64,000 nt of DNA from Neobacillus dielmonensis (GTDB lineage: Bacteria > Bacillota > Bacilli > Bacillales > Cytobacillaceae). Numbering within the stretch: position 1 is the stretch's first letter; each line of letters begins with the position of its first letter. The notes under the pieces were generated by a model. The model searched no databases. It saw only the letters and a program-made list of their open reading frames with translations, and was not told where the DNA came from. Position numbers and translations under genes: made by a program. Of the stretch, positions 1 to 64,000 are shown piece by piece. Location: contig NZ_HG942058.1 in NCBI RefSeq assembly GCF_000612665.1, positions 1 through 64,000 of the forward strand, in the 5' to 3' direction.

Positions 1-77
1 ATGTACTTGACGCTTACAATACTGTTTTGAATCATCATAACACACAAAAAAAACATACAATTACAAGTCTTTTTTGC

Positions 78-175
78 ACTGTTCTGCCACTATTGTTCAA
101 TAGAAGGCTGCATTTTATTTGCAGTCGGTTCTTTTAGGAAAGCTCCCCTTTAGCTTAACTACTTTCTTCCCAATA
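78..175. repeat. Dispersed intergenic repeat, copy 1
   Basis: One copy of the ~100-bp intergenic family seen at many places in this window. It shows the core GGCTGC / GCAGTC arms, followed by a TTCTTT-AGGAAAGC block and a CCCC-TTA-CTTAA-TAC block. The copy at 14815-14898 aligns with it over nearly its full length. The rest of 1-250 shows no gene. Confidence 0.6.
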
Positions 176-270
176 TCATCGAGCTCTGCTTCAAATTACC
201 TAAAACTAGCAATTTATGTTATTATCAAAAATAACTTACTTATTCTATTGCTTATTGGAGGTTAAGTACT

Positions 271-690
271 ATGTTTTCTATTGAATTGTTAAATGCTATA
301 TGGCTTTTTTTAGTGATATTTATGTTGCACGACTTTGAAGAAATAATCAGTGTTGAAAATTGGTCTCGGAAAACGGAACACTTAGTTGAAAATACTAGTA
401 ATTGTTTAAAAATCTTAATTTGGAAATTTTGGAATATAAATTCACATTCCTTTGCAAAAAGAGATGTTGTAATATTTTTAGTTGGTTCTACCATTGTATT
501 CCTAAAAGTTGAATTTATAGATAGTGGTTGGGCAGCTACATTATTTTTGGTCTTTTTATGTTTTGTACTATTACATAACCTAGTTCATATCATACAGACA
601 CTCATCTTGAAATCTTACACACCAGGACTTTACACCGCTATTGGTATTGTTACCCCATATACAATTTATCTATTTTACAGATTAATATAA
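271..690 (+). CDS. HXXEE domain membrane protein
   Basis: A 139-residue integral membrane protein. The motif HDFEE at about residues 20-24 is the His-x-x-Glu-Glu signature of the HXXEE family, whose function is unknown. A second conserved-looking block, NLVHIIQ, lies near residues 103-109. Hydrophobic stretches at about residues 5-20, 64-76, 82-103 and 121-138 suggest three or four membrane segments. The ATG is preceded by TTGGAGG at a good distance. The gene stands alone, and no terminator is obvious downstream. The family call rests on the motif and topology; the biochemical role is not known. Confidence 0.75.
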   Translation: MFSIELLNAIWLFLVIFMLHDFEEIISVENWSRKTEHLVENTSNCLKILIWKFWNINSHSFAKRDVVIFLVGSTIVFLKVEFIDSGWAATLFLVFLCFVLLHNLVHIIQTLILKSYTPGLYTAIGIVTPYTIYLFYRLI

Positions 691-1158
691 TTGGGTTGTT
701 ACACAATTGTTTCCAAATAAATACCGCATTATTCGTTTTTCTTCTTCAAACTAAACTGCCACGTTCGTATTAATTCGACAAAAAGAGCGTAATATTATTT
801 TTTTATCTATTTCTTCAACTCTTCAATTGAGAGAAACTATATCCTAAATCCCTTATCTCTGAAGTACTTTGTTTAATTTCTTCACCTTCTTTACCCCGAT
901 AAAACAATGCCTTATATATGACATTACACTTCTTATTGAACTAAACTGCCCGTTCGTACAAAAAGAAAAAGCTGCCGGAAATGACAGCTCTGAACTTAAA
1001 CTCTTGCCCCTTCTCAATATTCATTAACACGATGTTCACAAACTTCGACTATAAAAAAACGAGCATACCAGCCCGACAATTTTCATATTAATAGTTATTT
1101 ATCACTGTTCGCAAGCTTTTTTACCGATTTTGGGTCTTTTAGTATCGACGAGTCATTG
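691..1158. repeat. Gap with two dispersed-repeat copies (741-790, 930-1048)
   Basis: No gene is visible. A partial copy at 741-790 carries CTAAACTGCCACGTTCG. A fuller copy at 930-1048 has CTAAACTGCC, an AAGCTGCC / GACAGCT hairpin core, then CTCTTGCCCC and TTCACAAACTTC. Both belong to the window-wide repeat family. Confidence 0.6.
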
Positions 1159-2043
1159 TTAGTTCTGTGAACAGCTCATATCTTTCGCCTGATTTTTGAC
1201 ACGATACATCGCCGCGTCCGCATTTTTAATCAACGCCTCGACCGTGTCCCCATCTTCTAGAGAAAATGCCATACCTATACTTGCTGAAATGAAAATTGTA
1301 TTACCCGCAATCATAAATGGTTCGGATATTACATCTTTAATCAGCTCAACTAATGAAGTAAAATCAGCCCGACATTCAAAATTAGTTTGAAGAACCGTGA
1401 ACTCATCACCACCCCAGCGAGCAACAAAACCCCTGTCTCCAACTGCGTATTTCAACCTTTTTGCAGCTTCTATAAGAAGTTGATCTCCAATATTGTGGCC
1501 AAAAGAATCGTTGACGTGTTTAAAACCATCCAAATCAAGTAACATCAATCCGTGAGATTCATTTTTAGATTCTTCCAAAAGTAGACTAAGACGTTTCTTA
1601 AATAAACGCCGGTTTGACAAATCAGTTTCGCTGTCGTGGTAGGCAAGGTAGGCAATTGTCTCTTAAGCTTCTTTACGGTCTGTAATGTCTTGCCCAACAC
1701 CAATGGTTTGTATAATTAATCCAGATTGGTCCCGGATATATTGAGCTGTAGTCTCGTACCATCGATATTCCCCATTTTTATGACGGAGACGACCGGTAAA
1801 TCGAATCGAATCTTGATCGATAAACAACGAATTTCGATGCTCTAGAAATTTTTTATTGGTGTCTGGGTGGTTAAAAGATGCTGCGGGTTTCCCGATGACT
1901 TCTTCTGGAGTATATCCAAGTAATGCCTTCACATTTGGAGAGATATAAGTGAATAACCCATCAGCTGAAATAGAAGAGATAATGTTAAGGGACTTTTCTG
2001 AAATTAACGAGAACATCTGTTCAATATCTGATATTTCCTGATT
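1159..2043 (-). pseudogene. PAS-GGDEF diguanylate cyclase, broken by in-frame stop codons
   Basis: Reading leftward from about 2043, a PAS domain (SLNIISSISADGLFTYISPN near its start, ending GVGQDITDRKEA) is followed by a TAA at 1663-1665. The same frame then continues without a break into a GGDEF domain (DLDGFKHVNDSFGHNIGD; active-site RWGGDEF). The two halves are therefore one gene with a nonsense codon in the linker, probably CAA to TAA. The apparent start of the GGDEF half at 1620 is only a TTG inside the linker. A second TAA, about nine codons before the first PAS methionine, shows that the N-terminal sensor region is also lost or damaged. Intact relatives make cyclic di-GMP. The GGDEF active site is preserved, so decay looks recent. 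Confidence 0.8.
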
Positions 2044-2150
2044 TTAACTAGGCTCCGATTAAAATTTTGATTTTATTATTATATTTCATCTTAATGTGTA
2101 AAAGCAAAGGGTATTTTTTACCTGATAACAGAAAATTCACTATCGGCTTT

Positions 2151-2255
2151 ATTGAACAAATCTGTCCCTTTAGTACAACAAGTAAATGGATTGCCGCAGC
2201 AATTCTTCCTTTCCTCAAACACCCGTTAGTTAAGTGTACAACTTCACAAAGTTAC
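2151..2255. repeat. Dispersed intergenic repeat, near-complete copy
   Basis: A near-complete copy of the family: CTGTCCCTTTAGTACAACAAG, then ATTGCCGCAGCAATTC as hairpin core, then CACCCGTTAGTTAAGTGTAC and CTTCACAAA. It is among the clearest copies for deriving the consensus. A short open frame over it is accidental. Confidence 0.65.
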
Positions 2256-2312
2256 ATCGATTTTAAGTATATACATTGAAACTTTTCTTACTCACATTTC
2301 AATTTATATCAT

Positions 2313-2345
2313 ATAGAGCACCTTCCAGACCAAAAGGTACTCTAT
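2313..2345 (-). terminator. Hairpin terminator after the P-loop ATPase
   Basis: Arms ATAGAGCACCTT and AAGGTACTCTAT with one mismatch, about 25 bases past the stop of the leftward ATPase gene at 2370. Confidence 0.5.
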
Positions 2346-2369
2346 ACACAAGAATCATTGAACTCCTTG

Positions 2370-2927
2370 TTATTCTTTTCCGCTGAACTCTATGATATTT
2401 AAACCCTCGGATGCCTCTGGTGTTTCAAAGAAACTAGTGACATGATTAAACACCGCTTCCGTGTCAAAAGCTGCTCTTTCGGGTTGTTCGGTACGCCTTT
2501 GTGCAATTTGACGTAAGCATTGCTCGTTATTTAAATTAAGGAAAATTAGTTGATGGCTTGCATTGACCTCTGACGCGATATCCAACAACCACTTTCGCTG
2601 TTTTTGAGTGTTGCCTGGAAAATCCATCACGACATCTGTACCGACACTTAATATGTTTTGGACATGCTTTTTCACCAACGGTTTGAGCTGAGCTGAGAAT
2701 TTGATATAGTCATCAAATGCTGCAATTTGATTGGGATAAAGAGATGAAAGCCATTCATCCTCAGACAACAATACCGCATGTTTATCTATCGCCAATTGTT
2801 TTGATTTAGTTGATTTACCAGCTCCCATTTTCCCACAGAAAAAGTATAGCGTCCCCAATTGTTTCATATTATTTACCCCCCCCCGCGCTTTTTCTAAATT
2901 TGAACTTTTTACTTTGTTAATTCCCAT
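2370..2927 (-). CDS. P-loop ATP-binding protein (AAA_33 / kinase-like)
   Basis: A small soluble P-loop protein. The Walker A motif CGKMGAGKST lies at about residues 31-40 of the long form, with VVMDFPGN as a likely Walker B or substrate-side strand and a basic LRQIAQRRTEQPER helix resembling a lid. This fits the AAA_33 group of small kinase-like ATPases; the substrate is unknown. Two starts are possible. The ATG at 2927 has a GGAGA site. The ATG at 2867 starts right where family members usually begin (MKQLGTLYFFCGKM) and is preceded by a run of nine G (2876-2884 on the + strand as C). If the longer form is used, the G run lies in the reading frame and could slip. Both starts are listed because the sequence does not decide. 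Confidence 0.7.
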   Translation of the reverse strand: MGINKVKSSNLEKARGGVNNMKQLGTLYFFCGKMGAGKSTKSKQLAIDKHAVLLSEDEWLSSLYPNQIAAFDDYIKFSAQLKPLVKKHVQNILSVGTDVVMDFPGNTQKQRKWLLDIASEVNASHQLIFLNLNNEQCLRQIAQRRTEQPERAAFDTEAVFNHVTSFFETPEASEGLNIIEFSGKE

Positions 2928-3422
2928 TGATATTCTCCGCTTATTAATATTTAGACGTTAAGATTTATAATATCCAATTCACTTATTCTACCAATTTATT
3001 TATATTCCTTCTTACAAACATGGTCCTTTATTTAAGTTGTCGAAGCAGTCAGATTTTCAGCATATGCACAGCTTAGTTTAGTATTTTCTTTTCAAGAACT
3101 ATTTTGTGTAATCCTTTTTCAATAGTATATATCAATGTTCTGTAATTAGTTCTCACCCAACCAGTGAAATAACTACTTTTGCTAATTAATCGTAGGACAA
3201 AAAATGTCTTTATGAAGTTCTATAATACCTTTTAATACATCGGCATTAGGTTTTGAATTATAGAGATGGTAATATTCCCTCATGTATTTATTCTCTTTTT
3301 AAATAAGGCAATCCTAACCCGCACATTGTCCCCATTATTAATATAAAAACTATCACTTTTGTTGAACATGTAAAGATGGCAAAATCATCCTATAAATAAA
3401 TTAGAAAGGAGCATCCAATAAC
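2928..3422. other. Gene-free interval
   Basis: No convincing gene is seen. The last ~100 bases (about 3322-3422) are conserved with the segment upstream of the second DUF1272 gene (about 44566-44665), so they probably hold that gene's promoter and leader. Confidence 0.5.
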
Positions 3423-3614
3423 ATGGCATTAGAAATGCGAACAAAATGTGAAAGCTGTAATGATTCAATTGATGACAATTCTCTGGCTTATATCTGTGTC
3501 TATGAATGTACTTTTTGCGGTCCATGCACGGAAGAAATGAATAGAATTTGTCCAAATTGTGGAGGAGAACTTGTAAAAAGACCTAGTAAGCCACAAAATG
3601 TTTGTTCACTTTAA
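3423..3614 (+). CDS. DUF1272 small zinc-binding protein, copy 1
   Basis: A 63-residue protein with cysteines in paired knuckles: CESC near residue 9, CTFCGPC near residue 29 and CPNCGG near residue 43. This is the layout of DUF1272 proteins, which are predicted to bind zinc; function is unknown. The ATG follows AGAAAGGAG. A near-identical paralogue lies at 44666-44857 and differs at only a few residues. The upstream leader and the downstream CAGGGATTATCCCTG hairpin are also conserved between the copies. The duplicated unit therefore includes its own promoter and terminator. Confidence 0.85.
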   Translation: MALEMRTKCESCNDSIDDNSLAYICVYECTFCGPCTEEMNRICPNCGGELVKRPSKPQNVCSL

Positions 3615-3623
3615 AGTTTTAAA

Positions 3624-3646
3624 AAACAGGGATTATCCCTGCTTTT
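3624..3646 (+). terminator. Terminator of DUF1272 copy 1
   Basis: Compact hairpin CAGGGATTATCCCTG followed by CTTTTT. The same hairpin follows the second DUF1272 copy. Confidence 0.7.
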
Positions 3647-3711
3647 TATTGGTACACTATCAATCTTTAGTTCATCACTATTATTTTATCAGTTTAAAAT
3701 AAATTGGTAAG

Positions 3712-5331
3712 TTAATGGTTTAACTGTTTTGGGAACGGAACCATGCATGTTACCTTCGTTCCGTTTCTATGTGAGGACTGAACCTCGAAGGTCCCTCCTA
3801 CGGTCAACATCCTGTCAGACATCGAGTTTAAACCAAAGCCATAGTGGATTTCATCGGTTCCGATACCGTTATCGGTTATCTGCATTAGAATCGCGTCGTC
3901 TAAAAACTTAATAGATAGAGAGATTTGTGTGGCATGTCCGTGTCTCACAGCATTGGTCAAAGACTCTTGCAGGCATCGGAATAAAGAGGATCGAACTAAA
4001 TAACCCATTGAATGCTCATGCCCTTCTGTATGGATGTCCACTCTAATTCCAGTATGCTTGATGAATTCATCCACTAAGTCTGTGCAGCTCTCCACAAAGG
4101 TTTGCTCTTTTTCTTCTACAGGTAACGTGTGAATCGTCTGGCGCAGATCGGAGAGCCCTTTCCTAGCTAAATTGGATAGTTCTTTAATATATTGATTGGC
4201 TTCTTCCTTGTCTTGAATGTAGGGTAGTGCATCCAAACTGGTAATAATGGCTGTAAAGACATGACCGACGGTGTCATGCATATCTTTCGACAGCCTTCTT
4301 CTTTCTTCCAGTAGGGTTAATTCTTCAATCCTTCTAGAGTATTGTTCTAACGTTTTAGAAAAAACCTTGAGGTTAGAATAGTTGTCCTCAATCATGTTCA
4401 TCTGTTTGATAGCATTCTGAATTAATTCATCCGGGGAAAAATTCCCTTCTTCTCCGGTTTTTTGTTGTTCTTCACTTATCTGATGAGCAGTCGTTATGAC
4501 TTTGCTAATTAATCTCTTAATGTTGGTGACCGCCGTATTGAAACTTTCTGCCAACCTTCCTAAATCGTCTTTTCTGTTTATTATTAAACGAATACTGAAG
4601 TTCCCCTGCCCTAATTCCTTTACGGCGTTGAGGAAAAGTTTGAGCGGAGACAAGGTTCTTCTTAGGGCAAGTGTTTGAATGGTAATGAAGAAGATCAGTA
4701 ACACGGTAAAAACAGTGATCAATCTGGTGAGAACCTCTAGCTGGTCTTCTCTTATTTTACTGGCACTCATATCCATGACAAACATGGCGATAACTTTGCC
4801 GTTTTCATCCTTAAAGGGAATCAAAATACTGGACCATTCACCAAGCATATCACGATAAATCCCGGAACTTTTAGTTTCTCCTGTACGCGCAATTTCCTTG
4901 TACAACTTTACGAAAGTAGGGTGCTGTACCACTAGGTCGCCAGGTCTCATGCCAATATCCAAGTAGTTTTGATGAATGGCCAATGCCATGGATTGGTCTT
5001 TTTCATTTACTCCAATGTCCACGATGACAACCTGTGCAATATTTGAATTTTGCTTCGTAATTTCTGTCAATTCTTTTAAAATTCTTTGATGAACAGCGGA
5101 ATTTAAGTCATGATTGGTTTGGATTTCCTTAATATCCTGAAGGTCAAATCGGCTGAATGCCATTTGTGCGACCCCGCGAGCCTGCTTATCCAGATTTTCA
5201 GACATGAGTTTCCCCTGGATATAATAACTGGCAGCGGTAAGAACGGTCCCGATTAGGATGATGCTGATAGTAGATAAGAGTATGGTCCGTTGTACAATGG
5301 ATAACTGAAAATATTCCCCGATTTTTTTCAT
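3712..5331 (-). CDS. Sensor histidine kinase, NarL/LiaS class (HisKA_3)
   Basis: A 539-residue membrane kinase. It has an N-terminal membrane segment (about residues 15-37), an extracytoplasmic sensor of roughly 160 residues and a second membrane segment (about 203-222). A HAMP linker follows, then a HisKA_3 dimerisation domain with KDMHDTVGH (phospho-accepting His near 352) and an HATPase_c domain ending in a GFGLNSMSDR lid motif. Members of this class phosphorylate NarL/LuxR-type response regulators. No response regulator gene lies beside it, so it is an orphan here. The ATG is preceded by GAGAGGAA. The signal is unknown. A shadow open frame overlaps its start and is not a gene. Confidence 0.9.
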   Translation of the reverse strand: MKKIGEYFQLSIVQRTILLSTISIILIGTVLTAASYYIQGKLMSENLDKQARGVAQMAFSRFDLQDIKEIQTNHDLNSAVHQRILKELTEITKQNSNIAQVVIVDIGVNEKDQSMALAIHQNYLDIGMRPGDLVVQHPTFVKLYKEIARTGETKSSGIYRDMLGEWSSILIPFKDENGKVIAMFVMDMSASKIREDQLEVLTRLITVFTVLLIFFITIQTLALRRTLSPLKLFLNAVKELGQGNFSIRLIINRKDDLGRLAESFNTAVTNIKRLISKVITTAHQISEEQQKTGEEGNFSPDELIQNAIKQMNMIEDNYSNLKVFSKTLEQYSRRIEELTLLEERRRLSKDMHDTVGHVFTAIITSLDALPYIQDKEEANQYIKELSNLARKGLSDLRQTIHTLPVEEKEQTFVESCTDLVDEFIKHTGIRVDIHTEGHEHSMGYLVRSSLFRCLQESLTNAVRHGHATQISLSIKFLDDAILMQITDNGIGTDEIHYGFGLNSMSDRMLTVGGTFEVQSSHRNGTKVTCMVPFPKQLNH

Positions 5332-5572
5332 GGTATATTCCTCTCAAACTATGAGCTTTGGAAAAGATGCAACTCAATCCATCTCTTCCAGTCATACATA
5401 CGGATTTTATTACCATAATTATCCTATGCCTAAAGGCCTAGGGTCAATATAAAAAAACAAAAAAGCCATGGTGAATGGTTTATAACTTAAAATGGTGGTG
5501 GCCCTTTAATCAAGAATGTATTTCCACTCTCCCTTTGGAAAATGATCCTAATAAGTTGACACAATGCAGAAA

Positions 5573-5605
5573 GCTCCCTTCCATGTGATGAAGGGAGCCG
5601 ATTTT
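5573..5605. terminator. Strong hairpin with T run
   Basis: Perfect 9-bp stem GCTCCCTTC / GAAGGGAGC followed on the + strand by CGATTTTT. It lies just past the esterase stop, so it may end that leftward transcript despite the better T run on the + strand. Confidence 0.6.
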
Positions 5606-5665
5606 TATATGAAATGCTTTTGAAAAGATTACTTATAAGGAATGCTGGTGCTTTGCCATCCTCTG

Positions 5666-6625
5666 TTACTTCTTATACATAACATTCGGAAGTTTATGTG
5701 TTTTTAGCTCGTTCCAAATAACCTGGCTGGCATCCATTTGCTGACTTGTCAAACCAATCAATTTCGGAGACAAGTACTGTGGCCCCCCTGGCCAGGTATG
5801 TCCTCCGCCTTCAACCGTATATAAAACAACCTTTGTTCCGAACTTGCCCCCGTCATACACTTTCCTGCATATTTTCGTTGGATCACTATCAACCTCTTCT
5901 GCCATATAACTGATTCTCGGTTCCGTAACCGAACCATTCGCTTCAGCCCAATAGTTGATGGTTTCTGAAACGGATAATAATGACCCCGGTCTGCCTTGAT
6001 ATGGTACGACTGGGTCTGTATCTCCCATTACAAAAACGGTGGTAATGGGTGACTTTGGTGCTTGTAAGGAAAGGCTGGTAGCAAGCTGTCCTGTTACCGC
6101 TCCAATGCCGGCGATTCGATCCGATAACTCCACAGCTAGACGATTTGAGAACATGGAACCATTGGACATGCCAGTTGCATAAACCATTCTTTCGTCAATA
6201 TTATAGTTTTTCGTAAAATAATCGATTAGAAATGAGGTAAAGCCAACGTCATCCACTCCTAATAGAGTTGAGTTTGGACTGGTTCCTACATTCCATTGTC
6301 TGATAAGAGGGGAATACGGGTCAAATTCATTGTTCTCCGGCTGGATAATTTCTCCCGTTTCATTTATGACGGTGCTGTCAGGAAAGACCACAATAAAGCC
6401 TTCCTTTTCCGCAATTTTATGAAACTGTGTCAGGGTTATTTGTCCATCGGAATTGCTGCCTGAACCATGAAAAGAGAACAATAGTGGCACTGTCTTCTTT
6501 CCTGTGCAGGAACTAGGAACATAATACTTGTAGGTTCGCTCTATTCCATCAAATGTCATCTTACCTATTTTCATAGCGTATGTAGGTTCTTCTGAAGCAG
6601 TTGCCGAATTGATCCCATTATTCAA
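5666..6625 (-). CDS. PHB depolymerase-family esterase (alpha/beta hydrolase)
   Basis: An alpha/beta hydrolase of the esterase PHB depolymerase / LpqC group. Key points are LLFSFHGSGSN (oxyanion region), the nucleophile elbow GMSNGS (G-x-S-x-G), GDTDPVVPY (acid Asp) and GGGHTWPGG (catalytic His). The triad is thus complete. The preferred start is the TTG at 6625 (L-N-N-G-I-N-S), because AGAGGAAGGG lies at ribosome-site distance. A longer frame begins at 6658 but would include the ribosome site. No clear signal peptide is seen, so the enzyme may be cytoplasmic or exported by another route. The natural ester substrate cannot be told from sequence. It stands alone. Confidence 0.85.
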   Translation of the reverse strand: MNNGINSATASEEPTYAMKIGKMTFDGIERTYKYYVPSSCTGKKTVPLLFSFHGSGSNSDGQITLTQFHKIAEKEGFIVVFPDSTVINETGEIIQPENNEFDPYSPLIRQWNVGTSPNSTLLGVDDVGFTSFLIDYFTKNYNIDERMVYATGMSNGSMFSNRLAVELSDRIAGIGAVTGQLATSLSLQAPKSPITTVFVMGDTDPVVPYQGRPGSLLSVSETINYWAEANGSVTEPRISYMAEEVDSDPTKICRKVYDGGKFGTKVVLYTVEGGGHTWPGGPQYLSPKLIGLTSQQMDASQVIWNELKTHKLPNVMYKK

Positions 6626-6850
6626 ATGAATCAAACCCTTCCTCTTTATTATTTGCAATATTCAAAATAATTATATCAGGTTTCCTGTTACTTTTATACA
6701 AAATATCCCACTAAATGGAATCAACATCTTTATTATAGTACTCTCAAATTTTCTTCCAATTAATATTCATTTTTCTATTTATACACGATGTGAAAAAATG
6801 CAGACCCCCTCATTTTGAAACGGGCACAGCCAGCCAGTGCTAGAATTAAT

Positions 6851-6882
6851 AAAAAAGACCCGACATGCATACATCTCTGGTC
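6851..6882 (-). terminator. Leftward terminator, similar to the toxin terminator at 11479
   Basis: Stem from GACCCGACATG to CATCTCTGGTC (imperfect), with six A on its left side, i.e. T6 on the minus strand. It resembles the hairpin at 11485-11512 base for base over much of its length, suggesting a shared origin. Confidence 0.6.
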
Positions 6883-6976
6883 CTTCAATCAGTCACCTCT
6901 TAGGAGATTTTTTTCTCAATAATCATTGGTTTATCCCCAGACAGGAACCCTAGGGTCATAACAATGATAAAATAGT

Positions 6977-7444
6977 TTAGTTTTTAATACCATCTAGCCT
7001 CATATTTGCAACTATTTCGGCACCTTTTTTGTCATTACGAACTTCAACAAGTTTTGGCTTTAATTCATCCGTTTTATTATCCTTATAGATTTCAAATACC
7101 GCATACCCTTCATTTCCTTCATCATCTCTCCAGTTATCACTAATAAAGCCATCTGTTTTATATTGATACTCTTCATAGACTTTCGTGATATCTGGATATT
7201 TGGAAGGATTCGAAAGATAAATATCATAATAATAATGTTCGTTAAAACTGTTTTTAACGCGACCATTATGAATATTATAATCTCGATCTCTTGTTTTATG
7301 CGTTTCCTGATGGACAACATCTTTTACTTCATAGATTTTTACATCTACTAACTCATTAGAAGAAGTAGAAGGTGGATCCTGAAAATAATAAAAAGCTAAC
7401 ACCCCCAAAACTACAATTCCCAATCCTAATTTAACTTTATTCAA
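6977..7444 (-). CDS. Hypothetical membrane-anchored protein
   Basis: I do not recognise the family. The likely start is the TTG at 7444 (MNKVKLGLG), which has CGGAGG about nine bases upstream. The longer frame from an ATG at 7465 begins inside an AGAACCGTCCCC element and is not favoured. Residues about 3-20 form one hydrophobic segment (LGLGIVVLGVLAFYYF). The rest, about 135 residues, is hydrophilic and rich in Tyr, Asp and Lys, and probably lies outside the membrane. The protein may be a membrane-tethered extracellular domain. Terminator-like hairpin 6851-6882 follows. Confidence 0.6.
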   Translation of the reverse strand: MNKVKLGLGIVVLGVLAFYYFQDPPSTSSNELVDVKIYEVKDVVHQETHKTRDRDYNIHNGRVKNSFNEHYYYDIYLSNPSKYPDITKVYEEYQYKTDGFISDNWRDDEGNEGYAVFEIYKDNKTDELKPKLVEVRNDKKGAEIVANMRLDGIKN

Positions 7445-7922
7445 TCCTTTTTGCCTCCGATCCATGGGGACGGTTCTTCTGGATCCTTTTCTACAACTGA
7501 GATTATGTACAATAGAAATGTCCCTGTTAATCTATGTGAAAAATCCCTCTTGTTAAATAGTCAATTCTAGAGGAATATATTCCGTATCTAATATAATACT
7601 TTCATACTTTATATTCTATACACGTGTTATTGGTACACTTTAGACAGCAATTTGGCCAATCCCGTCCAGCAATAGCGTGTAACTGGGTGGCTGGGTAGAA
7701 AATAATCCACTTGAGTGCGCTATCTATGGGAAATTGTTTTTTTTGGATTTAAATGAGAGACTGCTAACCATTATACCAGAAAACCCAATTTTAAACATGA
7801 TAAACCGGAACTAATAAAGGAGTTTCCCTGTATTAATTCCGGTTTATTTGTCTTCATCTTTTTTGATTAACTGGTGTTTAGTGAAATAAGAAAAATCGGG
7901 GGGTATCTGGAACAGCTTTCGA
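7445..7922. other. Gene-free interval with a GGGGACGGTTCT element
   Basis: No gene is seen. Immediately upstream of the preceding gene sits GGGGACGGTTCTTCTGG (7466-7482), the same motif as GAGAACCGTCCCC near 9612-9624 in front of another gene. The interval also holds the acyl-CoA ligase terminator. Confidence 0.5.
7800..7847 (-). terminator. Terminator of the acyl-CoA ligase unit
   Basis: Long stem ATAAACCGGAA-TAATA / TATTAATTCCGGTTTAT, about 75 bases past the stop at 7923. Confidence 0.65.
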
Positions 7923-9542
7923 TTATTTTATAGTATAATAGTTTTCTAATTTCTCCCGCATGGCCCTCTTTAAAAACTTCCCAACCGAGGTTTTAGGGAT
8001 CTCATCCATAAAGATCACGTCATCTGGAATCCACCACTTAGCAAACTGTGGTTTGATAAATTCGATAATTTCCTCTTTTGATACCAAGTCCTTGTATTTG
8101 TCTTTCAAAACAACGACAGCTATTGGGCGCTCCTGCCATTTTGGATGTGGCAAACCAACTACTGCCGCTTCCGCTACAGCTTCGTGAGCCATGATAGCAT
8201 TTTCCAGATCAACCGAAGATATCCATTCTCCACCACTTTTTACTAAGTCCTTTGTCCGGTCCACCAACTTGATAAAGCCCTCTTCATCGATTGTGGCAAT
8301 ATCCCCTGTATGCAGCCATCCATCTACAATGGCTTCCTTCGTTTTCTCTGGTTCCTTATAATAGGAATCCGTAATCCACGGTCCCCGGAGAAGCAATTCT
8401 CCCATACTCTTTCCGTCCCATTTGACTTCGCCATTCTCATCAATGACTTTTACATCCACTCCCGGAACCATGATTCCTTGCTTCGCTTTTAATTCCAGCT
8501 TTGCTTCATACGGTAACTCCTGCTGATAGCTTTTTAAACGGGTAATGGAAACAAATGGACTCGTTTCTGTCATTCCGTAAGCTTGATAAAACGGAATTTG
8601 ATATTTTTCCTCGTAATTTCTAATCATGCTCTTTGGAGCTGCGGATCCACCATTTACAATCATCCGTAAACTTGAGGTATCATACGGACTAGATTCTAGT
8701 TCATTTAAAATACCTAACAAAACAGTTGGTACGGCTGCTGTTAACGTCACCTTTTCAGATTGTATCAATTCCAAAAGCACTCTGGGGGTAAAGTTTGGTC
8801 CAGGTAACACTTGGTTCGTGCCTAGCATCGTTGCCGTAAATGGCAGGCCCCATGCATTGACATGGAACATAGGAACGATGACAAGAGCCGTGTCCGATTC
8901 TGAAACGCCAATTCCATCTGCCATGCTTTGAGCCATACTATGCAAGACCATGCTCCGATGAGTATACAAAACACCCTTTGGATTTCCTGTAGTCGCGGAT
9001 GTATAGCATATTCCTGCAGGTTCACTTTCCTTAATATCTGTGGGATATTGATAGGTTGGGTCCCCGTTTCTAATCAGCTTTTCATATAGATACAATGTAC
9101 CCAGTTTTGAATCGGGAATCTCTTCCTCATCGGTCATCACAATAATGGATTCGACAGTTGGGATTTTATCCTTCACTTTTTCAATAATAGGAAGAAAATC
9201 TTTGTCAACCAGCAAAACCTTATCCTCTGCATTGTTAATGATATAGATTAAATGCTCTTCCGATAAACGAAAATTAATCGTATGCAGAACAGCTCCCATA
9301 TTGGGAATCGCAAAATAGGCTTCTAGATGCCAATGATGATTCCATCCTATAGTACCAACCATATCCCCTCTGTTCACACCAAGTTTCTCTAAAGCACTTG
9401 ATAACCTTCTAATTCTTTCACCTATTTGTTGATACGTGAATCGCTGAATCCCTGTTGAGGTTCTCGACACCACCGTTTTCTTAGAAAAATACTTCTCCGC
9501 TCTTTCAAGCATAGAAATCGTCGTTAATTGAACATCCATCAT
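7923..9542 (-). CDS. Long-chain fatty-acid--CoA ligase (FadD-like)
   Basis: A class I adenylate-forming enzyme expected to activate a fatty or other carboxylic acid to its CoA thioester. Motifs seen include the phosphate loop YTSATTGNPKG (Ala replaces the usual second Gly of TSGTTG), YGMTETSP (A5-type), WLHTGDIATID, and a C-terminal KTSVGKFLKR with the adenylation lysine. The start chosen is the ATG at 9542 (MMDVQLTTI), about twelve bases after AAAGGGG; 9554 is a close alternative. The longer frame to 9611 runs into a GAGAACCGTCCCC element and is unlikely. It lies downstream of a second ligase in the same direction, about 100 bases apart, so the two may be cotranscribed. Chain-length preference is not readable. 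Confidence 0.9.
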   Translation of the reverse strand: MMDVQLTTISMLERAEKYFSKKTVVSRTSTGIQRFTYQQIGERIRRLSSALEKLGVNRGDMVGTIGWNHHWHLEAYFAIPNMGAVLHTINFRLSEEHLIYIINNAEDKVLLVDKDFLPIIEKVKDKIPTVESIIVMTDEEEIPDSKLGTLYLYEKLIRNGDPTYQYPTDIKESEPAGICYTSATTGNPKGVLYTHRSMVLHSMAQSMADGIGVSESDTALVIVPMFHVNAWGLPFTATMLGTNQVLPGPNFTPRVLLELIQSEKVTLTAAVPTVLLGILNELESSPYDTSSLRMIVNGGSAAPKSMIRNYEEKYQIPFYQAYGMTETSPFVSITRLKSYQQELPYEAKLELKAKQGIMVPGVDVKVIDENGEVKWDGKSMGELLLRGPWITDSYYKEPEKTKEAIVDGWLHTGDIATIDEEGFIKLVDRTKDLVKSGGEWISSVDLENAIMAHEAVAEAAVVGLPHPKWQERPIAVVVLKDKYKDLVSKEEIIEFIKPQFAKWWIPDDVIFMDEIPKTSVGKFLKRAMREKLENYYTIK

Positions 9543-9604
9543 ACCTTCATTCATCCCCTTTCTGGATTCAAGGACCCAGCGGGATGGTTCTACTGGCGAC
9601 TTCA

Positions 9605-9640
9605 GGCCCACGAGAACCGTCCCCTTGGCCCCCCTTGGCG
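9605..9640. repeat. GAGAACCGTCCCC element between the ligase genes
   Basis: Contains CACGAGAACCGTCCCCTTGG, matching the element at 7466-7482. It lies between the two acyl-CoA ligase genes and creates a spurious upstream extension of the second. Confidence 0.5.
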
Positions 9641-9643
9641 ACC

Positions 9644-11152
9644 CTAGCGAGCATTGACTGTTGGTTTTAGCGTATGTTTCAATACTTTTCCGCTGGCGTT
9701 TCGAGGTAAAGCGTCAAGGAATTCTACTTCGGCAGGCAGCTTATATTTGGCTAGTTTTGTGCGGCAATAGGAAATGACGTCTTCCTCTGATAAAGACTTT
9801 CCTTCTTTTAACACGACATAGGCTTTTGGCACTTCACCGTAAACTTCATGAGGAACGCCGACCACAGCTGCTTCGAGGATTTCATCCATTGCGTATAATA
9901 CTTCCTCGATTTCGACTGGATAGACATTTTCTCCGCCGCGGATCATCATGTCTTTTTTCCGGTCCACGATATATAACAAGCCATCCTCGTCCAATCGGCC
10001 CAGGTCGCCGCTGTACATCCAGCCATCCTTCAGGGTATCCCGCGTTGCTTCCTCATTTTTCAAGTATCCCTTCATGACCTGGGGACCTTTTACAATAATT
10101 TCCCCCACTTCTCCAACCGGAACATCCTGCCCGTATACATCGACAACCCTTACTTGGGTATGCGGCAACGGCTCTCCAACGGAACCAATTTTATCAAGCG
10201 CATAATGATCCTTTAGAGTGGTCGCGCCAGGAGAGTTTTCCGTTTGGCCATATAAGTTTTGAACCTTTACACCCGGATAAAGCGTTTTCACTTTTTTCAC
10301 CAGTTCATAAGGCATCGGCGCGGCACCGTACGTAAACAATCGCAATTTGGACAGGTTGGTTTGAGCTAGTTTTGGTGTATTAAGTAAAATGCTATATATT
10401 GCTGGTACACCAAAGAAAATCGTGACTTCTTCCCTTTCCATCGTTTCTAATGTTTTTTCCGGTGAAAAAGCTTCCTCAATAACAACTGTTCCGCCCCGCA
10501 AAACAGTAGGGATGGAAAAACAGTGGGCTGCAGCACAATGGAACAGCGGTGTCACGATGTGCATCCGGTCTGAAGAAGTGATCTCTAGGGATTCGGCCCA
10601 AATATTGGCAATCGCCCGGACATTGCCTGCAGAAAGCATCACACCTTTCGGCTTTCCGGTCGTGCCGGATGTGTAAAAAATAACAGCCGTATCTTCTTCC
10701 CTAACTTCAGGTTTGGTATAAGAAAGGTAATCATCGGCAATGACCGTTCTGAAAGATTCGTTGCCGCCCACTTCAAGAAGGTCTTGGAACCGGGTAAGCG
10801 GAGTTTCCATTTGATCTAACACGTCTTTTAACCGTACATCATAAATAAGGGCCTTTGCCTCGGAATGATTGAAGATGTACTCTACTTCAGGAGGAGCTAG
10901 TTTTGTATTGATGGGAAGCACGGCAAATCCGCCAAGTTGACATGCATAGTAAACAATTAGAAAATCATCCGAGTTTTGTAGATAAAGGGCAATAATGTCT
11001 TCTTTTTTATACCCTTTTCCTTGAAAATAACCTGCTAGATTTACAGCTTTTTGAAAAAACGCCCCGTAGGTCGTTTCCCGATTTTGAAAAGATGTAATAA
11101 CCTTATCAGGTTGTGTCTGCGCATGTTGTGTCAACTGTTCAAAAATAAACAT
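9644..11152 (-). CDS. Long-chain-fatty-acid--CoA ligase (LcfB/YhfL-like)
   Basis: A 502-residue acyl-CoA synthetase. It carries IFYTSGTTGKPKGVML (phosphate-binding loop, about residues 158-173), LYGQTENSPG, GWMYSGDLGRLDEDG, DRKKDMMIRGGENVYP and a C-terminal PRNASGKVLKH with the adenylation lysine near 491. These are the standard motifs of the ANL superfamily in order. The overall length and layout resemble B. subtilis LcfB (YhfL). The ATG has AAAGGAGCG at ideal spacing. It is the first gene of a likely two-ligase unit. It probably feeds beta-oxidation; an enoyl-CoA hydratase lies far away at 30.8 kb. Confidence 0.9.
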   Translation of the reverse strand: MFIFEQLTQHAQTQPDKVITSFQNRETTYGAFFQKAVNLAGYFQGKGYKKEDIIALYLQNSDDFLIVYYACQLGGFAVLPINTKLAPPEVEYIFNHSEAKALIYDVRLKDVLDQMETPLTRFQDLLEVGGNESFRTVIADDYLSYTKPEVREEDTAVIFYTSGTTGKPKGVMLSAGNVRAIANIWAESLEITSSDRMHIVTPLFHCAAAHCFSIPTVLRGGTVVIEEAFSPEKTLETMEREEVTIFFGVPAIYSILLNTPKLAQTNLSKLRLFTYGAAPMPYELVKKVKTLYPGVKVQNLYGQTENSPGATTLKDHYALDKIGSVGEPLPHTQVRVVDVYGQDVPVGEVGEIIVKGPQVMKGYLKNEEATRDTLKDGWMYSGDLGRLDEDGLLYIVDRKKDMMIRGGENVYPVEIEEVLYAMDEILEAAVVGVPHEVYGEVPKAYVVLKEGKSLSEEDVISYCRTKLAKYKLPAEVEFLDALPRNASGKVLKHTLKPTVNAR

Positions 11153-11478
11153 AGTACACGCTCCTTTTAATGTGGTTAGGATAATTATACTAGATGTAAT
11201 ATTCTGACAACAATAGTTATATTTGTTATTAGTTTCTATTTTACGGTTTATTTTCTAATGTGACTAAGGGGCTTTTGTTTATCTCGTAGAGTCCCATTTT
11301 TTCACAACAAAGTAGCACATAACTAATATAGAATTTAATACGAACTATTTTCTATTGAACATGTCTGTTAGTATTCCTATTTGACTATCAAATAGCACGC
11401 TCTTATCACTCGTCCTTCATATAATTGGTTTCTTTTTATTTTCCATCGGTTATAATTAAAGTAGAGACTGAATAAATT
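11153..11478. other. Gene-free interval upstream of the ligase genes
   Basis: No gene is seen. AT-rich stretches just upstream of 11160 (TATACTAGATG and neighbours) may hold the ligase promoter, but no operator is clear. Confidence 0.4.
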
Positions 11479-11512
11479 AAAAAAGACCAGACATGCGGTT
11501 ACATGTCCGGTC
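11479..11512 (-). terminator. Terminator of the holin-like toxin transcript
   Basis: Stem GACCAGACATG / CATGTCCGGTC around a short loop; six A on the left give T6 on the minus strand. It lies downstream of the small toxin frame and probably ends its mRNA. Confidence 0.65.
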
Positions 11513-11560
11513 CAGCATTAGAAGGTTCCCTCAAAAGGGGATTGGCTATTACCGTGAAAG

Positions 11561-11602
11561 ATAATCCACCCGAGCCGCTAACTCAAGGGTGGATTATTTT
11601 TT
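11561..11602. terminator. Hairpin overlapping the toxin stop codon
   Basis: Perfect 11-bp stem ATAATCCACCC / GGGTGGATTAT followed by TTTTT on the + strand. It overlaps the last codons and stop of the toxin frame. It could fold in the toxin mRNA or end an antisense RNA coming from the + strand. Confidence 0.6.
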
Positions 11603-11677
11603 ATGGTTAAACGACAGAATGGCAATGACTAGACTGGCAAAGGCAAGCGTAATCATTAGTGTTTCAAAAACCGTCAA
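11594..11677 (-). CDS. Putative holin-like type I toxin peptide
   Basis: A 27-residue peptide, TTG start then TVFETLMITLAFASLVIAI and a basic HKK tail, preceded by AAAGGGGGTGATG as ribosome site. One hydrophobic helix with a TVFE-L N-terminus and lysine-rich end matches the Bacillus putative holin-like toxin family related to TxpA/BsrG. Such peptides insert in the membrane and are held off by an antisense RNA. The stop codon lies inside a strong hairpin, and a second hairpin terminator follows about 80 bases later, as in other type I toxin mRNAs. The antisense RNA itself is not identifiable from sequence alone; the T-tailed + strand hairpin is a candidate end. Confidence 0.7.
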   Translation of the reverse strand: MTVFETLMITLAFASLVIAILSFNHKK

Positions 11678-11895
11678 CCAGCATCACCCCCTTTCCATTG
11701 GGAGTGTGCCAACCACCCTTGAGAACTCCTATTCTATTGCACCTACAGTATACCATTTGCGAAAGCAGAAAGGAACATGCGTTCGATTAATAGTTCATCA
11801 GTACTAGTTTCCTTTCCCCATTTTACAAAGGGGCCTAACAGCCAACTCAATATATCTTTTTGAAATCAATATTATTATTGAAAACTTCGCCAACA

Positions 11896-12209
11896 TTATA
11901 AAAATACCTTCGCCAAATAATCCCCAAATCCTTTCATGATATGTATTCCTTGTTTTTGCAATTCCAACCATATTTTCCGATCAAGGGAGAACGGACTCAG
12001 GTTTTGTAGAAAATCCAACTCTTGTTCGGAAAGCTCTACATGGTAATACGTTTCCCCATTTTTTATCATTACCTCGTAGTTTGTTAGCCTCATTAAATAC
12101 ACCTCATAGTTAGGATCCCATTCCTGAAGCTGCTTTTCGATTGTATTCGAAACAAGTTGTAGTTTTGGGACATATACCCTCTAAGGAACCCTGTTACATT
12201 CATCTTCAT
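11896..12209 (-). pseudogene. Unknown small protein behind a SAM-I riboswitch, apparently frameshifted
   Basis: Downstream of the S-box leader, AAAAGGAG precedes ATG at 12209 (MKMNVTGFLRG). After about ten codons the good coding frame switches. The second frame reads VPKLQLVSNTIEKQL, continues through EWDPNYEVYLMRL, and runs to the stop at 11896. Its own ATG at 12093 has GAGGTG in front, so a 65-residue protein (MRLTNYEVMIKNGETYY) could still be made. I do not recognise the family. The leader, ribosome site and two-frame structure suggest a ~100-residue S-box-regulated protein with one frameshift near 12170-12190. It is either inactivated, restarted internally, or affected by a sequence error. 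Confidence 0.55.
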
Positions 12210-12221
12210 TAACTCCTTTTG

Positions 12222-12264
12222 AAAAAAATAAAACCCCTTTTGCAATGGATACAAAAGGGGTTTT
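12222..12264 (-). terminator. SAM riboswitch expression-platform terminator 1
   Basis: Perfect 13-bp stem AAAACCCCTTTTG / CAAAAGGGGTTTT on the + strand, followed on the minus strand by a run of T. It lies directly after the S-box aptamer and before the ribosome site of the downstream gene. Confidence 0.85.
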
Positions 12265-12270
12265 GACCGT

Positions 12271-12368
12271 TTTATCATCCAAAGCAAATTGCTTTGCTGG
12301 TTGAAGCACCTTACATATGCAGGTTGCTGTGGCGTCATAGAGCCAGATCTCTCGGCCACTCTTGATAA
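12271..12368 (-). promoter_or_regulatory. SAM-I (S-box) riboswitch 1
   Basis: Read on the minus strand: TTATCAAGAGTGGCCGAG, ATCTGGC, TATGACGCC, AGCAACCTGC, AAGGTGCT, CCAGCAAAGC and CTTTGGATGATAA. This is the order of conserved S-box elements, with P1 formed by TTATCA and TGATAA. It is followed by a perfect intrinsic terminator. Known S-box leaders turn off transcription when S-adenosylmethionine is abundant. The downstream gene is unknown. Confidence 0.88.
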
Positions 12369-12643
12369 CTATTTAATTACTTTTATTATACTTCAATTTA
12401 CTGGATGGGGCGATACTATTCTTAAAAAACTTGTCATCCTATGGTATTATGGACTACGCGTAAATATTTTGGAAATTCAGTTCCATGTATACCTTCTGTT
12501 TTTCAGGTTTACATTTTGTTTATCACTTACAAAGTCAAAAATATTGTAGCAGCCAGTTCATAAGGGTTCCCCCGTTAGTCTATTAAGATCGATTATTTAT
12601 TCATCCTAATATTGCATTGGATTAGAAATATTGTTAGCAGTTT

Positions 12644-13447
12644 CTATTTACAAGGCTTGCGCCACTCGTCAAGCTCCAATTTTTTCATCATGGATGAAAT
12701 TCCTAGCGATTTTGCTCTCGAGCAACGAACGGATGTCTTCTTGTACTCGACGTTCAGTACAGCCTTTCCTGCATCAACAAACGGTTTGTATTTTCCACAT
12801 TCATTATAGGCAAAACATTCCTCATTGATGGCAAAATCAAAGTACGGTTCAAGAGTTTCGAGCTGATCTACATCGTTTTTTAACGCAATGGACATGCCAC
12901 GATCATGAGCAAGTTGTGCCAAAACCTTGTTATAGACGAGCTGATCATTGGAAGTGAGGGGGAATCCTGTGTTATTGGCGTATCCGTCCACATTATCGGC
13001 CTCCACAGCATCAAACCCTTTCGCTTTACATACATCCATGCGTTTCCCCATAATCGGAAGTAATATGCTTAATTGACGGATGTCCAGCCACTTTTCTCCA
13101 GCCCAACCATCTAGTTTTTTTCCTTTAACAGATGATGGAAAACTTGATGCATCACTACGCCAATCCTCCCAAGAACCAGCAGATATATAACAAATGGTTC
13201 TTGCGCCTCGGTCTTTTAGATTTTTTACATCGGATGCAGCAGCATCTTCACCATCGAAATCATAAATAGTAATGCCGCTTATGTACGAAGGCATCGATTT
13301 GAGCTGCCACTGCCACTGAGTTGCATATCCAGACGGTGGTGCCCATATTTCTTTGTTTACTGTAGGTGTAGATCTTTGGTTAAATGTGACTGCTATGAGG
13401 AGTAAGGAAAGGAAAGTACATATATAAAAGGTGAGGTTTTTCTTCAT
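12644..13447 (-). CDS. Glycoside hydrolase family 114-like secreted protein
   Basis: Starts at the ATG at 13447 (MKKNLTFY) with GGAGGGGTGAA in front; a longer frame to 13477 includes that ribosome site and is rejected. Residues 1-24 look like a signal peptide or membrane anchor. The mature part follows the GH114 / endo-alpha-1,4-polygalactosaminidase fold: ITIYDFDGEDA, ICYISAGSWEDWR, GFDAVEADNVDGY, MSIALKNDVDQ and FAINEECFAYNEC. The acidic residues in the YDFDGE and EADNVDGY strands are candidates for catalysis. Family members cleave galactosamine-rich polymers or are uncharacterised. It stands alone. Confidence 0.82.
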   Translation of the reverse strand: MKKNLTFYICTFLSLLLIAVTFNQRSTPTVNKEIWAPPSGYATQWQWQLKSMPSYISGITIYDFDGEDAAASDVKNLKDRGARTICYISAGSWEDWRSDASSFPSSVKGKKLDGWAGEKWLDIRQLSILLPIMGKRMDVCKAKGFDAVEADNVDGYANNTGFPLTSNDQLVYNKVLAQLAHDRGMSIALKNDVDQLETLEPYFDFAINEECFAYNECGKYKPFVDAGKAVLNVEYKKTSVRCSRAKSLGISSMMKKLELDEWRKPCK

Positions 13448-13801
13448 TTCACCCCTCCAATCCGGATAATCGTTCATCGCTATCTTACCATAATTCTACT
13501 ATTTTATGGAAAAATAAAGATAGAGGGAATAGTGAACTCTAGGTGATTAACTGTATACCGTAATAAGGGGATCCACCCTTGAGGAAACCGGACAAAATAA
13601 AATCATGAAACAATTTAGATGTTATAGATAGGCAAATCATCTTTTACTGAACAAAAAAGGAACTTAAAAAACGCAAGTTAACCATGAAAACTTGCCTATT
13701 TTAGGCTCCTTCGTAATTTTATTTGTTTTAGCACCGGATAGTATAATGAAGAAGTTCACAAGTTGCCACAATCAACAAACTCTCCATTTCATAAGGTAAA
13801 A
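13448..13801. other. Gene-free interval
   Basis: No gene is seen. The interval holds the terminator at 13667-13695 and, at its left side, the promoter region of the GH114 gene. Confidence 0.4.
13667..13695 (-). terminator. Terminator of the phosphotransferase gene
   Basis: Stem GCAAGTT / AACTTGC; six A at its left end give T6 on the minus strand, downstream of the stop at 13802. Confidence 0.7.
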
Positions 13802-14749
13802 TCAAGTAAAGAGTACTTTATAAAAATTTTCCCTACCTAACTGGTCAAGGTAGTCAATCTTTCTTTTTTCATAGAAGTCTTCAGCATCTCCTCTTTCAAA
13901 AAACCAAACACTATCAATAAAAATGCTCAATTTATATACGTCAAACAAATGTTTTTGTTCCACAATGCTTAATGGTCTATGTTTGGTATATTCTTCAATA
14001 ATCTTTTTTGCTTCGTTTAAGTTCAGCACCTTGTATTTATCGTAAGTCCAAGCCCAGGACTCAATCAATCCAACAAGGTCAAAAAGAAGATACGTGTAAT
14101 TTGCATCATCAAAGTCAAGTAAAGCAACAAATTTATCATGATTATAAAGAATATTCGAAGTGTGAATGTCTGAATGGCAAATTCCCATCGGCAATGATTG
14201 GGGAAGTTCTAGTGTAAGCAGTCCTTTATCTAACCAATTAAATTTCTTACTTGCTTTTATAGAGTTAATTCGTATCGATGCGGCTTTTGCTTGGTCTCGA
14301 CAAAACTGTACTCCATAGTTCCACCGACTTTCCTTATGGATTGGCGAATAATTTTCTGTAACTTTATGTAACTCAGCAGCCTTTTGAATCACTATCTTTT
14401 TTTGTTCTTCATTGGGCTTTTCGATATGATGTCCTTCTATGTAATTATAAACAGCAAATGGTTTCAAATTATGGATACCCACAAAGTTCCCAATATTATT
14501 TATATAAGGTGACTGACAGGGAAAATTGTTTTCATTTAAGTAATTAAGCAAGTTGGTTTCAAATAAAACTGAATCCTTTTTACGATTTTCGTAATACCTA
14601 AAGACAAAGCAGCCCTTCGTCGTTTGGACTTTATAATTGGTTTGAACAGTTCCTTCCAAGATAGAATTAGAGTTAATGTATTCACCAAGATTATAATTGG
14701 CAAAAATGTGTTGGAATTCTTCATTCGTAAATACTGTTTTTACAGCCAT
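13802..14749 (-). CDS. Aminoglycoside phosphotransferase-family kinase
   Basis: A 315-residue small-molecule kinase of the APH / homoserine kinase type II superfamily. It shows an N-terminal nucleotide lobe (TTKGCFVFRYYENR), the catalytic loop ICHSDIHTSNIL (HxD...N, about residues 188-199) and LLDFDDANY (metal-binding Asp). The N-terminal ILEGTVQTNYKV is typical of ThrB2-like members. The substrate could be homoserine, choline, a sugar or an aminoglycoside, and the sequence does not decide. No neighbouring pathway genes help. The ATG has a weak upstream GGGAGTAT site. It is transcribed alone, with its own terminator. Confidence 0.8.
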   Translation of the reverse strand: MAVKTVFTNEEFQHIFANYNLGEYINSNSILEGTVQTNYKVQTTKGCFVFRYYENRKKDSVLFETNLLNYLNENNFPCQSPYINNIGNFVGIHNLKPFAVYNYIEGHHIEKPNEEQKKIVIQKAAELHKVTENYSPIHKESRWNYGVQFCRDQAKAASIRINSIKASKKFNWLDKGLLTLELPQSLPMGICHSDIHTSNILYNHDKFVALLDFDDANYTYLLFDLVGLIESWAWTYDKYKVLNLNEAKKIIEEYTKHRPLSIVEQKHLFDVYKLSIFIDSVWFFERGDAEDFYEKRKIDYLDQLGRENFYKVLFT

Positions 14750-14814
14750 AATATACTCCCTTTAACTAATTCATCTGTTTACATTTAACATAGCGTTGTT
14801 CTTAAGCTAACCTA

Positions 14815-14898
14815 CCCCTATAGTTCGATAAGAAAGCTTCATTATATCTGCAGTCAATTCTTTAAGGAAAGCCCCCGTTCATTTAAGTACATTCCTCC
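14815..14898. repeat. Dispersed intergenic repeat copy
   Basis: Aligns with the copy at 78-175: GCAGTCAATTC, AAGGAAAGCCCCCGTTC, TTAAGTACATTCCTCC. Confidence 0.6.
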
Positions 14899-15076
14899 AA
14901 ACTATTTTATTTTTTTAAAAAAGCACTCAATTAAGAAAATTACCCCAAACTAAATGCTTTATATCTTCCACTTCTTTAACTTCTTACCTGAACCACTCCA
15001 TATTTCCAGCAAATCTTTCGGAACAAGGGAATTCAATCCTTGCTTCACGACTTCTTTGGATAGATCTAATTACTCC

Positions 15077-15346
15077 TCAGTAATCGGGTTGGCTATTTGG
15101 TTTTTCCTGGTAAGTAAAAACATAGGGGACAATTTCATATAGATAGTGTATTGCAAGTGAATCAAAATGCTTTTTAGATACAACTTCTTTAATTTGTTTG
15201 TAAGTAAACTCATCTAAATCCCATCGAATTATGCAATCACCATCTGGAAGCTGAACGTCCAATTTAATGTATCTTCCAACTTTATCCTTAAATACCTCAA
15301 CGATTCGGAAGTTATTTAAATTTATTGACATAGCATTTCCCACCAC
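15077..15346 (-). CDS. Hypothetical protein (about 84-89 residues)
   Basis: I do not recognise the family. The frame begins GTGGTGGGAAATGCTATG after an AGGAGGG site, so either a GTG or the ATG at 15331 (MSINLNNFRIVEVF) may be the start. The protein is soluble, with a repeated beta-like pattern (RYIKLDVQLPDGDCIIRWDL) and a helical segment (YKQIKEVVSKKHFDSL). Directly beyond its stop another frame reads LDLSKEVVKQGLNSL to KKLKKWKI and ends at about 14952. That could be a remnant or a frameshifted extension. Confidence that the 89-residue frame is real is moderate. Confidence 0.5.
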   Translation of the reverse strand: MVGNAMSINLNNFRIVEVFKDKVGRYIKLDVQLPDGDCIIRWDLDEFTYKQIKEVVSKKHFDSLAIHYLYEIVPYVFTYQEKPNSQPDY

Positions 15347-15390
15347 CCCTCCTATATTTTCCCTCTACCTAATTCGTAATCTAATCTTGC

Positions 15391-15460
15391 TTTTCCTTCT
15401 TCAACTAAAATGGCCCCTTTTCTTCAATAAGAAAAGAACACCCCTTATAGAAGGAATGCC
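15391..15460. repeat. Dispersed intergenic repeat copy
   Basis: Shows CTTCAACTAAAATGGCCCC and CTTCAATAAGAAAAGAACACC, the left half of the family with an altered core. Confidence 0.5.
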
Positions 15461-15493
15461 CTCGATAGTTTAAGTAAAAATGTTCATAATTAT

Positions 15494-16006
15494 TTAATTC
15501 AGGGAGACAAGATAATCAGCAAGTTTATCGAAAGTACCCTCAAGATCTTGTTGAAGCTTTGGAGCCATACCTTTGTAGGTTTCTTGTTCCTCAGCAGAAG
15601 CGTTCACAGGGAAACCTATCAGTTTTAAAGCAGTTTTACCTTCGTCATCTTCTAGCGTTATGATATTCATAATTTCAAGAGGCCAGCTCACGCTAAAAGG
15701 TGCTCGGACCGTATTTCCTTGCTCATCGGAAAAGGAACGGATATAAGCCACTTTCTCAGGTTCGACAACCTCTTGGTATGCAAATTTCCCCCACATAACC
15801 TGATTTCCGACAGGAGACGTCTGAATGCCTAAAAATTCGCCACCTGATTGAGCGTCCATTTTAACGATTTCGAGGATGGCCCCCTTTGGTCCCCACCATT
15901 TCGCAAAATGCCCGAGCTCTGTCCATACTTTAAATACGAGTTCGCGAGGGGCATCGAAAACACGCGTAATTGCAATTTCGAAAGATTGATTCAAATTGTT
16001 ATCCAT
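15494..16006 (-). CDS. SRPBCC / AHSA1-family protein
   Basis: A 170-residue member of the activator-of-Hsp90-ATPase-1-like SRPBCC group. It begins ITRVFDAPRELVFKVWTE and continues FAKWWGPKGA, the hallmark N-terminal helix and WWGP turn. The middle holds EVVEPEKVAYIRSFSDEQGN, and the C-terminal helix starts GMAPKLQQDLEGTFDKLADYL. These proteins form a hydrophobic ligand pocket; bacterial members are often of unknown role, some in stress. The ATG has AGGAGGAT just upstream. It is a lone gene, ending near the transposon's left flank. Confidence 0.85.
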   Translation of the reverse strand: MDNNLNQSFEIAITRVFDAPRELVFKVWTELGHFAKWWGPKGAILEIVKMDAQSGGEFLGIQTSPVGNQVMWGKFAYQEVVEPEKVAYIRSFSDEQGNTVRAPFSVSWPLEIMNIITLEDDEGKTALKLIGFPVNASAEEQETYKGMAPKLQQDLEGTFDKLADYLVSLN

Positions 16007-16297
16007 GAAAATCCTCCTTGTATTTTGAAGGGAAACTATTCCCCCTACTTTGCTACAGAGTTTTTGAAACCTGAACCAGAAATACGGGTTACTTTGTCAT
16101 ACTACATTCAAATTAACTATGAATGTTTTCGATATTTATTATAAAATACATCTATTTATTCAAGAAAATAAAGTGTTTTTGCTATTCTAAAATGACCGAA
16201 AGTTGACGGTGTTGCCTGTCCAGAGTTAGACGGTTATAATGTCCATAGATACATACTTCGGAACATTTCGACATTTAAAATTCTGGAGAAAGGAAAA

Positions 16298-16346
16298 GAC
16301 GCCTCCCATTATGTATATCTGCGCCAACAGATATACGGGAGACGTC
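16298..16346 (+). other. Long hairpin inside the transposon left end
   Basis: Inner perfect 9-bp stem GTATATCTG / CAGATATAC with a CGCCAA loop; outer stem GACGCCTCCC / GGGAGACGTC with one mismatch. It lies between the left terminal sites and the first gene and may block read-through transcription or act at the RNA level. Confidence 0.6.
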
Positions 16347-16389
16347 CCCTAAAAAAACTATATGGTTATTGTAACAGATTATAAGCTAA

Positions 16390-16920
16390 TTGAAAACAAT
16401 GGAGTTTTTGGTTAGAAGTGCGGGGAGGACTCCTTCGCCCTGTTGTGGGAAAAGCATGAGCGTTATTGGTACTAGAGAAAGAAAAGCAAGAGAAAGTTCT
16501 GGAGAGACAATAGTATATAATATTCGGCGTTTAGGTTGTGATCAATGTGGCCAAATTCATCATGAATTACCAGATTTCTTAGTTCCATATAATAGATATA
16601 AGGCAGAGTGTATAGAGTCGGTTCTTTCGAACCCCTCAACACATGATGTTCCAGCTGATGAATTTACTTTATTTCGTTGGTTTGAATGGTTTCATTATTT
16701 CGTAGATTACTGGGCTAATTGCCTCCTATCTATTATGCTTCGAACTAATCAGGATAAGGTCCCTTTGCATCTGACGTCCGCAAATGCAGAGACTGCACTT
16801 CATAGAATAGGACGACTGGTCGGGAATGCCCCTAGATGGCTGGAGAGAATTGTCCGGCCGATTGTAAATTATAATTTGTGGATACAGACCCGTTCCGCAT
16901 TCTTGTCCGACGATAGCTGA
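16390..16920 (+). CDS. DUF6431 domain protein (transposon-associated)
   Basis: A 176-residue protein beginning from a TTG (16390) or the ATG at 16399. It has a zinc-ribbon pattern: CCGK near residue 18 and CDQCGQ near residue 50, followed by HHELPDFLVPYNRYK. This matches DUF6431, which commonly precedes transposases of this type. A helical C-terminal half follows. The role is unproven; target recognition or DNA binding by the zinc ribbon is an inference. It is the first gene of the transposon and is separated from the transposase by about 40 bases, which hold an AAGGAG ribosome site. Confidence 0.75.
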   Translation: MKTMEFLVRSAGRTPSPCCGKSMSVIGTRERKARESSGETIVYNIRRLGCDQCGQIHHELPDFLVPYNRYKAECIESVLSNPSTHDVPADEFTLFRWFEWFHYFVDYWANCLLSIMLRTNQDKVPLHLTSANAETALHRIGRLVGNAPRWLERIVRPIVNYNLWIQTRSAFLSDDS

Positions 16921-16960
16921 TTTACACTCATGATAATCACTTATATAAAGGAGTGTTATC

Positions 16961-18316
16961 ATGAGGGATCAAAAAAAGGCAGAAGAAATCGCAGTACAAC
17001 GGTTTCAGCTTATTGCCCCGCTCCTAGCGGAAGGGCTAGATGCTGGAAAAGCAAAGGAATTGAAAAATCATATATGTAAGACCAGCGGTCTGTCTGAAAG
17101 GACAATTAGACGTTATCTTGAGCAATATCGTAATGAAAGTTTTGAAGGGTTAAAGCCAAGAAGATTCTCGGGAAAAGCGAAAAAAGAGGCTATTCCCGAG
17201 AACCTATTAGAGCAGGCAATTCTGCTTCGTAAAGAAGCCCCTACCAGAAGTGTGGCACAAATTATTCAGATACTCGAGTGGGAGGGCTTGGCTGAATCAG
17301 GACAGCTGAAACGTTCTACCCTTCAAGAAAAGTTAACCGAACGAGGATATAGCACACGGCAAATGAAACTCTATTCTCAAACTGGAGTAGCAGCAAGACG
17401 ATTTCAAAAGAGTCATCGTAATCAGCTGTGGCAATCAGATATTAAATTTGGGCCTTATTTACCGATTGGACCGAATGGCTCGAGAAAGCAGGTCTACTTA
17501 GTCGCTATAATAGACGATGCGACCCGATTTATTCTGCATGGCGCCTTTTATCCTACCCTTGATTCAAGGATTATAGAGGATGCCTTTCGTAATGCCATAC
17601 AAAAATACGGTGTTCCAGAAGCCGTTTATTTCGATAACGGTAAACAATATCGCACCAAGTGGATGTCTCGTACATGTTCCAAGTTAGGTACGAGACTAAT
17701 CTATACAAAACCGTATGCCGCTGAGTCAAAAGGCAAAGTTGAACGTTTTAATAGAGTGGTAGACTCTTTCTTGGGTGAAGTGGCCCTAGAGAAGCCAACT
17801 ACCTTAGATCGTTTGAATGAGCTTTTTCAAGTATGGCTTTCAGAGTGTTATCAAAATAGACCGCATTCCGGCCTTGGTGGAAAAATGAGCCCTGAGACTG
17901 CTTTTCGAAGCGATAAAAAAGCACTTCGATTCATTAACCCGAATAAACTAGCGAATGCTTTCTTGCATTGTGAGACTAGGAAAGTAGATAAGGCTGGATG
18001 CATTAGTTTTATGGAGCAAAAATATGAAGTAGGTCTCTCCTTTATTGGTCGTCAAGTGGATGTTGTCTATGATCCTGCAGATTTGGAAGAGTTAACAATT
18101 GAATACGAGGGTTATAACCCTTGGAGAGCAAAAAAACTGGTGATTGGAGAAAAGTCCGGAAAGCGTCCAACGTTGCCTTCACACCTCCAAACAATTGAAG
18201 TCGATTCTTCTAGATTGCTTAAAGCTGCCGAAAAGAAGCATCAAGAAAGAAAAGTCGAACAAGCTCCAGCTGTTTCTTTCCGTGCAGTTTGGAAGGAGGA
18301 TGGCAAAGATGTTTGA
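16961..18316 (+). CDS. DDE transposase, Tn552/TniA/Mu-like
   Basis: A 451-residue transposase. The N-terminus has a helix-turn-helix (SGLSERTIRRYLEQYRNESF). The central rve integrase core has NQLWQSDIKFG (first Asp), AVYFDNGKQY (second Asp) and ESKGKVERFNR (Glu). It ends in a Mu-type C-terminal beta domain. All three catalytic acids are present. The ATG has AAAGGAGTG in front. Its stop overlaps the start of the ATPase gene by eight bases, which is typical of the transposase-ATPase pair in Tn552, Tn5053 and relatives. Confidence 0.9.
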   Translation: MRDQKKAEEIAVQRFQLIAPLLAEGLDAGKAKELKNHICKTSGLSERTIRRYLEQYRNESFEGLKPRRFSGKAKKEAIPENLLEQAILLRKEAPTRSVAQIIQILEWEGLAESGQLKRSTLQEKLTERGYSTRQMKLYSQTGVAARRFQKSHRNQLWQSDIKFGPYLPIGPNGSRKQVYLVAIIDDATRFILHGAFYPTLDSRIIEDAFRNAIQKYGVPEAVYFDNGKQYRTKWMSRTCSKLGTRLIYTKPYAAESKGKVERFNRVVDSFLGEVALEKPTTLDRLNELFQVWLSECYQNRPHSGLGGKMSPETAFRSDKKALRFINPNKLANAFLHCETRKVDKAGCISFMEQKYEVGLSFIGRQVDVVYDPADLEELTIEYEGYNPWRAKKLVIGEKSGKRPTLPSHLQTIEVDSSRLLKAAEKKHQERKVEQAPAVSFRAVWKEDGKDV

Positions 18317-19108
18317 GGGCTTTTACGGAATGGAATATACTCCTTTTACAAGGGATGTCCCTACCACTCAACTTTATGAATCTCTTACGATGCAAGAAGT
18401 ATTGGCCTGTTAAAGTATGCGGCAGAAAGGCAATTATTTGCCGTATTAACAGGCGATTGCGGTACTGGTAAAACCACAACAATCCGGAAATTCGTCGATG
18501 GCCTGGATCAGGGGAAATTTCAAGTACTGTATTTATCTGATTCGAAGCTAACTCCTAGGCATTTTTATAAAGGATTATTAGAACAGCTAGGTTCAGAAGC
18601 TAAATTTTATCGAGGGGATGCCAAACGGCAGCTGCATCGTGAAATTGAGTTAATGAGAGGGATTCATGGAATTCAGCCGGTTGTCGTGGTGGATGAGTCA
18701 CACCTTTTAGATCGAGAAATGCTTGAGGAAGTTAGATTTTTACTGAATTTTAAAATGGACGCGCAAAGTCCGATGGCTCTTATCCTTGTGGGTCAAAGTG
18801 AATTATGGGATCGTTTACGTCTTCAATCATACGCAGCTATACGTCAACGAATCGATATCCAATTCAAACTAGGTCACTATGATCGAGCACAAGTGGATGC
18901 TTATGTCTCACGACATCTAGAATATGCCGGCATTGACCAACAGATTTTCTCAGATGGTGCTTTAGAAGAGATTCATCGGTTTTCTGGAGGGACACCGAGA
19001 CTTATTAATAAATTATGTACACACAGCCTCCTATATGGAGCCCAAAATGGGCGTCGTATCATTGATGATCATATGATTAAGCATGTCATTCAAGGAGAAC
19101 TGTCATGA
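18309..19108 (+). pseudogene. Transposition ATPase (TnpB/TniB/ExeA-like), frameshifted
   Basis: The frame starts at 18309 (MFEGFYGMEYTPF), overlapping the transposase stop with GGAGG upstream. It stops at 18411 after EVLAC. The protein continues in the -1 frame: LKYAAERQLFAVLTG, Walker A GDCGTGKTTT, Walker B PVVVVDESHLLD, sensor LILVGQSEL and RFSGGTPRLINKL, to 19108. Adding one T in the TGTTAAAG context would restore it, so this is a one-base deletion or a read error. The family (Tn552 p271, TniB, ExeA-type AAA) selects targets and activates the transposase. Confidence 0.85.
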
Positions 19109-19350
19109 GAGAAATAAAAACTTGGACTGAGATGGAATATAATGGTTACCTCAAGTATTGGGAGTATTATTGGGCTGAGGGGACAAGGCTCTGCAAGGTG
19201 CTCCTTGGTGAATCTTTCAAAATCCACCTTGGAAATGGATTAGAAATACCGTGTCAAATTGAATTTGGTAAGGACTGGTACATGATTATTGGTCCCAATA
19301 AGACAAAATTTTATTTAAATCCAAGAGAAACCTATCAGATAGTCATCTAG
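19105..19350 (+). CDS. Small transposon protein (possibly DUF5348)
   Basis: An 81-residue protein whose ATG overlaps the ATPase stop by four bases (ATGA), preceded by AAGGAG. It looks like a small beta-rich fold: SFKIHLGNGLEIPCQIEFGK and then DWYMIIGPNKTKFYL. This resembles the small DUF5348-type proteins found near mobile elements, but the assignment is weak. It is the last gene of the transposon, followed within about 60 bases by the right terminal sites. Function is unknown. Confidence 0.6.
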   Translation: MREIKTWTEMEYNGYLKYWEYYWAEGTRLCKVLLGESFKIHLGNGLEIPCQIEFGKDWYMIIGPNKTKFYLNPRETYQIVI

Positions 19351-19474
19351 TATAAAATTAAGGGAAGCAGCTGTAGTTTGACTGCTTCCCTTAAATATTG
19401 GACATAAAATCCGTCAAAAACAGGACAAAATACCCCGTCAATTTTCTGACATTTAAAAGAGTTATTAACAATAA

Positions 19475-19545
19475 AGCATTTCTTATTCAACTAAACTCCC
19501 CCGTTACTTAAATAAGAAAAAGACTTCACTCTAAATTGAAGTAAA
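19475..19545. repeat. Dispersed intergenic repeat copy
   Basis: CTTATTCAACTAAACTCCCC, CGTTACTTAAATAAGAAAAAG, then an ACTTCA / TGAAGT arm pair. It lies directly outside the transposon right end. Confidence 0.55.
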
Positions 19546-19607
19546 GCACATGTCAGTAAAATAAAAAGAAAGGAGGTAGTCCATAAAAAAAGGCAGCCTC
19601 CTTAGAT

Positions 19608-20252
19608 TTATAACGGGATATTAAATTTTCCCTTTTGCTTTCGCTCCAGACTAGCGAAATAGGAACGCATTAGTTTCATGGAAAACTGAAAGATGGGACT
19701 TTGAATAAAAGTATATGCAAATGTCATAATAAAGACAGGACCACCCAGGATTAAGCCGATAATCAAGATGACACTCTCGACAACGATTCTTGCTCGGCTG
19801 ACCGATAACCCGGTTTTTTCCGAAACGGAAAGCATGAAACCATCCCGTGGACCGGCCCCAATTCCCGCAGCCACATAGATTCCTCCGCCAATGCCGGTTA
19901 TGATGATACCCAATAACAAGATTAGTAGATTCAACCACCAATTCTCGTTTTCACGAGGAAGAATGTTGAGATGCAAAAAGAAATCCATGATTGGGCCAAT
20001 TGATAAGGCATTTAGAAAGGTCCCAATACTAATATACTTCCTATCAACGACAAGTGTAATCAGCACCAGTACTAAGCCGCATATGACACTCCAAGTCCCA
20101 ATCGTGAACCCGAACCGTTGGAACAGAGCGACGTTTAATACCTCCCATGGATGTAGCCCCAAGGATTGAACATTCACTGCTATCGCATTTCCTAATCCAA
20201 AGAAAGTTAAGCCAAGAAAAAAATTAAAATACCGTAATAGCCATAGTGACAT
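19608..20252 (-). CDS. yczE: YczE/YyaS/YitT-family membrane protein
   Basis: A 214-residue polytopic membrane protein with about five hydrophobic segments. The N-terminus has FFLGLTFFGLGNAIAVNVQS and LGLHPWEVLNVALFQRFGFT, and the C-terminal half has GIGAGPRDGFMLSVSEKTG. These are marks of the YczE-like family. B. subtilis YczE has been linked to surfactin production, but the molecular role is unclear. The ATG lies after a weak GAGGTGTAGAG site. It is unrelated to the mobile elements on either side, which probably landed around it. Confidence 0.75.
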   Translation of the reverse strand: MSLWLLRYFNFFLGLTFFGLGNAIAVNVQSLGLHPWEVLNVALFQRFGFTIGTWSVICGLVLVLITLVVDRKYISIGTFLNALSIGPIMDFFLHLNILPRENENWWLNLLILLLGIIITGIGGGIYVAAGIGAGPRDGFMLSVSEKTGLSVSRARIVVESVILIIGLILGGPVFIMTFAYTFIQSPIFQFSMKLMRSYFASLERKQKGKFNIPL

Positions 20253-20572
20253 CTCTACACCTCTACATCATATATTTATTAACTACTTTAGATGAAGAGG
20301 CCTAAAAGAACAAGATAATTGTTAATTGGAGTAGGGTCGCGACCAAGGTTTTCCCTTGGTGCATTCCGTTCTGTCTGAGAAATCCAGTCCGCAACCTTGT
20401 TTAACATTTCTTGAACCTGTTAGTGGGTGTTTTATTATAGGTTTAAGAACCCTATGCATGCAGATAGGAGGTTTTTACTTACCATATGTCATTAGTAAAA
20501 TTCCGCTTATTTGTCCGACTAAACTGCCGTTCGTACAACAGGTTCAAAGGTGTTCAAATGTAAAAAGCCAGC
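20253..20572. other. Interval with a dispersed-repeat fragment
   Basis: No gene. Contains the small perfect hairpin ACCAAGG / CCTTGGT (about 20341-20359) and a truncated repeat copy near 20506-20545 with GACTAAACTGCCGTTCGTAC. Confidence 0.4.
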
Positions 20573-21076
20573 GTGCCTAAATCTATGAACTGTCCTCAGT
20601 GTGGTGCTCCATCTGATTATCTTTATGCTAATAATGGAGGTAAAGGTCAGTATCAGTGTAAGGTGTGTTCGTGCTGTTTCAGTGATAAAAATCGATATTC
20701 AAAAGAGGCCATATTAAAGTGTCCTCATTGTTCAAAGGCTCTTGAAAAAATCAAAGAACGAAAAGACTTTGACGTTATCAAATGTAAAAATAATGACTGC
20801 TCTTATTACCTTCAGAAAATAAACAGTATGTCTTCGAAGGTAAAGAAACAATTCAAAAAGGATCCCCAATCCTTTAAGTTAAGATACATTTTTCGGCAGT
20901 TTAAGATTGACTTTCAACCTTTGTCTAAAGAGCCTCCTCGTAAGCCCAAAGTAGATTTATCAAGGCTTTATGTGTCGCCACATACATTGGGGCTCATTTT
21001 AACCTATCATGTAAACTATGGCCTTTCGGTCCGAAAGACGGCTGCCCTCATAAAGGATGTTCATGGAGTATCGATC
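20573..21076 (+). pseudogene. Zinc-ribbon DDE transposase, truncated by an IS21 remnant
   Basis: Starts GTG at 20573 (MPKSMNCPQCGAPS). Two zinc ribbons (CPQC...CKVC; CPHC...CKNNDC) and a long basic linker precede SPHTLGLILTYHVNYGLSVRKTAALI. This is the N-terminal part of a larger transposase. At about 21076, just after KDVHGVSI, homology ends and the DNA becomes the reverse of an IS21 istA gene. The remaining open frame to 21256 is antisense to istA and not part of the protein. The catalytic DDE domain is missing, so it is a dead fragment. The exact IS family is not decided. Confidence 0.7.
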
Positions 21077-21077
21077 T

Positions 21078-21973
21078 TCTGTAGTTCTGCATTTAATTCT
21101 TCAATAGTAAAACAATGTGTATTTCTCAATGCCGCTATGATCCAGGTTGGAAATTGTACCAACAGAGCCTTCAACACTTGCTTTATCCTTTGGGCTGCGC
21201 ACACGTGCCGGAATAATGATTGTATTGTAATGGCTGGCCATTTTCTTTTACGTTAGATTCAATACAAGATCTCTGAAGTGTGCTTCGTGACACCCGTTTT
21301 CAGATTATACGAAACCACAATTTGCGTTACACCGCCAAAATATTCATAAGCATGGATATGTGCATTAATCCAGGAACGCTGGTCCATTGAAAGCGTCGCT
21401 TCCGCATGCGTGAATTGACTGCACGGCAATGTAGCGATAAATACGTACGCTTTTACTTTTTCTCCGGTATCCCTATCAATGATGAAAAGTGTGGATCCAG
21501 CCCAATCAACCTCCATTATTTCGCCAGGTTTTCTCCGAATACGCATCGTCGCCTTGTATTTTTGAGCATAGTTGCCGTAATACCGTATAAAACTCCGATA
21601 GTAGTAAGGAATCGCGTTATTCGCACGGCTTCTCGCCTCGTATTCGTGATGCATGAGAGATAGAGTGACATTGGGTTTAACCAGCTCTTTGTGGATGTAT
21701 TCAAAATCAAGAGGCTGCCTTCCGGAGCCTTCCATAGTCTTTTCAGGAAAAAGAAATTCCTCAATCCATCTATCATTCCATTTCTTCCTTTAACGGACAT
21801 TCCAACCCTTTCTTTCCAGCCATTTCAATAACTTCGGTTACTTTCTGCCGCAAGCTGCCCGTACTGGCGGCAATACCTCTTAAGCTGATCCCCTCGGCAT
21901 TTAATTCCAATATCTTGCGATAATGGATTATAAAAAACCTCCCATATAGTGTCATATCGTTAGATATGCTCAC
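21078..21973 (-). pseudogene. IS21-family istA transposase remnant, multiply frameshifted
   Basis: Read leftward: an HTH start (YRKILELNAEGISLRGIAAS), then SRANNAIPYYYRSFIRYYGN, EVDWAGSTLFIID (first catalytic Asp) and SRQ/ALPCSQFTHAEATLSMDQ. Next comes VVSYNLKTGV, where the usual second Asp (PDN) is Tyr, and then PARVRSPKDKASVEGSVG with the catalytic Glu. The pieces lie in at least three frames (breaks near 21790, 21265 and 21155). The C-terminus is missing. An IS21-like end may persist near 22010-22080 (GGTGGTACATTTGATTGG). No istB is present. The element is inactive. Confidence 0.75.
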
Positions 21974-22092
21974 TAATTATACGGAAGGTTATGGATGGTA
22001 ACTAAGTTGTCTTTTAATGGTAAATTTCTTGGCACTCCCTGGTAAAAACAATGGCAGAGGTGGTACATTTGATTGGCCCTAATTACATGTAA

Positions 22093-22187
22093 AGCTACCA
22101 GTTAGTTGAACAAGAAAAGAGCCGCCATCGCAGCCCCTTGTTGAACTCTTGCCCCCGTTAACTTAATTACGTTTCTTCACAAACTTA
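22093..22187. repeat. Dispersed intergenic repeat, full copy
   Basis: Shows the palindromic core clearly: GTTGAACAAG-AAAAGAGCCGCC and GCAGCCCCTTGTTGAAC, then CTTGCCCCCGTTAACTTAATT and TTCTTCACAAAC. A useful reference copy. Confidence 0.65.
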
Positions 22188-22190
22188 TAT

Positions 22191-23375
22191 TTATTGTTCA
22201 TGTACACTGTCTAAAGGAAAACAAATAGTAAATGAAGTTCCTTGTTTCAGAATACTTGTAGCATCAATGGTTCCACCATGATCCTGAATGATTTTCTGAC
22301 AAATAGAAAGCCCTAGCCCCGTTCCTTCAGATTTCGTTGTATAAAATGGACTAAAGATTTTTTTTAGGTCTGTCTCTCTTATACCTACACCCATATCACT
22401 AACCTCAACAACCGCTTTGTTCTCAACATTTAACAATCGAATTGTAATATCTCCATTTTCAACCATAGATTCCATGGCATTGTTTATTAAATTAACAAAA
22501 ACCTGTACTATTTTATCGAAATCCATGCTTACAAAAAGATGGGGATTGTACTCCGTGTATACGATTTTGTGTCCTGAACTGATGACTTTGGATTCTGTTA
22601 GAGAGATTACCTTTTTTAGACACTCATGGATAGAATAAGTTTGGTATAAAGAAACCATTGGTTTTGAAAATTGTAGGAATTCCACAGTTAATTTATTCAT
22701 CCTACTAACCTCACCTTGGATTAAATCATACCAAGGTTGTATATTATAATCATGCTCTTTGGAATGTTGAAGGAACCCTTGAATGATTGTTAGGGGGTTT
22801 TTAATTTCATGTGCAAGTCCAGCAGCCATTTCAGCTAAAAGCTTGTTTTTTTCTTCTTTATAGTGTAATTCTTCACGTTTCTTCTCTTCTATGAGGTAAT
22901 TCTTTTTTCTCTCCATTTCAATGATATATTGAATGATGAGCACTACAGCTAGAGAAGTTAAGTAGTCTGATCCAATTGCAAGAATGCTATAGGAATTTCC
23001 AGGGGTATAAGAAATTCGTATAACAGTGTAAAAAGTAATTAAGACAAAACCAAGAAAAATCCCCTTTACGACTCCTTTGATGTGAAATAAAAATTTACTA
23101 AGTAAAATAATATAAATCGAGTAACACCAATTTAGTTGCGTTGTAAAGTGAAACAATAGTAACGCTATTATTTCTATAGTCGATATATAAATAAAATAAC
23201 GGAGATATATCCTTTCCAAATAATTGCATGTTATAAAAAGAATGCCTAGTAATATGATTAAAATATTGTTTTGAGATCTCTCCAAGGTTATCGAAGAAAA
23301 AATAACAAATATAACATAAATCGGCAAGACGATTTGATACATTAAACGAAAAAACATAGCTGCTCTGCTCTCCAA
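22191..23375 (-). CDS. Membrane sensor histidine kinase (sporulation-kinase-like)
   Basis: A 394-residue kinase. About six hydrophobic segments fill residues 8-152, with short loops and little extracellular sensor. A coiled linker rich in Glu and Lys leads to HisKA with GLAHEIKNPLT (His near 189). HATPase_c follows with QVFVNLINNAMESM (N box), VEVSDMGVGI (G1), KIFSPFYTTK (F box) and GTGLGLSICQKI (G2). This architecture resembles KinB and related Bacillus kinases feeding the sporulation phosphorelay. No response regulator is adjacent, which fits that idea but does not prove it. The start may be the TTG at 23375 or the ATG at 23357; GGAGAGC favours the latter. Confidence 0.88.
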   Translation of the reverse strand: MESRAAMFFRLMYQIVLPIYVIFVIFSSITLERSQNNILIILLGILFITCNYLERIYLRYFIYISTIEIIALLLFHFTTQLNWCYSIYIILLSKFLFHIKGVVKGIFLGFVLITFYTVIRISYTPGNSYSILAIGSDYLTSLAVVLIIQYIIEMERKKNYLIEEKKREELHYKEEKNKLLAEMAAGLAHEIKNPLTIIQGFLQHSKEHDYNIQPWYDLIQGEVSRMNKLTVEFLQFSKPMVSLYQTYSIHECLKKVISLTESKVISSGHKIVYTEYNPHLFVSMDFDKIVQVFVNLINNAMESMVENGDITIRLLNVENKAVVEVSDMGVGIRETDLKKIFSPFYTTKSEGTGLGLSICQKIIQDHGGTIDATSILKQGTSFTICFPLDSVHEQ

Positions 23376-23478
23376 TTCAATTACCTATGGTTAACCAACT
23401 AAGTATACACAATTTTACGATCAAGGACTCAGTATAATTTTACATTTATGTTAAAAAAACTGTTTTTGTGTTCGTGGT

Positions 23479-23550
23479 GTTCAATTAACCTGCTCCGTTA
23501 GTTAAATAAAAAAGGCTGCCGTAGCAACCTAGTTAAAAAACCTCCTTTAC
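23479..23550. repeat. Dispersed intergenic repeat copy
   Basis: TTCAATTAACCTGCTCCG, TTAGTTAAATAAAAAAGG, then CTGCCGTAGCAACC as core. Confidence 0.6.
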
Positions 23551-23591
23551 AAATAAGAAGTTAGAACACCAACGGGTGCGCTCCCATTCTT

Positions 23592-23720
23592 TTATTGTTT
23601 TTTTAATTCTTTAACAATTTCGCTAATGCGTTTTTCTACTTCATAAAGGTTCTGTTGCATCCGATCACGCCGACCCGTCAAGACCTGCAATTCCTTTTTT
23701 AATTCCTCTGTTTTGCTCAT
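23592..23720 (-). CDS. Small coiled-coil protein (42 residues)
   Basis: ATG at 23720 with AGGGGGAAATC in front. It encodes MSKTEELKKELQVLTG, then RRDRMQQNLYEVEKR and ISEIVKELKKQ, ending in TAA. The heptad-like pattern of Leu, Ile and charged residues predicts one long helix or coiled coil. I do not recognise the family. The ribosome site and clean coding pattern make it likely to be real despite its size. Function is unknown. Confidence 0.55.
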   Translation of the reverse strand: MSKTEELKKELQVLTGRRDRMQQNLYEVEKRISEIVKELKKQ

Positions 23721-23785
23721 GATTTCCCCCTGCTGTTGATTGATATATCATTAGTATGCTTGTAGCCGCCGTCCTCAGACAAGGA

Positions 23786-23816
23786 AGAAAATGTCTGCCT
23801 TAGTGGCAGACATTCT
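23786..23816 (-). terminator. Terminator of the nuclease lipoprotein gene
   Basis: Perfect 10-bp stem AATGTCTGCC / GGCAGACATT with a 5-base loop, followed on the minus strand by TTCTTCC. Confidence 0.7.
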
Positions 23817-23903
23817 TTGATCAAGGTTTAAGACAGCGAAAGCACCTATTTTTTCTGATTTTGATTCATATTTGTATTGCATGTGTATAAATATCGTATT
23901 TGT

Positions 23904-24890
23904 TTACTCACCTACTAGTCCATCACCATCTCGATCGTCCATGTATTTATAAAGCCATGAATCGCGCGTAATTGGCATTTTAAACCCAGCAGCTTTAGCT
24001 TCAGCGATTGTAACACTTCCATTATGATTGGTATCTACCTTACTAACATCTTCATTACTACTTACCGTTTCGTTTGCTGCTACATTGTCTGTTTTTGGTG
24101 GCGCACTGCTAGTGTCTGTCGTAATCCCTAAATTTTTGTTCACTTCATCTGGGTTTACATTGTCAAATTCATCTGTAATACTTCTGCCCTGAATTTTGTA
24201 TGTGAATTTATAATGATTAGGAGTTTGTGTCTGAGAATTTGGGTATGATATCACTGCTACGAAATCCGTGCAACCACCTGCATCTCGAATCACTTTCTCC
24301 ATATAAGCTTGATCACCGTGCCGATTGAGAGTGCTGTCCTGAGGTGTAATGTTATATGCGTTTGATACTCCTCCAAGTGAGTCAGCAATCACATGTCCTT
24401 GGTCTAAGTCTGGACTCTCTGTGCCAGGAACCTTTGCTTCATCAGGATAGTATCTGCCAGACGATAAAACGTGTTCTGTTTTCGGATTTTGGAGGGTAAC
24501 ATTTTTTGCCTCAACACGAATTAGCTGTCCGTATTCATTTGTAAAAGCCCAATATTCCCTGTCGCCAAACCCGATATCAACTCTGACATTCGGTTTTCTA
24601 TATCCTGACATATCTCCGCCATCAACTGCAATTAGTGTATATTTACTGTAATCAAAGTCACCATTAACACTTGTTATCGCTGGTGTACTAGTGGCACTAA
24701 CTGAGTTTGATTTTTCGACTTCATCTTCAGGTGTATCTTTTTTACTTTCAACAGTGGCTGCTTTCTTTTTGCTTACTTCTTGAGTATTATTTATTTTCAT
24801 TTTTTCCTCTTTGCTAGTTGTTTCATTTGATGAACAAGCTGCAAGGAAAACTAATAAAAACGCCATAAATAAGTAGGTTAATTTCTTCAT
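23904..24890 (-). CDS. Lipoprotein DNA/RNA non-specific endonuclease with EF-hand-like tail
   Basis: Starts at ATG 24890 (MKKLTYLFMAFLL) with AAAGGGGAC; a longer frame to 24929 overlaps that site. The lipobox LAAC near residue 19 predicts a membrane-anchored lipoprotein. After a Lys/Glu/Ser-rich linker comes a beta-beta-alpha-metal nuclease domain. It has LDQGHVIADSLGG (the DRGH-type active site, catalytic His), NITPQDSTLNRHGD (metal-binding Asn) and YMEKVIRDAGG. The C-terminus has two calcium-loop-like motifs, DTNHNGSVTIAEA and DDRDGDGLVGE, like EF-hand or excalibur ends but without the excalibur cysteine. It probably degrades extracellular nucleic acid at the cell surface. Confidence 0.85.
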   Translation of the reverse strand: MKKLTYLFMAFLLVFLAACSSNETTSKEEKMKINNTQEVSKKKAATVESKKDTPEDEVEKSNSVSATSTPAITSVNGDFDYSKYTLIAVDGGDMSGYRKPNVRVDIGFGDREYWAFTNEYGQLIRVEAKNVTLQNPKTEHVLSSGRYYPDEAKVPGTESPDLDQGHVIADSLGGVSNAYNITPQDSTLNRHGDQAYMEKVIRDAGGCTDFVAVISYPNSQTQTPNHYKFTYKIQGRSITDEFDNVNPDEVNKNLGITTDTSSAPPKTDNVAANETVSSNEDVSKVDTNHNGSVTIAEAKAAGFKMPITRDSWLYKYMDDRDGDGLVGE

Positions 24891-24992
24891 ATATTGTCCC
24901 CTTTTTTTAGATATCTGTAGAAACACCAATACTATTATACTACTAAAACACTTTAAATATAATCCTAATGTTATTAACCTAGTATGATAAAA

Positions 24993-25065
24993 TTCCTTAT
25001 TCCATTAAACTGACTGACACGTTAGTTCAAAAAGCAAATTGACCCTGCATCAATCTTTGCCGGAA
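24993..25065. repeat. Dispersed intergenic repeat copy
   Basis: CCATTAAACTGACTGACACG, TTAGTTCAAAAAGC, then CTGCATCAATCTTTGCCGG; diverged. Confidence 0.5.
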
Positions 25066-25080
25066 TACCAAAAAAGACAT

Positions 25081-25107
25081 AAAAAAGACCGTCGTGAGAC
25101 GGCTTTT
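25081..25107 (-). terminator. Terminator of lipoprotein gene 25136-26008
   Basis: Hairpin CCGTC-GTGA-GACGG extended to GACCGTC / GACGGCT; six A at left give T6 on the minus strand. Confidence 0.75.
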
Positions 25108-25135
25108 AATTAAAGTAAAGATTTATATTCCCTAA

Positions 25136-26008
25136 TTATTGCTGAAACAAATCTTCTGTCTTAATGACTTTAAAATCTGAATTCCGAACCGTATATCTCT
25201 CGGTAGGCTGATTGGGATACCCAACATTTCCATCGAAGAAGGTGATTACTGTGGTTCCGTCATTATTTTTAACAAATTGATTAAAGCTTCCCCCAGCCCC
25301 GCTTATATTCGACCAGTGTAACGTAATCGTATTGCCCGAAGATCCTTCCTTGACTATGCTCCATAAATCCCTTTGATAATTTCCCCATATAATATCTTTT
25401 GCGATTGCATTATCCGTATTCTTATATGTGTTCTCATAAAATTCTATTGCTTGATCCATACTTCCCCATGCATTCTCTTGGAATGTAAATTCGATAAGCT
25501 GCTGTCCTTTTGGCACTGTACCATCTGATAAGTATTTGTTGTAAGCCACGCCTTCAACAGTTAAACCTTCAAAATTACTGCCATTTCTTTTCAATAACAA
25601 AGCATGTTGCTGCTTGCCTTCGCTATTTTTTATCGTTACAACAGTATACCCATGAGGATCTTTATTTTTAGCGATTACATAAGAAAAATGGTACACGTAA
25701 TTGACTGTTAATTGCCCATTGTTAAAGTACCAAGTGCTACTTACACCATCCTGTTTTCCCGATGCCAGCCAAACACCACTGACTTTATCACTCGTCACTA
25801 GTACTTCAGAAGATGTTGAACTTTTAGAGGATGATTTTTTTACTGCCGGTTTTGTTTTTTGTTCGGAACTATGTGATGTCGTTTCTGTTATTTTTGTATG
25901 TTGTCCCGAACTTTGTGGGGAAGTTTTGGTTGATTCACCGTTCGTTTTTCCACAACCAGAAAGCACTACCCCAAGTAGAACTACCCAAAAAACTATTCTC
26001 TTTTTCAT
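25136..26008 (-). CDS. Putative lipoprotein, unknown function
   Basis: A 290-residue lipoprotein. The signal peptide ends in a lipobox, LSGC near residue 19. A Ser/Thr/Lys-rich linker covers about residues 22-70. The first folded part has SGVWLASGKQDGVSSTWYFN and GLTVEGVAYNKYLSDGTVPK. The second has WGSMDQAIEFYENTYK and ITLHWSNISGAGGSFNQF. The second part resembles small domains annotated as DUF4767 in other Firmicutes, but this is uncertain. It lies next to the nuclease lipoprotein and is transcribed in the same direction. A repeat and terminator separate them, so they are probably separate units. Confidence 0.65.
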   Translation of the reverse strand: MKKRIVFWVVLLGVVLSGCGKTNGESTKTSPQSSGQHTKITETTSHSSEQKTKPAVKKSSSKSSTSSEVLVTSDKVSGVWLASGKQDGVSSTWYFNNGQLTVNYVYHFSYVIAKNKDPHGYTVVTIKNSEGKQQHALLLKRNGSNFEGLTVEGVAYNKYLSDGTVPKGQQLIEFTFQENAWGSMDQAIEFYENTYKNTDNAIAKDIIWGNYQRDLWSIVKEGSSGNTITLHWSNISGAGGSFNQFVKNNDGTTVITFFDGNVGYPNQPTERYTVRNSDFKVIKTEDLFQQ

Positions 26009-26060
26009 TTACATTCCCCCCCTTTTTATATAATATGTTTTTCTTTATTTTAACATTTTT

Positions 26061-26163
26061 GGTTCAATTATACTCCCACTAGTGGAGCAAGAAAAAGGGC
26101 TGCCGCTGCAACTCGATTTTTCAACGAAAGTCCCCGTTACAATAAGTGTTATCCTTCACAAAG
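26061..26163. repeat. Dispersed intergenic repeat, full copy
   Basis: GGTTCAATTATACTCCCAC, GAGCAAGAAAAAGGGCTGCC, GCTGCAACTCG, TTCAACGAAAGTCCCCGTTA, then CCTTCACAAAG. Confidence 0.65.
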
Positions 26164-26432
26164 ATTGGGTAGCCTTAATGCTATGGATAATAATTCTAAT
26201 TCATCCCTTTTTGTGTTGTTATGGTTACCCCCTTTTATGTCTAAAGTTTCATTCCCATTAGACACCATTCTAACTCACAACTTTAGGAGGATCCCTACCA
26301 TGATGCAGCTTTGCCTAACTCTTACAATGTTTAGTAAGACTAAAAGCAAGCTATTTTGTATTTTCTAATTGGTGTATAATTTTGTTATGTAATTTTATAC
26401 TAACGTAGGTAATGAAATGAAGATTTTGTTTG

Positions 26433-26809
26433 ATGAAACATAAACTTCCAATGACGGATAGTATACAAGCAGGAATATTTGGTATGGATATGCTGATATA
26501 TCTGTTTGATGGTCAGCATGGAAAAACCATTATGCTTAATGAAGATTTTATGGTTCAATTATCGAATTAATAAAAAGTGACTTATCTAAGAATGCAGCAA
26601 ATATGCCTACTAAATCTAACTGGTATTTCTATGGACGTGCTGTAACGAAGGACGCAATTGGAGACAATATCCGGCCGACAATTATGGTTCGTGAGAAGTC
26701 TGGCAAGTTTACAACTAATTTTAATATCAGTGACCACGATTTTGCTGTAAATATTGATGCTATTCTGGTGTTTAAGGCGGATTTCAAAAAACGTTTAGCA
26801 AGTCATTGA
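26433..26809 (+). pseudogene. Unknown protein gene, split by a frameshift
   Basis: The first frame starts at ATG 26433 (MKHKLPMTDSIQAGIFGMD) and stops at 26570 after MVQLSN. The next frame continues as IELIKSDLSKNAANMPTKS, then NWYFYGRAVTKDAIGDNI, to the stop at 26809 (FKKRLASH). One base missing near 26557-26561 would join them into a ~125-residue protein. I do not recognise the family. The first half has a mixed hydrophobic helix and the second a beta-rich pattern. It could be an inactivated gene or a sequence error. Confidence 0.5.
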
Positions 26810-26910
26810 TGAATAATAACAGTATAAGCATATTCAAACTATTTGATGGGATGATTTCATAGGCAATTCATTCTCCTTTTTTGTGTGGAGGAAAACGTCA
26901 TTTATCATTT

Positions 26911-27016
26911 AAATGAAACTGCACCTTTAATTCAACAAGAAAAAAATACCGCCATAATACTATGTTTTATCTCTTCAATTAACTGCACCTTTATTTTAAT
27001 AAAAAATGGCAGCTGA
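26911..27016. repeat. Dispersed intergenic repeat, two half copies
   Basis: Two left-half copies in tandem: AACTGCACCTTTAATTCAAC at about 26916 and AACTGCACCTTTATTTTAAT at about 26980, each followed by an A-rich run and a GCC/GGC core piece. Confidence 0.5.
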
Positions 27017-27168
27017 TTTTAAAGTAGCTCAGATTTTCTTTTAAGTACCTTAACCTTTCCTGACCCATTGATTTTTTGAAAATTGCACCTTTTCAAAAGA
27101 CACTAGTATAATACAATTTATAATAGCCTATTGATTTTGGAGTTCTGTAGAAGTGAGGTAAATACAAA

Positions 27169-27801
27169 TTGAATCGAAAAATTATGAGTTTAGCTGTTGG
27201 AAAGCCGAAGGAGTATCATTGGAATAATAAAAAGGAGTTTTCTGGAATTGGAAAATCGGCCGTACAAGCCATAAAGGTGGAAAAAGCTAGCATTGTTGAT
27301 AATGATGTTGCCAATCACAAATTTCACGGTGGACCCGACCGTGTAGTATGTTTGTACCCCTTCGAGCATTACTCTTATTGGGAAGGGGTATTTCAAAAAA
27401 AGCTGATATTACCTGCCTTTGGGGAGAATATTACGGTCACTGGGATGACGGAAAAACAGGTTTGTATTGGTGATATCTATAGAATAGGAGATACTATTCT
27501 TCAAATAACACAAGGGCGGGTACCCTGTATATCAATCTCCAATTATAACGAAGAAAAACAACTTTTAAAGAAAGTGGTTGAAACGACTCTAACGGGTTAC
27601 TTTTTTCGGGTATTGGAAGCAGGTACCATTCAGTTCGATTCGGAAATCACGCTTTTGGAAAAACACTCAAAAGAAATATCCGTTTCTTTTGCTACACAAA
27701 TTCTTTTTCATCAAAAGGAAGATAAAGCATCCATTGAAAAAATATTGACAGTTGATGCTCTTGCAGAGGACTGGAGAAATAGATTTTTAAAATTGCTATA
27801 A
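27169..27801 (+). CDS. MOSC domain protein (YiiM/YuaD-like)
   Basis: A 210-residue MOSC protein. N-terminal IMSLAVGKPKEYHW and SAVQAIKVEKASIVDNDVAN are followed by HKFHGGPDRVVCLYPFEHY, the conserved HGGxDxAV-like block. Later come LPAFGENITVTGMTEKQVCIGD and ITQGRVPCISISNY, the latter holding the conserved Cys of MOSC domains (PCxxI). MOSC proteins bind molybdenum cofactor-type sulfur centres and often reduce N-hydroxylated compounds. The start is TTG at 27169 after GTGAGGT. It stands alone, followed by a good terminator. Confidence 0.88.
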   Translation: MNRKIMSLAVGKPKEYHWNNKKEFSGIGKSAVQAIKVEKASIVDNDVANHKFHGGPDRVVCLYPFEHYSYWEGVFQKKLILPAFGENITVTGMTEKQVCIGDIYRIGDTILQITQGRVPCISISNYNEEKQLLKKVVETTLTGYFFRVLEAGTIQFDSEITLLEKHSKEISVSFATQILFHQKEDKASIEKILTVDALAEDWRNRFLKLL

Positions 27802-27827
27802 TTCTACTCTTCCCCTTAAAACGCTAA

Positions 27828-27855
27828 AACCTAGCCTAAAAAGCTAGGTTTTTAA
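27828..27855 (+). terminator. Terminator of the MOSC gene
   Basis: Perfect 8-bp stem AACCTAGC / GCTAGGTT with a T tail. Confidence 0.8.
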
Positions 27856-27861
27856 TGTATC

Positions 27862-27890
27862 TCTTTGAACTAAACTGTCACGTTAGCAAT
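27862..27890. repeat. Dispersed repeat fragment
   Basis: CTTTGAACTAAACTGTCACG then TTAGCAATTTGG: left end of the family only. Confidence 0.45.
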
Positions 27891-27941
27891 TTGGAACCGG
27901 GATCACCACAGTCGCCCAAAGGAAAACACGTTCAAGTAGAC

Positions 27942-28340
27942 CTAATTCCCTCTATTAATAGCTTTAAAAAATAGGAATATGACCAGAAATAATGCCAAAC
28001 AAACTGTCCACCATTTTACTTTTACTTTTGTTAATAAACGGTCAATGATAAAAAAAGAGATGGCAGAAGCAAGACTAAGAATTAAAAACACGGAACCAAA
28101 TAAACAATGCAATAGAAAGGAACAAATTTCTCGAGAGTAAGTCGATTGAAAAGTCTTTTTACTAACCCAATCACTAATTAGGGATGTAATAACCCCATAC
28201 GAAACGACAAACATCAAGTTTAAATAATATAAGTTAGCAAATGAATTCATTTCAAATCCACCTGGAACAGAAAAAATAACTGCAAATAACAAGCTGCTAA
28301 GTATGGCCGCTAAAATTTTCCTTCTTACTGAAACAGACAT
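27942..28340 (-). CDS. Hypothetical four-helix membrane protein
   Basis: A 132-residue protein with four predicted membrane segments: about residues 9-24 (ILAAILSSLLFAVIFSV), 37-54, 74-97 and 110-126. Loops are short and basic. I do not recognise a family motif. The start codon follows a GGGGGGAAGC ribosome site (27-33 bases of clear leader). It is divergent from the LytTR/DUF3021 pair, with a 330-base intergenic region between them. Function is unknown; a role linked to that pair is possible but not shown. Confidence 0.6.
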   Translation of the reverse strand: MSVSVRRKILAAILSSLLFAVIFSVPGGFEMNSFANLYYLNLMFVVSYGVITSLISDWVSKKTFQSTYSREICSFLLHCLFGSVFLILSLASAISFFIIDRLLTKVKVKWWTVCLALFLVIFLFFKAINRGN

Positions 28341-28669
28341 TTGCTTCCCCCCTATTCAAAAATAGATTTGTCCTGTTTCAGTTTTATTCGTCATTTGTAA
28401 AAAAGCCTTGTGCCAGCCACAGTACTGGTTTTTGTTCTTCTATATATACAAAAATACACTTTTTGAAAGACTCGGAGTGTAAGTCACCAGCTATTCTCCA
28501 CAAGTTACCCTTTGTTTTCTTCCGCTTACTGTCATTATACAGACTAGAAAGGAATTTCATCATACAATTTGATTAGAAAGACAATGAGAGGAGGGAAGGT
28601 AAAAACATCTATTGACAGACATCGAGTGATGAATCGACTATACTTTAAGTGAAAAGAGGTGTCTGAAAT
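28341..28669. promoter_or_regulatory. Divergent intergenic region; candidate LytTR promoter
   Basis: No gene. TTGACA at 28612-28617 and TATACT at 28639-28644 are 21 bases apart, too far for a normal promoter. The spacer holds the inverted pair TCGAGTGATGAATCGA. This would suit a promoter needing an activator such as the LytTR protein itself. An activator-dependent reading is an inference. Confidence 0.4.
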
Positions 28670-29128
28670 TTGAAACTTTTCCTTAATATTGACAAAGCAC
28701 TTAAAGAGACGAAAGTTACCATCGAAGCCCCTGAGATGGATGAAAATATACAGGAACTCATTGACAGCATCTCTGGAAGGGAGCAACAATTCCTGATAGG
28801 TAAAAAGGGAGAAATGCAGCATATTCTTAAACCGGATGACGTCCACTATTTTCACGCTGAAAACGAACAGATTATCGCCGTTACGGGTGCAGATTCTTTT
28901 ATTGTAAAAGAAAAATTATATGAACTCGAGGCCCTGCTCCCTTCAAAAAAGTTTATTCGCCTGTCAAAATCGGTGATCGCCAATCTAAATCAAATGAGCC
29001 GGTTTGAAGCATCATTCAATGGTACACTCTGTATTCACTTCAAATCAGGAAAAAAAGAATATGTGTCTCGTACCTATGTCCCTGCAATTAAGGAACTTCT
29101 ACAATTGAATAGGAGGAAAGGAGAATGA
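28670..29128 (+). CDS. LytTR family DNA-binding regulator
   Basis: A 152-residue protein with a C-terminal LytTR DNA-binding domain: ILKPDDVHYFHAENEQIIAV, KEKLYELEALLPSKKFIRLS and KSVIANLNQMSRFEASFNG, then KKEYVSRTYVPAIKELL. The first ~50 residues are a short N-terminal piece, not a receiver domain. The TTG start (28670) follows AAGAGGTG. Its stop overlaps the ATG of the DUF3021 gene by four bases (ATGA). LytTR-DUF3021 pairs are common in Firmicutes and usually regulate themselves, with the membrane protein restraining the regulator. Confidence 0.9.
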   Translation: MKLFLNIDKALKETKVTIEAPEMDENIQELIDSISGREQQFLIGKKGEMQHILKPDDVHYFHAENEQIIAVTGADSFIVKEKLYELEALLPSKKFIRLSKSVIANLNQMSRFEASFNGTLCIHFKSGKKEYVSRTYVPAIKELLQLNRRKGE

Positions 29129-29535
29129 AAACTTTTATAATGCGTAGTTTCATCGGTATTTTCTTTGGAGGCTTTATGGTGGTTTTAATCACCAACTTGT
29201 ACATCCTTTTCGGTGGCTACGAAATGATAGATGGACCCATATTTTTAAAAAACTCCATAGGTTCTGTTCTCTGCGGCTGGTTTTTTACAGTCAGTTCATT
29301 GTACTTTGAAAACAGGAGTTTGAAACTTTTCCAACAAACCATTCTTCATTTTTTAACTGTTACGATCCTATACCTCATCTTGGCACTCACGATCGGATGG
29401 ATCCCATTTACTATCCTAACTATTTTGTTAACCTTCTTCATTTCCCTTGTCGTCTACACGATCTTCTGGATAGCATTTTATCTTTACTTCAAAAATCAAG
29501 CACGGAAATTAAATGATGATTTAAAAAGATTATGA
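29125..29535 (+). CDS. DUF3021 membrane protein, partner of the LytTR regulator
   Basis: A 136-residue protein with four membrane segments (about residues 8-30, 43-62, 72-92 and 97-120), matching DUF3021. It begins MKTFIMRSFIGIFFGGF and has a KNSIGSVLCGWFFTVSSLYF segment. The ATG overlaps the regulator's stop and follows AGGAAAGGAG, so the two are translationally coupled. In characterised LytTR pairs the membrane partner sequesters or inhibits the regulator. The inducing signal is unknown here. Confidence 0.88.
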   Translation: MKTFIMRSFIGIFFGGFMVVLITNLYILFGGYEMIDGPIFLKNSIGSVLCGWFFTVSSLYFENRSLKLFQQTILHFLTVTILYLILALTIGWIPFTILTILLTFFISLVVYTIFWIAFYLYFKNQARKLNDDLKRL

Positions 29536-29603
29536 GAATAGATGCATATGAGCGACAGGGATTGCTCATACCTTCATAACGAATGAAAAAGGCAACGGAT
29601 ACT

Positions 29604-30699
29604 TGAACTGACCCAATAAAGTTAGACAAATATTTTAGCAGCTTTTAAGACTTGAGTTCTGTATTCAACTGGACACAAGTCTTTTAATTTTGCCTTCATA
29701 CGTTTGTGATTGTAATAGTGAATATAGTCAGCTAATTCCCGTTCAAAATGCTCTATACTATCAAATTCTTGTAGATAAAGGAGTTCGGACTTTAGTAAGC
29801 CAAAGAAATTTTCCATGACTTGCATTGTCCAAACAGTGACATACTTTGGGTAATTTGGTGCTGTTCTAAAGTTTTTTGGTACTGTTTCATTTGATAATGC
29901 CAACCTTGGTCTAAATGAAGAATCACTTGGTCTCCTGGCTGAAGACGTTCAATTGCTTGGTCCAACATCTCTCCCACCAATTTATAAGCAGGACGATTCA
30001 TAACGCTATAAGCAATGATCTCCCCGTTACACAAATCAAGTACTGGAGAAAGGTAACGTTTCTCCCCAAATAGGTGGAATTCCGTTACGTCTGTTACCCA
30101 CTTTTGGTTCAATTTACTTATGCTTTAGTTCAAAAATTACTTGCGCTTTGATTTTGTTTGTAATTTTTCCTGCATTTAAACTAAAGCATTCAACTTTTTT
30201 AAGTAGGCATTCATCATCTCTAAACGTTCAATTTTCGCTTGTAGTGCTTCTACTGACCCTTCAATTGGTGTTGGTTTCTTTGATTCCTTTTTCATGGATG
30301 GACGCCCCTTTTTCTTCTTCGATTCCAGGGCATCCATTCTACCTTGTTCAAACCGTACATACCAAGTTCTAATCAATTCAGGTGAGGAAAGATTGAAAAT
30401 AGCAGCAGTTTCGCGATAGAATGTACCCATTTCGTTCATATATTTAAGTACATCCATTTTATACTGTGCAGAATAGCTTGTATAGGATTTAATAAAGCCG
30501 CTTTCACCTTGATGCTCATAAACACGAACCCAACAACAAAAAACACTGTCGTTAACACCAATATCCTCAGATATTTTTTTCATAGATTCTTTCCCTGCAC
30601 ATACCTTAAGACACTTTGTATCTTTTCTTCCACTGTAAATTTGGCCATAAAAACACCCCGTAAAGTTAGAATCGTGTCTAACTTTTACGGGGCATATCA
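29604..30699 (-). mobile_element. IS3-family (IS150-like) insertion sequence remnant
   Basis: Ends TGAACTGACCCAATAAAGTT (left) and TGATATGCCCCGTAAAAGTT (right, read inward) share the AAAGTTAGACA core. A 3-bp ACT direct repeat flanks both sides (29601-29603, 30700-30702), as expected for IS3-family insertion. The element is ~1.1 kb, shorter than a full IS150-like element, and lacks the start of orfB. It lies just downstream of the enoyl-CoA hydratase stop. Confidence 0.8.
29622..30112 (-). pseudogene. IS3 orfB transposase, truncated and frameshifted
   Basis: The rve core is readable: [20 protein letters not shown] (first Asp), [17 protein letters not shown] (second Asp) and [19 protein letters not shown] (Glu). 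The frame breaks near 29810-29830, where [10 protein letters not shown] replaces the expected DNAVMENF-type reading. The HTH_21 N-terminal part is absent because of a deletion toward orfA. The three catalytic acids survive, but no full-length protein can be made. Confidence 0.8.
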
Positions 30700-30700
30700 A
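30176..30700 (-). pseudogene. IS3 orfA (HTH) with altered start
   Basis: Encodes two helix-turn-helix units (KKISEDIGVNDSVFCCWVRV; TAAIFNLSSPELIRTWYVRF) and a basic Lys-rich region with a C-terminal leucine zipper (KIERLEMMNAYLKKL). The ATG at about 30589 (MKKISEDIG) is the first usable methionine; the longer frame runs out into the terminal repeat. The normal N-terminus (MAKFTVEEK-type) is visible in another frame at 30600-30650, so a frameshift is likely. Inactive because orfB is broken. Confidence 0.65.
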
Positions 30701-30772
30701 CTCCGCTGCCTTTTCGCAATTTCTCCGTTCAATTATGTACCTCTCGTCGCAGTCTTTATTGCTAGAATTGGC

Positions 30773-31561
30773 CTATTCTCCTCGGAACACAGGCTTTCTC
30801 TTCTCAGCAAAAGCTTGAATGCCTTCCTGAACGTCTTTGGTTCCAAAGCATTGTTTAATAAATCCGTATTCTTGTTTTAGAATCGTGGTAAGATCAGTGT
30901 CAGGGCTTGCAGCAAGCAATCTTTTAGAAAGCGTCATGGCTACCGGCGGTCCTGCCGCTAATTCCCTGGCAAAATTCATCACCTGCTCCTGGAGTTCTTC
31001 ATCAGGGAATATCCTGTTCACCAATCCAATTCGTTCTGCTTCCTCAGGGTAAATGTCCCGACCGGTAAAGATCAATTCGGCAGCTTTTGCCTGCCCGACC
31101 AACCGCGGTAAAAAATAACTCATTCCCGCATCAGGGCTAAGACCGCGGCGAATATATCCAGCTGTTACCCTTGCATCAGCTGACATGAAGCGGATATCAC
31201 AAGCTAGAGCTAGCGCGAGTCCTGCACCAGCTGCAATCCCATTTATGGCAGCAATCACTGGTTTGTCACAATGCACAATCCCCAATGCTTGATGACCAAC
31301 CCATCCCAATTCATCTAATTTTTGATGACGAGATTGGGCTTCTGGATTTCTCTTTGCATAATCGGTCAAGTCAAGCCCTGCACAGAATCCTCTTCCTCTA
31401 CCGGTAATGACAATGACACGGACTTCATCGTCAGCAGAAGCTTCTGAAATGGCCTGGATAATCTCATGACTAAGCGTATCGTTTACGGCATTCAGGCGCT
31501 CTGGTCTGTTCAGCGTTAGTGTCCGGACCCCATCTTTCGTTTCGACGATAATATGTTCCAC
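30773..31561 (-). CDS. Enoyl-CoA hydratase/isomerase family protein
   Basis: A 262-residue crotonase-fold enzyme. It has LTLNRPERLNAVND at the N-terminus, GRGFCAGLDLTDYA (first oxyanion loop), AINGIAAGAGLALALACDIR (second oxyanion-hole block) and RGLSPDAGMSYFLPRLVG with the position of catalytic residues. The Asp in SPDAG rather than Glu resembles PaaG/PaaB-type enzymes more than classic hydratases. It may act in phenylacetate, fatty-acid or branched-chain CoA degradation. AGAGGAGGAAGAA precedes the ATG. No pathway partner lies beside it. Confidence 0.88.
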   Translation of the reverse strand: MEHIIVETKDGVRTLTLNRPERLNAVNDTLSHEIIQAISEASADDEVRVIVITGRGRGFCAGLDLTDYAKRNPEAQSRHQKLDELGWVGHQALGIVHCDKPVIAAINGIAAGAGLALALACDIRFMSADARVTAGYIRRGLSPDAGMSYFLPRLVGQAKAAELIFTGRDIYPEEAERIGLVNRIFPDEELQEQVMNFARELAAGPPVAMTLSKRLLAASPDTDLTTILKQEYGFIKQCFGTKDVQEGIQAFAEKRKPVFRGE

Positions 31562-31690
31562 TTTCTTCCTCCTCTATTATTTCATTTTCTTCCTGACTTT
31601 TATTTATTAACTATTCTGGCTATTTACAGTATAACACACTACTTAACTATCAAAAATATTAATCTGCCAGAATAGAAAAGACAATGTGGA

Positions 31691-31746
31691 AGAGTCCCCT
31701 TTCTCATAAGGATATGTTGAACATTCCAACCTATCTCGGGGACTCT
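31691..31746 (-). terminator. Hairpin after the Eis-like gene
   Basis: Stem AGAGTCCCC / GGGGACTCT with a long loop, about 40 bases past the stop at 31783. Confidence 0.5.
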
Positions 31747-31782
31747 TTGCCTACAGAACCTATTCAATGACTCTATGCAGAG

Positions 31783-32961
31783 TTAAAAGAAATCATAAAA
31801 GGCTGATTTCATTTTCGGGACCTTTTTTTCAAAAAGCTCCATCTCTTTTATAGATCCCTTTAAATAGCCCATTTCAAAAAGCTCCATTGGCCTCCTGTAT
31901 CCAAATAAAATGGCGGTAAGAGAATTGATGTTTAACTGAATTCCTTTTTTCGGAGGATGGGCACACTGGCCTCCTGTTTTTTCTTTATAGATCTTCATTT
32001 CTCCATTGCCAAGCAAATAGCTCCCGTTATTCCAAGGAGCATAGGTATCTTCAAGATGCAGGAAGATCAGTTCATTCTCTTGTAAAAACGGAAGTTTTCG
32101 TAAGCATTCTTCCGCATCCACCACTCTTGCCATAAAATAGGGTGTTACCTCAGTTTGCACCTTAGGCTGCGACAGAAAATAAGGAAAAGGATCCTGGCTA
32201 GCAAGATTCAGCGTCACAGTTTCGACCATGGAGTCATGCTGGCAGATATAATTCCACAGCCCTACTCTCGCTTCATGGTCAAGAGCAACGAACTCCTCCA
32301 CATCCAATTTCCTTTGCTTTACTTGATAGAGGAGATAGCCCTTTGGTTCATTCTCGGAAGTGTAATAGACAGCAACCTGTGAATCATCATCATATACATG
32401 TTCTTTCCACCATTTTGTGTCCCGTTTTAACATGCCCGTATGTCGGGTGCAAATTTGTTCATACATCTTTTCCAACGCTTCATGATGAGTTTCTTTAGAA
32501 AATCTCCTTATCAGTCCAGGCTGTGGTTCGAGGAACTTTAAGTTGATCTTTTCAAGTGTTATTTTCTTCTGTTCATTTAAGATTTCCCAACCAAACTTGC
32601 GATAAAACGAGATATCAAATGGGTGCAAAAGCGATACAATTTGATTATCGTTTCTAAGGTGTTTTAACGCATCTGTAATGAGGGCTTTCACATAACCGGT
32701 TCGTCTGTACTCAGGATAGGTAGCAACTCCAGCGATTCCACCCATTGGCCATTCAGCCTCTTTCATAAAAATCGTAAATGGAATAATATGTAGCTTGGCA
32801 GCTAAACGGTTCTCGTCCCATATTCCTAAAATTTTATGGTTTTTCATGGCTTCTTTTCTAGCCGGTATATCAGCTTCCTGAACCTTATATTGAAACGCAT
32901 ACATCGAAAGGTTCAGGGATTCTAGGTATTCCTTTTCTGTGAGTTCTCTGACCTGCATCAA
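31783..32961 (-). CDS. GNAT acetyltransferase, Eis-like
   Basis: A 392-residue protein of the Eis-like architecture: an N-terminal GNAT domain, a second GNAT-like domain and a C-terminal sterol-carrier-like part. MQVRELTEKEYLESLNLSMY and GVATYPEYRRTGYVKALI (acetyl-CoA loop, RRTG) are clear. Next come PFDISFYRKFGWEI and a C-terminal KKGIQLNINSLTAILFGYRR. Mycobacterial Eis acetylates amines on aminoglycosides and proteins; this copy's substrate is unknown. AGGGGGGAAAT precedes the ATG. A shortened, decayed paralogue lies at 45050-45690. Confidence 0.85.
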   Translation of the reverse strand: MMQVRELTEKEYLESLNLSMYAFQYKVQEADIPARKEAMKNHKILGIWDENRLAAKLHIIPFTIFMKEAEWPMGGIAGVATYPEYRRTGYVKALITDALKHLRNDNQIVSLLHPFDISFYRKFGWEILNEQKKITLEKINLKFLEPQPGLIRRFSKETHHEALEKMYEQICTRHTGMLKRDTKWWKEHVYDDDSQVAVYYTSENEPKGYLLYQVKQRKLDVEEFVALDHEARVGLWNYICQHDSMVETVTLNLASQDPFPYFLSQPKVQTEVTPYFMARVVDAEECLRKLPFLQENELIFLHLEDTYAPWNNGSYLLGNGEMKIYKEKTGGQCAHPPKKGIQLNINSLTAILFGYRRPMELFEMGYLKGSIKEMELFEKKVPKMKSAFYDFF

Positions 32962-33075
32962 GATTTCCCCCCTTGTTTACTCCATCTCAACTATTCTATG
33001 AATTTAATGATAAAATAAGTAGCTGATTTATCCTACAAAAATGGGTATAAGACTTTCACACCCGTTAATTTATAT

Positions 33076-33762
33076 TTAACGAATCGCTTCAATAAACTTC
33101 TTGGTAATCTCCATCGGTCTGGTTATAGCAGAACCAACCACTGCCGTATAGGCTCCATGGTCAAATACAGCCTTTAAGTCCCCAGGCGACCAGATACCGC
33201 CCTCTGCAATAACGGGAACAGGAATTTCTTTCGCCATCTTTTCAATAACCTCAAGGTCAGGGACATGATGACCTTTCGTGTAGTCGGTATACCCAATTAA
33301 AGTGGTTCCGACACAATCGAAACCCAATTCATAAGCTAATTTCGCTTCTTCAAACGTAGAGCAATCGGCCATAAAGAGTTGGTTAGGATACCTTTCCTTT
33401 ATAACAGGAAATATCTCTTGAATCGTTTTCCCATCAGGCCTAATTCTGGTAGTTGCATCTAAAGCAATAATCTCTACCCCTTCTTGATAAAGGCGATCGA
33501 TTTCTTCAAGTGTTGGCGTGATAAACACATCCGAGCCTTCCATATCCCGTTTGATAATACCAATGATGGGTAAATTAACGTTTTTCTTGATTTCTCTGAT
33601 ATCTTCCACACTATTGGCCCTGATACCAGCAGCACCGCCCAGCATCGCAGCGTACGCCATTCTCCCCATAATAAATGGGCTATGAAGCGGCTCATCAGGC
33701 AATGCCTGACAGGAAACAATTAATTTTCCTTTAAACTGTTCCAATACTTTATTTATTTTCAT
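33076..33762 (-). CDS. nanE: N-acetylmannosamine-6-phosphate 2-epimerase
   Basis: A 228-residue TIM-barrel enzyme converting ManNAc-6-P to GlcNAc-6-P in sialic acid and ManNAc use. Diagnostic stretches are [72 protein letters not shown] and [13 protein letters not shown]. The Lys of IKRD and the Glu of AEGG are the catalytic residues in studied NanE. No other sialic-acid genes (nanA, nanK or a transporter) lie nearby, so it is an orphan copy here. The ATG follows AACTTGGAGATGC. Confidence 0.92.
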
Positions 33763-34371
33763 TTAATGCATCTCCAAGTTGAAAAATTTACGGTATTCAC
33801 TTCGAAAGAAACTTTGCTCGTTCCTCCGCCGGAATGTAATCACTATCACATGTGCAAATATATCATACAGGAACAACATCGCCAAAAATTTTTCACTCTA
33901 AATTGTTAAATTCAGTCGGTGTCTTATCTCGGACCGCACTGAAGCAACTTTGCTTCATACCGTCCTTGATTACTTTTTTAAACACCCCTTTTCAAATATA
34001 TCGTCTAAAAATTAACTACCCAATGCTTGGAAAACACACAGGATCAGTCGTTAATGGCACCCGTATTAACGACTGTTCTCTCGGAAAAAACTTCGGACCC
34101 GCCTCTAATAGCCCCTATTAACGACCGTTCGCTCAGAAAAAAGAGAAAAACGTTATACCGGTCGTTAAAAGCCCTTATTAACGACCGAACTCACGAAAAA
34201 AACAACTGCTTTGTTGTTAATAATTCATATTGAATATTCAAGGGTTACACTTAATTAATAGAGAAAACAGCCATGCCTAAAAGAAACCCAAATGACTAGA
34301 AGTGTCTCTCTCTTTAGCAAGCTTGAACTAAAAGGTATAATGACATTAAAAATGAATTCAGAAAGAAGTAG
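33763..34371. other. Intergenic region with palindromic repeat array 1
   Basis: No gene. The left part is featureless. The right part (about 34047-34190) holds the repeat array listed separately. Short open frames over it are not credible. Confidence 0.5.
34047..34190. repeat. Palindromic repeat array 1 (three units)
   Basis: TTAACGAC occurs at 34066, 34118 and 34178 (steps of 52 and 60). In the first and third units it is paired with an upstream GTCGTTAA to form stems such as CGGTCGTTAA / TTAACGACCG. Each unit ends in an A-rich tract (GGAAAAAAC, AGAAAAAAG, CGAAAAAAAC). The core matches array 2 at 38531-38690. Confidence 0.7.
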
Positions 34372-35070
34372 ATGAAGTTGAGCTTAGTAGAAGTGATTGT
34401 TTTAAAACAAGAAGATGCTCAAGCAGCTGAGAGTAACGGGGCCGATCGCCTCGAACTAGTTTCCGCTATGAGTGAAGGTGGGCTGACTCCAAGTTATGGA
34501 ACCATTAAGACCGTTGTAAAAAGTGTGACAATCCCCGTGATGGTCATGATTCGTCCCCATAGCTATTCCTTCGTTTACCGAAAAAAGGAATGGGATGCGA
34601 TGAAAGAGGACATTAAAATGGTAAAAGAACTCGGGGCTGCTGGCATCGTTTTTGGAGCTCTCACCGATCATAAAACAGTGGACAATGAGTTACTAGCAAT
34701 GGTGGTAGAAGAAGCAAAAGGTTTATCCGTAACGTTCCATCGCGCCATTGATGAGACGGATCCGTTGGAAACCTACAAGTCCCTTTGCCAATCTCCGTTT
34801 AAAATGGATCGAATTTTGACCTCAGGTGGAAAGCGGTCCGCCCCAGAAGCTCTGGATACGATACAAAAAATGATAGCCGTTTCGCAGGAAACACAAAGTC
34901 ACCCTATTATAATCCCGGGTGCAGGCCTTAATCTGGATAATATTGAATTTATCCATAAGAAGCTTCGAGCCAAAGAATATCATTTTGGATCCGCTGTTAG
35001 AATAGATGGAGATTTTAATAATAGAATTTGTGGAGATGCAATCCAAAGAATCAAGAGTCTGGTGGGCTAA
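34372..35070 (+). CDS. cutC: Copper homeostasis protein CutC
   Basis: A 232-residue TIM-barrel protein of the CutC family. Blocks include VEVIVLKQEDAQAAESNGAD, RLELVSAMSEGGLTPSYG, IPVMVMIRPHSYSFVY, GAAGIVFGALT, SVTFHRAIDET, DRILTSGGKRSA and IIPGAGLNLDNI. This order is diagnostic. Human and bacterial CutC have been linked to copper handling, though the biochemical activity is debated. The ATG at 34372 lies a few bases after AGAAAGAAG; an in-frame TTG two codons later is an alternative. Stands alone between NanE and a Cse60-like gene. Confidence 0.9.
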   Translation: MKLSLVEVIVLKQEDAQAAESNGADRLELVSAMSEGGLTPSYGTIKTVVKSVTIPVMVMIRPHSYSFVYRKKEWDAMKEDIKMVKELGAAGIVFGALTDHKTVDNELLAMVVEEAKGLSVTFHRAIDETDPLETYKSLCQSPFKMDRILTSGGKRSAPEALDTIQKMIAVSQETQSHPIIIPGAGLNLDNIEFIHKKLRAKEYHFGSAVRIDGDFNNRICGDAIQRIKSLVG

Positions 35071-35176
35071 TAGGGCCAATGGGAAGATTCCTAACCATGA
35101 TTTCAACCCAATTTAAATAGTGGAACAAATACTTATGAGACAAGGATATTCAGGCCGTTCCAGGTACAGATTCCAC

Positions 35177-35374
35177 CTATTTCTTAAATATAACCATGGC
35201 GGTGTATTTTGTATCTGGATTTACCCCATATTCTGTATGGGAGCTTACAGCGAGAGGAACCGTATTGTATTTAACATCAATAAGCTTTCCTTCCGCTAAT
35301 GACCCAAGAAAATCATTCACTAGCCGAACAAGATCAGTAAAGTCTGTACTTTGAAAACCTTTGGCCTCGTACAT
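35177..35374 (-). CDS. Sporulation protein Cse60-like
   Basis: A 65-residue protein. The pattern DLVRLVNDFLGSLAEGKLID, then VKYNTVPLAVSSHTEYG and KYTAMVIFKK, resembles the small Cse60 proteins of Bacillus (N-terminal helix, LxDIK-type strand, C-terminal YxAMIIY-type strand). Cse60 is expressed in sporulation under sigma E. The start at 35374 has AAGAGGGTG upstream. The assignment is based on pattern and size only. It stands alone. Confidence 0.6.
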   Translation of the reverse strand: MYEAKGFQSTDFTDLVRLVNDFLGSLAEGKLIDVKYNTVPLAVSSHTEYGVNPDTKYTAMVIFKK

Positions 35375-35608
35375 TTTTTCACCCTCTTATCATAGAAATT
35401 TATCGCTATTAAAACAAAAGGGTTGTCGTTAAGACACCCCACTTCATTTAATAGTTGTATGAACACCCCGTTAGAAAAGGGCTTATTAATTTGAAGAATT
35501 TTTAAAATGAAGCAAAGTAGAAAAATAATACATTCTAATGATGTTAGAAAATAACGAGGATGATTGGTAGTTTTTTTTAAAATGAATTACTTGAAATTCG
35601 AAATGAGC

Positions 35609-36085
35609 TTATCCGATCTTTTGGTTTATTATGTCTAATACTTGATTTTCGGTAATACCTCTAACGACACCAAGTTCACTAATAAACATTTTTCGTGCGT
35701 TCTCCAGCATATGCTTTTCGCTTGAATTGAGCGCTTTATTTTTGTTAATTCGCATTAGATCGCGTACAACTTCAGCACCGTCTTGAAGGTTACCTGTTTT
35801 AAGTTTTTCCGTATTAATCTTGAATCTTTCCTTCATTGAAAGAGTTGTATCGGTTACACCATGATAAAAAATATCCATGACGTGTTCAAGATTAGTTGAA
35901 TCGGTAGCTAAGCGGATTCTTGCTTTGTCAGCTTTTGCAACAGGAATCATGACTTGCATTTTATTGATTCGCATATTGATTATATAATACTGCTGTTTTT
36001 CGCCTTGAATTTCCCTTATTTCGATTGCTTCAATAAGTCCTATTCCCTGCATTGGATAAACGATGTAATCACCAACATGAAACAA
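35609..36085 (-). CDS. CarD/CdnL family transcription regulator
   Basis: A 158-residue protein starting with TTG at 36085 after GGAGGTGGTTAG. The N-terminal CarD/TRCF Tudor-like domain reads FHVGDYIVYPMQGIGLIEAI, then QQYYIINMRINKMQVMIPVA. The helical C-terminal part has FKINTEKLKTGNLQDGAEVV and RDLMRINKNKALNSSEKHML. CarD proteins bind the RNA polymerase beta subunit and affect open-complex stability at rRNA and other promoters. It stands alone. Confidence 0.92.
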   Translation of the reverse strand: MFHVGDYIVYPMQGIGLIEAIEIREIQGEKQQYYIINMRINKMQVMIPVAKADKARIRLATDSTNLEHVMDIFYHGVTDTTLSMKERFKINTEKLKTGNLQDGAEVVRDLMRINKNKALNSSEKHMLENARKMFISELGVVRGITENQVLDIINQKIG

Positions 36086-36364
36086 CTAACCACCTCCAGA
36101 AATTTAACACTTCTTTATTATACCACACTTAACTATAATAGCAAATTTTTAATTATATCATCCACAAAAAGTTACTGTCAATATTTTTCTCGTGATCTAA
36201 CATAAAAAAAAATATGGCTTTCCACCCATGCTCGTTGTGTGTTTTACAAGATGGTTTCGACATGACCACCCTCATGGTTCATTCCTATCAACTGGAAATT
36301 TTATAAAGTACTCAAAGGAAAAAACCTCCTTTATGCCGAAATAATAGTTAAAGGGGTTGACCAA

Positions 36365-36577
36365 GTGAATAAAGTGGAATTATTAAAAGAACTGAACAAT
36401 GCCTGTCGAGGTAATTTCTTCTCCATAGAGATTCCTAAGACGACAAAAGAAGATGAAAAAAACATTGAAGAACTTGTTGCGGAATTGGAAAGAACAGGAA
36501 AAATAAAATTAAGAGAATGTATAAAAAGGGAACAATCGGTTTTTTTACATGGTATATATAAGTATGCAACCAATTAA
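36365..36577 (+). CDS. Hypothetical 70-residue protein
   Basis: GTG start at 36365 after AAAGGGG. The sequence NKVELLKELNNACRGNFFSI, then EIPKTTKEDEKNIEELVAEL and IKLRECIKREQSVFLHGIYK, predicts a helix, a beta turn and another helix, like a small winged-helix or regulatory protein. I do not recognise the family. The ribosome site, codon pattern and downstream terminator support a real gene. Confidence 0.55.
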   Translation: MNKVELLKELNNACRGNFFSIEIPKTTKEDEKNIEELVAELERTGKIKLRECIKREQSVFLHGIYKYATN

Positions 36578-36670
36578 TCGTGGCTATTTTATTGCTCGGG
36601 ATGATTCAGCATCGTAAAACCATTCCGAGACCGAGAAACAAAAAGAGTGATTTTTGGAGAAATACACAAT

Positions 36671-36736
36671 GGAGTCCTTCTTGGTTAACCTTTAGGGGTC
36701 AATTACACCCCGCCTACCAAGGGGACTCCTTTTTTA
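36671..36736 (+). terminator. Terminator shared by the 70-aa gene and possibly cshA
   Basis: Stem GGAGTCC / GGACTCC extended by CTTGGT / ACCAAG, followed on the + strand by TTTTTTT. It lies between convergent genes. Confidence 0.65.
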
Positions 36737-36780
36737 TGTTCTAGAGAACCTATTAGAGTTATGAGCCATTGTCTATTTCA

Positions 36781-38229
36781 TCATGCATTCTTTTTTCGAG
36801 AGGTCATAGTGGTCTTTTTTCGATTCCCATTACCCCCTTTTCCCCCTGAGTCCCGATTCCCTTTATAACTTCTCTTTGATTTTTCATGCTTTGATTTCGG
36901 CCTACCGGCATATCGCGGCGCCTCGGAAGTTAACTGGACAGGAACATCCTTTGGCTCCTTGGACAACATTTTCAAGGCAACGGAGACTAATGCAATCGAA
37001 TCGTACTGATCGAGCAATTCGCTAGCTGCCCGTTTAAACTGGGCGTACTGTTCCTCTTCCACCAATTGAATCATCTTTTCGACTGCGGCTTGCTGGATTG
37101 ATTCCCTCGCCTCTGCTATTGTAGGGATGGATTTACGCTGGATACTTCCTTTCGAAGCTTTTTCGATACTGCGGATCTGTCCGGTTTCCCTTGGGGTAGC
37201 GAAGGTAATAGCTAACCCTGTCTTCCCTGCTCTTCCGGTTCTGCCGATTCGGTGAACATAGCTTTCCGGGTCTTGAGGAATATCAAAATTGTAGACGTGC
37301 GTAACTCCGGATACATCAATTCCCCTCGCCGCCACATCGGTGGCCACTAAGATATCAATGTTTCCCTCACGGAATTTATTCATCACCACATCACGCTGTC
37401 GTTGATTTAAATCTCCGTGCAAGCCATCAGCAAGATACCCTCTTTTATTCAAAGCATCACTTAATTCATCCACGCGTCGTTTGGTTCTGCCGAAAATCAC
37501 GGCCAATTCTGGGTTATCCACGTCTAATAGACGGCAAAGCACTTCAAATTTATCCCGTTCATGTACCTCATAATAAATCTGCTTGACCGTTGGAGAAGTA
37601 ACAGCCTTCGCTTGTATCTTGACTAACTCTGGATGGTTCATAAACCTTTCCGCTAGATTTTGAATTGGTTTTGGCATGGTAGCGGAAAACAGCATGGTTT
37701 GTTTTTCCTCAGGCGTCTCTTTAAGGATTTGTTCGATATCCTCTAGAAAGCCCATATCTAACATTTCATCCGCTTCATCCAAAACGGCCATTGAGATGCG
37801 GTCCAACTTTAGCGTTTTACGTTTAATATGGTCCAATAGTCTTCCGGGTGTTCCCGTAATAACCTGAGGTCCCTTTTTTAATGCCTTAATTTGGCGATCG
37901 ATCGACTGCCCTCCATATATAGGGAGAGCCGTGACGCCCATGTATTTCGCCAGCCGATTGATTTCTTCTGATACCTGAATCGCTAATTCTCTTGTAGGTG
38001 CAATAGCGATCGCCTGAACATATTTCTTGTTTGGGTCCACTTTCTCCAAGATCGGTATGGCGAAAGCAGCCGTTTTCCCGGTACCTGTTTGTGCTTGACC
38101 AATAATGTCCTTCCCCGTCAAAGCGATGGGAATGGCTTTCTCTTGAATAGGAGATGCTTGTTCAAATCCCATATCCGTAATGGCTCTTTTAATGGGTTCA
38201 CTAATGCCTAATTCCTGGAATGTAGTCAT
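36781..38229 (-). CDS. cshA: DEAD-box RNA helicase CshA-like
   Basis: A 482-residue DEAD-box helicase. In order: Q motif ([13 protein letters not shown]), [11 protein letters not shown] (I), PTRELAIQ (Ia), TPGRLLDH (Ib), [13 protein letters not shown] (II), SATMP (III), [10 protein letters not shown] (IV), [14 protein letters not shown] (V) and [10 protein letters not shown] (VI). The C-terminal tail is basic and Gly/Arg/Lys-rich, an RNA-binding extension. CshA acts in RNA turnover and ribosome assembly, especially in the cold. The C-terminal dimerisation-like region ([20 protein letters not shown]) fits the CshA group. It may be one of several paralogues. GGAGGGGGTTTTTTGGT precedes the ATG. 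Confidence 0.9.
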
Positions 38230-38530
38230 ACCAAAAAACCCCCTCCTATGCTTTACTATTTTTATCTTGGACTAAAGTCCTTGATTGAATGCACATCCAA
38301 ATGCAATTATGACAAGTTGGTTAAACTGACAATAATAAATGGAACAGGACTTGTTTACATAATGTTATTAATATCAACTATAAACAATTTCAAAAGTTTC
38401 TTTAAGAAACCGGTATGCAATCGTTTTATTAAGTAAAGGGAAATTGGATAAGAATATATATAGGAGGAAAAGATTTAGGTTATATCAAAAAAACTCCCCT
38501 TGCATCACCATATGCATCAAGTTCATTGTC

Positions 38531-38690
38531 TTAACGACAATACTGAAGAAGAACTCGAGGAATTGTCGTTAATAAGCCGCCTTAGCGACAAAATTAAAGA
38601 ACAGGTATGAGAAATTGTCGTTAATAAGCCATCTTAACGACAAAATGAAAGGAAAGTCATGCGAATTTGTCGTTTATAAGTCAAAGGGTG
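38531..38690. repeat. Palindromic repeat array 2 (~52-bp period)
   Basis: GTCGTTAATAAGCC occurs at 38565 and 38617, and GTCGTTTATAAGTC at 38669: steps of exactly 52. Each of the first two is paired with a CTTAACGAC-type arm (38582, 38634) to form a hairpin, and a partial unit begins at 38531. The A-rich spacers differ. Same core as array 1. Confidence 0.75.
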
Positions 38691-39040
38691 CCAAAAAATT
38701 CTTAAACCAGATAATGAATGAAAATTTCTTAATTATTATGTCAACAATCCCCTGAATTAAAAACACATGGGACCGTTATTTAACCACTCTATAATGAAAT
38801 ATGAAAAACACAATGTTGACGAACAGCGCCAGTCACTGTTCACTAGCTTATTTTTAATTTGGAAATTTTGTTAACGAAAATAGCTTTTATTTTTCTTAAG
38901 GACATAGGTAAAGGCAGCGTTGCCTTTGCATGTTAATTCCCCATATAATCTCTTAAAAAAAGCCAAAGAGATCCAATACCTTTGGGCTGTCATAGTCATC
39001 CTATAGTCTATAAATGTATTTTTTTGCGAAAAATAATGAA

Positions 39041-39085
39041 AGCCGTTGAAATTTTAATCGTCGTAAAATTTCAACGGCTTTTTCA
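39041..39085. terminator. Strong bidirectional terminator
   Basis: Perfect 15-bp stem AGCCGTTGAAATTTT / AAAATTTCAACGGCT with T runs on the + strand. It lies downstream of the ECF gene at 39121. Confidence 0.85.
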
Positions 39086-39120
39086 TCTTAGAGGCGAGTT
39101 TTTTCCCAGCCTCTTCATAG

Positions 39121-39645
39121 CTATATGGATTTGTGCTGCCCAACTCTATGCCTAAACCCATTTACAAGTGGCACGACAATGATGCCGGCGATCACGATCT
39201 GCATGATGTTACCTGGGATAGAACCGAATGGCTGGATCCAGTTGCCATAAAGGATGACTTCTGTAAAATAGTAGCCGACCACTTTAATAATCAGAGCAAC
39301 AGCAACTGCCAGTGAATGAACGAATGCCTTTTTTCCGGGCATCTTTTCAGCAATAAGACCTGCTACAAACCCCATTGCCCCAACGATAACAAATGTAAAC
39401 GGCGCCCATAGTGCCCACCCCGAAACAATATCAAACAGAGCCATTCCGAAGGCACCAGCAACCGCACCTGATTTTTTGCCAAAAACAAACGCGGCAATCA
39501 AAAGCGGTACGTTGCCCAAATGGATGAGGCCCCCGTTTCCCATCAGCGGAAGCCGGATGTTGATAAACATGGTGGCCAAAAACGTTAAAGTAATTAATAG
39601 TGCATTGAGAACCAGCATTTTCGTTTTGTTTTGTTCTGATAACAT
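39121..39645 (-). CDS. ECF transporter S component, probably for a B6 vitamer
   Basis: A ~174-residue membrane protein starting at ATG 39645 (MLSEQNKTK), with AGGGGGATT in front; a longer frame to 39669 is not favoured. Six hydrophobic helices are visible. They include LNALLITLTFLATMFINIRL, GGLIHLGNVPLLIAAFVFG (the substrate-side GxIHLGN motif), KKSGAVAGAFGMALFDIVSG and FGSIPGNIMQIVIAGII. This is the energy-coupling-factor S-component fold. Its divergent neighbour is a MocR/PdxR-like regulator, which suggests the substrate is pyridoxine or pyridoxal; that is inference. It would use the shared EcfAAT module encoded elsewhere. Confidence 0.85.
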   Translation of the reverse strand: MLSEQNKTKMLVLNALLITLTFLATMFINIRLPLMGNGGLIHLGNVPLLIAAFVFGKKSGAVAGAFGMALFDIVSGWALWAPFTFVIVGAMGFVAGLIAEKMPGKKAFVHSLAVAVALIIKVVGYYFTEVILYGNWIQPFGSIPGNIMQIVIAGIIVVPLVNGFRHRVGQHKSI

Positions 39646-39729
39646 GTAAATCCCCCTGTTAGTGTTCAATTAATAAAAAAGAATCTCCTCTTCTTTCATG
39701 ATTACTAGTATAATAAAATCTGACAATAT

Positions 39730-39746
39730 AAAAAGTGTCACTTTTT
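39730..39746. promoter_or_regulatory. Palindromic operator between ECF S component and MocR regulator
   Basis: AAAAAGTGTCACTTTTT, a perfect 17-base inverted repeat around a single centre base, in the 136-base divergent region. A candidate MocR binding site; binding is not shown. Confidence 0.55.
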
Positions 39747-39781
39747 GAAAAAATAACGTGGTCAGAGAGGAGCGGGCCCGT

Positions 39782-41179
39782 ATGGATATGCTTATGTTTG
39801 AATTGAGTAAAAACACAACAAAACCCTTGTATGAACAGCTTTATACTGGTATCAAGTCAGCTATTATGAGCAAACAAATTGAAGTGGGTACCAAACTGCC
39901 CTCCAAAAAAAAATTGGCCGATTTTTTAAATATCAGTCAAACAACCATTGAAGTGGCCTATGCCCAGCTGATGGCAGAGGGCTTTATTGTGTCAAAACCG
40001 CGGATTGGTTTTTATGTAGAGGATATCGATGAATTACCTTTTATCGAAACAGAACAGGCAGAGTGGCCAGTAGAGGACACCGATGAAAAAACGTTCCGAT
40101 TCGACTTTCACCCGGGAAAAATTGATACGGATTCCTTCCCTTTTTCACTGTGGAGAAGATATGCAAAAGATTTATATGATCGACCATCAAAGAACTTATT
40201 ACAGAGTGGAGAACCTCAAGGGGAATACACGTTACGGACTGAAATAGCCAAATACCTTTATCAATCACGGGGGATTGTGTGTAAACCAGAGCAAATTGTG
40301 ATTGGTTCGGGAACGGAACAACTCCTTCCGATGATTTTAAGGCTGCTTGAAAATGATTCAAGATTCGCCCTCGAAAATCCCGGCTATTCGGCGATACCAA
40401 GAAATCAGCTACAAAACATTGCAATCCCGATTCCGGTTGATGAAGATGGATTGATAGTGGATGAACTTGAAAAGACAAATGCGAATGTGGTTTACATTAC
40501 GCCCTCCCATCAATTTCCGACCGGTGCGGTACTTTCCGCAACAAGAAGGACACAGCTATTGCATTGGGCAGCAAAAGCAGAGAATCGCTACATCATTGAA
40601 GACGATTATGACAGTGAATTCCGTTACACTGGAAAACCCATTCCCGCACTGCAAGGGATGGACCAAAACAATAAGGTCATTTATATGAGTACGTTTTCCA
40701 AGTCATTAATGCCGTCATTACGAGTGGCTTATTTTGTTTTGCCTTCTACCTTACTGAAAAAATATAAAGAAACATTCAGTAATTATTCAGCGACTGTCCC
40801 GAGATTCGACCAGCATATCGTTGCCAGCTTCATGAGAGACGGTAATTTTTCTAAACACTTAAACCGGATGCGGAAAATATACCGTAAAAAGCTTGATAAA
40901 CTGACCCATATCTTTAAAACGTATTATCCTGAAGTCATCATTACTGGAGATCAGGCCGGGATGCACATTTTAATTTCCATTCCTTCGCCAATTAGTGAAG
41001 ATCAGTTAATTAAAGTTGCGGCAGAAAGCTCGATCGCCATTTATCCTTTATCCGCTTACCTGTTAAAGCCAATCGAATATAAGTATCCAACCTTTCTGTT
41101 AGGGTTTGGCGGTATCCCCTTAGAAAAAATCGAGGAAGGCATTCATCAATTAATGCAATGTTGGGGAATAGCACAATAG
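39782..41179 (+). CDS. MocR/PdxR-like GntR-aminotransferase regulator
   Basis: A ~465-residue regulator. The N-terminal GntR winged helix has PLYEQLYTGIKSAIMSKQIE and LPSKKKLADFLNISQTTIEV. The large C-terminal domain is a fold-type I aminotransferase: IEDDYDSEFRYTGKPIPALQ, STFSKSLMPSLRVAYFVLP with the PLP-binding Lys in SFSK, and FLLGFGGIPLEKIEEGI. The start chosen is the ATG at 39782 after GAGAGGAGC; a GTG at 39758 is an alternative. Divergence from the ECF S component suggests it controls B6 uptake in response to PLP. Confidence 0.9.
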   Translation: MDMLMFELSKNTTKPLYEQLYTGIKSAIMSKQIEVGTKLPSKKKLADFLNISQTTIEVAYAQLMAEGFIVSKPRIGFYVEDIDELPFIETEQAEWPVEDTDEKTFRFDFHPGKIDTDSFPFSLWRRYAKDLYDRPSKNLLQSGEPQGEYTLRTEIAKYLYQSRGIVCKPEQIVIGSGTEQLLPMILRLLENDSRFALENPGYSAIPRNQLQNIAIPIPVDEDGLIVDELEKTNANVVYITPSHQFPTGAVLSATRRTQLLHWAAKAENRYIIEDDYDSEFRYTGKPIPALQGMDQNNKVIYMSTFSKSLMPSLRVAYFVLPSTLLKKYKETFSNYSATVPRFDQHIVASFMRDGNFSKHLNRMRKIYRKKLDKLTHIFKTYYPEVIITGDQAGMHILISIPSPISEDQLIKVAAESSIAIYPLSAYLLKPIEYKYPTFLLGFGGIPLEKIEEGIHQLMQCWGIAQ

Positions 41180-41416
41180 TTGGAAATCCATAAAAAAATA
41201 CCGGAGTTGGTCTCCAGTATAAATGATTTCAGTAAGATTCTAATGTCAAACCCCCAGTTCGTTAATACTTTAATGCTTGGGGGGCTGGAACCATTTTTCG
41301 AACGAACAATCATGCGCATTCATCAGCCGTATCAGAATTGCTGAGGAATGCGAAACTCTTTTGCTTCACCGTTCACTGCCTTTCTTCAGTCAATTTTGTA
41401 AGAAAAAGAATCCATT

Positions 41417-41453
41417 AAAAAACGACTTTGTTACTCGTACAAAGACGTTTTTC
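41417..41453. terminator. Bidirectional terminator between MocR and VOC genes
   Basis: Stem AAAAACGACTTTG / CAAAGACGTTTTT with one mismatch; A run on the left and T run on the right. Confidence 0.75.
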
Positions 41454-41466
41454 TACTAACGTATAA

Positions 41467-41889
41467 CTAACCTTGATATCCTTCAGTATAAATTTGGAAA
41501 GTTACACCGAATTTATCTTTTATGACCCCGTAAGCAGGACTAAAACCTAATTCTGATAGTGGCATCTCAACTTCTCCGCCATCCTGTAAGGCATCAAAAA
41601 TTTGGCGAGCTTTGTCTGCATTGTCAAACGTGACACAAATGGTCACCAGATTCCCTTCTTGAGCTGGTTGACCAGGGAATGTATCTGAAAGCATAATCAC
41701 TGATTCCCCAACCCTTATCGCAGCATGTGAAACAAGGTCTTTTGCATCCTCAGGAAAAGGAAAATCTGGGGTAGTAGGCATTTCACCATATGTAATTATT
41801 CCTGAATTCTCTGTATGAAATACCTTTTCGTAAAAACCAATTGCTTCTCTTGCAGTTCCGTTCAACTGTAAATAAGGAATAAATTGCAT
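41467..41889 (-). CDS. VOC family protein (PhnB/YjdN-like)
   Basis: A 140-residue vicinal-oxygen-chelate protein. IPYLQLNGTAREAIGFYEKV at the N-terminus and YGEMPTTPDFPFPEDAKDLV follow the PhnB-like pattern, with SHAAIRVGESVIMLSDTFPG in the middle and FSPAYGVIKDKFGVTFQIY at the C-terminus. Members of this subgroup lack a known reaction; some VOC proteins bind antibiotics or metals. AGGAGCAGAAG precedes the ATG. It stands alone. Confidence 0.85.
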   Translation of the reverse strand: MQFIPYLQLNGTAREAIGFYEKVFHTENSGIITYGEMPTTPDFPFPEDAKDLVSHAAIRVGESVIMLSDTFPGQPAQEGNLVTICVTFDNADKARQIFDALQDGGEVEMPLSELGFSPAYGVIKDKFGVTFQIYTEGYQG

Positions 41890-42207
41890 TTTCTTCTGCT
41901 CCTATGATTTTTTTTGGGAGTAAGTCCCCACAATATATATTACCAACACAACATGTATCGTCCTAAAATTCTGGTTATTTTAATTATTTCGTGCGGGCAT
42001 GACCTTGATATTCTTGTTTCACATCTTTCCTATGAACAATGTAATAAATGAACACTGCTTTTTCTTAGAATGGCAGTACATCTATTTAATTTGGAAAAGT
42101 TAAAAATAGACAAGGAAAGTATCAAAACTAGCCTATTATCAGCTCTAGATGTTTTGGAATCTCTATTAGTTCTTCTTTAGCTATAGCCACCCGTTAGTTC
42201 AATAAAC
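41890..42207. other. Gene-free interval with a repeat fragment
   Basis: No gene. A short dispersed-repeat piece, CACCCGTTAGTTCAATAAAC, lies at about 42187-42206, next to the stop of the isochorismatase pseudogene. Confidence 0.4.
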
Positions 42208-42767
42208 TTATTTTATAAATTTGTTTATTAATTGCTCTGTTGTCAGTATTGTGGCAAATTCATTGTGCAATGTAGCTAGAGATATATTATGTATAGTTGC
42301 TGGATTGTAATAGGTATCATTGTGGTCCTTCATACCAAAGGCTGCTGTTGCATCTGAAATCAGATAAGTAGCAAAACCTAAATTACCACTCATTCTTGTA
42401 GTTGTTGAAACACAATGAGGTGTTGTCAAACCAGTTATAACAACTGTTGTTATTCCATTTTCCTTTAAGTAGTCTTCTAAATTAGTGCCAATAAAGCTAC
42501 TATTTACTTTCTTTGTTATAATTAGCTCTTCATCAGTAGGTTCAACCATTTCTTTTATAGCAAACCCCTCATTCTTCGGATAAAATACAGAACTAGGATT
42601 ATCGGAAGTGTGTTGTATGTGTATGACTAACCATCCTTTTTCTCTCCATAGCTGTAGTATCTTTCTAATGTTTTCTTCTGCATTTGGGTTATTTCGCTCC
42701 CCCCATTTTTCATCATAAAAGCTTTCTGTACATCAATAATTATTAAAGCTTCATTCTTTTCCAGCAT
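42208..42767 (-). pseudogene. Isochorismatase-family cysteine hydrolase, one-base frameshift
   Basis: Starts at ATG 42767 (MLEKNEALIIIDVQKAF) after AGGGGGAAATC. The catalytic Asp in IIIDVQ is present. At about 42719 the frame breaks; adding one T to the TTTT run restores YDEKWGERNNPNAEENI and continues to FAIKEMVEPTDEELIITKKV. The second part has FIGTNLEDYLKENGI, VVITGLTTPHCVSTTTRMSG with the catalytic Cys, and LATLHNEFATILTTEQLI. All triad positions are there. The defect is either a young frameshift or a homopolymer error. Confidence 0.75.
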
Positions 42768-42866
42768 ATGATTTCCCCCTAAGTTGAATCTTCCATTGGT
42801 ATCTCAACTATAGAAAAAGTGCAGCTGTATGGAAAGGAACAATTCCCGTTTATTTAACTGGACAGT

Positions 42867-44276
42867 TTACTTTTTTTCATCCAGCCAAATGTCAGCTAGC
42901 TTCTGAACCACTTCTCTCATCTTTTCAATCGGTACACCACTAAATCCAAATTGCAGGACTGGATACCGGTGGGCGGGATTTTTCCAAAAGCCCTTTGTTG
43001 GATATACCCTTACCTTAACCCTTTCTGCTTCAGCAACTAATTGCTCCTCCGTTTTAGCCACCTTGATTTCTGCTAAAAGGTGGATGCCCGCATCCTTTGA
43101 AAAAATATGAACACGGTCTTGAAAGTACTCCTCGAAACAACACTTGAATGCCTCCAATTTCAAGGCGTTTTTTTTGCGCATTCTACGAAGCTGATTTCCA
43201 AAGAAACCAGCTTTCATAAACTCCGCAATCGTTAATTGCATTAGTTTTGATACCGGCTGTTCATATAGGCCCTTATACTGATACATCGTTTGCATCAGTC
43301 TTTTTGGGAAAACCATGTAACTGATTTTTGCAAACGGGCTTAGTGTAGAGGAGAGTGTCCCCATATAGATAACATGATTTCTACCCTCATCGAAGGTCTT
43401 GATAGATGGGATAATTTCATTCAGATTTCGGAATTCAGACTCAAAATCATCCTCAATGATATAGCTGCCTGTTTCTTTTGCCCAGTTCAGTAAGTCAAGA
43501 CGGTTCTCCAATGACATAATAACCGTTTCCGTCCCTCTATGAGAGGTATGCACATAAATTGCTTGCGGTTTATAGCTATGTAAACCTTCCCAGTCAATTT
43601 CTTCAGATAGAATAAGAGATGGTGCCTGAAACAGTGTCCCAAAAATATGCCGAGCTTTATTGTAGGTCGGCTCTTCAACAGCCACCCTTTCTATGCCCTC
43701 CAGTTTAAAAATCGATGCGAGGAAAAACAGGATTTGCTGGATTCCTCCCCCAATCATTATTTCATCCACATCGCATTTTACCCCTCTGCTGGTTTCCACA
43801 TAAATTTTTATTTGCTCCCTTAAAGGCGCCTCTCCGAACACATTCGATAAACTTAAGAGTGTATTTTCATTTTGGTCTAAGGTCTTCTGAAAGCTCTGTT
43901 TCCAATCAGAATAAGGAAGATCTTCCGATTCTATATTGCCGTAATAAAAGTCTATTACCTCTTCTTTATCCCCCTCAGATTGGAAAGTCGTCATTTGCTG
44001 GTGCTTGGATTCTGTAAACATCATCTCATCCTGAAAATCTATCATATATCCGGACTGAGGTTTACTGCTGATTAAACCTTCAGCCAGCAATAATTCGTAG
44101 GCATGAAGAATTGTATTTTTCCCGACCCCTAAATCAATGGCCATTTTTCGGACCGAGGGCAGCTTTTGCCCGTTTTGAAGATCTCCGGTAAGGATTCGAT
44201 TTCTGATTTCCTTGTATACCTGCTCGAATAATGGCTGAATTGAATTTCGGTCAAGATTTATGAAAAACTCAAGCAT
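42867..44276 (-). CDS. MocR-type regulator lacking the PLP lysine
   Basis: A 469-residue GntR-aminotransferase regulator. The winged helix has PLFEQVYKEIRNRILTGDLQ and LPSVRKMAIDLGVGKNTILH. The aminotransferase domain has EDDFESEFR, YMGTLSSTLSPFAKISYMVF and LQFGFSGVPIEKMREVV. In active MocR proteins the motif GT-x-SK-T supplies the Schiff-base lysine; here it is GTLSST, with Ser in place of Lys. The codon is TCT, so this is not a single-base misreading of AAA/AAG. Covalent PLP binding should therefore be lost. The target gene is unknown; the nearest are the isochorismatase pseudogene and the DUF1272 gene. Confidence 0.85.
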   Translation of the reverse strand: MLEFFINLDRNSIQPLFEQVYKEIRNRILTGDLQNGQKLPSVRKMAIDLGVGKNTILHAYELLLAEGLISSKPQSGYMIDFQDEMMFTESKHQQMTTFQSEGDKEEVIDFYYGNIESEDLPYSDWKQSFQKTLDQNENTLLSLSNVFGEAPLREQIKIYVETSRGVKCDVDEIMIGGGIQQILFFLASIFKLEGIERVAVEEPTYNKARHIFGTLFQAPSLILSEEIDWEGLHSYKPQAIYVHTSHRGTETVIMSLENRLDLLNWAKETGSYIIEDDFESEFRNLNEIIPSIKTFDEGRNHVIYMGTLSSTLSPFAKISYMVFPKRLMQTMYQYKGLYEQPVSKLMQLTIAEFMKAGFFGNQLRRMRKKNALKLEAFKCCFEEYFQDRVHIFSKDAGIHLLAEIKVAKTEEQLVAEAERVKVRVYPTKGFWKNPAHRYPVLQFGFSGVPIEKMREVVQKLADIWLDEKK

Positions 44277-44665
44277 AAAGTTCCCTCTTTTAATGATGTA
44301 TTCTGACAGGCAGTCGTTTTTATAATGCTTTTTTCCTACTCTTTATACGTTCTATAAGTAATACCTAATTCCCTTTTTCCTTACCGGAAATAAAGTCCTG
44401 GATGCCCATAGTACGGAAAGAGCCGGCCGACCAAATGATAGAAGACTAATTTCATCTTAGCTATAGTAAAAAAGTGGGGAGTTGATTAGATGTTTTTTCT
44501 GGGACTGATAGGCAGTTTCCCATAATACGACAATATTGTTAAATTTCTTATACATGGAAACCCTCCACATTGTACCCATGATAAATATAATAACTGTCAC
44601 TATTATTGATCATGCAAAGTTGCTAAACTCATTCTATAAACAAATTAGAAAGGGGTACCAATACA
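44277..44665. other. Intergenic region with the duplicated DUF1272 leader
   Basis: No gene. The last ~100 bases (44566-44665) are conserved with 3322-3422 in front of the other DUF1272 gene, ending in the shared ATTAGAAAGG-type ribosome site. Confidence 0.5.
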
Positions 44666-44857
44666 ATGGCATTAGAAATGCGAAAAAAATGTGAAAGCTG
44701 TAATGATTCAATTGATGACAATTCACTCGCTTTTATATGTGTTTATGAATGTACTTTTTGCGCTCCATGCACGGAAGAAATGAATCATATTTGTCCAAAT
44801 TGCGGAGGAGAACTTGTAATAAGACCTAGAAAGCCACAAAATATTTGTCCCCTTTAA
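44666..44857 (+). CDS. DUF1272 small zinc-binding protein, copy 2
   Basis: 63 residues, a near-copy of the protein at 3423-3614: CESCNDSIDDNSLAFICVYE, CTFCAPCTEEMNHICPNCGG. Differences are scattered and conservative (for example Gly to Ala after CTFC). All cysteines are kept, so both copies are likely functional. The leader and terminator hairpin are shared too, so the duplication covered the whole transcription unit. Function is unknown. Confidence 0.85.
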   Translation: MALEMRKKCESCNDSIDDNSLAFICVYECTFCAPCTEEMNHICPNCGGELVIRPRKPQNICPL

Positions 44858-44865
44858 AGGTTTTT

Positions 44866-44890
44866 AAACAGGGATTATCCCTGTTTTTTT
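44866..44890 (+). terminator. Terminator of DUF1272 copy 2
   Basis: AAACAGGGATTATCCCTGTTT followed by a T run, as in copy 1. Listed as a hairpin with CAGGGA / TCCCTG arms. Confidence 0.75.
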
Positions 44891-45011
44891 ATTGCACAAT
44901 TTCTATCTATCTGTTAGGAATTCTGAGTTTGATAACGGTATTCTTTGTTCATGGACCTATCGACATCGACATGAGTAAAAAAAGAAAATTAAGTTGATAA
45001 ATGTTGTTTAG

Positions 45012-45052
45012 AAAGGACATCCTGCAGCATGGCAATATGGGATGTCCTTTTT
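45012..45052. terminator. Terminator-like hairpin
   Basis: Stem AAAGGACATCC / GGATGTCCTTT with a T run on the + strand; just left of the acetyltransferase pseudogene. Confidence 0.65.
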
Positions 45053-45690
45053 TATAAAAAAAAGGGTTATTCGCCACGGTTTCGACCACGGATTCATGCT
45101 GAAAAAAAAAACTTCATAGCCCCACTCTCGTTTCCTGGTCAAGAGAAACGAACTGCTCCACCTCCATTTTCCTTTGCTTGACTTGATAGACTAGATCCCC
45201 CTTCGTTTTGTTCGCGGAATTGGAATAGCAACTTGTGAATCATCATGTTAGTCATGTTCGTTCCACTACTTGGTGTTCCGTTTTAACATTCCCGAATGTC
45301 TTAAGATTTCCCGGCCAAATTTCCGGTAAAATGAAATATCGAATGGGTGCAAGAAGTGATACGATTTGATTTTTGTCTTTCACCTGTTTTAAGGCATCCG
45401 TAATGAGGGCTTTGACATGGCCGGTTCGTCTGTACTCAGGAAAAGTAGCCACCCTTCGATTCGACCCATGTGCGATACATCTTCCTTCATAAAAACCGCG
45501 GACGGAATGATATGCAACTTGGCAGCCAAACGGTCTTTATCCCAAATTCCTAAAACTTTAATGTTTTTCATTGCTTCTTTTCTAACCGGTATGCCGCTTC
45601 GCTTCCTGAACCTTATATTGAAACGCATACATGGAAAGATTCAATGATTCTACGTATTCCTTTTCCGTGAGTACCCTAACTTGCATTAAG
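45053..45690 (-). pseudogene. Decayed copy of the Eis-like acetyltransferase
   Basis: Homologous to the gene at 31783-32961. It begins ATGCAAGTTAGGGTACTCAC at about 45687 and follows the N-terminal domain in three frames: MRFNIRFRKRSGIPVRKEAM (a shifted reading), AAKLHIIPSAVFMKED, and FPEYRRTGHVKALITDALK. A later piece matches the middle of the intact gene (around 32216-32335), so the C-terminal third and an internal segment are missing. Multiple frameshifts make it non-functional. Confidence 0.8.
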
Positions 45691-45840
45691 ACCACCCCAT
45701 TGTCAACTCCAACTCAACTATTCTATGTGTCTAATAATCCAACAAAATAGAATAACGTATTCAATTTTATACCAATTAACAAATGACGGAGTCCGCAGTA
45801 CAACCAAGAAACTTCTTTAAGGAATTGGCGAAAAATAGCA

Positions 45841-45874
45841 AAAAGACGATTAAAGATTGATAATCGCCTTTTTG
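45841..45874. terminator. Bidirectional hairpin terminator
   Basis: Stem AAAAGACGATTA / TAATCGCCTTTT with one mismatch; ends the GNAT gene on the minus strand. Confidence 0.65.
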
Positions 45875-45886
45875 CTTATTTATTTT

Positions 45887-46507
45887 CTATAAAAATTGCT
45901 CATCTTCTATCGTTGAGAAAAAATGACTTAGGATTTTTGCTTTATTTTTAACATCGGTATGTATACACTCAAAAGCTTCAGTTAAGGCCTCTTGAATTAG
46001 ATTCTTTGACAATATCTTTAAATCAGCCGAAGGTAAGAAATAGAGGTACATTGGAAATCCACCATTGTTTGTTGGGAATTCATAATTAATATGTAGCCTT
46101 CTGGCACTCAATCTCTCATAAAAGTTGATTCTTCTTAATTGATTTTCTTTATCTTGGCCTTCTACAGGTATTTCGACCTCAAAAAATACACCAAGCTCAT
46201 CTTGCTTATAATTAGCAATTTTATTCATAAGAATCTTTCCATAGCCTTTATTCCGATACTTATGAATAATTGCCATATAGTCGAGCCAAATCGCATTATT
46301 TTGTATAAACTCATAAATAAAAGCATATCCGACTTTCTCATGATTCGTTCTATCTATTGCCAACAGTAATTTATAATCTCCGCTTTTTAAAAGGGATTCA
46401 AGTTGCTCGAAATTTTTAAGTTCTTCTACAGCAAAGTCTTTAATAAAATGTTGATACACAAACCCTAATTCTACTAACCCACCATTCACTATCTCGATAT
46501 CAGTCAA
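45887..46507 (-). CDS. GNAT family N-acetyltransferase
   Basis: A 206-residue GNAT protein. It has a long N-terminal helical region, then KVGYAFIYEFIQNNAIWLDY, IIHKYRNKGYGKILMNKIAN (the acetyl-CoA loop, R-N-K-G-Y-G) and FFEVEIPVEGQDKENQLRRI followed by NFYERLSARRL. A ~40-residue C-terminal extension follows. The substrate is unknown. Its start overlaps the end of the upstream 118-residue gene by eight bases, so the two are cotranscribed. Confidence 0.82.
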   Translation of the reverse strand: MTDIEIVNGGLVELGFVYQHFIKDFAVEELKNFEQLESLLKSGDYKLLLAIDRTNHEKVGYAFIYEFIQNNAIWLDYMAIIHKYRNKGYGKILMNKIANYKQDELGVFFEVEIPVEGQDKENQLRRINFYERLSARRLHINYEFPTNNGGFPMYLYFLPSADLKILSKNLIQEALTEAFECIHTDVKNKAKILSHFFSTIEDEQFL

Positions 46508-46856
46508 TTTTCACTTTTTCCTCCTTCCGAACTGGACCTCCATCCAAACTGTTAATAAATTTTTTAAAATCCTCTTTAAAATTGGCTTTATTGGGTTCAT
46601 GATCAAACCAAGCCCTATGCAGATTATACTCTTCTTTTATAATTGGTTCCCAAGTTTTCCAAAATAAATCTGTTTTCTTTCTAAAAAGAAAATTAATCCG
46701 AGATTCATCGTCTCTAATATGTTTGTCATAAATGGTTTCCATCAAGTTATAAACCATAAAAGCATAAATAGAATATTTTTTTTGAAACTCTCCATCAATA
46801 TTAATATAATTTGCAGTTTTATTATAGACACGCAAGGCTATACTTTTCCACAGCAT
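46500..46856 (-). CDS. Hypothetical protein, probable truncated N-terminus
   Basis: 118 residues, unrecognised. The first ~12 residues (MLWKSIALRVYN) are read from DNA that in another frame is the end of a HAD hydrolase (46822-47037). The natural start is therefore probably missing or altered at a recombination junction near 46820. From KTANYINIDGEFQKKYSIYA onward the sequence looks coding, with aromatic and charged helices (KKTDLFWKTWEPIIKEEYNL). It overlaps the GNAT gene and may still be translated from the ATG at 46856. Confidence 0.5.
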   Translation of the reverse strand: MLWKSIALRVYNKTANYINIDGEFQKKYSIYAFMVYNLMETIYDKHIRDDESRINFLFRKKTDLFWKTWEPIIKEEYNLHRAWFDHEPNKANFKEDFKKFINSLDGGPVRKEEKVKID

Positions 46857-47037
46857 GTTTTAGGCATTCCTCATTATTGCTCAAAGTGACCTCATCAGCA
46901 ATCGGCTTTACCAAATTTCGGGCATTGCCCATTGCAACCCCTAAACCTGCGTATTCTAACATATCCATATCATTAAAATTATCTCCAATGATAGCGACAC
47001 ACTCGCAATTTTTGTTGGGAACACTTGATGCTAAGAT
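46822..47037 (-). pseudogene. HAD (Cof-type) hydrolase C-terminal fragment
   Basis: Only the last ~65 residues remain: CECVAIIGDNFNDMDMLEYA, GLGVAMGNARNLVKPIADEV and TLSNNEECLKHAVEKYSL. This is the GDNxND motif IV region of Cof-type HAD phosphatases acting on sugar or cofactor phosphates. The nucleophile domain (motif I) is absent; upstream of about 47037 the reading is lost. The stop at 46822-46824 overlaps the start of the 118-residue frame. The fragment cannot be active. Confidence 0.75.
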
Positions 47038-47178
47038 TTATAATCTGGACGCCCCCCTTTTGAGAACGTATAAATGGACTGAACTTGAAAATGTGTAATT
47101 TTTCTATGATTTTATTAAAAAGCGGAGGAATGAATTTGAATGACCAATACAAATATATCTACAAAAGGGTAATAAAAT

Positions 47179-47240
47179 AGGAGGACAAACAAAGGCAAGG
47201 TGTTAGGCACTACTTGCGTATGTTTGTCCTCCTTATTTTA
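47179..47240. terminator. Strong bidirectional terminator
   Basis: Perfect 13-bp stem AGGAGGACAAACA / TGTTTGTCCTCCT with a ~29-base loop and T runs on both strands; downstream of the flavin oxidoreductase. Nothing else is seen in 47041-47346. Confidence 0.7.
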
Positions 47241-47346
47241 TAAGAGACATCTAGTCGTTTATTTCTCGCATACTTTTAAAAAGAATCTCCTCTTCACTTT
47301 ATCTCCAAGGGCTTATGGCCGTTCTAGCACGGCTTTGCGTTCTCGT

Positions 47347-48480
47347 TCAGATTAGATAGTTCTCAGATTCCTTCGTATAATGTTTCACTCGGTCAAGCTG
47401 ACCATTCTTTAGTTTGGTTGCCCATTCAGGATCAGCCAGCACTGCACGACCGACTGCGACAAAGTCATATTCACCTGCTTTAATTTTTTCATCAATCAAA
47501 GCTAAATTGTCTACAATTGTTCGGTCAGCATGATCTTGATTACTCAGGTATGCACGGTTAATACCGACAGAACCGACGGCAATCGTTGGCTTTTTCGTAA
47601 TCCGTTTCGTCCAGCCGGCTAGATTTAAGGATGGATCTTCATCTTTAAATTCAGGTTCCCAAATTCTTCTGGTTGAGCAGTGGAAAATATCGACGCCCGC
47701 TTCCACCAAAGGTGTAAGGAATTGTTCAAGCTCCTTCGAGCTATTCGCTAATTTCGCTTCATAATCTGTTCCTTTCCATTGTGAAAATCGAAGAACAATC
47801 GGAAAGTCTGGGCCCACTTGCTTCCGGCAAGCACGGACAATATCTGCCGCAAATTTGGTTCGCTCCCCTATATCCCCGCCATACTCATCATCACGCTTGT
47901 TCGTTCGTTCCCAAAAGAATTGATCAATTAAATAGCCATGCGCCCCATGCAGCTCAATTCCATCAAAACCGATGCGCTTTGCGTTTGCGGCCGCCTCAGC
48001 GTATCGATCAATCATATCAAGGACTTCCTGTTTCGTTAACGCCTTTATTTTCTCATTACTTTTGCCCTTTAAAGTGAATCCAGACGGACTCACAGGTGGT
48101 TCCTCCATATTGGGTTCAGTGCCTGCTTTTTTAGCCGCACCTACATGCCATAATTGTGGAATAATTTTGCCACCTGCTTCATGGACTTCTTTCACAACAT
48201 GTGCCCAGCCATTTAAGGCATCCTCACCATAAAAACGGGGTATATCGGAGCTTTGTACGGCTGCCGGGTGGTTAATCGCTGTCCCTTCTGTGATGATGAG
48301 CCCAATCCCATTCTCTGCACGTCTTCGGTAATACTGAGCCACATTTTCCCCAGGGACTCCTCCTGGCGAAAAAATTCTTGTCATGGGTGCCATCACTAAT
48401 CGACTTGCTAACATCTCTTTTCCAAACGGTACTGATTGAAACAAAGTATGACCAACGTACGTTTGATCCAAGGCGAGCAC
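47347..48480 (-). CDS. NADH:flavin oxidoreductase (Old Yellow Enzyme family)
   Basis: A 377-residue FMN-dependent TIM-barrel enzyme. It has LVMAPMTRIFSPGGVPGEN at the N-terminus, IIPQLWHVGAAKK (H in the active site), FDGIELHGAHGYLIDQFFWE (the His-x-x-His-type substrate pair with Tyr) and YGGDIGERTKF. Later come VDIFHCSTRRIWEPEF, KPTIAVGSVG and YDFVAVGRAVLADPEW. Old Yellow Enzymes reduce activated alkenes and nitro compounds with NAD(P)H. It resembles B. subtilis YqiG more than YqjM by overall layout; the substrate is unknown. The start follows GGAAGTG. Confidence 0.9.
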   Translation of the reverse strand: MLALDQTYVGHTLFQSVPFGKEMLASRLVMAPMTRIFSPGGVPGENVAQYYRRRAENGIGLIITEGTAINHPAAVQSSDIPRFYGEDALNGWAHVVKEVHEAGGKIIPQLWHVGAAKKAGTEPNMEEPPVSPSGFTLKGKSNEKIKALTKQEVLDMIDRYAEAAANAKRIGFDGIELHGAHGYLIDQFFWERTNKRDDEYGGDIGERTKFAADIVRACRKQVGPDFPIVLRFSQWKGTDYEAKLANSSKELEQFLTPLVEAGVDIFHCSTRRIWEPEFKDEDPSLNLAGWTKRITKKPTIAVGSVGINRAYLSNQDHADRTIVDNLALIDEKIKAGEYDFVAVGRAVLADPEWATKLKNGQLDRVKHYTKESENYLI

Positions 48481-48751
48481 TTCCTTCCACTAGTTCGTTT
48501 TCTCAAGAATACCTTTATTTTACAGGTTTAATAGAGAAATAGAAATCGATAAGTCCTGCTTTGTCAGGCACCGATTTAAATCAATTTATGAATGAATAAC
48601 CATTCACCTTAGTTTTACTAGAATTAATAATTTCTTTAACAGCCGGCAAATGCATATGCCAGTAATCTTCAAAGAGAATAAAATGGTGTTTCCATAGGTG
48701 AATCCTACTTTAATAGTTTCCAAATCACTTATTAAAAACCATCATGAACGT

Positions 48752-49765
48752 TTAAGAGAGGCTTTTAATTAAAATTTCTTCAATCTGTTTTGTATCGATA
48801 GGATGAAAAAGATGCGCTGAATTGTTGAGTAAAATGCACTCCGCTTTTTCTTTTTTTGAAACACTTGTTAAAAATTCTTCTAGTAACTCAAAATGGACAT
48901 GAAAATCTTTAGTACCATGAATAAAAGTGGTTGGAACTTTTATTTCTTTGACTTCTTCCTTTACATTTATATTTGGTATATTTTTAATAAATTCATCTGA
49001 GTAGACTAATTTAAATCCTTTGTAAAAAGTATTTACTAAATCTTTAAATGAGTAATCTTTTGAAAAAAACATATCTAATGTAATTTTGAAAAGACCAGGG
49101 TGTTTAATTTTTTCATCAGAATAAATCATCGTATTATACTTCATTTGATATTTTCTAAGTACGCCCCATTGTTTATAACTATCTGTATAGGGCGGTTCTC
49201 CAACTTCTTCTAATTCCTTTAAGGCTTTTTTATCATTTCTTTTTATCGCTTCTTTCTTTATCTGTTCATAAGAAAGTTTATCATTTTCTGTCCAATTGAT
49301 AATTTGAGACAAGCCAGTATAGGAATAGAATTTATTGGGATATCGATTCACTAGATATATACCAATTAAAGTTCCAAACGAATGAGCTGCTAAATGCACC
49401 TTTTCCACTTTAAATTCACTTTTTAAATAATCTACCATTTCGTTTGCGTCTTGTAAAAATTGTTCAAAGCTCATTGTATTTTGAGGAATATCTTCGTGGT
49501 ATGATTTACCTGTACCTCTTTGGTCCCAAAAAACAACGGTATAATGTTTCACAAGTTCCTTAATATTTGAAACGACGGTGTAATCTTTTCCTCTAGAAGA
49601 TACACCTGGTAAGGGCATAGAGGGACCTCCGTGAATAAATAACATAACAGGATTTGAACTATCATAAGATTGAATTAAAATAGTTTGATTAATTTCACCA
49701 ATAACAATGCTTTTAACAATATCTATACCTTCTTTTGGAATAATAAAATCTCTTTTACTGAACAT
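48752..49765 (-). CDS. Alpha/beta hydrolase, proline iminopeptidase-like
   Basis: A 337-residue alpha/beta hydrolase. It shows VMLFIHGGPSMPLPG (oxyanion HGGP), VVFWDQRGTGKSY, VHLAAHSFGTLIG (nucleophile elbow; G-H-S-x-G-like with Ala-His-Ser), TFIHGTKDFHVHF (acid) and a C-terminal NNSAHLFHP with the catalytic His. HGGPG-type N-terminal blocks and DQRGxGxS are typical of proline iminopeptidases and related amide hydrolases. The ATG follows CGGAGGTC. An S-box (SAM-I) riboswitch lies about 145 bases upstream, unusual for this family. Confidence 0.85.
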   Translation of the reverse strand: MFSKRDFIIPKEGIDIVKSIVIGEINQTILIQSYDSSNPVMLFIHGGPSMPLPGVSSRGKDYTVVSNIKELVKHYTVVFWDQRGTGKSYHEDIPQNTMSFEQFLQDANEMVDYLKSEFKVEKVHLAAHSFGTLIGIYLVNRYPNKFYSYTGLSQIINWTENDKLSYEQIKKEAIKRNDKKALKELEEVGEPPYTDSYKQWGVLRKYQMKYNTMIYSDEKIKHPGLFKITLDMFFSKDYSFKDLVNTFYKGFKLVYSDEFIKNIPNINVKEEVKEIKVPTTFIHGTKDFHVHFELLEEFLTSVSKKEKAECILLNNSAHLFHPIDTKQIEEILIKSLS

Positions 49766-49908
49766 AGGCGACCTCCGTTGACTTAATTATATTATTTAAT
49801 TCCGCATAAAGGAATATATTACCTTTATATTTGCTGCGTTTAAGCATGAAATGCGGAATTATCAATGATAAAAAAATCAACATAGTCCTTTAACAGAGCC
49901 TATAATGA

Positions 49909-49947
49909 AATAACAACCCCTTCTGCCATGGTACAAAAGGGGCTGTT
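49909..49947 (-). terminator. SAM riboswitch expression-platform terminator 2
   Basis: Stem AACAACCCCTT / AAGGGGCTGTT with small mismatches, followed on the minus strand by TTATTTC. It lies directly after the second S-box aptamer. Confidence 0.75.
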
Positions 49948-49952
49948 GCCGA

Positions 49953-50053
49953 TTCATCATCCAAAGTAGTATTGCTTTGCTGGGTGGAGCACCTTGCCCA
50001 TGCAGGTTGCTGTTAGGTCCTAGAGCCAGATCTCTCTGCCACTTTTGATACTA
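49953..50053 (-). promoter_or_regulatory. SAM-I (S-box) riboswitch 2
   Basis: Minus strand: GTATCAAAAGTGGCAGAGAG, ATCTGGCTC, AGCAACCTGCATGG, AAGGTGCT, CCAGCAAAGC and CTTTGGATGATGAATC. The conserved order and the elements AGCAACCTGCA and AAGGTGCT match riboswitch 1 closely. The next gene downstream is the alpha/beta hydrolase at 48752-49765. Confidence 0.85.
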
Positions 50054-50102
50054 CTCTATTAATTCAATTAGACTACCATTTTATGACTATAACCTTTTTT
50101 CA

Positions 50103-50840
50103 TTAGAGAACACGAGAAACTGTCCTCTCCTTACTACTTTTGATAAATTCGTCAAACAACTTGTTCATGGCTGGGCTATGACTTGCCATCGATTCAGGAT
50201 GCCATTGAACGCCTACGGTAAACGTGGTTGGGTGAATAGATTCCACCGCTTCGACGATGCCATCAGATGACTGTGCAACCACTCTTAGGTCCGAAGCCAC
50301 ATGACCGATGGCTTGATGGTGGATGCTATTCACTCTTATGCGCTCTGAGCCGAACAGTTGAAATAATAGGCTATCTTTGGAAATCGTTACCCAATGGGTC
50401 TCCTGACTGCGTTTCACCTTCTGGGTGTGTTGGATACAGTCTTTCACTTGACTAGGAATATCTTGAATAAGCGATCCGCCCAGTGCCACATTTAATACTT
50501 GGATACCTCTGCAAATGGCAAGAAGGGGAATATGGTGTTCAATTGCATACTTTGCGATAGCAATCTCAACCAGGTCCCGTTCCAAAATCACCTGTCCTAA
50601 CTGGGGATGGGGATCTTCTTGGAAAAATTGAGGATCGACATCCTCACCTCCACTCAGAATAATCCCATCACATAAGGACAGCGTTTCTAACGCCAGCTCA
50701 GGAGTAATATAAGGAAGAATAATCGGCACACCGCCATTGGCAGCTACTGCTTTATGATAGTCTTGGTGCACGTATATCCCTTCCATAAAGAAATTGTGGT
50801 TCACATAGGCACCGGTAATGCCGATAACTGGTTTTTTCAT
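50103..50840 (-). CDS. Gamma-glutamyl-gamma-aminobutyrate hydrolase family (class I GATase-like)
   Basis: A 245-residue PuuD-type peptidase C26. It has KPVIGITGAYVNHNFFMEGI, GGVPIILPYITPE, GIILSGGEDVDPQFFQ, IPLLAICRGIQVLNVALGGS (nucleophile Cys in C-R-G), RVNSIHHQAIGH and TFTVGVQWHPESM (catalytic His-Glu). Family members cleave gamma-glutamyl amides such as gamma-Glu-GABA in putrescine breakdown or related compounds. The ATG follows GGGGGATTC. It is transcribed toward the second S-box region, with no clear terminator seen between. Confidence 0.88.
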   Translation of the reverse strand: MKKPVIGITGAYVNHNFFMEGIYVHQDYHKAVAANGGVPIILPYITPELALETLSLCDGIILSGGEDVDPQFFQEDPHPQLGQVILERDLVEIAIAKYAIEHHIPLLAICRGIQVLNVALGGSLIQDIPSQVKDCIQHTQKVKRSQETHWVTISKDSLLFQLFGSERIRVNSIHHQAIGHVASDLRVVAQSSDGIVEAVESIHPTTFTVGVQWHPESMASHSPAMNKLFDEFIKSSKERTVSRVL

Positions 50841-51017
50841 TTGTTGAATCCCCCTATGGTTCTCTTATTCTAGTACTATAAATCATGCCTGAGCATCCCT
50901 CAACCTTTTTGTCAGCAAAAATAGTACATTAATTACTCTTCACGGCTTCCATAGCACCTGCTGTGATGAGGGTATACCTTCCCCATAGGGCCAAGCAAAG
51001 GTCCATGTTACTGCCAA

Positions 51018-52241
51018 CTAACCATTCAAGATTTCGTCACCAGGCTGAAGAACCTCCACGCCCTCAATTTCAACGGTTTCAGGATACTTGATGCCTGCAC
51101 CGGTATTTAGGCACACCACCTGTTCATGCTCTTGAATCCAGCCTTGTTCACGTAAAATCCTGGCTGCTGCGAATGTAGCAGCTCCCTCTGGGCAAATGAA
51201 GTTGCCTTCAAGAGAAGCTACCTGTTTTTGCGCCTGTAATAAATCTTCTTCTGAAATCGCAATCGCACAACCTTCTGTTGCATAAAGGCTTTCCAGTACT
51301 AAGAAATCCCCTAATGCTTTCGGGACGTTAATCCCGAAGGCAGATGTCGTAGAGTTCTCGAAAAACTTGGATTCCTTTTCTCCTTTTTTCCAGGCTTCTA
51401 CAATCGGGGCACAGCCTTCCGCCTGCACAGCTACCAAGCGAGGAAGCTTCCCTTCATCAATCCAGCCTAACTGCTGCATTTCAAGCAATGCCTTATAGAT
51501 GCCAATGATGCCGACACCGCCGCCGGTTGGGTATAAAATCACATCCGGGACCTTCCAGCCAAATTGTTCAACAATCTCGTAGCCCATCGTCTTTTTCCCT
51601 TCAATCCGGTACGGCTCCTTCAGGGTTGAGGCGTCGTATACACCGTGATTTTGCACGAGGCTCGCTACGACTTTTCCGGCATCACTGATCAAACCGTTAA
51701 TTAAATGCAAGTCTCCCCCTGCAATATAGACTTCTTTCCGAGTGATTTTCGGAGCATCAATCGGCATCACAATGGTGGCCTTGATGTTGGCCTTTGCCGC
51801 ATATAGCGCCCAAGCCGCTCCGGCATTCCCGTTTGTCGGCATAGCTAATTGCTTTACCCCTAGCTCCTTCGCTTTGGAAATTCCAACACTTGCTCCTCGT
51901 GTTTTAAAGGAGCCCGTAGGAATGATTCCTTCGTCCTTTATATATAAATGCTGAATTCCATACTCTGCTCCTAGTGATGGAAGCTTCTCCAACGGGGTCA
52001 TACCTTCGCCTAATGTAACAACATTTTCCGCATTATGTACAGGCAGTAATTCATGATAGCGCCATAAGCTATTGGTCCGATTCAAAAGCTCCTTCCGAGA
52101 AACGTTGGCTTTTACTTCTTCCAGACTGTAGCGGACCAATAATGGGGAGCCGCATTCACACAATTGCTGTACCTTTTGTTCCTCATAGGTCTTGCCGCAT
52201 TTTGGGCACTCTAGATGAGAGATGTAGCTATACTTTGTCAT
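51018..52241 (-). CDS. thrC: Threonine synthase
   Basis: A 407-residue PLP enzyme. It starts with an N-terminal zinc ribbon (HLECPKCGKTYEEQ, LCECGSPL). The core has TLGEGMTPLEKLP, IPTGSFKTRGASVGI (the PLP lysine in S-F-K), MPTNGNAGAAWALYAA and ILYPTGGGVGIIGIYKALL (phosphate-binding Gly loop). It converts O-phosphohomoserine to threonine. GGGGGAAAG precedes the ATG. The hom and thrB genes are not beside it, so this is an orphan or second copy. A zinc-ribbon-bearing threonine synthase is common in Bacillaceae. Confidence 0.9.
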   Translation of the reverse strand: MTKYSYISHLECPKCGKTYEEQKVQQLCECGSPLLVRYSLEEVKANVSRKELLNRTNSLWRYHELLPVHNAENVVTLGEGMTPLEKLPSLGAEYGIQHLYIKDEGIIPTGSFKTRGASVGISKAKELGVKQLAMPTNGNAGAAWALYAAKANIKATIVMPIDAPKITRKEVYIAGGDLHLINGLISDAGKVVASLVQNHGVYDASTLKEPYRIEGKKTMGYEIVEQFGWKVPDVILYPTGGGVGIIGIYKALLEMQQLGWIDEGKLPRLVAVQAEGCAPIVEAWKKGEKESKFFENSTTSAFGINVPKALGDFLVLESLYATEGCAIAISEEDLLQAQKQVASLEGNFICPEGAATFAAARILREQGWIQEHEQVVCLNTGAGIKYPETVEIEGVEVLQPGDEILNG

Positions 52242-52725
52242 TTTCTTTCCCCCTGTAAAATGTAATTAAGCTCTATCAAAAATATAGAAACTTTAAAAGT
52301 ATATTGTGTTCCCATTCAGCCAAAATTTAATAAAACTAGCAACATCTCCATATTATTCCTATTTTTCCGATTATTCAACTATGATTTAACGCATGCATCG
52401 AAGAATGGTTTATATTTGGTTAAAGCAGGATAAACCAGCCTCTTAATAATAATGGAGACTGGTTTTGAGGAATAGAAGTCTACCACTTTCTGGGGGATGA
52501 AAGGACTACTGGAACCCCTTGTGATCTCAATCAGTGACTGGTAACGCCTTCATGGTGAAGGAAATTCTTTTATTAGGTGGCGTTAGTACACTTTCTCTAT
52601 TCCTCGTGGAACAATGCTATGAAACAAAAATATTCGAGGCGTGACTGGCTAGTGCAAAAGATTAAAAATCGATTCTTATTTTATAGTGCATTATTCAGGA
52701 TTAATCTAAATGCCTGTTTTCTTCG
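52242..52725. other. Intergenic interval with one terminator
   Basis: No gene. The hairpin AAACCAGCCTC / GAGACTGGTTT (52432-52465) is a terminator-like feature. The remaining DNA up to 52725 shows no full open frame; fragments such as GVPVVLSSPRKW may be an old gene trace. Confidence 0.4.
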
Positions 52726-53439
52726 TTATAGTTTTAAAACTGACTTTTGGCTGAACTTGCCGTCTTCTATGATTAATGCATTGAGTTGTCCGCCGAATGC
52801 ACATCCTCCATCGATACCGATTACACGATTTGTGCCAAAATAAACGCTGTTCCGCTTATGAATTCTTCTAGTTGGAGTATGTCCAAAAATTACGGTCTCG
52901 GGGTGATTATATTCATAAATGAATTCTTCTCGAATATTCAAAAATTCTACCTTAGTTGTTTTTTCCAACCCTTTTTTCGGATGGATTCCTGCATGAACAA
53001 AAATGAAATTGGAATCCCTTTGAAATAATGGTCGAGATTGCAAAAAATTTATTTGATCTCTAAAATTTTCCTGAATGATCTTTCTGACTTCCTGCTCTTT
53101 TTGTTGATTATTTAGAAGTTGTGAGTATTCAACTCTCTCTATCCCAAGTCTTTGTAAGCAGCTATTAATGGTAGCGATTCCGCCAATGTTTCCGTAATAA
53201 AAGATGATTTCCTTGTCCTCAAGCCATTGTAAGAATAAGTGATCATGGTTGCCCATTAGAGCCGTTGCTCCTTGACTACACCATTCTCTTACTCGATCCA
53301 AAACATCCAAACTATTAGGTCCTGTGTCCACATAGTCTCCCAAAAAAATAACTTCTTCCGGTTTTGCTTGTGTTTTATGTAATAGTATATCAAGCTCGGC
53401 CAAACAGCCATGAATATCAGAGATAACAATTTGTCTCAA
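52726..53439 (-). CDS. Metallophosphoesterase (protein phosphatase / Ap4A hydrolase-like)
   Basis: A ~237-residue calcineurin-type phosphoesterase. It has ISDIHGCLAELDILL (D-x-H), VIFLGDYVDTGPNS (G-D-x-x-D), TALMGNHDHLFL (G-N-H-D/E), FVHAGIHPKKG and VIFGHTPTRR (GH-x-P). These are the metal-binding motifs of serine/threonine phosphatases and PrpE/ApaH-type enzymes. The start chosen is the TTG at 53439, with GGAGGGTGA in front; a longer frame to 53454 includes that site. The natural substrate is not known. Confidence 0.88.
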   Translation of the reverse strand: MRQIVISDIHGCLAELDILLHKTQAKPEEVIFLGDYVDTGPNSLDVLDRVREWCSQGATALMGNHDHLFLQWLEDKEIIFYYGNIGGIATINSCLQRLGIERVEYSQLLNNQQKEQEVRKIIQENFRDQINFLQSRPLFQRDSNFIFVHAGIHPKKGLEKTTKVEFLNIREEFIYEYNHPETVIFGHTPTRRIHKRNSVYFGTNRVIGIDGGCAFGGQLNALIIEDGKFSQKSVLKL

Positions 53440-53482
53440 TTTTTCACCCTCCAAAATGCTAGAATCACTTTAGGGACTTCCC

Positions 53483-53770
53483 TGTACTGCACCCCAAAAG
53501 TTAGAGTAAACTGCGGCTTTTGGGTTGTTTTTTATGGGCAAATATAGTGATGAATTTAAACATAAGGTGGTAAAAGAATATCTTGAAGGAAAACTTGGAT
53601 ATAGAGCCACTGCCAAGATACATGGGATTAAGGTGTATTCAAACATTGACAGTTGGGAGAAAGTTTACGGGAAGTTCGGGCAGGAAGGGTTAACAACTAA
53701 GAAGCATCCTGTAAGCTATCCTGTTCAATTGAAGATGGATGAAGTTCTTCAGAAATGGTGCAGCCCTTCA
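53483..53770 (+). mobile_element. IS3-family insertion sequence fragment (left end and orfA)
   Basis: The end TGTACTGCACCCCAAAAGTT resembles IS150-type terminal repeats. Behind it lies an orfA frame (53525) coding KYSDEFKHKVVKEYLEGKLG and a first helix-turn-helix. Similarity fades near 53760, so the right part of the element is lost. Confidence 0.65.
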
Positions 53771-53827
53771 CTTTGGGCTAACCCACCCTACGATTTCCGT
53801 GTCTTTAAAGGCAGGATGAGCCTTTAG
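53525..53827 (+). pseudogene. IS3 orfA N-terminal fragment
   Basis: Reads MFFMGKYSDEFKHKVVKEYL, then GYRATAKIHGIKVYSNIDSW (first HTH) and GQEGLTTKKHPVSYPVQLKM, after which orfA similarity stops and the frame continues by chance to 53827. No orfB is present. The ATG at about 53534 (MGKYSDEF) is the natural start. It is inactive. Confidence 0.65.
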
Positions 53828-53914
53828 AATTTGAGCAAGTCTAGATCGAAAACCTGGTTTCAATTCGTCACTAGCATCTCCTAACACTGCGTTATAAGTT
53901 GGTAGATTGTTTCG
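53768..53914 (-). pseudogene. C-terminal remnant of an unknown gene
   Basis: A 47-residue reading, NNLPTYNAVLGDASDELKPG then FRSRLAQILKAHPAFKDTEI and VGWVSPK, closed by a stop and preceded by a stop. It looks coding but has no start. It is probably the tail of a gene cut by the IS3 fragment. I do not recognise it. Confidence 0.35.
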
Positions 53915-54161
53915 TTACTCTCGATTTTTATTATAGTGCCAATTTTCAAGTCATTTTTCAATCAAGAGTGAAAGTTACGAACAATAATATTTTTTAAACT
54001 TATTTTACATTCGGATTGAAATCAAATAAACCATCCGGTTTACTTAGCATATGGTTAATCATTTGCTGACATCACAGAAATTCAATCAACTATTATTGGT
54101 TTTATAACTACCAGAATACTATATTTAATGAACACGATTTGTAAGCAGTCTTAAACAAATA

Positions 54162-54545
54162 TTACTTTTTTATTAAGCCAACATCTCTGTTTTTTCTATT
54201 TTTAACTTCATCCATTTTTGAATAGAAACTTTCCTCTAAATCAATATCAAAATAGTTGGCGATCTTAGTGATATAGGCCAAGCAGTCTGCAAATTCTTTA
54301 CCTAAATCCTCTCTTATGGAAGCCTTAGCTATTTCAAATGCTTTATCCTCTTCCATACCTTCATTTTTAAAAGTGTTGGTCATATTGAAAGCTTTACGGA
54401 GCTCCTCAGCAACTTCAGCAACCTCAGTCGTTAGTAGCATGTAATTATTTAATAAAGATGATTTTGCTTTCTCATAATTGTCAGTTTTTATTTGCCAATT
54501 CATTTCCTTTTGATATTGCTTAGAAAACTCTTGTAGTTTTTTCAT
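54162..54545 (-). CDS. MazG-like nucleotide pyrophosphohydrolase
   Basis: A ~127-residue all-helical protein with the MazG metal-binding pattern. TEVAEVAEELRKAF supplies the E-x-x-E helix and EFADCLAYITKIAN the E-x-x-D helix (about residues 42-55 and 88-101). An N-terminal helix (LQEFSKQYQKEMNW) and a C-terminal SKMDEVKNRKNR complete the fold. MazG-type enzymes hydrolyse (d)NTPs to monophosphates, often to clear aberrant nucleotides. The start is the ATG at 54545 (MKKLQEFSK) or 54554; GGGTGCAAAAA gives weak support. It stands alone. Confidence 0.82.
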   Translation of the reverse strand: MKKLQEFSKQYQKEMNWQIKTDNYEKAKSSLLNNYMLLTTEVAEVAEELRKAFNMTNTFKNEGMEEDKAFEIAKASIREDLGKEFADCLAYITKIANYFDIDLEESFYSKMDEVKNRKNRDVGLIKK

Positions 54546-54554
54546 TTTTTGCAC

Positions 54555-55057
54555 CCCATTTTTTTACGTCTACAATTATGATACTAGTAATTCTACATGA
54601 TTAAAATAATAAAAAATACCCCACCAAATTGTGACGAGTTTATACCTTATAATATGTTTGGCTTTTTCCAATCACTATGATATTTCCAGCTGCTTCATGT
54701 AAGCTTTTAGATCTTCTACAAAAACAAACTCCTTTGAATAGGCTAGTATAATTTCCGCGTTTCTTACGTGGTTTATATTGTTTTGCGAGTCGGAAGCAAA
54801 CCTTAATTTGTCACGAGTATTATTCAACAAATTAAAATGACATGGTCAACAAATTGCCTACTTGACTTGAGTATAATAAATCGTTGCATGTAAATAGCGG
54901 TTATCCTACTTTCCTCGCTCTGCTTTATTGGCTCGCTTATAAGCGTAACCCTTGTTCTCTATTTCAAGATTTGAAAAAACAATTTTTTCATAAAGTCCTT
55001 CACGTCACATAAGATGCCAGCAAAGACATTGATTTGCTAGCATTTAATTTGCAGTTG
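54555..55057. other. Intergenic interval with a gene remnant
   Basis: No complete gene. On the minus strand 54678-54836 reads KLRFASDSQNNINHVRNAEI, then ILAYSKEFVFVEDLKAYMKQ and LEIS before a stop. It has no proper start and is probably a C-terminal remnant of an unrecognised gene. Confidence 0.4.
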
Positions 55058-55854
55058 TTACTTTAGACCATTTTTATTGGGCTGTGTTCGTTCCAATACG
55101 ATAGCAGCTACTATTGGCAAATGATCTGATGCTAAAGTGTTTATTACTTCTTTTTGTTCAATTGATATGTCTCCTGAGGTAAAAATATAATCGATACGTT
55201 CGGAAGGATACGAAGCCGAATAGGTATAGGCTTCAGGACTATCGGCAAATACATCTTGGAAATGTTTATACATCGACTGAATTTCACTGCTTACTGGTCC
55301 GCATTGAAATCACCCATAATTACTTTTGGTCCTTCTGATTGTCCTGCGATATCAATAATTTCTTGCGTCTGGATGTGACGTTCTGCCGTTGTTAAGGCCA
55401 AATGTGTATTAAAAAAGTGAAGTTGATTTCCTTTTACATTAATCGTCGCTTCAAGGAGGCCTCGCTGTTCCGTTTTTCCAATCTTAGTTAAGGAATGATT
55501 TTCGGAATGCAAGATTGGATACTTACTTAAAATTGCTGTCCCATACTGACGGCGAGATTCACCTTCATTTAATGGAGCCTTGTCCAAATTGGCTGCATAA
55601 ACATAAAACATTCCCATTCGCTCAGCCAGCCACTTTGCCTGATCTTGAAAATCGCTGCGTTCAGACCAGTGGTTGTCTACTTCCTGGAGTCCGATGACAT
55701 CAGCCCCTTCATCCTCGATGGTCTTGGCAATTCGTTTCAAATCTAGTACTCCGTCAACGCCTTCAGCGTGGTGAATGTTATAGGACATTATTTTAATATT
55801 AACCGATCCCCTTTTGGCAAACTCTATTGTAATCTTCGAGGCTATTGATTGCAT
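55058..55854 (-). pseudogene. Endonuclease/exonuclease/phosphatase (EEP) family protein, one-base frameshift
   Basis: The first frame (55854 to 55291) has IKIMSYNIHHAEGVDGVLDL, VIGLQEVDNHWSERSDFQDQ (metal-binding Glu), HFFNTHLALTTAERH and MGDFNADQ, then TAA. The second frame resumes as PVSSEIQSMYKHFQDVFAD and has SERIDYIFTSGD and ASDHLPIVAAIVL. Adding one C to the CC at about 55280 gives FNADPVSSEI and joins them. All EEP motifs are then present. It is either a young pseudogene or an assembly error. Substrate could be nucleic acid, phospholipid or another phosphate ester. Confidence 0.8.
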
Positions 55855-56071
55855 CCCTGTTAAAGAAATTATACTGTTTCCGCCATGAAAAAGTGGATTC
55901 CCAGCCCTTCAAATCCCAACGTCACGTTCTTACTTCACGCCAATATCACGTAGGTTAAATCCTTCCAGAAGCCACACCAATTATGTGTTAACATAATATT
56001 ATGAATGTTGATTTTACTCGGAACTTCCCTATATTAGTAAATATTATTGGACTATCAGTTTTTTAAATATT

Positions 56072-56100
56072 AAAGGAGAACCACAACAGAGTTCTCCTTT
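56072..56100 (-). terminator. Terminator of the jet operon
   Basis: Perfect 10-bp stem AAAGGAGAAC / GTTCTCCTTT, followed on the minus strand by AATATTTAAA, about 45 bases past the jetC stop. Confidence 0.75.
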
Positions 56101-56143
56101 CAATTTGCCGTTCATAGCTAACCTTCCAGATTGAAAAGTTCCT

Positions 56144-59100
56144 CTAAAACAAACTCAACTCCACATCATCAAAAGTCCGTCCGCCATGCTGCAAGACCTC
56201 TCTAATCATTTCACCTTGTTTCTGCTGGCTCAATTCCAACTTCCAGTAAACAGGAAAACGCCGGCTGACGTCCAGTTTAATCAATTCAGGCGGAGCCAAC
56301 ACTATCCACTGGAACCGCAAAATATCGGCAATCGAGAAAATCGGATCCAAAATATGGGCAGAAACCGCTTGGCCAAACGGATTATCGGTAATTAAAACCG
56401 ACCAGTTGTTGTTGTGTTCCTGCCGTTTAAACGTCATGATCATCATCATAATCATCGTTCTAGCTGCCAGCAGCTGACCGCCGCTCCCCTTGGCTTCCAC
56501 CTTTGAACCTTTATTTAACGTCTCCCAATCGGTGTAATGGTGCTTCCTCGGTTTTTCATATAAAAACGCATTGGTCGTCTGAGGCTTATAAATCGCCAGT
56601 TTCGGATAACGATTCCGAAGCGAAACCAGCACCAACTGATTATCATCGATATATTTCCTCAAGGTACTTTCAGGAATATTTTCAATCGATTCATCACTTT
56701 CTAGCAGCTGCTCGATAGTTTTAGTAAAATGCTCTCGCAGTAAGCGGCGATATTCTTCTTCATCAGCGGTTTCAATTTCTTTTAAACGCTCGATTTCCAC
56801 AAGCGGGAAGGTGTATCCTTCCTTGTTCTTGATTTTCATCCTTTTAACCATGTCTTTTAATGATTGAAAAATTCGAATCACTCGGTAGACGGCCCGGTCC
56901 ACCCAAATTTCCTGGGCATTCTCGGCTTTTTGTTTGTCATCCTTCAACTTCAGCAACTCGTTTTGGATAAACTCCATGACACTTAAAACAATATTTATCC
57001 CCGAACGAATGGAATCACTTTCTAGCTGTGGAAGGAGGTGTTGAAGGCTGCTCTTTAGAGGTCCATCAATTCTCTCATCCTGAAGGACCTGGCTCAGATC
57101 TTTCAATCGCTCTTTAAAACCTTTATGATATTGGGTTTGACGATTGGTTAATTCATTATTTTGGCCGATCCATTTTTGAATTAGTTTTTCCGGTTCCTGC
57201 TTAATGGGGTCTTTATATCCGTCCGGGATTTCTCCAACATGCTTGAAATTAAGGACATGGGTTTTTAAAATATCCTGTTGTTTTTCCAATTGCTGCTTAC
57301 GCCAAATTAAGTCTTTTATAATCTTTTGCTGGTCATATAGATCTTGCTTAATCTTTGTCAGCTCTTCTTCGATTTCTTGCTCTTTATCTTCAAGGTTCAC
57401 TTCCGCCCAAGGGTCAGAACTGCGGTGGTGGTTCCTCAGGATTTGTTGTTCTAGCTTCAACTTATTATTCCGTTTTTCAATAATCTGTCCGCCAAGAAGG
57501 TCGGCCTTTCTCCTTACAGATACTAACTTATCAAGGAGCTGTTTCAATTCCACCTGTTTCCCTTTAAGTCTTTCCTTAAAAATCTCCCTTGGCTCTAATG
57601 GAATAGCTTTGTCCATCCATGCCGGCTCAAGCTCTTCTAAAGCAGTCTTTTTCTGTTGCTGATCCATGAATTGATATTCTCTTTTCGCTTTCTCCGCTGC
57701 CAATTCACTATTCGCATTATGAATTTTTTGCTGAAGAGATTGCCAGCTCTTTACCATCGGACCAACTTCATAAAAGATGGAACGCCTTAACAGTGGTGTC
57801 TCTTCTTCATTCATATGGAGAGCCTCGCTTTTTGGAAACTCGATATCAGGAAGAATCTCTTTTAAAAAGCCTGTTTGCATCTCCGAATGCATTTTCCAAT
57901 GTTCAAATGTCTTTCTCCAGTTAGCAAGACGTCCTTCTCTCTCTTGTTTATCCTGATCTAAAGTACCTATACGTTTAACAAGTACCGCTTCTTTTGTCTG
58001 AGCCTCCGATTTCAAGTCACTATATTCTTGAAACTGCTTATAAGCCGCTATCCAAGACTCCATCTCGTTTAATTTCCTCAGGCCAATTTGCCGGTCTTGG
58101 TCATTTTGCTTCATCTTTTTCACAAGCTCTTTAAGGGTCGAGTCTATCGAAACTAATTCTTGTTCTAAAAGCTTCTTCTGACCTTCGAGATCCGTCAAAT
58201 GCCCGTTGAGATCTTCCTCTTTCTGAAGGATTTCCTGATAAGTGGTAACGGAAAGAACTTTTACCGTCTCCACCAGCTGACCAACATCCTCTTGCCTGGA
58301 CCTTACCTTCTCTAAATCACGGGTAAAACCAGCTGTCAGGGCAGACAGATTTTCCTTCCACCGGTTCCATTGATCGGGTTGAAACGCCATCGAAATTCCT
58401 TGTTCCCGAATAATCTCAAACGGTAGGGAGAATGCCTGATTCATCCTTTCTCGTATAAAAATCGGTACAGGAGAATGAAGCAATAACGTTTGTAAACTAA
58501 CTTGATTAATGTTCTTTTCCCAATCCTGCTGATGAACCACAATTCCATAGGCCAATAACGGATAGCGTTCCATAACTAAGGATTGTTCTTCCCCACTCAA
58601 CTCCTGAAGCAGCTGAGTCCCATACATGGTCGGAATGCCTTCATCCGCCAGCAGGTCGGCAATTTTCTTAACATCATGGTTGGCCACCCAATATTCCCCA
58701 TTCACCAAAGATGTATCCAATTGGTGATACCAGTACTCTTTTTGGATATGGTCATATTGGGACCGCAATTTTTCTGCTTCCTGTTTCAACTGCTCGGAAA
58801 TGTCCAGCCAATCATCAGCAGAAAAGGCTTGAAATTCCTGGTCAGATAAAAAGTAGCGGCACCAATTTTTATGAAAGGAATGTTCCGCCTTGATTCGTGC
58901 TTCTTTTTTCTGTTTTATTTTATGCAAGTCAGCTTTTTTCCCGCTAATAAGGGCCTCAATTGTTCCTAATTGATGTTTTGCCTGCCCCTGCTTTTGCTGC
59001 AGCAAAGTCGTTTCCGCTTGCATGTCTTCTAAAGCCGCCACAAGCTCCTGCATTTCTTTCGAAAGTTTACGCTGGACACTATCCGGGTCACGGTTAACAT

Positions 59101-60604
59101 CCCGCCCGTATTTCTGCTCCATCCCTATCGCCTTTTGGTTATGGGCCTTGATAAAATTCGTATAAGTGCCCAACTTGGACCGAACACCATTTAACTCCTG
59201 TTGTTCGAGGTTCATTTGCGATTGGATTGATTTTATTTCTTTTACGAGCCTCGCTTCTAACGAATGGAACTTTCCCAAATCATCTCGTATTTCTAATTCA
59301 ATCGTCTTCCAGTTTTCCGCAAGCTGCAACTCGATTTTTTCCATCTGAACTTTTTCTTCATTCAAATTCTGGGTTTCTTCTAAAAAATCTATCCGGGCAT
59401 CAATAGCTTCCAACGCCTGAGTGGATTCAGCATAATCCTTAAGGGCGATGTCCACATTTAATCCATGTTCTTCCGTTTCAAGTACTTGTTGCTTCTCTTC
59501 CAATTCCTTGACACGCTCTTCAGCCAGTTGGATTTGACCGGAAATATCCTCATACGAACGACATTCTTTCGCATACTCCAAATTATCCTTTTGCCAAAAA
59601 AATTCAGCCTGCTGCTTTTCGGTATTCCGTTGATCCTCTTCCCACTTATTCTGGTCAAATTGATTGGTCTGCTTCTGTTCTTCCATCCCAAAATAAAGAT
59701 AATTCGCCCGGTCATGATGCTCCTGCACCTCTACCTCCAAGCTTTGCCCTTCTTCTAACGTGGCTTTGATGGGCACCAGCTTTTCCTGGATCAGCTGATA
59801 AGCTTCCTCCCGTTTTAAAAGCTGCGGTAATTTTTGAGCAATAATCGAATTGTCCCGAAAAATCTTGATAAGATTTTCTTCCTGGTCCTCTTGCAAATAG
59901 GCACTAATTTCCGGAATAATCAGATGGTGAAACAATCCAAAGTTATCCAGGCCTTTTTTAAAATAATGCTCAATCCCTCCCTCATCCCGGTTAATCTCTT
60001 TCATCTGGCGCCATTCCGCTTTTTCAATGCCATAGGAAGAGAGATATTGGAAATAAGCATTTTGTTTCGAGCGGGAATAAAATTGAAACTGCTGCTTATG
60101 TTTCTTCAGCCAGTTCTCCCACTCTTCATATGTAGTGGTCAGCTTTTTCTCCTCATCGTATAAAGGAATGGTATCAATGGTCCAATCCTCTGGTTTGCGG
60201 TATTTGCTCGTATATAAAAAGTACTGGGGCTCTGTTTCAACTTCATCGTTGTCTTGGGCCGTCTTGCGTGCCGTCACGCAAATCCCGGTCACTAACCACT
60301 CAGCGGGATAGGTATCTAACCGCCATTCCAGCGCCACATGAAAGGTATAAGGATTAAACTGCTGCTTTTCATTATAAAACAGGGCATCAATATGGTTCTC
60401 CCCATTCTTTCCCCAAGTCGAAAGCGGCATCAACGCTTGAAACATCATCTGCAGCAGCATCCCTTTACCGCCGCCATTAACCAAGGTTAACAAGGCATGC
60501 TGGGGCTCTTCCTCATGGATAAAATCAAAAATCGTATTTTCATAGTGCTTTTTCATCTTGTCATACCGCACACCGGTAATCCGGACTTTTTCAATTCTAG
60601 GCAT
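56144..60604 (-). CDS. jetC: Wadjet JetC: MukB/SMC-like ATPase
   Basis: A ~1486-residue SMC-like ATPase. The start is the ATG at 60604 (MPRIEKVRITGVRYDKMKKH), with GGAGGTGAAA inside the jetB end; the frame to 60613 uses a GTG too close to that site. Walker A reads LTLVNGGGKGMLLQMM near residue 45, where the usual Ser/Thr after Lys is Gly. Long coiled coils fill about residues 260-1300, split by a globular hinge-like part (about 560-780). The C-terminal head has KGSGGQLLAARTM (signature) and SVLITDNPFGQAVSAH (Walker B), with Asn where most SMCs have the catalytic Glu. It should form the motor of the antiplasmid condensin. Confidence 0.85.
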   Translation of the reverse strand: MPRIEKVRITGVRYDKMKKHYENTIFDFIHEEEPQHALLTLVNGGGKGMLLQMMFQALMPLSTWGKNGENHIDALFYNEKQQFNPYTFHVALEWRLDTYPAEWLVTGICVTARKTAQDNDEVETEPQYFLYTSKYRKPEDWTIDTIPLYDEEKKLTTTYEEWENWLKKHKQQFQFYSRSKQNAYFQYLSSYGIEKAEWRQMKEINRDEGGIEHYFKKGLDNFGLFHHLIIPEISAYLQEDQEENLIKIFRDNSIIAQKLPQLLKREEAYQLIQEKLVPIKATLEEGQSLEVEVQEHHDRANYLYFGMEEQKQTNQFDQNKWEEDQRNTEKQQAEFFWQKDNLEYAKECRSYEDISGQIQLAEERVKELEEKQQVLETEEHGLNVDIALKDYAESTQALEAIDARIDFLEETQNLNEEKVQMEKIELQLAENWKTIELEIRDDLGKFHSLEARLVKEIKSIQSQMNLEQQELNGVRSKLGTYTNFIKAHNQKAIGMEQKYGRDVNRDPDSVQRKLSKEMQELVAALEDMQAETTLLQQKQGQAKHQLGTIEALISGKKADLHKIKQKKEARIKAEHSFHKNWCRYFLSDQEFQAFSADDWLDISEQLKQEAEKLRSQYDHIQKEYWYHQLDTSLVNGEYWVANHDVKKIADLLADEGIPTMYGTQLLQELSGEEQSLVMERYPLLAYGIVVHQQDWEKNINQVSLQTLLLHSPVPIFIRERMNQAFSLPFEIIREQGISMAFQPDQWNRWKENLSALTAGFTRDLEKVRSRQEDVGQLVETVKVLSVTTYQEILQKEEDLNGHLTDLEGQKKLLEQELVSIDSTLKELVKKMKQNDQDRQIGLRKLNEMESWIAAYKQFQEYSDLKSEAQTKEAVLVKRIGTLDQDKQEREGRLANWRKTFEHWKMHSEMQTGFLKEILPDIEFPKSEALHMNEEETPLLRRSIFYEVGPMVKSWQSLQQKIHNANSELAAEKAKREYQFMDQQQKKTALEELEPAWMDKAIPLEPREIFKERLKGKQVELKQLLDKLVSVRRKADLLGGQIIEKRNNKLKLEQQILRNHHRSSDPWAEVNLEDKEQEIEEELTKIKQDLYDQQKIIKDLIWRKQQLEKQQDILKTHVLNFKHVGEIPDGYKDPIKQEPEKLIQKWIGQNNELTNRQTQYHKGFKERLKDLSQVLQDERIDGPLKSSLQHLLPQLESDSIRSGINIVLSVMEFIQNELLKLKDDKQKAENAQEIWVDRAVYRVIRIFQSLKDMVKRMKIKNKEGYTFPLVEIERLKEIETADEEEYRRLLREHFTKTIEQLLESDESIENIPESTLRKYIDDNQLVLVSLRNRYPKLAIYKPQTTNAFLYEKPRKHHYTDWETLNKGSKVEAKGSGGQLLAARTMIMMMIMTFKRQEHNNNWSVLITDNPFGQAVSAHILDPIFSIADILRFQWIVLAPPELIKLDVSRRFPVYWKLELSQQKQGEMIREVLQHGGRTFDDVELSLF

Positions 60605-61355
60605 CTGTTTCACCTCCAGCCCTTAACGTCGTCAGCACAATGTCACGCATTTCTTCATAGCGCGCTTGCTGGTGATAGCCTTCTTCCAAACGTTCATATA
60701 ACTCTATTCTAGGAATCACGCGCTTTTCATCCTCGATAATATAAACGAGTCCTTCGTCTCTAAGCACCCTTATGGCTGTATGGATAAGTCCAATATGTGT
60801 CCTTCTTGTAGAGGAAATTCGTTCGTCCTCGTTTTCTGTATCCGAATCGACTGCCATCGAGCCCCACAGTTCGGCCATTTCATTGACCGCCAGCCCATAG
60901 GCCTCACTGAACTTCCCTTCGGTATCCTTATTCTCCTTATCCCACTCGGCCAATAGCTGGGTCATATTTTTTTCCAGCAAATAATAAGATACACCGGCAT
61001 GTTCCCAGCGAAGATTGGAGGTGGAAGGTATATCAATTTCCGCTAGAAAAACGAAAATAATCAAATTCATCAGGTAAAAATGCTTCTTCGTTTCCACTTC
61101 CCCATATCGTTTCTTAAATTGGGTATAAGAAGTGGCAAAGATCGATCCTTCCGGGCGGGCAACCAAATGAATGCGGTCGGCCGTTTGGATAATCCGTGTC
61201 CTCGATTCCTCCGCTAAAACTTTCAAGGCATCCCGAACTCCGTCCTCTTCAAAATATGGACTCATCATCGGATCATTCGTTAACACCATTTTCCGATTCA
61301 ATAATTGAAAAAAGATCTTGGCCGCATCCTGCAGCTGCTGTGTTGAAATACTCAA
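60597..61355 (-). CDS. jetB: Wadjet JetB: KITE/MukE-like subunit
   Basis: A 252-residue protein starting with TTG at 61355 (MSISTQQLQDAAKIFFQLLN) after AAAGGAAGTGATG. The N-terminal winged-helix half has LLNRKMVLTNDPMMSPYFEE and RIHLVARPEGSIFATSYTQF. The second half has GLVYIIEDEKRVIPRIELYE and a C-terminal helix. This is the layout of the MukE-like (KITE) partner in Wadjet, possibly of the DUF6063 group. It should dimerise and bind the JetA kleisin and DNA. It overlaps jetC by eight bases, and the palindrome GGTGCCTGGCACC lies just upstream. Confidence 0.8.
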   Translation of the reverse strand: MSISTQQLQDAAKIFFQLLNRKMVLTNDPMMSPYFEEDGVRDALKVLAEESRTRIIQTADRIHLVARPEGSIFATSYTQFKKRYGEVETKKHFYLMNLIIFVFLAEIDIPSTSNLRWEHAGVSYYLLEKNMTQLLAEWDKENKDTEGKFSEAYGLAVNEMAELWGSMAVDSDTENEDERISSTRRTHIGLIHTAIRVLRDEGLVYIIEDEKRVIPRIELYERLEEGYHQQARYEEMRDIVLTTLRAGGETDA

Positions 61356-61371
61356 AACATCACTTCCTTTA

Positions 61372-61384
61372 GGTGCCTGGCACC
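61372..61384. repeat. GGTGCCTGGCACC palindrome
   Basis: Perfect 13-bp inverted repeat between jetA and jetB. It overlaps no gene and is of the GTGCCAGGCAC type scattered in Bacillus genomes. Role unknown. Confidence 0.5.
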
Positions 61385-61385
61385 A

Positions 61386-62873
61386 TTACTCCGTTATCCG
61401 CAAGACAAACGGGGAAATACTTACACCCTTCCACTGAATCATGGGCTGATTGGCGTCAATCAAAGAGGAAATGGTCTTCCCCTCTAGCTTGAAAAATCGA
61501 TCCTGTCGGCGGACTAAATGAGTGAGCAGGATTAACCGTTCATCCTCATGCTCTTTCTCGGCATCCAATTCAGGAACCGCCAAAGACTCACTGTGAAACA
61601 GCATCCACAAATCGACCGTTTCCTTTTGTTCCAGCCACTTCTCCTGTAGCGACTCAGGAATATCTCGCAATCTGGAAAGATAGAACTCTCCTTTTTCCAG
61701 CAGTTCAACAAAAAGCGGCTCCCACAATCGGACTACCTTGTCCCAATCCACTTCCCGCTTATGATGCTCTACTTCTTCGGTATCCTCTTCGACAACGTCT
61801 TCTTCTTCATCTATCAGAATATCTGTTTCCTGCTCCATCCAACCCCAATCCAGCGGATAAATAAAATGAGGTTGTGGCGAAAACAAAGGTTCTAACAGCA
61901 TTCCCATATCATCCGGGTGTGGAAGTCCTTCGAGCACCAGCCAATCCTGAAAATAACTCTTCTGAAACGTCACATTCTGCTGTTTCCAAAAGAGATTGGG
62001 AAATTCATAGCGGAGCTCAATTTCCAAGCGCATATTCTCCACCACATAACTTGCCAGCTGGTCATGAACCCTTCTGGTTTGTTCCAGTTTCTCGGCTATT
62101 TCATAATGCTGATTGGAAGACGAAATCCGTTGCAGCAGCTGTCGCATTTGCTGAAAGCGGGTTCGCTCTTCCTGAAATTGCTCCTTTACCTCTTGTTCAC
62201 GGCCGCTCCTGAGTTCATGCTCTTGTAGAAAAATAATCTTCGGATTCCGCTTCATGCTTTCCCGATAATCCAATTCCCTGGCAATCATCCGTTTTACCCG
62301 TGCCATCAAATCATCTAACCCGGAAAGCGCCTGTTGAAAATGGCCATTTTTCACTAAGTGCTCAATATACAGCTGGTCAATCGTAATCTCCAGTTCCTGA
62401 AGGATTTCCCGGCTCATAAAAATTAATTCTTTCGCTTCATCCGAGCAGCGATACACCGTCTTGCCGCCTTTTTCCCACTGGGAGGTTTCCCGGTCTTCCA
62501 CTAAATATCGAAAACGATGTTCCTTGATTTCTTGTTCCTTTTCATCAAACCACTTGGCGGTAAACGGCTGATGCAGTTCAGCTTGTCCGCTCCAAAGCAA
62601 TCCGTCTACAAACCTCTGAATCAACTCATCCTGATTGTCGGGCTCCAGGTTGATCTGTAATTCGTTGATACAAGATTTCGTGATTCCTACCAAATCCTGC
62701 TTTTTTCGATCTGGATTATTTTCAATTTCGCGGTAAAATACCTCCAAGAGGACACTTAGGGCCAGCATTTGTGCATAATCCTTCAAAGCTGCAAGCTGCA
62801 TGCCAGATCCCAAATTCCATATTGGGTTTAACCGCTTCATTCGTTCCCCAAAGCCTTGCCATCGCACTTTCAT
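61386..62873 (-). CDS. jetA: Wadjet JetA: kleisin (MukF-like)
   Basis: A 495-residue protein. The N-terminal winged-helix/helical part has NLGSGMQLAALKDYAQMLAL and ITKSCINELQINLEPDNQDE. A central coiled-coil region spans about residues 150-290. An acidic linker at about 350-370 (a run of Glu and Asp) separates it from the C-terminal domain. This matches the kleisin subunits of Wadjet (the DUF5716-like JetA group) rather than type I DUF3375, judged from layout only. It should bridge JetC heads and bind JetB. The ATG has AAAGGAGTAAGT inside the jetD end; only two bases separate the genes. Confidence 0.8.
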   Translation of the reverse strand: MKVRWQGFGERMKRLNPIWNLGSGMQLAALKDYAQMLALSVLLEVFYREIENNPDRKKQDLVGITKSCINELQINLEPDNQDELIQRFVDGLLWSGQAELHQPFTAKWFDEKEQEIKEHRFRYLVEDRETSQWEKGGKTVYRCSDEAKELIFMSREILQELEITIDQLYIEHLVKNGHFQQALSGLDDLMARVKRMIARELDYRESMKRNPKIIFLQEHELRSGREQEVKEQFQEERTRFQQMRQLLQRISSSNQHYEIAEKLEQTRRVHDQLASYVVENMRLEIELRYEFPNLFWKQQNVTFQKSYFQDWLVLEGLPHPDDMGMLLEPLFSPQPHFIYPLDWGWMEQETDILIDEEEDVVEEDTEEVEHHKREVDWDKVVRLWEPLFVELLEKGEFYLSRLRDIPESLQEKWLEQKETVDLWMLFHSESLAVPELDAEKEHEDERLILLTHLVRRQDRFFKLEGKTISSLIDANQPMIQWKGVSISPFVLRITE

Positions 62874-62875
62874 AC

Positions 62876-63958
62876 TTACTCCTTTATCCGTCCAATATTA
62901 TCAAGAGACAGCACTTCCTGCGGAACTCTCCGCTTCTCCTCCCAAAGCTGTTGGATCCGTTCAGCCAAGTCCGGTCGTCCATGCTGCTGAAAATCTTCCA
63001 CCACCCGTTGCAAATAGGTACGATTCTCATTTTGATTCTTTTCTGTGTGGTTAGTTAAATATGTATCAAGCATTGCTTCATAAATTGATACAGCCAGACC
63101 AATGTTGGCAGAAGGATAGGTTTCTTTTAACCTCACATAAATCCCCCATCCTTCCGGATCAATATCCCCGACATAATCAATCGTTACAGCCTCCATGTTG
63201 GTGATATCATGTAAGAAATTAAAGCTTTTCTCAATCTTCTTACCTTCTCCATAAATCACCAAATCCGGTTGAATCCCCTTAATATCCTTGCCACGATTGA
63301 TTAATAATCTACATGTATGATAAAAAGATTGATTCTCTACGATAAGAACGGTTTTGGCATTTCGAATGTCACCATGAGGCGCTAGCCAAAAAGCAAACGG
63401 CTCCCCATAGACTCTAGCTTTCAAATCATCCAACGTGATCTGCAATCGCTGCAACAATCCAGTACCCTCATTGGCAAGGAATTTTTCTTCCCTAAACAAC
63501 TGAAACGATCGCTCTTCCCTTGTCACCCAGGTGTATTGTTCGATTTGTTTTAAAAAAGAATAGAGGATTTCGATTCGCTTCCATTCTTGAACGGTTTGCC
63601 ATTCGGGATGCTGCCGGTATTTGCTTAGATTCATAAGGTTAGATACAGCCATTATTTGTGTATCACTCCACTGAGTCGCTAGGACTGCCTTTTCCAGCCA
63701 CCATTCGGTATGCAAGCTAGGTCTTCTCCCGTTCAAAGGACTTTTCTTAACGGGGGTAACAATACCCTCTTCTGTTAATTCATTCATGATTTGAACAAAA
63801 TAACGGTAACCGTTCTCGGCTTGATAGCGGATGGGTTCTTTTAGTTTATCTTTGATGAGGTAATTTTCTAGTTGTTGGATATGTATCTTTTTTCGTTTGG
63901 TTGGCAATTGAAGCGCTTTTAGATATTCCTGTAACCACGTCTTCATCTTATCCTTCAT
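62876..63958 (-). CDS. jetD: Wadjet JetD: Toprim nuclease
   Basis: A 360-residue protein with an N-terminal winged-helix region (VQIMNELTEEGIVTPVKKSP) and a C-terminal Toprim domain. The Toprim residues are clear: TVLIVENQSFYH (Glu near 208) and DYVGDIDPEGWGIY (D-x-D near 265-267). JetD of studied Wadjet systems is the topoisomerase VI-like nuclease that cuts plasmid DNA after loop extrusion. Here it is the first gene of the operon, with AAAGGTGG before the ATG; promoter lies within or past the right end of the window. Conserved Toprim acids suggest an active nuclease. Confidence 0.85.
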   Translation of the reverse strand: MKDKMKTWLQEYLKALQLPTKRKKIHIQQLENYLIKDKLKEPIRYQAENGYRYFVQIMNELTEEGIVTPVKKSPLNGRRPSLHTEWWLEKAVLATQWSDTQIMAVSNLMNLSKYRQHPEWQTVQEWKRIEILYSFLKQIEQYTWVTREERSFQLFREEKFLANEGTGLLQRLQITLDDLKARVYGEPFAFWLAPHGDIRNAKTVLIVENQSFYHTCRLLINRGKDIKGIQPDLVIYGEGKKIEKSFNFLHDITNMEAVTIDYVGDIDPEGWGIYVRLKETYPSANIGLAVSIYEAMLDTYLTNHTEKNQNENRTYLQRVVEDFQQHGRPDLAERIQQLWEEKRRVPQEVLSLDNIGRIKE

Positions 63959-64000
63959 CCGGTTTCCACCTTTCCAACTCCTCCTACTATTTTACTAGAT

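Follow-up and report, generated by a model that had tools for sequence, protein, structure and literature searches.

The locus described here raises the question of how a Wadjet system that is complete in its genes is driven when the ATP site of its SMC subunit departs from that of types I and II. DNA cleavage by the Wadjet systems studied is described as needing both ATP and a functioning JetC ATPase (PMC10586767), and JetABC is described as carrying out ATP-dependent loop extrusion (PMC12287153). The four genes lie near the end of the window, by which we mean the whole stretch of 64,000 nucleotides that was analysed (positions 1-64000 of a 141-kb contig, from a draft assembly of 4.56 Mb). 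A preliminary description of this DNA had taken loop extrusion and the cutting of circular plasmids as known for such systems; the statement stands for other Wadjet complexes, but the JetC ATP site found here differs from those of types I and II, and this bears directly on extrusion.

The ORF list gives jetD, jetA, jetB and jetC as adjacent, co-oriented frames on the minus strand (Table 1). All four were found at full length, tightly packed as had been described, and the gaps of 2 and 30 bases are exactly those reported. The jetC ORF as listed begins at an in-frame GTG at 60613, which would add 3 amino acids; the start is better put at the ATG at 60604, because a GGAGG stands just 5' of it and because the resulting 1486 amino acids agree in length with the database copy P0001 and with most close relatives. 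With this ATG jetB and jetC overlap by 8 bases, as previously claimed. The operon is complete, as jetD has its start within the window, with 331 bases between it and the nearest upstream gene. That it ends in a terminator could be upheld in part: a stable hairpin is present 3' of jetC, but its T-run is weak and it is absent from the list returned by a consensus terminator scanner, for which reasons we regard it as only a likely terminator. In the same part of the window (55291-55854, minus strand) lies an endonuclease/exonuclease/phosphatase-family gene (PF03372) with an apparent frameshift near 55293, beyond which it seems to carry on in the next frame.

Table 1. Positions in the window of the four genes, the hairpin and the residues discussed in the text
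Feature	Position	Strand	Description
jetD	62876..63958	-	Toprim nuclease of 360 aa, Topo VI-A/Spo11-like; opens the operon
jetA	61386..62873	-	Kleisin-type subunit (by family assignment), 495 aa; PADLOC JetA3 583.3 bits
jetB	60597..61355	-	KITE-type subunit (by family assignment), 252 aa, TTG start; PADLOC JetB3 289.9 bits; PF19539 DUF6063 76.2 bits
jetC	56144..60604	-	MukB-like SMC ATPase, 1486 aa from ATG at 60604; PADLOC JetC3 719.6 bits
Hairpin 3' of jetC	56072..56100	-	-14.1 kcal/mol; 0/200 shuffles equally stable; T-run weak
JetD Glu208, Toprim glutamate	63335..63337	-	Identical in 70/70 aligned rows
JetD Asp265-x-Asp267, Toprim DxD	63158..63166	-	Identical in 70/70 aligned rows; coordinates checked by translation
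JetC Walker A N-G-G-G-K47-G48	60461..60478	-	Gly in place of the Ser/Thr that normally binds Mg2+; mapped by profile
JetC signature S-G-G-Q (1374-1377)	56474..56485	-	Q in 93/93 rows with GKG
JetC Walker B end D1407-N1408-P-F-G	56372..56386	-	Asn where the catalytic Glu stands; hhalign puts DNPFG on DEAF of type I/II
JetC Glu208 in Asn205-x-x-Glu208	59981..59983	-	Candidate replacement carboxylate (hypothesis); Glu in 223/223

The HMM comparison proposed in the preliminary description was run for the four proteins against PADLOC, and the type III models are the best match for each of them (JetD3 385, JetA3 583, JetB3 290 and JetC3 720 bits), far above those of types I and II: JetD reaches at best 34 bits with the latter (JetD1), against 385 for JetD3, while JetA, JetB and JetC have no match to type I or II models at E values up to 1. 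The jetD-first order, which had been held to suit type III, was read in 12/12 type III loci, all from the genus of the window, whereas jetD follows jetC in 6/6 type I/II loci, where jetA and jetB were recognised only by their size and position. Types I and II are ruled out by the PADLOC scores together with the JetC motifs given below, and a condensin without a nuclease (MksBEF/MukBEF) by jetD, which is present and intact. The four genes are a complete type III Wadjet operon and, as a locus, an ordinary new member of the type, which shares its best families, gene order and sizes with the PADLOC type III Wadjet (JetA3/B3/C3/D3) and differs from it in nothing defining.

The Toprim partner, on which the Wadjet reading had been said to hang, was found in JetD, which matches PF09983 (JetD_C) with 40.9 bits (cut-off 22) and whose predicted fold matches P. 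aeruginosa JetD, MksG and Topo VI-A. JetD is thus modelled as a protein of the Topo VI-A/JetD/MksG fold with a predicted acidic metal site, the residues of which are among those in Table 1; the rows counted there are the 70, out of 78 found, that align over 330 amino acids, the window's own included. No solved structure among the PDB chains searched, those of Wadjet included, is a sequence relative of any of the four proteins of the window.

It is in the ATP site of JetC that the system departs from types I and II, whose canonical SMC site consists of GK(S/T), SGGE and Asp-Glu, and where the JetC of the window has GKG, SGGQ and Asp-Asn instead. A noncanonical site of this kind sets the system apart from both types; the canonical site is no defining feature of type III. 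The Walker B Asp is followed by Asn in 223/223 full-length type III JetC rows and by Glu in all of the type I (21/21, as DEA(F/Y)) and type II (34/34, as DEAF, with GKS in Walker A) loci, and the Asp-Asn pair is kept even between type III JetC proteins of only 14-18% identity. The Walker A Lys, the signature Ser and the Walker B Asp are likewise invariant in all 223 rows. Gly replaces the Walker A Ser/Thr in 93 of these, among them the window's, and every one of the 93 also has Q at the aligned signature position; GKT or GKS is kept in the other 130, with a signature Glu in 120. The GKG rows make up one side of a single tree branch, except for one long-branched row. Two divergent type III JetC proteins (loci L042 and L048) have GKT or GKS and SGGE, yet end their Walker B in DNPFG, so that the loss of the Glu and the loss of the Walker A Ser/Thr are separate changes. 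The structures closest to the C-terminal head model of JetC are those of Wadjet JetABC and MukB, and in this model the Walker B Asp ends a strand; together with the mapped Walker A this agrees with a MukB-like SMC whose ABC head is split.

These counts rest on 223 of 229 rows, P0031, P0067, P0244, L058, L068 and L082 having been dropped as short, and the 223 contain the window's protein twice (222 different sequences) and many close relatives. The relatives number 796 among 7990 candidates scored, with 120 of the 796 listed. The type I and II controls, 21 and 34 loci found with one model each, are all from the taxonomic class of the window and were read at 19/19 type I and 30/47 type II places, plus six loci of the window's genus; the type I locus L100 is without its N-terminal end, and Walker A was not read there.

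A further pair of residues, JetC Asn205 and Glu208 (residues 208 and 211 when counted over 1489 amino acids), is invariant in the 223 type III rows. Inspected by eye, type I mostly has Met in the place of Glu208; for type II the register is unclear, and profile alignment did not settle the correspondence. The segment holding the two residues presumably resembles the Q-loop of SMC proteins, and for this reason Glu208 might serve as a base.

The catalytic Glu is missing in every type III JetC examined and a second loss has occurred in the window's clade, and this, which the preliminary description overlooked, is the point that deserves the attention of specialists. In limited searches of open-access articles we found no discussion of the type III ATP site and no paper that mentions both Wadjet and DUF3584; type III Wadjet appears by name there in genome surveys.

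Type II Wadjet (Neobacillus vireti JetABC, PDB 9qe0) has the same SMC head fold and MukB-like architecture as the system of the window, as well as a Toprim partner, and type I/MksBEFG (E. coli, P. aeruginosa PA14 and C. glutamicum) has the same head fold (8as8, 8dk2, 8dk3) and the JetD/MksG fold. Both differ from it in gene order and in the motifs above, and type I also in a JetC of about 1100 amino acids. Within type III, the window's JetC belongs to the GKG/SGGQ clade, in contrast to the 130/223 rows with GKT or GKS. DndD (TIGR03185), for which we know of no kleisin or KITE partner, also has a residue other than Glu after the Walker B Asp (DTLLGRLD in 2/3 loci above the cut-off, against DNPFG in the window's JetC), but it has a GKT Walker A, is about 660 amino acids long and acts in DNA phosphorothioation. 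DndD is reported as an ATPase (PMC4611135). Lamassu LmuB is, like type III JetC, an SMC/Rad50-like defence ATPase that is generally without the catalytic Glu; it differs in its length of about 650 amino acids, its Rad50-like character, its other partners and in having Gln rather than Asn, and low or no hydrolysis is suspected for it (PMC10586767). The E1042Q change in MksB, a type I homologue, impairs the ATPase (PMC10123090), and an ABC transporter can get around a missing Glu through changed neighbours (PMC7544095).

Type III JetC is found at E 1e-50 or better in 51/61 genomes of the genus. Of these 51, 48 have a best copy of at least 1275 bits against the model used, and because the JetC of the window scores 719 it belongs to a less common subfamily; it is 28-29% identical to the common one of the genus, and its closest named relatives are from Neobacillus, the likely genus of the host. 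The window's own genome holds one JetD and one type III JetC. In a sample of the phylum, 41/299 genomes (hand-counted, the window's included) match the one type III JetC model used at E 1e-30 or better, a figure that is a lower bound with a single model. Comparison of the flanking ORFs (at least 90 amino acids, within about 1-3 kb) at seven type III loci in the genus, of which six represent the common subfamily and one that of the window, gave no shared homologue at E 1e-8. Judged by these comparisons the type III system is common in the genus but does not have the look of a single fixed core locus. The genome of L049 contains a third, divergent type III Wadjet at L048:2394-3499, with its jetD split into two ORFs beside a JetC of the GKS/SGGE type. 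An origin from phage or plasmid is not supported by tblastn with JetD, which gave 0 matches in 50,697 phage records and only 2 in 72,556 plasmid records, both of them in replicons of 0.9-1.1 Mb.

Immediately upstream of jetD, in the same orientation and just beyond the window (L003:12291-14488, minus strand), a Schlafen group 3 helicase gene (PF09848, 308 bits; PADLOC PDC-S41 68, AbiO 47 and Nhi 37 bits) overlaps a MazG-like gene; a second MazG-type pyrophosphohydrolase gene (window 54162-54554, minus strand; 23 bits, cut-off 22) is near the downstream end of the operon. Further upstream are a short ORF (L003:15558-15803, minus strand) whose GTYHSHP motif we take to be JAB/MPN-like, and, starting about 5.5 kb from jetD, a 484-aa protein (L003:17426-18880, minus strand) with a PADLOC CorA-like match of 70 bits; neither has a Pfam match at 0.01. 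A reading of these surroundings as a defence island is only partly supported, as no second complete system was identified in the stretch scanned.

What the operon does is probably this: as a complete type III Wadjet, its JetABC would recognise small circular DNA for JetD to cut, with a JetC that would bind ATP and hydrolyse it slowly or through another residue. The reading builds on the gene content and order, the type III assignment, the predicted fold and residues of JetD, the SMC-type C-terminal head model and the altered letters of the ATP site. Complex assembly is likely, and in it JetC heads, likely as a dimer, would embrace DNA together with the kleisin JetA and the KITE protein JetB. 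ATP binding, also likely, would be enabled by the intact Lys47, signature Ser and Walker B Asp and would close the JetC heads. Plasmid targeting would likely consist in the capture of a segment of circular DNA by the closed complex, whereupon JetD would be recruited and would likely cut through its Glu208/Asp265/Asp267 metal site. The whole would then resemble a clamp gated by ATP binding, with slow or non-standard hydrolysis, rather than an ordinary SMC cycle. We expect type III to bind ATP with slow turnover because of the need for the JetC ATPase in the Wadjets studied and the precedents of MksB E1042Q and LmuB. DndD and the ABC transporter that gets around its missing Glu are real evidence to the contrary. 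From the alignments, either slow hydrolysis or chemistry by another residue, for which the invariant JetC Glu208 is a candidate, seems likely. Since the ATP site is altered, ordinary hydrolysis-driven loop extrusion is not to be assumed for type III. We go further only tentatively, in supposing that type III is a plasmid-cutting SMC machine off the standard SMC ATPase, either a clamp gated by ATP binding that senses small circles without processive extrusion or an enzyme in which JetC Glu208, near the Q-loop, has taken over from Walker B as the catalytic carboxylate.

It is possible, if somewhat doubtful, that the system is instead an ordinary Wadjet with usual ATP rates and loop extrusion, in which another residue such as JetC Glu208, or Asn1408 itself, performs catalysis and JetD cuts the fully extruded small circle. 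In gene set and head fold it agrees with other Wadjets, the Walker A Lys, signature Ser and Walker B Asp never vary, type III keeps Asn205 and Glu208 throughout, which type I, judged by eye, does not share, and DndD is a reported ATPase though Thr stands at the place of the Glu in two loci read. Against this stand the impaired ATPase of MksB E1042Q, a Glu-to-Gln change at the equivalent place in a type I homologue, and the fact that the window's clade has also lost the Mg2+-binding Ser/Thr of Walker A. The ordinary reading overlaps with the slow-turnover one where another residue hydrolyses, and the likelihoods given here are therefore not shares of a single whole.

That the four genes encode a housekeeping complex for chromosome organisation (MukBEF/MksBEF-like) rather than for defence, with JetD acting rarely, would fit the near-core presence of type III JetC in the genus but seems improbable, given that the catalytic residues checked in JetD are kept in all aligned rows, that the flanks of the seven loci share no homologue at the threshold used, unlike those expected of one fixed core locus, and that one genome has three divergent type III systems (L048, with the broken jetD, L049 and L021). 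Decay of the copy, of which the altered ATP site and an adjacent pseudogene would be signs, is scarcely credible and was rejected, since the motif is invariant in 223 rows: the neighbouring phosphatase/nuclease gene does appear frameshifted, but all four frames of the operon are open and of full length, the JetD residues are intact, and an Asp-Asn held constant among proteins so distant argues for selection.

The idea that a DNA motor identifies a plasmid by extruding it has Wadjet as its model. Should an entire type of Wadjet do this work with an ATP site missing the residue on which ABC ATPases normally depend, either plasmid and chromosome can be told apart without extrusion or the hydrolysis cycle of an SMC protein can be rewired; a clamp without processive extrusion and a relocated carboxylate would each, if true, be a new way of working for an SMC complex. 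For the bacteria themselves, type III systems are common enough in the genus that they may limit genetic work.
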